DNA of 25,860 bases from Thalassiosira profunda (lineage: Eukaryota > Bacillariophyta > Thalassiosirophyceae > Thalassiosirales > Thalassiosiraceae). Below are positions 1 through 25,860 of this stretch, in pieces. The position numbers were made by a program, and so were the translations under genes. The stretch's first letter is position 1. Each line of letters begins with the position of its first letter. The stretch lies in contig JALLAP010000031.1 in assembly GCA_036939355.1 (NCBI GenBank), positions 1-25,860 of the forward strand. The letters run 5' to 3'. The notes under the pieces were generated by a model. The model saw only the letters and a program-made list of their open reading frames with translations. It did not search any database and was not told the origin of the DNA.

Positions 1-153
1 CACGCTGTCGCGGCAAGATACGAAGTTTATGCAGCGGCTGCGGCAATCGATTGACGAAGACGCGGCGCCATCGTGTTGCAGGAGGCAGCGACGGCGGCGG
101 CAGCCGAGATGGCTCGGCGTCGAGAGGCCGCGCGTCTGCGGGCGCTGCAATAG
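1..153 (+). CDS. Possible 3' end of an upstream gene, with a one-base frame break
   Basis: The window opens inside what may be the last exon of a + strand gene. From base 2 the frame reads TLSRQDTKFMQRLRQSIDED, a charged helical stretch. After about base 70 that frame turns into an Arg/Cys-rich string, while the next frame reads IVLQEAATAAAAEMARRREA and ends at a TAG at 151-153. One missing base near 66-72, in a GCGGCGCC context, would join the two halves. I do not recognise the family and no domain is visible. The alternative is chance openness in GC-rich DNA. The call rests only on the helical, alanine- and arginine-rich look of both halves. Confidence 0.3.
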
Positions 154-286
154 AACGGCGGTGGCGTTGATAAATCGCCCGGCCGGGGCGGTAGGTGTGG
201 TCGTCCGCGAGGTATTATGGCGATCGCGGCGCCGCTACCTCGAGCGTCCGCGCAGATAGGGGCGTAGGAGGAGGCGGTTCATGATT

Positions 287-378
287 GCGTCTTCTTCTCT
301 TATTTCTCTCTCCTCTTTTCCCCTCTTTCCCTCCCTCTTTCCCTTTCTCTTTTTCGTCGTTCTCCCCTCTTTTTTTCT
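287..378 (+). repeat. Polypyrimidine tract (C/T-rich, low complexity)
   Basis: About 90 bases are almost entirely C and T on the + strand, with repeated CTCTTTCCCTCC-like words and only isolated purines. It lies some 660-750 bases upstream of the start at 1037. Such tracts are low-complexity DNA and can adopt triplex structures or sit in promoters. No function is shown here. Confidence 0.7.
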
Positions 379-950
379 CGGGGGCTGAAACCCGTCTGCA
401 TGAAAAAATTGCCTCGCTGGCGGCCCGCTCGCTCCCCACCGCGGGGAGATCCCCTCGATCGGAGCTCCCCTCTAATCGGCGAGCCCACCCTCGCGAGCGC
501 GGCGGCAGCAGCTGCTGCAGCCCGCGCTCAACATAATAAACCATCGCTCCGCGGCCAAGACCAAAAGCAAGAGAAGAAATCCGCACAAGAACAAGATGTG
601 CTTTCTATATCTCGGGTCCACGTCTCGGTCCACCTCCACTGCACACACAGAGCAGCCAGCTGGATTGACCGCGTGTCGGTCTTGCATCAAATATCCGGCA
701 GGGATGCAAAGTGGCGCGGGGGCCCAACTCAAAGACCAATATCAGTTGATTCGGGTCTTGCAACCTGCGAGCTGTTATGCAGCCAGATGCAGCAGCAACA
801 CAAGGCGGGGACCAAGATCAGCCCGCGCATTCGGCCAACAGAGAGCTCATAAATTCTGATCTCATCCAAACAGCGCATCTCCGATCAACATCAGGTCACA
901 ATCAGCAACACATCACGCATCAACGCACATACAGTTATACAACGCGCACC

Positions 951-1027
951 GTTCTCTCCCATCGCTATCAAGCATCGTTCTCTCCAATCGCTACAAGCAT
1001 CGTTTTCTACCATCGCTATCAAGCATC
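951..1027 (+). repeat. Three tandem copies of a 25-26 base unit in the 5' leader
   Basis: Copies at 951-976, 977-1001 and 1002-1027 share the pattern GTTCTCTCCCATCGCTATCA followed by AGCATC. They differ at a few positions, and the second lacks one base. The array ends nine bases before the ATG at 1037, so it very likely lies in the 5' UTR of the phosphoesterase gene. It could be a recent slippage array or a translational or transcriptional control element. Confidence 0.75.
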
Positions 1028-1036
1028 GCTGGTAAC

Positions 1037-3076
1037 ATGAAGTTCGTTTCAGCCGCATTCGCCGTACTTCTCTCGACCAAGGCCAACGTCGCTGGCCGAC
1101 ACATCCGCGGACGAGTGGCGATCGAACAGAAAGATAACCGGCAGCCCTCGTGGCTCGACGCCGAGGTGCGCAAGCTCGCGGAACGCCCGACCGGGCCTCC
1201 CGGCGGCGGCGGCAAACTCTTTGATGAAAGCCGCGATCGCCGCCTTGCCGCCCCCGGAACCTGCGTCGACACCCCAAACTGGATGGACTCCGAAGGGAGG
1301 GGCTGCGATCACTACAGGGAGGTCGAGGAGTGGGGGTGCCCTGTGGGGGGCAGTGGTAAGGACGGTGGCATGGGCGTCGCGAACGACAACTGCTGCCACT
1401 GCAAGCGCAGCACCAGGAGCATTATCTTCATTTCGGACATGGAGACGGAATACCGCGGACATCAGACCGAGTACAGTCAGGGGGTTGTCGACTACATCAA
1501 AAACCTCGGAGAGAAGAATCTCCAGTTCCAAGACGGATCAAAGGTGCTGCCCGATCTTGTCATCCATGGTGGAGACTTGTCCGACACTAAAGAGTCGAAC
1601 GGTGCGATCTGGTCTTACACTAAGACGGATCCTGTGGAGTATTTGTTTGGAGATGTGTGGGGAGGGCTTCGCGATGGAGATATCCCGGTACGTCCTGAGG
1701 TTGACAGAGAGCCATTTTAGACCATATTTGTTTGACCAACGCCTCACTGTCCTTCCCTGCTCCTACTCCTACAGTTCATTTCTCTCCTCGGCAACCACGA
1801 CGGCTTGGAGGATACCGGGAGTAGCTGGGCGTCCCGTGGCGGACCCGGGAGCGGCGTCCACATTCCCGTCAAGAAAGCGAACGACTTTTGCAAAAAGACC
1901 TTCGAAAGAGCAGCTGCATCCGAATCTGATTTCTCCTTCACCGAGATTAAACCTGTGAAACTAAGTGTCAATCACCCTTCGGGGAGAGCGGTCGGGCACC
2001 CTTCGTTCTTCGTTGCCAAGTTTGGAGACATACAGGTTGCAACCGTCAATGATCAGCTCGTTGAAACTGACAGTCAATGGCAGGAGTTCCAGAACGCTTT
2101 GAACGCGTCCATGCCCACGATTTTTGTGAGCCATCGCCCGACGGGATTTCAGCGCTCGACGGAACTGGGGACCTTTATGCGGGGCTTCCCCCAAACTCAA
2201 GCTCACTTCGCCGGTCACACTCATGAGGAGCGAATCATTCCGAATGCCTTTGGCCCTGGCATCCATGAGTACGTCGCTCCATACCCATACGCTTGGGGTA
2301 CATATGCGACTTCAGCAGCGCCTGGTTTCTACGCCATAGAGGTGGGATCGAAGGGCATCATTGAGGTGAAATCGATTCACTACGATGATCAAGCTGTTAC
2401 TGGTTGCATCGGTCACGGCGAAAGGACCATCAAGTCTAAGTGGTACTGTTGCATTCCAGGGGAGGAGCGCCCATACTGGGACTCATTGGTTCATTTTGCG
2501 TGTGGGAAGGAACCCACTTGGGAGGCTGGTGCTAGGTGCGCTGCAGGGACCACTTGCAGGCACTGCAAAGACGGCTACTTCGAGTATTGGGACAGCTTGG
2601 CATTTACTGCCTGCGGAAGCGAGCCAAAGTGGGAGGCTGGTGCTAGGTGCGCTGCGGGGACCACTTGCAGACAGTGCAAAGACGGTTACTACGAGTATTG
2701 GGACAGCTTGGCATTTACTGCCTGCGGAAGCGAGCCAAAGTGGGAGGCTGGTGCTAGGTGCGCTGCGGGGACCACTTGCAGACAGTGCAAAGACGGTTAC
2801 TACGAGTATTGGGACAGCTTGGCATTTACTGCCTGCGGAAGCGAGCCAAAGTGGGAGGCAGGTGCTAGGTGCGCCGCCGGCACTACCTGCGACAACAACT
2901 GCGAAGACGGTTACTACGAGTATTGGGACAGCTTGGCATTTACTGCCTGCGGACGCGAGCCTTGCTGGCCCAATGGTTCCTACTGCGCTGCGGGGACCAC
3001 ATGCAATGAGTGCTGCAACAGCTACCACTGGAGTTTGTCGCACTTTTTCACTGTCTGCGGAAGGGGTCGATGGTAA
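1037..3076 (+). CDS. Secreted calcineurin-like metallophosphoesterase with C-terminal Cys-rich repeats
   Basis: Two exons, 1037-1687 and 1775-3076, with an 87-base GT-AG phase-0 intron, give 650 residues. Joining them creates the family motif GNHD (residues 223-226). The N-terminus looks like a signal peptide (MKFVSAAFAVLLSTKANVAG). A Cys-rich patch follows (residues 76-122, with NWMDSEGRGCDHY). The phosphoesterase core is FISDME (D134), GGDLSD (178-183), GNHD, FVSH (H337) and GHTH (364-367). This order is that of binuclear-metal calcineurin-like phosphoesterases, so a secreted phosphatase or phosphodiesterase is inferred; the substrate is unknown. In the first motif the usual Asp-x-His is Asp-Met-Glu, which may change metal choice or activity. 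The last 200 residues are five Cys-rich repeats. The ATG follows AAC and is the first in frame with the signal peptide. Confidence 0.9.
2474..3034 (+). repeat. Five tandem 111-114 bp repeats encoding a Cys-rich module
   Basis: Units start at 2474, 2585, 2696, 2807 and 2921. Each encodes about 37 residues of the form YWDSLAFTACGSEPKWEAG, then ARCAAGTTC and a CxxC-like end. Units two to four are nearly identical at the DNA level, which points to recent duplication or gene conversion. The fourth is three bases longer (CDNNC in place of CRQC), and the outer two are more diverged. Similar Cys-rich repeats occur in secreted diatom proteins as I recall them; they probably form disulfide-bonded surface or carbohydrate-binding modules, which is inference. 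Confidence 0.92.
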
Positions 3077-3702
3077 ATCTGTGCTGTGGGGACCAATGAT
3101 GCAAGAGTTGGATAGACTAGTAGGGGAATATCGTAATTTATGGGTGACTGAGTTCTCCTGACCTCCGTCTTTCTATCTAGTCACGAGAAATAGTACACTT
3201 TCCTTTTCAAAGTCGAAGGGCTGCCGATTGGTCGCGTTCGGCGTGTGGCTCGTGTGGTCCGGTGAGTATAGCGCACAGCAAAGCTCGCATCAAATGCAAA
3301 AGGATTAGTGATTGCCACCAAGGTTCAGAGATGATGCACGACCAGAACCCGAGCGTTTACTCCTTTGGGGCTCTCCTCAGGGCAAGGAATACCGTGCCAC
3401 CATCTTTCTTTTGCCGGGCATCTCCGGCCTATCTGCGGGACCCTCCGTCCATGAGGGCCGGTTGGGGGGGGCGGTTGGGGGGCGAATGTAATCCTATCCA
3501 CTGGATTCTCCTCTGCGTTCCCATGTTGGCTCGACGTGCAGTTCGTCTTTGCAATGGTCTGGGCGTCCTACTGCTTTCATTCCACGCAAACGTTTTGGCG
3601 AGGAGGCACGTGCCGGGCCGCACCCCCTCTGCCCTGCCTTCGCTTGACCTAAAAACTGACAGAGGAAGACCGACACAGACCACTCCACCCAGCACAACGC
3701 AC
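3077..3702. other. Intergenic stretch between convergent genes
   Basis: These 626 bases separate the 3' ends of the phosphoesterase gene (+) and the discoidin-like gene (-). I see no coding signal that holds up. The open frames here have mixed composition without domain-like segments. The stretch should contain both 3' UTRs. A G-rich run, GGGGGGGCGGTTGGGGGG, sits near 3463-3482. Confidence 0.5.
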
Positions 3703-4641
3703 TCAGTCCACAATGGTGCCAAACACGTCCACCTCCCACAGCGAGACGCCCCACCCCCTCGCTGGCCTGCGGATATACACCCGCAGATACCGCAAGGTAT
3801 GGCATTCCTCAGAACCCTCCTTCGATATTCGATCTGCATCTATTGACCAATCGATCGTGTGGACGACGTGCAGCGGCGTCTTCTGCTTCACCCCGGGGGA
3901 TTGTCCGTACTCCTCCACCGTTCGATGCGGTTCCGCTTTTTCTTTGTCGCCGTCGCTTCTGTCTCGGGCGCCGTCGTATAGAACGCACCACCCTCCGTCG
4001 TCTGCATCCTTTTGCAGATGATTGTCAGCTTTGGGAGGAGCCATCCGCCCCTCTATTCGATAGTCCTTGGCATACGCCGCCTCCCAGTCCAACACCACCT
4101 TGGTCACAAACACCGCACCACCATCACCCCCACCACCCATTCCTCTTTCATCCAACATCGCACTAAAGTCCAGCGCCACCCAGTGACGTCCAGGGAGGGC
4201 CGTCCCGCCCATATCGCTGGCGGCCTGCCATCGATCCTTGATCCAATCTTCGCCGGGCGGGTCTTGGTTCAGCACGGAGGGCGGGCCGAGGTTGCCCCGC
4301 GCGGAGGAGGTGATGCTCACTTTGGGATGGCGCGAGAGGAGTGTGGGCGAGGAGTAGGGATCGACCACCTGCCGAATCGATTGCAACTGCGGTTTAGCGT
4401 TGCGCGGGGCACCGCCGAGGCGGCCGAGGCGCCATCGACCAGCAGCTTGACGGTCGACGCCGTCCAGGGCGCCGTCCAGCTCGTCCACTTCCCCCGCGAG
4501 GAAGTAGAGGGCGGCGCCGACCCACAGCGAGAGGAGGAGCGCGAAGGGGGCCAGGATGCAGAACGTCCAGAAGCGCTTGATGCACCGATCCTTGGCGTTA
4601 GCTGGGCGCGTACGCCGCCGCTTTGGGCTCACCGCCATCAT
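3703..4641 (-). CDS. Single-pass membrane protein with a discoidin (F5/8 type C)-like domain
   Basis: This uninterrupted 312-residue frame starts at a double ATG (4641 or 4638). A basic N-terminus (KRRRTRPANAKDRCIKR) is followed by a hydrophobic segment at about residues 24-49 (FWTFCILAPFALLLSLWVGA), typical of a type II membrane protein or uncleaved signal anchor. The remainder would be lumenal or extracellular. It carries HWVALDFSAML and ends with LRYLRVYIRRPARGWGVSLW plus EVDVFG, which is how galactose-binding discoidin/F5/8C folds end. A sugar- or surface-binding role is inferred. The frame stays open for another 257 codons upstream, but that part is Arg/Gly-rich and lacks coding character, so I placed the start just before the basic and membrane segments. 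Confidence 0.72.
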   Translation of the reverse strand: MMAVSPKRRRTRPANAKDRCIKRFWTFCILAPFALLLSLWVGAALYFLAGEVDELDGALDGVDRQAAGRWRLGRLGGAPRNAKPQLQSIRQVVDPYSSPTLLSRHPKVSITSSARGNLGPPSVLNQDPPGEDWIKDRWQAASDMGGTALPGRHWVALDFSAMLDERGMGGGGDGGAVFVTKVVLDWEAAYAKDYRIEGRMAPPKADNHLQKDADDGGWCVLYDGARDRSDGDKEKAEPHRTVEEYGQSPGVKQKTPLHVVHTIDWSIDADRISKEGSEECHTLRYLRVYIRRPARGWGVSLWEVDVFGTIVD

Positions 4642-5739
4642 TTGGGGCGGCTCGCCGGATGCGCTGCAGGCAGGGCCATGGCCAACAGAGCAGGTTGCTT
4701 GTCTTGCTTGTTGCTTGTTGGGGGCGGCTCGGCGGCGGCGGAGGGAAATCGGCGAGGGGACGGTGCATGTGACACAAAAGAGTGCCGCTCGTCCGAAGTG
4801 CATCAGAAAAGAAACTGCGCTGCGAAGGTACGTCACCCCCTGATTGCTTGCGTCGCTCGCTTTTGTTCTTTTGACACGAGATGTGGAGAGGCGAACAATG
4901 ACGCCATCCACAAATCGGAACCGGCCACTCGGCCAGCTTGGAGCCCATTGCAACGTGCGGCAACGCCCGTTCATCCACTGAAACCATGAGCTCGCCGTCG
5001 CCCCCCTCGTCGCCCATGCCCGCATCGGCCGCGCCTTGCAAGGCCGCCGCCCCGCCGAGCCCACAAAATTGTTGGCCTGGCAGCACCCACGCCGGCGCCT
5101 CCTCTTCAACGAGCTTGACACCACCCTCGCCCTTCTCCCGACATCATCCTCGCCACGGCTCCCTCTACCGCACCGTCCAGGGGCTGTCCCGCCTCCACCG
5201 CGCCGCCCCGCTGTTGAGAACCTCGCCGCGGCAGCTCCCCGCAATGTTCGGGGCATTCCTCCTGTACTCGGGCACAATTGGGTGGCAAAAGGGCGGGAGG
5301 ATGTTCGTAACCGCGCGGGAGGAAGGACGGATGACGGCGAGAGATAGACACCATTTGCAACGAAAAGAGATGCTGAAGAGTTGGTCGTCGTGACCGGGAA
5401 GAGGGGTTGCAACAGACATGTCAGTGGTGAGGTCAGATTGGCGGGGAGTATGGTAGAGCAGGGGTTCTCGATGATACGAGGAGCACAGAATCAAGGAAAA
5501 AGGAGAACCAGAACATAGAATGGATGGTGGCAAAAATGGGTGACATAGTAGAGGGGGGAATGTGCAGAGCATCGCCAAGGACATGGCGGTTTGCAGAGCA
5601 CGAGAAGAAGAGTGCGAGCAGGCCCTTGGCCTTGGTCCATGATATGTCCTCAGATGCTTCGCGATGCAATTCAAAGTCATTTATAGCACTATGGTAGCTG
5701 GCGTCCTCTTCATCCCCCATAGCCAGTCTGATGCCAGTC
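4642..5739. other. Stretch between two minus-strand genes holding one uncertain + strand ORF
   Basis: About 1.1 kb lies between the start of the discoidin-like gene and the stop of the ankyrin gene. It should include the promoter of the former and the 3' UTR of the latter. A good GT donor-like site (GTACGTCA) occurs at 4829 on the + strand. Apart from the doubtful ORF at 4986-5393 I see nothing I can assign. Confidence 0.4.
4986..5393 (+). CDS. Doubtful small protein, possibly frame-broken
   Basis: An ATG in the context AAACCATGAG opens a 135-residue frame ending in TGA. Its first 45 codons are Ser/Pro-rich and unconvincing. The second half (SLYRTVQGLSRLHRAAPLL, then FGAFLLYSGTIGW) has high GC at third positions and looks protein-like. 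Over roughly 4988-5125 a different + strand frame is the better-looking one (LLAWQHPRRRLLFNELDTTL). One extra C in the CCCCCC run near 5000 would link the ATG to that frame, and a second shift near 5125 would return to the first. The region may be a frame-broken or spliced gene, or GC-rich noncoding DNA. I do not recognise a family. Confidence 0.25.
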   Translation: MSSPSPPSSPMPASAAPCKAAAPPSPQNCWPGSTHAGASSSTSLTPPSPFSRHHPRHGSLYRTVQGLSRLHRAAPLLRTSPRQLPAMFGAFLLYSGTIGWQKGGRMFVTAREEGRMTARDRHHLQRKEMLKSWSS

Positions 5740-7656
5740 TCACTCTCCATTGTTGCATCTCATGACAGTTTCAGGGTAAGCCAGGAGCAAACGCCAGGTA
5801 GCTTCAATGGTCACGGGGTCCGCTTCGTTCTTTCTGGCCTCGCACCACATATGAACAGGGAGCTTGTTGTCGTTATTTGCTTGAGAGACAAACGGGACGC
5901 ACTTCTGCAGCAGATACAACACCACGTCACAGTTGCCACCCCGGCAAGCGTAATGTAGGATGGAATTGCCCTCCGCGTCGCAATTGTTGAGATATCGGGC
6001 GTCAAGCTCCACCAAGTACTGCACCACGTCTGCTGAGCTAAACTCGCAAGCAATGTGCAAGGGGAAAGCTCGATTGTTGACGGCAGTATCCAATGCCGCG
6101 AGATTTCCCCTTGCCAATAGCTTGATTGTGCCAAGAGTATCTTTGTTTTGCAATGCACGATGCAGCGGAAGCCATCCATCTACGTCCGCTATTGTCGTGG
6201 CGCTCACATCCTGGGCTAATCGAAAGAAGTCCAACTGGGAATCCAAGAAGTCGACCACTGCTGAATTGCTGGGAAACCGCTCTGCTAGTTCAACTGGAGT
6301 TTTGCCAAGTCTTCCTACAGCAGAAATGGCCCAAGGGTTGGCATCGAAGAGCATTTGCACTGCAGGAAGGCTGTCTTTCATGTTGCTACCAACGGCACAA
6401 TGCAGAGGCAAATCCTGCTCGTCAGTACGGGCTTCTATATCGGCAGAGTTCTTCGACAAGAGGAAGCTGATGATTTCAGTTCCCTTATCTCTGGTCCAAG
6501 AAGCCGCGTGATGAAGCGGAAGGAGTCCTCTGTACTCTCTTGCTGCAATGCTTTCTGGGTGCAATTCAAGAAGATACTGCACGGTATCAAGACGGCCACC
6601 GCAACAGGCTTTGTGGATGGGCAAGAACCTCCAACGGTCTTGGGCCCCAACTGATTCCGGAAAAGCATCTATCAGCATCTTGCAGAAGCTAGGCGAACGC
6701 CAGCGGACAGCATGATGAAGCGGAAGGCAGCCACTCTCATCTCGAACCCTCACTGATCCAGGGTGCCGTTCAACCAAGAGGCGATAAATATCAACAGCAG
6801 CCGATTCCTCCTCCAAGATGTACATATCGCACAACTTATGGAGAGGAAGGTGCCCAGATACGTCCGCGTGATGAATTGCCCCTGGCCAAGCATTCAGAAG
6901 AAGTTCGATCACCCGCGGACTGATTTTGCTGTGCCCGAATAAGGCAAAATGCAATGGCGTCTCCGAATCAAAGTTTACGCGATTGGGCGCATCGGGCTCC
7001 ATCTCAATGATGAATGAAACAACATCGTAGAGATCGCCAATATTTGGGTTGCGCAAGATAATGTGAAGAGGGGAGTATTCAGATTCATCCGATACCGCCA
7101 AAGCTCCAGGAAATGCTTCAATCAGCTTCTTCGCCAAATCAACATCAACATGAGCTCTCGAAAGGTAGTAGTGAAGAGGCAACCCCTCCGAAAAAATGCC
7201 ATCATAAACTGTTTCACGGGTGCCCATCCCATCAACAATCGCACCATGCGCGTCGTCAATTCCCGAGTACTGCAACAGAGCCTCTGGGTTCTTTCCCATA
7301 AGCAGCTCGATTACTGTTCCAGGGCATCCTGGATTGGCGCACGCAAGATGGAGCGGGTAGGCGGTCGTCTCCCTCTCATGCCACTCAGCGGCCTTGAGAT
7401 AAAACGCATTCGTGGTCCAGCCAGCCGCGTCGGGAAAGGCGTTCAGAACGCATTCCACCATTTCCAGCGTCACCCTTTCATTGCCGCACGCCCGGTGAAA
7501 GAAGGACGACATCTGGAGGGCGTCGGCGGAATTCGGGGGAATTGCCGCGACCCTCTCCCGCAGCCCCTCAAGCGAGAGCGCGTCGGATTCGCAGAACTCA
7601 GCCCACTCCTTCAAAAGGAGTTTGATGGGGGCAACATCATCTACGGCGCCGCTCAT
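5740..7656 (-). CDS. Ankyrin-repeat protein, about 14 repeats
   Basis: This single-exon frame encodes 638 residues from an ATG in AACATGAGC context. After a helical N-terminus of about 100 residues, almost the whole protein is ankyrin repeats of roughly 33-40 residues. They are recognisable by LPLHHA, LPLHKL, TPLHFA, LPIHKACCGG, FPLHIACEF and ILHYACRGG, each followed by a helix such as VVQYLVELDA or VIELLLNAWP. The repeat form LPLH...LLxxxP is typical of the large ankyrin families in diatoms. It is probably a soluble protein-interaction scaffold; partner and site are unknown. No membrane span, kinase or other domain is visible. The stop lies within the last repeat, so the C-terminus may be short or continue by splicing (see findings). 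Confidence 0.88.
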   Translation of the reverse strand: MSGAVDDVAPIKLLLKEWAEFCESDALSLEGLRERVAAIPPNSADALQMSSFFHRACGNERVTLEMVECVLNAFPDAAGWTTNAFYLKAAEWHERETTAYPLHLACANPGCPGTVIELLMGKNPEALLQYSGIDDAHGAIVDGMGTRETVYDGIFSEGLPLHYYLSRAHVDVDLAKKLIEAFPGALAVSDESEYSPLHIILRNPNIGDLYDVVSFIIEMEPDAPNRVNFDSETPLHFALFGHSKISPRVIELLLNAWPGAIHHADVSGHLPLHKLCDMYILEEESAAVDIYRLLVERHPGSVRVRDESGCLPLHHAVRWRSPSFCKMLIDAFPESVGAQDRWRFLPIHKACCGGRLDTVQYLLELHPESIAAREYRGLLPLHHAASWTRDKGTEIISFLLSKNSADIEARTDEQDLPLHCAVGSNMKDSLPAVQMLFDANPWAISAVGRLGKTPVELAERFPSNSAVVDFLDSQLDFFRLAQDVSATTIADVDGWLPLHRALQNKDTLGTIKLLARGNLAALDTAVNNRAFPLHIACEFSSADVVQYLVELDARYLNNCDAEGNSILHYACRGGNCDVVLYLLQKCVPFVSQANNDNKLPVHMWCEARKNEADPVTIEATWRLLLAYPETVMRCNNGE

Positions 7657-7963
7657 GTTGGCGCTAAGGCGGAGGGAGCAGGCGTGGGCGAGAGGGGGGC
7701 GTGGGAGCGAGGAGTACGTGGTGCACTCAGGCGGGAGCGCTAGGGCGGGGGAGCGAGCTAGTAGCGAGTGCGCGCGAGGGCGAGTGCGGGAGTGCGGGAA
7801 AGGGGGAGAGCGGTGTTTAATGTACGTATTGTACGACGTACAAAGGTTGAAGCTAACTCACTAAGCTTCTTCTTTGGAAAGCATAACTAAAGTCGGAGGA
7901 GCCGCGCCGGTGCATTCGATTCCAGTAATATGCAATTGGGGAGAGTTGGGTCTTAAGTAGCGA
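7657..7963. other. Upstream region of the ankyrin gene and 3' flank of RRN3
   Basis: These 307 bases separate two minus-strand genes. On the + strand the first half is purine-rich (GAG/GGGAGCGAG words). It contains the near-palindrome TTGTACGACGTACAA at 7829-7843, about 170 bases before the ankyrin start. No gene is visible. Confidence 0.5.
7829..7842 (-). promoter_or_regulatory. Candidate upstream element TGTACGTCGTACAA
   Basis: Read on the minus strand, this 14-mer is identical to the one at 13440-13453. It is a near-palindrome (TTGTAC-GTC-GTACAA) with an ACGT core. It lies about 170 bases upstream of the ankyrin start and has the same orientation relative to transcription as the second copy. 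A transcription-factor site, perhaps of bZIP type, is inferred from the ACGT core only. Confidence 0.35.
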
Positions 7964-10900
7964 TTACCAGCTGCACTGGCTTCCAGTGCTCATGGCGCGA
8001 GACCTCCGTATTTCCATCTCCAGGTTTTCCTCGTCAGATACGCCGGTGGGGCTCTTCATTGATTTTGCCTGTTTGGCAGCAGAAGCATCCTCCTCGTCTT
8101 CCTCCTCGTCGTCATCGCTGTCCTCTTCCTCGTCAGCAGCCTCCTCTTCGTCTTCCAAATCGCTGACTTCCGAATCGTCATCTTCGGCACCGACAACTTC
8201 CTCATTGTCGCTTTCCTCTGCCTTATCTTCCAAGGTCAGGATGCAATCCTCCCAGTTTCGATAGTACGGGTGCACGTGCTCGTACGACTTTTGCAGAAGG
8301 TACGGATCGAAGGGGAAGAATGAGTCCAGGGGATTGGAGCCCCGTCCCAACCCACCGACGCCGCCAGCCAGCCGTTTCTTCTCCTGCGTTGCAGCAGTGG
8401 AGATGATGGTGCGTCGACGTTTCTTGGGCGTGTCGCTCTTGATCTTGTCCGGGCCGTGGGGCAAGTCTTTGCCCCCCTTGGCCATGGACGTGCTCCACAG
8501 ATGATCCAGCAACTTTGTCGCGTCCTCTTCCTGTGACGCAACTTTTCTGTCCGTGGCGTCAACGAAGAGGTCCAACTCGTCTGCCAGGTGCAGGAACTCC
8601 ACGCGGACGCTCTCCAAGCAGTACTTCAGAGGCTGCAGTGCATGGCCACAGAGGGACTTCCACCGCTGCGGCCCAATGTCCACGCTCTCCGGATCAGCGT
8701 AGGGCGAGTCGGGGTCGTCCTTTTGCTCGCACGCCTTGCGGTAATACCCAATGGCCTCGGCACCCCGGAAGCACATGATGTAGAAAGCCGCCTGGCAAGC
8801 CGTGTAGAACAGGCCGTGGACCTCGCAGGCGTGCTGCGTTTTGCCCAACGACGCCGTGGACGACAGGCGGCGCATGCTCCGGCTCTGGGCCGGGGTCCTC
8901 CCATTCCCGTCCGCGCTCTCTCCGGGCTGCGCAGAAACATAAACCTCCGCCCATCGGAGCAGCGCCGCGACGCACTCGCACACCGTCTCAGGGCACACGT
9001 ACGTCGCCCGGCTGACGAACGAGGCGAGGTAACACACGACCGTCTGCCGCAGGACGTCGCCGGCGTGGCTGGGATCGTAGAAGAGCTCGATGAGCTTGGC
9101 GCTGAACCCGCGGTAGAGGGGATCGGTGACGTTGATGGGTCCGAGGTCCACCTCCGCTTTCTGGTGTTGCGTCTCCCGCTCGGCCATCAGCCGTCCCACC
9201 GCCTCGAGGGCGTCGTTCTCCCTCCCGAACAAAACGAGGAAGGCGAACTGGACGAACTTGGAGCGGTCGGTGGTGCGGACCTTCTCGTCAAAAACCGCGT
9301 CGAGGTGGCGGTGGAGTCGGCGGGCGGCGAGGACGGCCGCCATGGCCGACGAGAGGGAGTTGGGATCGAAGGCGGTCGCCTCGACGATCCGCCCATAGAG
9401 CGCGGTCATGAGGGTGTCGAGCCGTTCCGAGATTTCCAACACCTGGTCCGACTCGTCGAATGCATTCTCATCGTTATTTGCAGCCTCCGCACCGGTAGCT
9501 TTCATGCTTGAGAGGGAATCGTTGGAGATCTGGTGGAACGACCTCTTCTTCGCCATCGTCGGCGTAGCCGCCTCCCCTCCGAACAGCTCCCGCTGTACCC
9601 CCTCCAGCTTTTTTCCTCCGTCCTCTGCGTCCTCCCGCGGCGAGGCGTCCAGCGTCACCAATCCCCTTTTGCCAATCTTGATCTCCACGTCCATGTCCAA
9701 GGCCTTATCGACGAACAGCGCCAGCGCCGGCCCCTCGAACGACGGGACGAGGCGGACCATCTGCAGGCACTGGCGGATGTACCACGCGTACAGCGGCGGG
9801 GGGCACGTCTTATGGTGGGGAAAGGATGTCGCGAGGATGGACAGTAGATCAGTCTTGGACCGAGGGCAGAGGCGGAAAACGTTCAGGAGGGCGAGGAGGA
9901 GGCGCCGCACCCTGATCGCAGTTGCGTGCCATGATGGAGAAGGTTTGAGTGAGATCCCAAATGCACGCAAAGTCTGAGATAAAGAGCAGAGTAGGTTCTC
10001 ACCTGCCGCTGGCCAACCGATCCCAAGCGACCACCTCCTCGCACTCGTCACCACTGTAAAACGCCTCCCGCACAAAATCCACCGACAGACCGCTCATGCC
10101 GGGCACCGGCCGCTCTCCCTCCGACTCCTCTTCCTCTTGCATGCCCTCAGCTGTCAAATTGGGAGTGGCAGCTGGAGGCTTGGATTGAGTATCATCCACC
10201 TTTTGTCGCTTTTGGGTAGGCTCGTTCCCTTCCTCCCCATATTTTTCCTCTGCCCCTTCCTCGGCACCTTTTACAGCATCGCTATTATTGCTCTGCAACC
10301 TCCGCAGCCGCCTCCCTCTTCTTTCTCCCTCCAACCGCCCATTGGCCCACTCGGTCCACCGTCCCCCGAAATCCGTGAGCAATCCCCACAAGCTCCGCAC
10401 TACGGAGCGGCTCATAATGGAATTGTTCGACACGAGCGCCACCAGCAAATGCAAATGGGCATCCGCCATCTCGTAGCTAAAATAGGGAACGGCGGGAGAT
10501 ACGAACTTGGCATCCTCCTTGTGCCGAATGGACGCCTCGTCGATCTTCACCGACGGCTTCTTCCCGGAACTATTGAGGGTCCGTCGCCTCCGCTCGCTTC
10601 GCGCCTTGTCCAAAGCCCGCAGCCCCTCCATCCCCCGGTCCTTCTCCCCATCACCCGCCAGGGGCACGAAGGGATCCAGTCGCACGATGAGGTGGATCAA
10701 TTGGGCGTGCAGCTTGGAGTGGCCGACGAGGCGGTCCAATTCCCGCCCGGAGTTGGCGGCGATTATTGAGTGGAGCACCGCGTGCAAGAGGGGGGCGTTG
10801 GATCGCCGGTTGAGGAGGGTGGTGAGGCGGTGGTGCATTGCCGACGCCACGACGGCGGGGTTATTTGGCTGGCCGTTGGAGCTGTCGCCATTTTCACCAT

Positions 10901-11192
10901 CGCTGCTGGAGCTGTCGTTGCTGGGAGGGTGATTTTCAGGAGAGTTCTCGTGCTTGCTGCTCACCGCCCACACGACCAGCTCCTCCGCCGCTTTGACCGT
11001 CTCGGGATCGGACGGCGGCGAGGGGCGGGGGAGGCGCTCGTGGGCGTCCAACTCCAGGAATTGCAATGGTGGCGGCGGGCCTGCGTCGCCATGCACTTTG
11101 CTTGACGTCGCTGCCTCCCCAACGCTCACATCTTGGGAAGCGCTCGCGGCCGCGGACGCCGCCGACGAGCGGCGCGACGCCATGGCCGCCAT
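7964..11192 (-). CDS. RRN3: RNA polymerase I-specific initiation factor RRN3 (TIF-IA)
   Basis: Two exons, 11192-10003 and 9911-7964, join across a 91-base GT-AG phase-2 intron (10002-9912) to give 1045 residues. Recognition rests on a helical HEAT-like body with DLLSILATSFPHHKTCPPPL and ALALFVDKALDMDVEI, and on FPFDPYLLQKSYEHVHPYYR near the C-terminus, which matches the conserved RRN3 block, followed by an acidic Asp/Glu tail. RRN3 bridges RNA polymerase I and the promoter-bound core factor at rDNA in the nucleolus and couples rRNA synthesis to growth. At 1045 residues it is much longer than yeast or human RRN3 (about 630-650); the extra length is a Ser/Asn-rich N-terminus and acidic or basic linkers. 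The first in-frame ATG is 11192, with a second at 11183; the open frame before it has no ATG. The intron joins smoothly only at the later of two AGs. Confidence 0.9.
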
Positions 11193-11546
11193 GCTGCAGA
11201 CCTGGCGCACCCTCCGGCGAGGGATGAGGCGTCGGTGCACCGAGCTGCCGCCTACGAGCCGCGGGGGTAGGTGGCGACGCGGGAGTGCTGGCGTGAGCGC
11301 TGGAGACGAGAATTTTGGTGGACTGTGCGTGGTCTACTTGAAAATCTACGTAAAGGAATAAGTAACAAATTTGCCGGGAGAGAAAGCAGCCAGAACAGCG
11401 GCCGCGCGCCGCCAGAGGAGCAGGAGAGTGCGGGCGGGGTCCCGTCTTGTTTATCTCTTTGTGGGAGAGGAGGCCGAAGAGGAGATATGTAGGCGAAGAA
11501 AGAGTGGTGGTGGTAAAAGTTGCAGACTAAGTGGCGATCTAAATCT
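11193..11546. other. RRN3 upstream region and 3' flank of the LRR gene
   Basis: In these 354 bases, open frames on both strands are Arg/Ser-rich and unsupported. The RRN3 promoter and 5' UTR should lie here, since RRN3 is transcribed leftward from 11192. I see no clear element. Confidence 0.5.
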
Positions 11547-13006
11547 CTAATCCAGCGTGAATGCCCTGGGGTCAAGCCATTTTGCCACACTGCCGTCGAG
11601 AGTGGGGATTCCGCGGCCAAACTGAGCAGGCAGATTCCGAACGCAAAGATAGAGCAGCGACAACGACCAGCTCGCCCCATTCCAATTCACCCCTTTGGGA
11701 GGTTCATTGGGCAAGCGAGCGATGAAGTAGGGCAGGATGGAGCGATCCATATCCGAGAAAACTCCCATGGCCGCATCATCGCCGAGGTGTTGCTTCTGGA
11801 TTTTGCGCAGCACCAGGAGACCTCTCGCATCGCATTTCGCACTCCCATACACTCGGTTCATCGTCAACGAGAATTTGAGCAATATTGGCAGGAAGCTTGG
11901 CACGTTCTTTGGGATCCTCGTCAGCCCCGTCAGAGTGTGGTTCGAGTTGCATGTCGCGTCAATGCTTGTGGTATCGCACAGAGCTTTGGCGAATGCCAGC
12001 CACCCTCGCCGGGATATGCCATTATCTTCCGCCTCAATTCCCAGATTGTGCGCGGTGTTGCGATAATACTCGTCATCGTTAGCCACAACAAGCACCAGTA
12101 CCCTTAGCTTGCAGTCATTTCCCAGTGCACTAGCAAGAATCTTTGCCCGCTTATTGTCAACATTGTTCCAAAGCAGAGCCAGACTCTCTAGGTTGGACTC
12201 CGAGCTTTTCAGCATGGCTGCATGCTCCTGTAACCCTTGAGAGAAATGTTACGATTGTGCGAAAGATCCAACACACGCAAAGAACTGCCATTCTCGACGG
12301 CCTCTCGCAAGGCCGCAACCCCGCGATTGCCAATCCCGTTGTCAATGAGGCTCAGCGTCTCCAAATTGGACAAGAGCGACAGCGAGACGCAGTCGGTGCT
12401 CCTGATGCCCATCTGGTGAAGTTTAAGCCATTTCAGGCTGCTCTTGTCCAAAGATGAAAGGATCGTTGGCTGAAGGCCCTCAACCTCAACTGAATTAAGC
12501 ACGATGTATCTCAGAGATTTGCACTCTCGTATCATCGACGAGACAAGACACACTCCGTCGGCCCCACCGTCACAGAATTCTACCGCAAGCTGGCGAAGAT
12601 TGGTATTGTTCTCGAAAAATGGCTTCATTCTTCTAGTGACATCGCCATCCGATAGGTCGATTTCCTCTAAACGCAATGTATGAATGGAGCTGTTACGACT
12701 GGCTCCCCTGAAGAACGAATCGATTGAATCGTTGTTCAGAGAAAGTGGTTGCAGCTCCAATATCTGAAGGGCCGTGTTTTCGCCAACAAAGTGCCCCAAC
12801 CAACCCAGGTCCTCATTTTCCGAGGGACAGTATTCTGATTCATCGTTGTTCCGGCCAACTTCGTCGCACAGAACCAACTTTTTCAAGTCCGAATCATTGT
12901 CCCGGATCCGACAAAGGACGTCCACATTGGCACCGGAGGTGATGCCCTCAACATTGACAATGCTCGCCAGTTCGGAGTAGACATCGCAAAGGTCGTCCTC
13001 GGCTCT
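11547..13006 (-). CDS. Leucine-rich-repeat protein, frame broken at 12220/12221
   Basis: Two overlapping minus-strand frames together form one LRR protein. The upstream part carries repeats such as LQILELQPLSLNNDSIDSFF, LRYIVLNSVEVEGL, LETLSLIDNGIGNRGV and LRVLDLSHNRNISLKGY, and stops at 12209. The next frame continues the same repeat (AAMLKSSESNLESLALLWNN, then LRVLVLV) and ends at a stop at 11547. Adding one G after the ATG at 12223-12221 would restore continuity, so a missing base in the assembly or a recent frameshift is likely. The coding frame is open back to 13006 without an ATG. A plausible first exon is 13128-13114 (MRGAV), spliced over a 107-base intron (13113-13007) that contains a CTAAC branch-like word. 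Such LRR proteins of the RNI/NLR-like form are abundant in diatoms; function is unknown. Confidence 0.72.
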
Positions 13007-13128
13007 CTTTCATGAGTATGAGTAAGAAGCAACATGTTAGCAGGGATGTGAAATATGATATGCGGGCAGAGTGTGCATTGGACAATGCAGCATCCCTCCG
13101 CCGTTAGCTCAACCACAGCGCCCCGCAT

Positions 13129-13537
13129 CCAACCAACTCCTCAAAGATAAAGCGAGTGCCACAAATGCTCCGCCCTGTGAGTACAATGCGCCGCGTGTTG
13201 ACGCCAACATTCGTCGGGGTGTCGGGCGCAAGTGCACCGCACATCATCTGCGATGACCGCGCAGCCCCCGCGCCATCCATCAAGCGCCGTCGACAAATAG
13301 CTGCTCACCTTGCGCCGCTCGATCCTCCTTCGCCGCCAGGCCCACAGCCGCCACCCTGCCAACGACGCCATGCTCTTCCTCTCTCTAGCAAGAAGTGAAG
13401 AGGAGAGAAGGAGTCCCGGGGCTAAACTAGGTACGCCAGTGTACGTCGTACAACAAAACCCACCCATTCCATTTTCCATTTTCTGTCTCCCCGCACCCCC
13501 ATCCAGTCTGGCGCGATCTTGCCGACAATAGGCGGCC
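13129..13537. other. Divergent intergenic region between the LRR gene and the 753-residue gene
   Basis: About 409 bases lie between a minus-strand gene on the left and a plus-strand gene on the right, so both promoters should be here. It holds the 14-mer TGTACGTCGTACAA at 13440-13453. A short GC-rich ORF (13310-13531) on the + strand is not convincing. Confidence 0.5.
13440..13453 (+). promoter_or_regulatory. Candidate upstream element TGTACGTCGTACAA
   Basis: This is identical over 14 bases to the reverse complement of 7829-7842. It sits about 85 bases before the ATG at 13538, in the same orientation relative to the gene as the other copy. It is near-palindromic with an ACGT core. A regulatory role is inferred from repetition and position only. 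Confidence 0.35.
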
Positions 13538-15799
13538 ATGCGGTCCGATCAGCTCCTCCTCGGACTGCTCTCCCAGCTGCTGTGGGCGCCTTCGGCGCCG
13601 CTCCTCCAGCCGCCAGTGGCGTCATCTGCGGCCCGAGCCCGCGGCAGCAGAAGATGTGATGGGTGCGTTGGGAGGCGACGGCCATCAGCCCCCATCACAA
13701 CACATAGGCGGGTTGGATGTTGGAATGGAGCGCCCGAGAATTGCAATTATCGCTCGATAAATGCTGGCCGGGGTCCTCGTGGGGCGAGGTGGCGGCCGAC
13801 GCATCTGCATTTATCGTCATCTGATTTTGATGAAGATGGTGCACGTGATGTGCACCCATCAAAGAAACGACCGAAGCGACGGAAGGCAGCCGCCACAAAC
13901 AAAGCGAAGCAGCGGAGAAAAGCACCCACCAAATCTATATCAACCTTCAACACCGCCGTGGCCATCGTCCCGCCCGATGACGCCTGGGACGCCATCCAGC
14001 GCGCCCGCCACCTGGCCCGGGATACGACCTTCTACCGCTGGCCGCCCGCCATCCGCCTCTTCCACCCTTTTGCGCCCCCGGCCCGCGTGCCCGATTTGGT
14101 TGGGAGGCTGGCCGAGTATGTGGAGGAAGAAATGGGAAAGCACGAGCTGTTGGAGATTTTGGACGAGGGGCTGGACAGAATGGCGGGGGACGCCGAGTAT
14201 TACGATGCGCTGGACGGGATGCTGGGGCAGCTGCTCGAGAGCGGGGCGGTGTCCAGCGGTGTGGTGGAGGGGGCGATCGACGCGCTGGACGAGCGGCTGG
14301 ACGAAGAAGAGAGAGTAAACGGCGACGGCTCGAAGAAGTTGCCACCTTCGGCATTTCTTCAATCCTTCGAAGTGACCTTGGACTCCATCCAGATCCTCCC
14401 CCACTGGGAGGTCCTCGATGCCCGGATCGAGGCGCTGGAGGAGAGGATGCCCCAGCGCACGCTGGGGTTGACGATCGAGGAGCAGGAGCGGCAAAAGCGA
14501 ATCGAGAAGGGAAGGATGCTCATCGAGGAGGAGGAACGGCGGGGATTGAAGCGGAAGAAGGAGCGGGAGCGAAAGAAACGGCTGAAGCGAAAGATGAAGG
14601 AGTTGGAGGAGGCTGGTGGGGATGCAGTTGTTGAGAGCAGCGACGACGACGACGAGGATGACGAGGACGGCGATGAAGGAGCTTCGAAAAAGAACGGATT
14701 CAACGGCCCCTGCGTCATCTACCTCTCGCCCGACGACGAATCTCGATCGAAGCTCGAGGCCCTCCGGGAACGCCTGCGCGGCGAGCTGTTCGACGAGTAC
14801 GACGCCTTCTCGCCCGGGAGCTCGGTCAGTCCCTACCCCGAACACCTGCCCCGGAAGAAAACCAAAGCAGGCGAGCCACCAACCACGTTCCGGCCTCTGC
14901 TGCCAATAGCCAGATTTCCGACCGTCGAGTCGGCAGTGAAGGTGGCGAAAGTTCTGCAACGGACATGGGATCCACTGACGTTTAATGTGACAGACATTCA
15001 ATTTGTGTCGAGGAACGATCCGGGGCATCACACTGGCGACGCGACCAAAGCCGGTGGCATGAAGAAGGGGGAAGGCGAGCAGCATCTCGACGAGGATATA
15101 CCGGAGGTCCGCCTTAGACGAAAGCACGGCACTCTTCATACAGCGACGTCGTCCTCGAAAGATAGAATGGCGCTGACATCAGCAGGGGAGGTGGACGACG
15201 TCGGCCGGAGGGGTGCGTACGGGTGCGACGCCCTCGTCATGCTGTGGGGCGAAGAGCTGGACGAAGAGGATATGGAGGAGGAGGCGAGCCTGTCAATGAT
15301 CATGGACGACGAAGAAGAAGACGACTTGGATGGTGTGGAAGATGAGGACGACGGAGGCAAGATCGACTACACAAAAGTCTTTGCCACAGCCGAGCGGGAG
15401 TACCAGCGCATGAGAGCCCACGAGGAGCTGTTGTCCCCGTCGTCCGACGGAGACATGTCCATCTTTGACGAGACAGTGACAGAAACCACGAACATCGAGG
15501 CGTGGTTGGACGGGGACGACGAGGATGAGGGGGAAGACGAGGGGGCGACGGTCGTGGTGGGCCGGGCCCAGTTCTTTGTCGGGGCCATGCGGGAGTTCGT
15601 GGGAATGCCGGCCTCGAGCGCCATCGACTCGAAGGATCGGATCATGGGCAGTGGAGTGAGCGCCACGGCGCGGCGGAAGGGATCTGTGAGCCGGTTGGCC
15701 GAAAGCTGGGACAAAGGAGACTACGGCCAGAAAGAGTCCGATCGCCGTCCATACCAAGGAAGAGGCAACGCTCAGAATGGAGACAGTGTCGTTGAATAA
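13538..15799 (+). CDS. Conserved diatom-type protein with a tentative LigT/2'-5' RNA ligase-like domain
   Basis: This single-exon frame encodes 753 residues from ATG in GGCGGCCATGC context. The N-terminus is hydrophobic (LLLGLLSQLLW) then Ser/Ala/Arg-rich, suggesting a signal or organelle-targeting peptide. The body has an Arg/Lys-rich patch (about residues 105-135), a helical part (PPAIRLFHPFAPPARVP onward), a charged coiled stretch (about 310-365), and an Asp/Glu run (about 368-380). A folded part follows: GPCVIYLSPDDESRSKLEAL, RPLLPIARFPTVESAV (about 452), DPLTFNVTDIQFVSR and YGCDALVMLWGEE (about 560). That order, strand-helix then xxxIARF then a late strand, resembles the LigT/2'-5' RNA ligase-like fold, but I cannot see intact paired HxT motifs, so activity is doubtful. 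Long acidic stretches close the protein. It faces the LRR gene divergently. Confidence 0.75.
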   Translation: MRSDQLLLGLLSQLLWAPSAPLLQPPVASSAARARGSRRCDGCVGRRRPSAPITTHRRVGCWNGAPENCNYRSINAGRGPRGARWRPTHLHLSSSDFDEDGARDVHPSKKRPKRRKAAATNKAKQRRKAPTKSISTFNTAVAIVPPDDAWDAIQRARHLARDTTFYRWPPAIRLFHPFAPPARVPDLVGRLAEYVEEEMGKHELLEILDEGLDRMAGDAEYYDALDGMLGQLLESGAVSSGVVEGAIDALDERLDEEERVNGDGSKKLPPSAFLQSFEVTLDSIQILPHWEVLDARIEALEERMPQRTLGLTIEEQERQKRIEKGRMLIEEEERRGLKRKKERERKKRLKRKMKELEEAGGDAVVESSDDDDEDDEDGDEGASKKNGFNGPCVIYLSPDDESRSKLEALRERLRGELFDEYDAFSPGSSVSPYPEHLPRKKTKAGEPPTTFRPLLPIARFPTVESAVKVAKVLQRTWDPLTFNVTDIQFVSRNDPGHHTGDATKAGGMKKGEGEQHLDEDIPEVRLRRKHGTLHTATSSSKDRMALTSAGEVDDVGRRGAYGCDALVMLWGEELDEEDMEEEASLSMIMDDEEEDDLDGVEDEDDGGKIDYTKVFATAEREYQRMRAHEELLSPSSDGDMSIFDETVTETTNIEAWLDGDDEDEGEDEGATVVVGRAQFFVGAMREFVGMPASSAIDSKDRIMGSGVSATARRKGSVSRLAESWDKGDYGQKESDRRPYQGRGNAQNGDSVVE

Positions 15800-16207
15800 T
15801 GTGTTCTCGATATACAACGTATTCATATAATCATGCAACTATGCGGGCATGGATGAGGATCTCTGAGAGGATAGAGGCCCAGCGGAAGCGCAACTAGAGA
15901 GAGTCGAGGGGCTGGCCAGGAAAAGTATCTTTTCCCGCCAAAAAGCCTTTAGCTAGCCGGCCAGCGTCAAACGTCAAACGTCAAACCATCAACCCATCAC
16001 CTCCAGGCGGCTCCACCGCACCCATCACCTCGTCGGTTTGGTAGAGTTGGCGACAATTTAGAACAAAGGTACGTCCGCGGCGCGGCGGTTAGGCGAAGAT
16101 GCACCCAGTCGAGGGTGCGATGTGCACGTCTGCAACTCAGCCGTCCGCAAATAATAGCGTCCAAGAAGGGGAGGCAGCTGCTTGAGCGGTCCGCTGACAG
16201 AGAGGAG
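15800..16207. other. Intergenic region and 5' leader of the multi-module gene
   Basis: About 400 bases lie downstream of the 753-residue gene and upstream of the repeat-module gene. The stretch contains three abutting CGTCAAA words (15965-15985). An ATG at 16099 opens MHPVEGAMCTSATQPSANNS but stops at a TGA near 16183. That short frame may be the true N-terminus of the next gene if one G of the GGGG run near 16160-16170 is an over-call. Confidence 0.5.
15965..15985 (+). promoter_or_regulatory. Triple CGTCAAA tandem word
   Basis: Three copies of the 7-mer CGTCAAA abut at 15965, 15972 and 15979. CGTCA is the half-site of CRE/bZIP elements (TGACG on the other strand). The array lies about 115 bases before the ATG at 16099 and 220 before 16208, a promoter-like position. 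The function is inferred. Confidence 0.4.
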
Positions 16208-19200
16208 ATGTCTGCCAACAGGGCTACAAAAGAATTGGAAGAGATGTCCACCTCGTCGTCCGCCTCGTCATCCCTCGAGCTCCAGCCAAACATATCACGC
16301 AATGGGATCCAAGCTGACGACCACGTCTGGGTGGCTGCTGACGGACAGGAGGTCAGCGGCGGTGCCGAAAAGGGCGCGGGCGAACGGGAGAAAGAACAGC
16401 TGGAGTGTGACGAATTGCAGCAAGCGCGCAACCGGCAGATGGAGGCCCTCGCTGCGGCGCAGGGTGCGGAGGAAAACGCCGGGAGGGCGCAGACAAGCCA
16501 CGGAGATGCCCGCCTGATACCACCCACTGCTAATACTGGCAAACCTGCGGTATGCAACAAAAATGAGCAGGCGCCGACACAGTCTGACTTTGCAAAAAAA
16601 GCCGGGGAGCACGAACAGTGCAATGGCGAGGCGAGAACCATCTCGGCGGACTCAAATGTGGATGGTGGCCCCGCAGAGGAGCACCCCCGAAAAGATGTCT
16701 TTCTCAACATTAGGAAAGATTCCGAGTACAAGGCGTTGATGTTTGCTCAATTCACGAAGCTGGGGCTCGGGTCGAAAGTGGATGAGAGCGTTGTTAATCA
16801 AGTGCTCAACGAATTGAAGGGGAGGGGAGGTAGAATCTTCAAATTGATACGACATAGCAGCACCCGCTTTGAAGGGGCGGACGATGATGCGGCTCTGAAA
16901 TGTACGTGGTTCAACTTTCGTTTTGTCACCTTTGCATCTCACAACTCACATACGCATTTTTCTAGCAATACGGTACCATTTCCAATCGAGGAATACATGC
17001 CGTCAACAATGGCACGATCCGAATGCTGAACAGAATTCAGATGTGGTTCTCATCATGAGTGAAAATCCTCAATACAAAGCCGTGATGCATGCACTGTTCC
17101 GCCAGTTGGGGCGCGGGACCTCGGTAGATGAGGAGAGGGTGGACAGAGTGTTCCAGACGGTGAGAAGGGAAGATGGGAAATTCTTCAAAAGGGCATATCG
17201 TGGTAACGCACGCGAGGAAGTGGACGAAGGAGGAGCTAAAGAGAGTGAGTAGCCAAAGCCGTTCTTGTTTCTAAGCAAGGTAGAGACCATCCACTCACAA
17301 GTTTGTTCCTCCACCGCTCTCAGCGATCAGAAGGCACACGAGGAGTAGGAACTCGACTTATCAAGAATGGGGCAAAGGATCCACATCGAAATGGGTAGAC
17401 GCTCTGTCGCCTGAAGATTGTGAGGAGATCGAGTACACCGCAAACGATGTCTTTCTCAACTTCACCAAAGACCCTGGTTACAAGGCGTTGATGTTTGCAC
17501 AATTCAAGAAGCTGGGGCTGGGGCAGAAAGTAAGTGAGAGCGCAGTGAATGAAGTGTTTCAAGCCTTGAAGAAAAGGGGAGGTAGATTCTTCAAGGTCGC
17601 ACACGCTAGCCATGAAATCCACGAGGAGATTGGAGACGAGGTGGCTTTGGAGAGTGAGTAACCGTTCCCCTTCTCGACAGGATGCCTTGATCCTCTCACT
17701 AATCGCTCCCTTCTCCCAGTAATCTAAAAACACATTCAGCGCAGGGGCGAAACGTCTCGAGAGTGGTATGATCCAAATACCGCCACCAAATACAGCGAAA
17801 AGGATGCCTTTCTCAACATGACAAAAGATCCGGAATACAAGACCTTGATGTATGCGCATTTCAAGGAACTGGGGCGTGGCCGAAACGTGGACGAGAATAG
17901 GGTGCAGGAAGTGTTTCAGGCATTGAAGAGAAGGGGAGGCAGAATCTTCAAAGTGATAAGCATTCAGAGCCATGCACATGACGAAGTCGACGACGCTGCG
18001 GCTTTGGAGAGTGAGTTGTCTTGTCTTATTGTTTTGCTTTACTCGAATCAATCTCATATCTACCTCTCGCTCCAGTAATAAGGAGTCAGATGAGGCGCAG
18101 GAACGAAAGGTCTAAAAACTGGCTTGACCCCATCGAGTACAAACCAAATGATGTCTTTCTGACCATGTCCAAAGATCCTGGGTATAAGGCGTTGATGTTT
18201 GCACAATTCAAGAAGCTGGGGCTTGGGTCAAAGGCAGACGAGAGCGCTGTGAAAGAAGTGATCGACACGTTGAAGAAAAGGGGAGGTAGAATCTTCAAGT
18301 TGATACGCAATAGCATCACCGAATATCGAGAAGCGGACGATGAGGCAGCTCTGAAAGGTACGTTGCTTTGCCCATTTCTTCAGCATGTTTGCTGTTCCAC
18401 CAACGTGACAAACCAACTCCTTCCTCCAGCAATAAGGGCACACATGAGGCGCAGGAACGAATTTTCTGACCAATGGTGTGGCGAGAATGAGAAGCCTCCT
18501 GCAGTAGATTCCACCAACAGTTTGCCAACAGAGGTGGTCTCGCTTCTTGGCGACGGAGAGACGCTGGATGTTGGTGCTTCGAGGCCCGGGAGGAAGAGGC
18601 AAAAGCCCAAAATTTTCATGGAGGCACAAGGCCAGGACGTGCTGGTGCAGGAGGAGCTGGCTAAGCAACGACGAGCCTATTCCAAGAAGAGGAGGAAGGG
18701 CGCCAACAATAGCAAACCTTTTTCTACCAATGAAATCCGAGCGTTCGAGCAAGGGTGCATTGTTCATGGGTGGGGCAACTGGGAGATCGTTGTCAAAGAA
18801 TTTATTCCTGACAGAACAGCCGAAGCGTGCGAACAGCACGCTGCCATGATTATGAAGCGCCACCCAGAGGTGCCAGAACGTTTATTGGGGGATCATAACA
18901 GAACTTGGGCTGATAAAGGGGAACCAAAATCACTCCCCGTAGGCTGGCAAAGCCCAACCTCGGATGGGGCTACTCAGTTTACTGAAAAGATGGAGAAGAA
19001 GGGTAAGCGCCCCCCAAAGGGACTGTCGCCGGTTGGTGCTGAGCCATGCGAGGATCTTGGCGTTGGCTGGACGAAAAAGAACGTCGCACGGGGCGCCACC
19101 AAGGAGGATAAGTACTACTTCAGCCCCGAGGGCAAACAATTCTATAGCACGGTGCAGGCGAGGCGCTATCTGGACAGAGCAGGAGCAAATGCTAAGAAGG

Positions 19201-21452
19201 AGAGGACTGCAGCTTCGAGGAAAGGGAAAGGAGCTGGTGCTGATCCCTCAGCAAACAAGAATGCAGCTGCACCTCCGTCGAAGAAGAAGGCGAAACGAGT
19301 TTCATCAGAGGCAGATTGCAACCCCTATAGGAAGCTTGCCGAAGAAGGAGCTGCCGTTGGATGTGAAGAGTGCCAAAAGGAGCTCGAAGCAGGGAGAAGA
19401 CGGGGCAGAGGGCATGACGACTGCTGTCCACGAGGACGCAAAGGCCGAGACGAACGCAGCCCCAGTCCGTCGCCGTCCAAACCCAAATCTGCCGCGACCA
19501 CGACCAGGATCCAAGGCGGAGTCCAGTCAGCAAGCAAGAATGCTGCTGCATCCAACGATGCATACCTCAGTGTCAAGAAAGATCCTGGGTACAAGGCCAT
19601 CATGTTTGCATGCTTCAAGGAAATGGGGTATGCGGCGAACGTAGACGATGGCATTGCAAATGAAGTGCTTCGAACGCTGAAGAAGAGAGGAGGCAGAATC
19701 TTTAGACTGAGAAAGGGGGCGAACAGCAAGGGCGGCGCAGCGGCGCACACCAGTTATGAAGAGGTAGATGATGAGGGAGCTCTGAAGAGTACGTTGTTCA
19801 TCTTTTTGTCGTCCTCGAGTGTCCTCACAAGCTCATCGTGCCCCTGCTTCTTCTCTTCTCTAGCAATAAAGTGGCACTTCAGAAACAGGAAGGCATCGCA
19901 TGACGAGTGGGGTCAAAATTCCGTATCTGGTGATCCAGTGCCTTGCAAAGACGGAGAAGAACGTAGTCCCAGCCCATCGCCGTCCAAACCTACTACTGGC
20001 GCAGACACCAAGCGGAACAAGAGCGCCAATTCTGCGGAACCAACGATGGAGACAAATGCAACAGAACTCGCACGCAAACGAGTCTCACCAGCAAATTCTG
20101 TGGAAGAGACAAAGCTTGAAACCAAACCTCCGGGCGCTTCCTCCAGGATACGTGCTAAAGCAGGAGCTGCCACTGGATGCAGTGTTTGCCATACGGAGCT
20201 CGAAACAGGAAAAAGACCGCATGATGTTGCGCATGATGTTTGCTGTCCCCGCAAATTGCGATCACCCGATCAGCAGCTCAGAAAGCGCCCAACGGAGCTA
20301 GAAACAGGGGAAAAATTGGACCGTGATAAATGCTGCTCTCAAGTACCAGTACGCACAGGAGAAACACCTTCCAAACGAAACTCAGCTACAGATACCTTGC
20401 ATGTGCTCGAAAATAACAATACCCGCATACGTGCCGACACAGAGCTACACAAAGAGAAGGAGGCAAAGAAATGGAAGAAGCCGCATGCGACCTCCTCTAC
20501 ATGGCAGTGCCACAAATGCCACAATGAAAACTCAATTGAGAAGCCCAAACGATGCGGTGCGTGCAGGGCGTGGAGGGATGGCAAGAGGGAGAGTTGTAGC
20601 AACAAGAAGAAAAAGGACGAGCCGGGCATCCCAGCTGAGGCAAACGGCAAATCAGGTCGCTGGAAGAAGATTCCGAGGGCTGCAGGCAAGGGTTCTGCGA
20701 AAGAAGTTCCTCTGCCGCCTGGCTCCAGTGCGAATTTGAGTGGAGTCGACGCCACATGGCCCCAAGAACTAGCTGCAACTGCAACTGCTACATATTCCCA
20801 CGTGGGGCTGACGCGCGAGGGATCTGATGAGACGATTCGTCTCGGGAAAAGAAAAGATCCGCCCGATAAGATGGATTCAGTTGCTGCTCTTAGGGCAGAG
20901 CTTAGGCGGGAAAAGTGGAAAGTGAGGAAGTTGGAAAGAATGAACTCTACGCAGATGGGTCGTTTTGAGCAGGAGAGGAGGAAGGTGAGAGAGTTGAAAA
21001 AGCTGAACAGTGAGATGAGCAATCACTTGGAGGAGGTGAGGGGCGATCTCGAAGTCGAAAAGGAAACTGTGCAACAGCAACTTCTTGCAACGGACCGTTG
21101 GCAGGGTCGCTTCGACGAGCTTGCAAGAAGGGCCGAATCAGGCCCGGTCAATGGGGCTGTGATTGCCGAGCTTCGCAGCCGGCCCCTTGCGAGTGGTGCA
21201 TCGCACAATATGGAGGCGCCAGGAGCACGCTTCCGTAAGATCAAGGTGGGAAGGATCTCCGGGTTCCCCATCGTTGTGAAACAGGGCAGGGGCAGACACG
21301 AAGCCATTCTCGTCGAATGCGACGAGGACCCCGAACGGTTCATCGCCCGGCACTCCGGCCAGGAGGTGAAAATTCGGTGGAAGATTGCGGGCTATGACGA
21401 CTTTGTGCTCGCGAACGATGTGCGCCTGCTGGGCGGCAACACGGTATGGTAG
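16208..21452 (+). CDS. Large multi-module putative chromatin protein: six DUF6824-like modules, SANT, MBD-like, RanBP2 zinc finger, coiled coil, Tudor-like end
   Basis: My model has seven exons: 16208-16901, 16966-17244, 17324-17653, about 17720 or 17762-18010, 18076-18357, 18430-19788 and 19864-21452. All introns are GT-AG, 64-79 nt where the ends are clear, and phase 1. Six modules of about 70 residues recur, each of the form DVFLxxxKDPGYKALMFAQF, LKKRGGRIFK, DDEAALK, then (after the intron) IRxHxRRRNE. This resembles DUF6824 with the DVLxGRG loop lost. After module five come a SANT/Myb-like part (about 18713-18890, GWGNWEIVVKEF, DRTAEACEQHA) and an MBD-like part (about 19050-19180, GWTKKNVARG, YYFSPEGKQFYS). 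After module six come a RanBP2-type finger (WQCHKCHNEN...CGACRAW, near 20500), a coiled coil (20865-21135) and a Tudor-like end (VKIRWKIAGYDDFVLANDV). A nuclear DNA- or histone-binding role is inferred. Exon 4 has a problem stop (see findings). Start 16208 is the first ATG of the long frame. Confidence 0.75.
16694..18462 (+). repeat. Five tandem DUF6824-like modules, one intron each
   Basis: Module cores run at 16694-16901, 17040-17244, 17446-17653, 17803-18010 and 18150-18357. Each is followed by an intron and then by the RRR-type tail at the start of the next exon. Start-to-start spacing is 346, 406, 357 and 347 bases. Introns split every module at the same codon in phase 1, so the unit that duplicated is 'tail of one module, linker, core of the next', flanked by half introns. 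A sixth module lies apart at 19557-19788. Modules 1, 3 and 5 are closest to one another in words such as GGCGTTGATGTTTGC. Confidence 0.85.
19557..19890 (+). repeat. Sixth, separated copy of the DUF6824-like module
   Basis: The core is DAYLSVKKDPGYKAIMFACF, then LKKRGGRIFRLRKG and VDDEGALK, followed by a 75-base phase-1 intron (19789-19863) and the tail IKWHFRNRK. It lies between the MBD-like part and the zinc finger, not in the tandem block. It keeps the same intron position as the other five, so it descends from the same duplicated exon unit. A longer loop (NSKGGAAAHTSYEE) sets it apart. Confidence 0.8.
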
Positions 21453-21567
21453 GAAGATAGTGTTTCGATGGGTTAAAATCAGAGAGTACTAGGTATTATG
21501 TTAGTGTATTGAATTTGATGGCCGCAACCTCTTGCAACGCTCGCGTTTTATGAGTAGATCTCAGGCC
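21453..21567. other. Short convergent intergenic gap
   Basis: These 115 bases lie between the stop codons of two convergent genes, so the two 3' UTRs probably overlap. The sequence is more A/T-rich than the genes around it. No element is recognised. Confidence 0.5.
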
Positions 21568-22803
21568 TCAGTCCTCCAGATAGTACCCCACAAGGTTGTG
21601 CTGGTGCTCCCGCGCCTCGAGGAGCTTGTCCTCTCCCGGCACCACCTGTCTCTCGTCCGACCGGCCCAACGCCAGGTCCAGCTCCTTCCTTGACATTTCC
21701 TTAGACTTCCGACTCCGCCGCGTCTCCTTGCTGGCGTCGTCCTCGTCCCAATCGTCCGAAGTGGGCGTGGGATCGATGTCCAAATCGAGCACCTCGTCGT
21801 CTTCGTCGTCGTCCTCGCCCGACCCGCTCCTGCTTTTGGGTTCGTGCGCCCGCTTCCACTCCTCCATGATCATCGCCTCCTTCTCCCGCTGCACGGACGT
21901 GTAGTCGGCCAAGCTCGACGTCGCGTTGGGCGGTTCGTAGGCCGAGATTCCCGTGAACATCGTGGCCTTCGTCTCGTCGTCCCCGAGGGTGTCCCCCTCG
22001 GTGTATCCCGTAAATCCGGTGAACCCCGTGTATCCCGTGACGGCCGTGCTAGCTCGGCTATTGAGCGTGCCAACGGTAGCCGTCTCCTCGTCGTCCTCCT
22101 CCTGGTACTGCCGGTAGTGATCCTCGCCGAACTTGTCCCGGTGACTCCTCCTCCCAAACCCAAATCGTCGCGGGCGCAGGGTTGGCCGGGACTCCTCCTC
22201 GCCCTTCGGCCGCTTGGGCTGCCACTCCTTCGTGGCGTCGTCGTCGTCGTTGAACAAACAATGGTACGCGCAGCACGCGCTCCCCATGCAGCACAGGGCA
22301 AACACCGAAACGGCCAGGCCGAAGACCAAATCCCACTGATCCGCCGTCCAATCCGACGGCGGGCTCTCGTAGAACTCCCACGCTTTTGTGCCCGCGTCCT
22401 CGGCCTTGTTCTGGACGTAGGATTGGAAGCCGCTCACTGTACCCTCATCATCGTCTCTGTAGCCGCCGTCGGCATCGGCGTCGTAATCGTAATAGAGGCT
22501 GCCGCTGGAGACGACGTAGTCGTTGTCGTCGTCTCCGGCGGCGGCGGCGTCGTCCAGGTAGTATTGGTCGTCGTGATGTTGGTACTGCTGCGCGTCGTCG
22601 TTAATTTGGTCGTCGGTTTGGTCATCGTCATTCGCCAGGCGCCTGTGCGAGGCGTCGGCGTGGAGCGGCCGCGCCTCCGACGGCAGCCGATCGGGCACGG
22701 AGCGTTGTCCAACGAGGGCGGCCTCTTGCCCACGGGCCAGCGGGCAGATGGCCAGCGCGGACAGGGCCGCGAATGGAAGTGTGCACGAGATGTGGCGCCT
22801 CAT
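21568..22803 (-). CDS. Acidic type I membrane protein, function unknown
   Basis: This single-exon frame encodes 411 residues, with ATG in AAAAATGAGG context. A signal peptide (RRHISCTLPFAALSALAICP, cut near residue 25) is followed by an Asp/Tyr/Gln-rich acidic segment (about 55-125) with runs such as DDQYYLDD. A short part with Trp (AWEFYESPPSDWTADQWD) precedes one membrane span (about 158-184) that is Cys-rich (FALCCMGSACCAYHCLF). The cytoplasmic tail of about 225 residues is highly charged and includes TGYTGFTGFTGYTEG and an acidic DDDEDDEVLDLDID run. I do not recognise a family. An acidic ectodomain on a type I membrane protein in a diatom could bind cations or long-chain polyamines at the silica-deposition vesicle or plasma membrane, but that is speculation. 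Confidence 0.78.
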   Translation of the reverse strand: MRRHISCTLPFAALSALAICPLARGQEAALVGQRSVPDRLPSEARPLHADASHRRLANDDDQTDDQINDDAQQYQHHDDQYYLDDAAAAGDDDNDYVVSSGSLYYDYDADADGGYRDDDEGTVSGFQSYVQNKAEDAGTKAWEFYESPPSDWTADQWDLVFGLAVSVFALCCMGSACCAYHCLFNDDDDATKEWQPKRPKGEEESRPTLRPRRFGFGRRSHRDKFGEDHYRQYQEEDDEETATVGTLNSRASTAVTGYTGFTGFTGYTEGDTLGDDETKATMFTGISAYEPPNATSSLADYTSVQREKEAMIMEEWKRAHEPKSRSGSGEDDDEDDEVLDLDIDPTPTSDDWDEDDASKETRRSRKSKEMSRKELDLALGRSDERQVVPGEDKLLEAREHQHNLVGYYLED

Positions 22804-23232
22804 TTTTTCCTGGCAGCCAATTGCAATTGGCGCTACAACGTAGTTCTGAAGTCAGCACTGGGCAAGGCCAGTTAAGGTCGAGAGGCAAACGATGGAGGTT
22901 GGCTATGGGTGATGCTCTTCGTCGCGGCGCTTGGGTTGCGAGGGGCTTGATCTCGTTCGTTACGTTGGGGTGCTTGCAACTTGTTGCTACGTACCTAACA
23001 AGTGGGTAGTAAGTTCTGATATTCTACATACGGAGGAATAAGGTACAACTACCATCGCTTACGCGCCGGCCAGCCTTCTGCGAGAAAGGGAAGAACCCGG
23101 ACCTGATTTTTTGAGGACTCCGTGAAGGAAGGACCGCAAAAACGGACGGAAGGACCAAGGACGAGGATCCGCAGCGCCGGCAGCCGCCAGCCGCCAGCCA
23201 GCCGCACAAAACGCCGCGGCCGCCTCTCAACC
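22804..23232. other. Divergent intergenic region, shared promoter area
   Basis: About 430 bases separate two divergently transcribed genes (membrane protein to the left, His-rich protein to the right), so both promoters lie here. I see GCCGCCAGCC repeats near 23179-23200, just before the start of the His-rich gene, and no other element. Frames on either strand are short and Arg-rich. Confidence 0.5.
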
Positions 23233-24469
23233 ATGACGGACTTTCCCCTGCCGAGCAACGTCAAGGAGGTCCTCTCCCGCCTCCCGGTGAAGGACCAGGG
23301 TGAGTGAAATTGTGAATTGGCGCGGGTGGGCGAATCGCGGCGGTTCGGCGCTTGGTAGCCCTCATATGCGAGGCCGCGCCGATCCGGATCGATTCTTTCT
23401 GAGGCGAGGAAGAGGAGCGCCGATGGTGGATAGTGGGGCGAGCCGAAGGGCATTTCGGTTGTTTCGATGGCTACACAATCGCGTCGGCTCGCGCAATTCG
23501 CTCGCCCGCGACTGTCTATCTGCAATGCATTTCCCGGCCGCCGGCGTCGTGGAGAGTGCTGAGACACATCTTGTGCTTGCGCGCGTTTGTTGATAATTGC
23601 AGCTTCCCTCGCTCACAATATGCCACCTTCGTCCCTTTTCTTTCCCTGTACAGTCGTCCTACGATCGTACATTGCCGGCCTGCGCGATCAGCTCAAGGTG
23701 CGTAGTTAGTATAACATTGCAACACAATTCATGATATTAATTTGTACATAATATCCACTGATACACTCTCCTGCAACTCATTACACATAACAGGAGTACA
23801 AGGTCCGCGCCGAGAATGCCGACGACGATCCGCACGCCCACTATCACGGCCACGAGAAATGCACGGCGGATCACGGCCACGATTCCCATGGCCACGACGA
23901 GAAAGAGGCCGGCCACGACGCGCACGAGGTGAGGAGATGATGTATCATCTGATAGTTCCTGTTGTTAGGGAATTAAAGATGCATTGACACGATCTGTTGA
24001 TATGATTTTCTCCAGCACAAGCACCACGAACACGAACACAAGCACGAAGATGGCCACACTTGCGAACACGAGCACGAGGCTGGCCATTCTCACGAGGTGA
24101 GGATGTGTTGAGGGGCTTCTTGATGCACTACAACTACTCGAAATCTATGCAGGACTACTTACTAATTGCAAACTTGTCTCATCCATCAAAGCATGGCCAC
24201 TCTTGCGAGCACGAGCACAAGGAGGCTGGCCATTCTCACGAGGTGAGGAATATGATGAATGATTACCACTTTCTTCTTGGCGCATCATACTTACTCAAAC
24301 AATCCCATTGTTCTTTCAACCAATGCAGCATGCGCACGATCACAACGAAAAGAAGGACGAAGAAATGCCGGCCTGGAAGAAGCGCGCCATGGAGAGCGGT
24401 GGGGATGCCAACGCGGCTCCGTTCGGGGGGAGCTGGGGCGCCGAAAGCTCGATGGATGCTACAAAATAA
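23233..24469 (+). CDS. His-rich (HxH/HEHEH) metal-binding-type protein from six short exons
   Basis: Six exons, 23233-23299, 23654-23697, 23794-23928, 24016-24096, 24192-24242 and 24329-24469, join in frame to give 172 residues. All introns are GT-AG; the first is phase 1 (354 nt), the other four phase 0 (86-96 nt). The N-terminus is helical (DFPLPSNVKEVLSRLPVKDQ, VVLRSYIAGLRDQLKEYK). The middle, about 75 residues, is packed with His and acidic residues in motifs such as HAHYHGHEK, HKHHEHEHKHE and CEHEHEAGHSHE, with occasional Cys. The C-terminus reads MPAWKKRAMESGG and AAPFGGSWGAESS, a conserved-looking tail. I infer binding of Zn, Ni, Cu or Co, for example as a metal store or chaperone. No signal peptide or membrane span is seen. 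The start has AACCATGAC context. Each exon alone is too short to stand out. Confidence 0.8.
24016..24242 (+). repeat. Tandemly duplicated His-rich exons
   Basis: Exons 4 (24016-24096) and 5 (24192-24242) end in near-identical code, GGCCACNCTTGCGANCACGA then GCAC and GAGGCTGGCCATTCTCACGAG, and both continue into GTGAGGA at the donor. The introns are diverged beyond the donor. Both exons are symmetric phase 0-0, so duplication or loss keeps the frame. This looks like a tandem exon duplication extending the metal-binding tract. Confidence 0.8.
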
Positions 24470-24574
24470 GCACGAGAAGAATGGAGTGTCCATTCCATTG
24501 AGCGATCCATAGAAGTCTCTGATCTGCAGAAGCAACTCCTATGATTCCTAATATCCTAAGAAACGTCAGCATTT

Positions 24575-24597
24575 GTCTCGTGTTAATGTCACGAGAC
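24575..24597. repeat. Perfect 8-bp inverted repeat in a convergent intergenic gap
   Basis: GTCTCGTG (24575-24582) and CACGAGAC (24590-24597) are exact reverse complements separated by the loop TTAATGT. The hairpin lies between the 3' ends of the His-rich gene (+, ends 24469) and the glycosyltransferase (-, ends 24624). It could shape either 3' end, but eukaryotic genes do not need such a hairpin and chance is possible. Confidence 0.45.
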
Positions 24598-24623
24598 GAG
24601 TTGCAGAGTGCCTCTATGCCCCG

Positions 24624-25860
24624 CTACCAAAAGGAGCCTCTGCCTCCATCTTTCGGTGGAGAGTCCGCACACGGTTTGATGCTCGGCTTGTCCCGGTAGT
24701 GGCAAGAGAATAAAGGCTCCGCCGAACAGCATGGACCCAACAAGCTACCGCCATCGGCATTGCCTCCTGCTATTTTCGAGGCGCCCTTGCCTATGCATTC
24801 CTCGTTCAGGTACCACATCCCCATCTGCTTCATGAACATCAGCTTATCTTCTTTGTTGAGCGTCCAGCACATATGGAACACGTACGGATCCACCTTTCTA
24901 TCCACAAACTTCTTCATGAAGTCCCGTCGCATGTGGTAGTGGAATCCTCCAGGGAAATCGTCCTCGTCGCGGCTCAAAACCTTCACCCGCAGTCCGGTGA
25001 GCGAATTGGCCTCCGCGAGCAATTGGATGAGTATCTGCTGGTGGGACCGGCACGCGAAGATCAAGTCTCCGGCGTAGAGCATCGAGCGGAAGATCTGCTG
25101 GGTCCGCGGATTGTTGCGTATGTAGTAGAAGCCGGAATTCGCGCTCCACGGGGTATACCGCTCTTGACGGTTGCCGTCGTCTTGGAAGTAAACGTCAAAG
25201 TTGGCAATGGCGCTGTCCTTGTCGTGANTACCGCTCTTGACGGTTGCCGTCGTCTTGGAAGTAAACGTCAAAGTTGGCAATGGCGCTGTCCTTGTCGTGA
25301 AACAGCTCCAGCGGGTCCTTGTACCATATGACGTCCACGTCCTGGAAGAGGATGTCATAGCCGAGGTCGCTGACCAAATGGACGCATATCACTTTGGCCA
25401 TCATGATGTGCCCAAAGGTGGTGTCGCCGTAGCGCGCAGCCTCCTCTTTGGGAATGTCCTCCACCAGCTTTTGGGCGTAATAGCTCGCGATCCCCATCCC
25501 TTCCGCGAGGTCCCGCGAGAACTCGTCAGTCGGGAACACAAGCATGTTCTTCATGTCGAAGCCCTTCGCTCGCGACGAGCACACCAAATTCATGAGCAAT
25601 TCAGCTTGTCCCATATTCACTGTCGTCACGATGACAGTGTTGTCCACCGCCACCTTCTTCAATATATCCCCCAATTCCTTCCGTATCTTGTCGTAATTGT
25701 TGAGATACTTCGTCATGATCGTCTGGTGCAATTGCAGGTGGTTCCGCTTCGGGAACAGCAGCTCGTCGTACCCGTCCGTCTTGGTCATTCGTCCCGTCAG
25801 CCGGAGCGGCGCCTTGCGGTCGATCTTCCCGTGCGGGCCCTCCCCCACCAATCGCATCCA
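24624..25860 (-). CDS. Nucleotide-diphospho-sugar transferase (glycosyltransferase), 5' end outside window, split by an assembly join
   Basis: Two minus-strand frames form one glycosyltransferase. The upstream frame carries TVIVTTVNMGQAELLMNLVC, then FGHIMMAKVICVHLVSDLGY and the DxD-type site DILFQDVDVIWYKDPLELF. The downstream frame continues with SGFYYIRNNPRTQQIFRSML and FHMCWTLNKEDK, and stops at 24624. This order matches the nucleotide-diphospho-sugar transferase (GT77-like) family, whose DVDV motif binds the metal and sugar nucleotide. Such enzymes work in the Golgi on glycoproteins or cell-wall glycans. The break is a single N at 25228 flanked by identical 72-bp copies, so one copy is an artefact and the gene is probably intact. 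An ATG exists at 25857, but the membrane anchor expected upstream is missing, so the 5' end likely lies beyond the window. Confidence 0.85.
25156..25300. repeat. Exact 72-bp direct duplication around a single N (unmerged contig overlap)
   Basis: Bases 25156-25227 and 25229-25300 are identical, separated only by N at 25228. Both copies encode the same residues (HDKDSAIANFDVYFQDDGNR and flank). The 73-base offset breaks the frame of an otherwise continuous glycosyltransferase. This is what remains when two overlapping contig ends are joined by a one-base gap. A true tandem duplication would not be expected to carry an N at the junction. Confidence 0.93.

Follow-up and report, generated by a model that had tools for sequence, protein, structure and literature searches.

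A gene of Thalassiosira profunda combining DUF6824-like modules with SANT-type and MBD parts, a candidate member of a family of diatom chromatin adaptors

In the diatom Phaeodactylum, most CpG methylation disappears when DNMT5a is lost, according to PMC9998398, which also describes MBD, Tudor and LBR domains at the N-terminus of some DNMT5b proteins and discusses UHRF1. The literature searched yielded no paper on diatom methylation readers, the MBDs inside DNMT5b aside, and no paper naming DUF6824 or PF20710. Here we describe a gene from Thalassiosira profunda, located within a window of 25,860 nucleotides (the whole stretch of DNA that was analyzed, on contig C31), which, to judge from its sequence, is probably one of a small family of diatom genes for nuclear chromatin adaptors connected with CpG methylation.

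The gene is real and occupies positions 16208-21452 of the window on the plus strand, as do all features described below. After splicing it comprises 1607 codons, including one in-frame TAA (17725-17727). Six introns of 64-79 nt fall one per module, at an identical cut point and in phase 1; an apparent 1143-aa frame reads across two in-frame introns. Exon 1 (16208-16901), whose start codon was guessed to be the first ATG of the frame, encodes a low-complexity N-terminus and the first half of module 1. Each of the following four exons encodes the second half of one module and then the first half of the next: exon 2 (16966-17244) modules 1 and 2, exon 3 (17324-17653) modules 2 and 3, exon 4 (17720-18010, with the TAA in its module 3 portion) modules 3 and 4, and exon 5 (18076-18357) modules 4 and 5. 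Exon 6 (18430-19788) is a single frame that holds the second half of module 5, the SANT and MBD parts, a first Cys motif and the first half of module 6, while exon 7 (19864-21452) supplies the second half of module 6, a second Cys motif, a Cys4 finger, a coiled coil, the C-terminal domain and the stop codon.

All six of the modules originally predicted were borne out, at 16691-17012, 17037-17370, 17443-17766, 17800-18122, 18147-18476 and 19554-19910 (containing introns 16902-16965, 17245-17323, 17654-17719, 18011-18075, 18358-18429 and 19789-19863, respectively). Module 2 is the most divergent, and module 6 exceeds module 5 by eight residues. Five modules are visible as repeats at the DNA level, module 2 by its last 43 nt only; when module 5 was used as a genome query, six first halves were recovered on the window contig (E 4.5e-40 to 7.5e-9). 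Structure prediction for a module, made from a single sequence only, returned an all-helical model with a pLDDT of 69.4.

The MBD (19047-19193) was confirmed, scoring 29.9 bits with PF01429 against a cut-off of 21, and a five-row MBD profile found MBD2 as its top match in the PDB (E 6e-12). Two arginine (or basic) positions of the MBD we take to be DNA-reading. The window copy keeps the first basic residue but has Tyr at the second, which is Arg in the paralogs on C1053, C1128 and C52; in a motif census of 13 MBDs, the other 12 carry Arg or Lys there and the window copy alone lacks a basic residue. This Tyr weakens the case for methyl-CpG reading by the window copy; MBD3 of mammals likewise has an altered MBD, with low methyl-CpG selectivity. 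The predicted SANT part (SANT/Myb-like, 18714-18842) is borderline: the window copy reaches 24.5 bits with PF00249 (cut-off 24.4), but two paralogs score 18.4 and 17.1, and the segment gave no significant match in the PDB. Among 3602 candidate proteins, 629-2000 aa long, from a large protein set, none was related to the SANT-MBD region at E<=0.01; the set includes one or more Thalassiosira profunda proteins of the kind encoded in this genome.

Other parts of the predicted architecture fared less well. A Cys motif of the form GCxxCxxEL..H..CCP (19338-19451) is repeated at 20151-20273. The Cys4 finger (20484-20612) lies under the RanBP2 profile, PF00641 giving 7.9 and 10 bits against a cut-off of 27, and does not keep the RanBP2 label; fingers of its type are present elsewhere in the genome, with 10 matches to it as a query, four of them clustered on C1326. 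A coiled coil at 20871-21136 is likely, as judged by eye and by weak coiled-coil-type Pfam matches, with nothing stronger in Pfam. The Tudor-like C-terminus was not upheld, with no Pfam family listed at E<=10. In a PDB profile search of the putative Tudor part, ThreeFoil was matched (E 2.6e-4) without any stretch passing alone, and one further PDB chain was attributed to chance. The C-terminal domain (21219-21449) is shared with a DNMT5-type frame on C568 of the same genome and with a remnant on C96. In the C568 frame this domain stands together with a PTM/DIR17 Tudor and a C5-methylase part, the latter matching PDB 7r76 (E 4.6e-27); no C5-methylase match was found in the scanned pieces of the window gene, nor any PF00145 match on C31.

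The body of modules and MBD is repeated on C1053, C1128 and C52. The tails on C1128 and C52 differ from that of the window copy, and C1053 runs off its contig end. Modules and MBD lie within one frame or exon chain on C31, C1053 and C1128; on C52, the MBD, modules and KOW are ordered on one strand, with KOW (33 bits) and BRK (26.7 bits) above cut-off. The MBD exceeds the Pfam cut-off in the window and on all three of the other contigs. Related combinations occur elsewhere: single frames join an MBD to a module-like stretch on C515 (weak match, E 0.023; the frame also contains TCR/CXC at 84.5 bits) and on C1325 (recognized by eye and later entered in the profile), one frame on C632 holds two true DUF6824 domains and an MBD, and P0074 and P0075 have DUF6824 alongside PF00505, presumably an HMG box. 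Of the 16 contigs whose MBD exceeds the cut-off, six also show a module or DUF6824 match (P 6.5e-6 in a hypergeometric test, or 7.5e-4 with C31, C1053 and C1128 counted once), in a count that leaves C1325 out of the module contigs, admits C515 through its weak match, and includes the MBD contigs C48, C332 and C732 with their sequences left unread. DUF6824 proper is found on one of the 16 (P 0.36) and is not enriched. The recurrence of the same parts with other tails in related genes suggests that diatoms have a family of such chromatin proteins.

As members of such a family of adaptors, the proteins would be anchored on chromatin, perhaps methylated, by their MBD and SANT parts, and the module array would make multivalent contacts, either by touching DNA or nucleosomes with the basic LKKRGGRIFK loop and the Arg-rich final helix or by engaging partner proteins. 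The tail would select the effect, being a zinc finger, coiled coil and DNMT5-type domain in the window copy and KOW and BRK domains on C52, and the family would act around CpG methylation maintained by DNMT5. Against this stands the observed/expected CpG ratio, 0.99 for the window and 0.85 for the gene, which indicates little trace of heavy methylation. If correct, the proposal provides concrete genes and a domain held in common with a DNMT5-type frame, and ties an orphan module to chromatin through a link that is testable. A competing reading, to which we give slightly less than an even chance, is that the modules dock proteins and not DNA or histones, with DNA contact made by the MBD and SANT parts alone; DUF6824 and the relatives of the modules turn up repeatedly beside MBD, CXC and HMG-box domains, which argues against this reading, although such company alone is no proof of DNA binding.

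Whatever the role of the adaptor family, the window copy may itself be drifting, as the Tyr at the second MBD position and the in-frame stop suggest a variant or decaying member that may have lost methyl-CpG reading. We consider it possible, if rather unlikely, that it is a decaying paralog, a pseudogene in the making, with the copies on C1053 and C1128 as the working genes. The exon 4 TAA falls in a column that is open in both of these paralogs, the MBD position is changed in this copy alone of the 13, and in the 1201 bases read of C96, next to a 336-nt, 96%-identical stretch of the downstream neighbor, all that is left of the gene is a 166-nt piece of its end with 88% identity. Conversely, the 1143-aa frame, with its two introns, is open past the stop, dN/dS over SANT-MBD is 0.35 against C1053 (200 codons) and 0.33 against C1128 (196 codons), and a single-base assembly error or an allele could create the stop.

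The description of the modules as DUF6824-like survives at the level of the superfamily, but not as family membership. All six modules score under the 27-bit cut-off of PF20710, which lists module 3 alone (14.2 bits, E 0.063). In profile-profile comparisons (hhalign), one of them with a DUF6824 set of 70 rows obtained from 155 domains and 17 rows of alignment A2 by filtering for length and redundancy, the C-terminal half of the module matched DUF6824 with a probability of 90.7-94.0% and a score of 36-41. Because the best scores among 350 shuffled decoys were well below this (19.1, n=200; 20.9, n=150), the modules are, as far as sequence profiles can tell, distant relatives of DUF6824 and not members. 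Convergence without kinship, which we regard as improbable, would be consistent with the missed cut-offs, with an alignment spanning 42-47 columns only, with the GRGG motif (near the N-terminus), present in the DUF6824 consensus and not found in an alignment of 20 modules, and with the hairpin that is predicted for DUF6824 (31-row alignment, pLDDT 92.9) and absent from the single-sequence module model; against it stand both the decoy scores and five looser relatives that bridge the two groups (99.1% to the modules, 94.8% to DUF6824), one of which, on C413, matches DUF6824 at E 2.7e-4 (21.7 bits). The placement of modules, SANT-type and MBD-type parts in one gene holds, and two neighboring genes, as the stop at 17725 might suggest, are very improbable, given that a single frame in exon 6 runs from module through SANT and MBD to module, that module 6 and the tail both lie within exon 7, and that the paralogs repeat the same join.

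Compared with DUF6824, the modules share GGRIFK (PGRFLK in DUF6824) followed by EEVDDEAALK (WxEIGDxxAxxK), and by eye their start, DVFL..DPGYK, resembles DVL..HPGN; unlike DUF6824, they are split by introns, stand in tandem arrays, lack GRGG and all fall below the cut-off. With MBD2, MBD3 and MeCP2 (PF01429) the window protein shares the MBD at the sequence level, but here the MBD is joined to modules and SANT and is without the second basic residue. The protein shares with DNMT5 the accessory C-terminal domain only, without the methylase part, and its likeness to diatom DNMT5b runs through the DNMT5-type C568 frame, which may be DNMT5b or another DNMT5. UHRF1 is comparable by analogy only, as a separate chromatin reader guiding a maintenance methylase, and differs in the SRA, RING and UBL domains, for which the window pieces scanned gave no Pfam matches. 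A more specific proposal, which we consider doubtful, is that thalassiosiroids possess DNA-methylation adaptors built from DUF6824-superfamily module arrays, SANT, MBD and exchangeable tails, one of these a DNMT5 accessory domain; if true, the DUF6824 superfamily would gain its first place in chromatin, in proteins that guide maintenance methylation much as UHRF1 does, in a lineage that has reportedly lost DNMT5a.

The original prediction had placed the gene correctly: positions 16208-21452 of the forward strand encode six modules, each of about 86 residues. In all six, an intron (64-79 nt) falls at an identical place and phase, downstream of the DDxAALK turn and upstream of the xIRxHxRRRN helix. 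In the window gene and its relatives on contigs C1053, C1128, and C52 of the same genome, we placed 19 introns of 63-90 nt; because GT and AG ends were demanded during placement, these ends offer no independent proof. Retention would shift the frame for 10 of the 19. The modules, the SANT-MBD part, and the tail are one gene. Exon 6 (18430-19788) runs from the last part of module 5 through the SANT and MBD segments and a Cys motif into module 6, which exon 7 (19864-21452) completes before continuing into the tail. The join of modules to SANT-MBD was found again in the paralogues on C1053 and C1128, and dN/dS over SANT-MBD was 0.35 (200 codons) and 0.33 (196 codons), respectively, so the protein is under constraint. 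The spliced gene comprises 1607 codons, including one in-frame TAA (17725-17727) in a column that is open in both paralogues compared (C1053 and C1128); this stop could be allelic, arise from an error in the assembly, or reflect true decay.

The identity of the modules was examined against DUF6824 (PF20710). None of the six reached the Pfam cut-off of 27 bits, the best scoring 14.2 bits, and the at least 55 DUF6824 matches listed in a genome search included none on the window contig (C31), C1053, C1128, or C52. Profile-profile comparison matched 20 modules with 17 DUF6824 domains of this genome at 92.7% probability (P 4.2e-7), and with a 70-row DUF6824 set at 90.7%; the latter match scored 36.3, and the highest of 200 column shuffles reached 19.1. 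The aligned region runs from the second helix across the GGRIFK strand into the beginning of the last helix. Five looser relatives (uninterrupted on C74, C688, and C413; first-half pieces on C515 and C1325) gave 99.1% against the modules and 94.8% against a DUF6824 set of 31 rows, and that on C413 matched PF20710 below the cut-off (E 2.7e-4, 21.7 bits). A confident structure model of DUF6824 (pLDDT 92.9, pTM 0.78) has the order strand, short helix, two long helices, two-strand hairpin, and last helix, with which the module sequence pattern agrees by eye; comparison of this model with the PDB gave no clear match, and the module's own single-sequence model was poor, with helices only. From these profiles, we conclude that the modules are probably distant kin of DUF6824, not members.

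Around a common SANT-MBD body, seven modules are found in the C1053 gene, which extends past the contig end, and five in that of C1128; the flanking gene, which by eye resembles a transporter, is likewise shared, with DNA identity of 83-90%. In a module tree, only 1 of 17 inner branches was strongly supported (100/99), in which the final module of each of C31, C1053, and C1128 groups with the two from C52; the remaining position-by-position matches reflect best identity (e.g., module 3 at 78 and 77%). Other arrangements include an MBD and two modules followed by KOW and BRK, both above cut-off (C52); one frame carrying a module-like stretch, an MBD, and TCR/CXC (C515); an MBD with a module-like stretch (C1325); and two true DUF6824 domains with an MBD in a single frame (L044, on C632), near which another MBD frame lies on the opposite strand. 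Two environmental proteins, P0074 and P0075, join DUF6824 to PF00505, the HMG box. The tail of the C1128 gene (L030, minus strand) has an HFHQDG stretch resembling a JmjC-type oxygenase by eye, a reading without profile support; a single weak relative of part of this tail lies on C129 (E 0.0025). The modules are matched by three short proteins from other contigs, so the family likely extends beyond this assembly. One DUF6824 protein encoded in this genome shows 100% identity, across 97% of the region compared, to a protein of Thalassiosira profunda, which makes that species or a near relative the probable source. On C96 (9300-10500, L076), a stretch 96% identical to the downstream neighbour (336 nt aligned) adjoins a 166-nt remnant of the window gene's end, which may be a lost copy or a different haplotype.

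The predicted MBD was confirmed by PF01429 (29.9 bits) and by the match of a five-row profile to an MBD2 structure (E 6e-12), while the SANT assignment is borderline. The Cys4 finger, which has copies elsewhere in the genome (four clustered on C1326), is not of RanBP2 type by Pfam, and the window gene's two Cys motifs are repeats of each other. The original idea was right in part: one multidomain gene with modules stands, but the DUF6824 label was too strong, the RanBP2 and Tudor labels are unsupported, and the proposed function is putative. A census by motif took in 13 MBDs from this genome, in which the F-x-S position held Arg in eight, Lys in four, and Tyr only in the window MBD; two more, from C515 and C566, did not fit the motif yet have Arg there, and a further three MBD contigs lay outside this set. 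This changed basic position, together with the stop, argues that methyl-CpG reading may be weak or lost in the window copy. With CpG observed/expected at 0.99 in the window and 0.85 across the gene, heavy methylation of this DNA finds little support. Of 20 MBD matches in the genome, 18 were above cut-off, on 16 contigs; six of these contigs also have a match to a module or to DUF6824 (P 6.5e-6, or 7.5e-4 when the three close paralogues count once), whereas DUF6824 proper alone is not enriched on them (1/16, P 0.36).

Neighbours of the gene match ankyrin repeats (5740-7656, minus strand), the RNA polymerase I factor RRN3 (7964-10075, minus strand), and the 2'-5' RNA ligase superfamily (13538-15799, plus strand). 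A 111-nt repeat in four copies (2519-2961, 94% matches) overlaps an open frame. At 25155-25308, within a frame matching nucleotide-diphospho-sugar transferase, a 71-base stretch flanks a single N (25228) on either side; comparable repeats beside single Ns occur on C1128 and C52, which suggests that scaffolding produced them as an artefact.

The gene is real, and the data establish its unusual multidomain make-up, its family, and its constraint; the literature searched on DUF6824, PF20710, and diatom methyl-binding readers listed no description of such a family. We propose that the protein would be nuclear, that MBD and SANT would make DNA contact, that the modules would give multivalent contact, and that the tail would determine the effect. 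Among the gene's other parts, the C-terminal domain (21219-21449) is the most telling, sharing 48% identity (dN/dS 0.52, 66 codons) with a stretch on C568. The 736-aa frame there (L075), cut where the analysed sequence begins, combines the shared domain with a PTM/DIR17 Tudor, which scores 31 bits within the frame and 36 by itself, and a C5-methylase part, whose 25.2 bits exceed the cut-off of 22. The methylase part matches PDB 7r76 (E 4.6e-27; record name DNA repair protein Rad8), which we take to be Cryptococcus Dnmt5, an identification that our literature search did not confirm. The C568 frame is of DNMT5 type with two N-terminal domains, one common to the window gene. Across the 21.8-Mb assembly, C5-methylase gave 15 match pieces on 10 contigs, some possibly contaminating. 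The putative DNMT5 link of the window gene depends on the one shared domain. As one published report describes, Thalassiosirales have lost DNMT5a, and some diatom DNMT5b proteins carry N-terminal MBD, Tudor, and LBR domains (PMC9998398).
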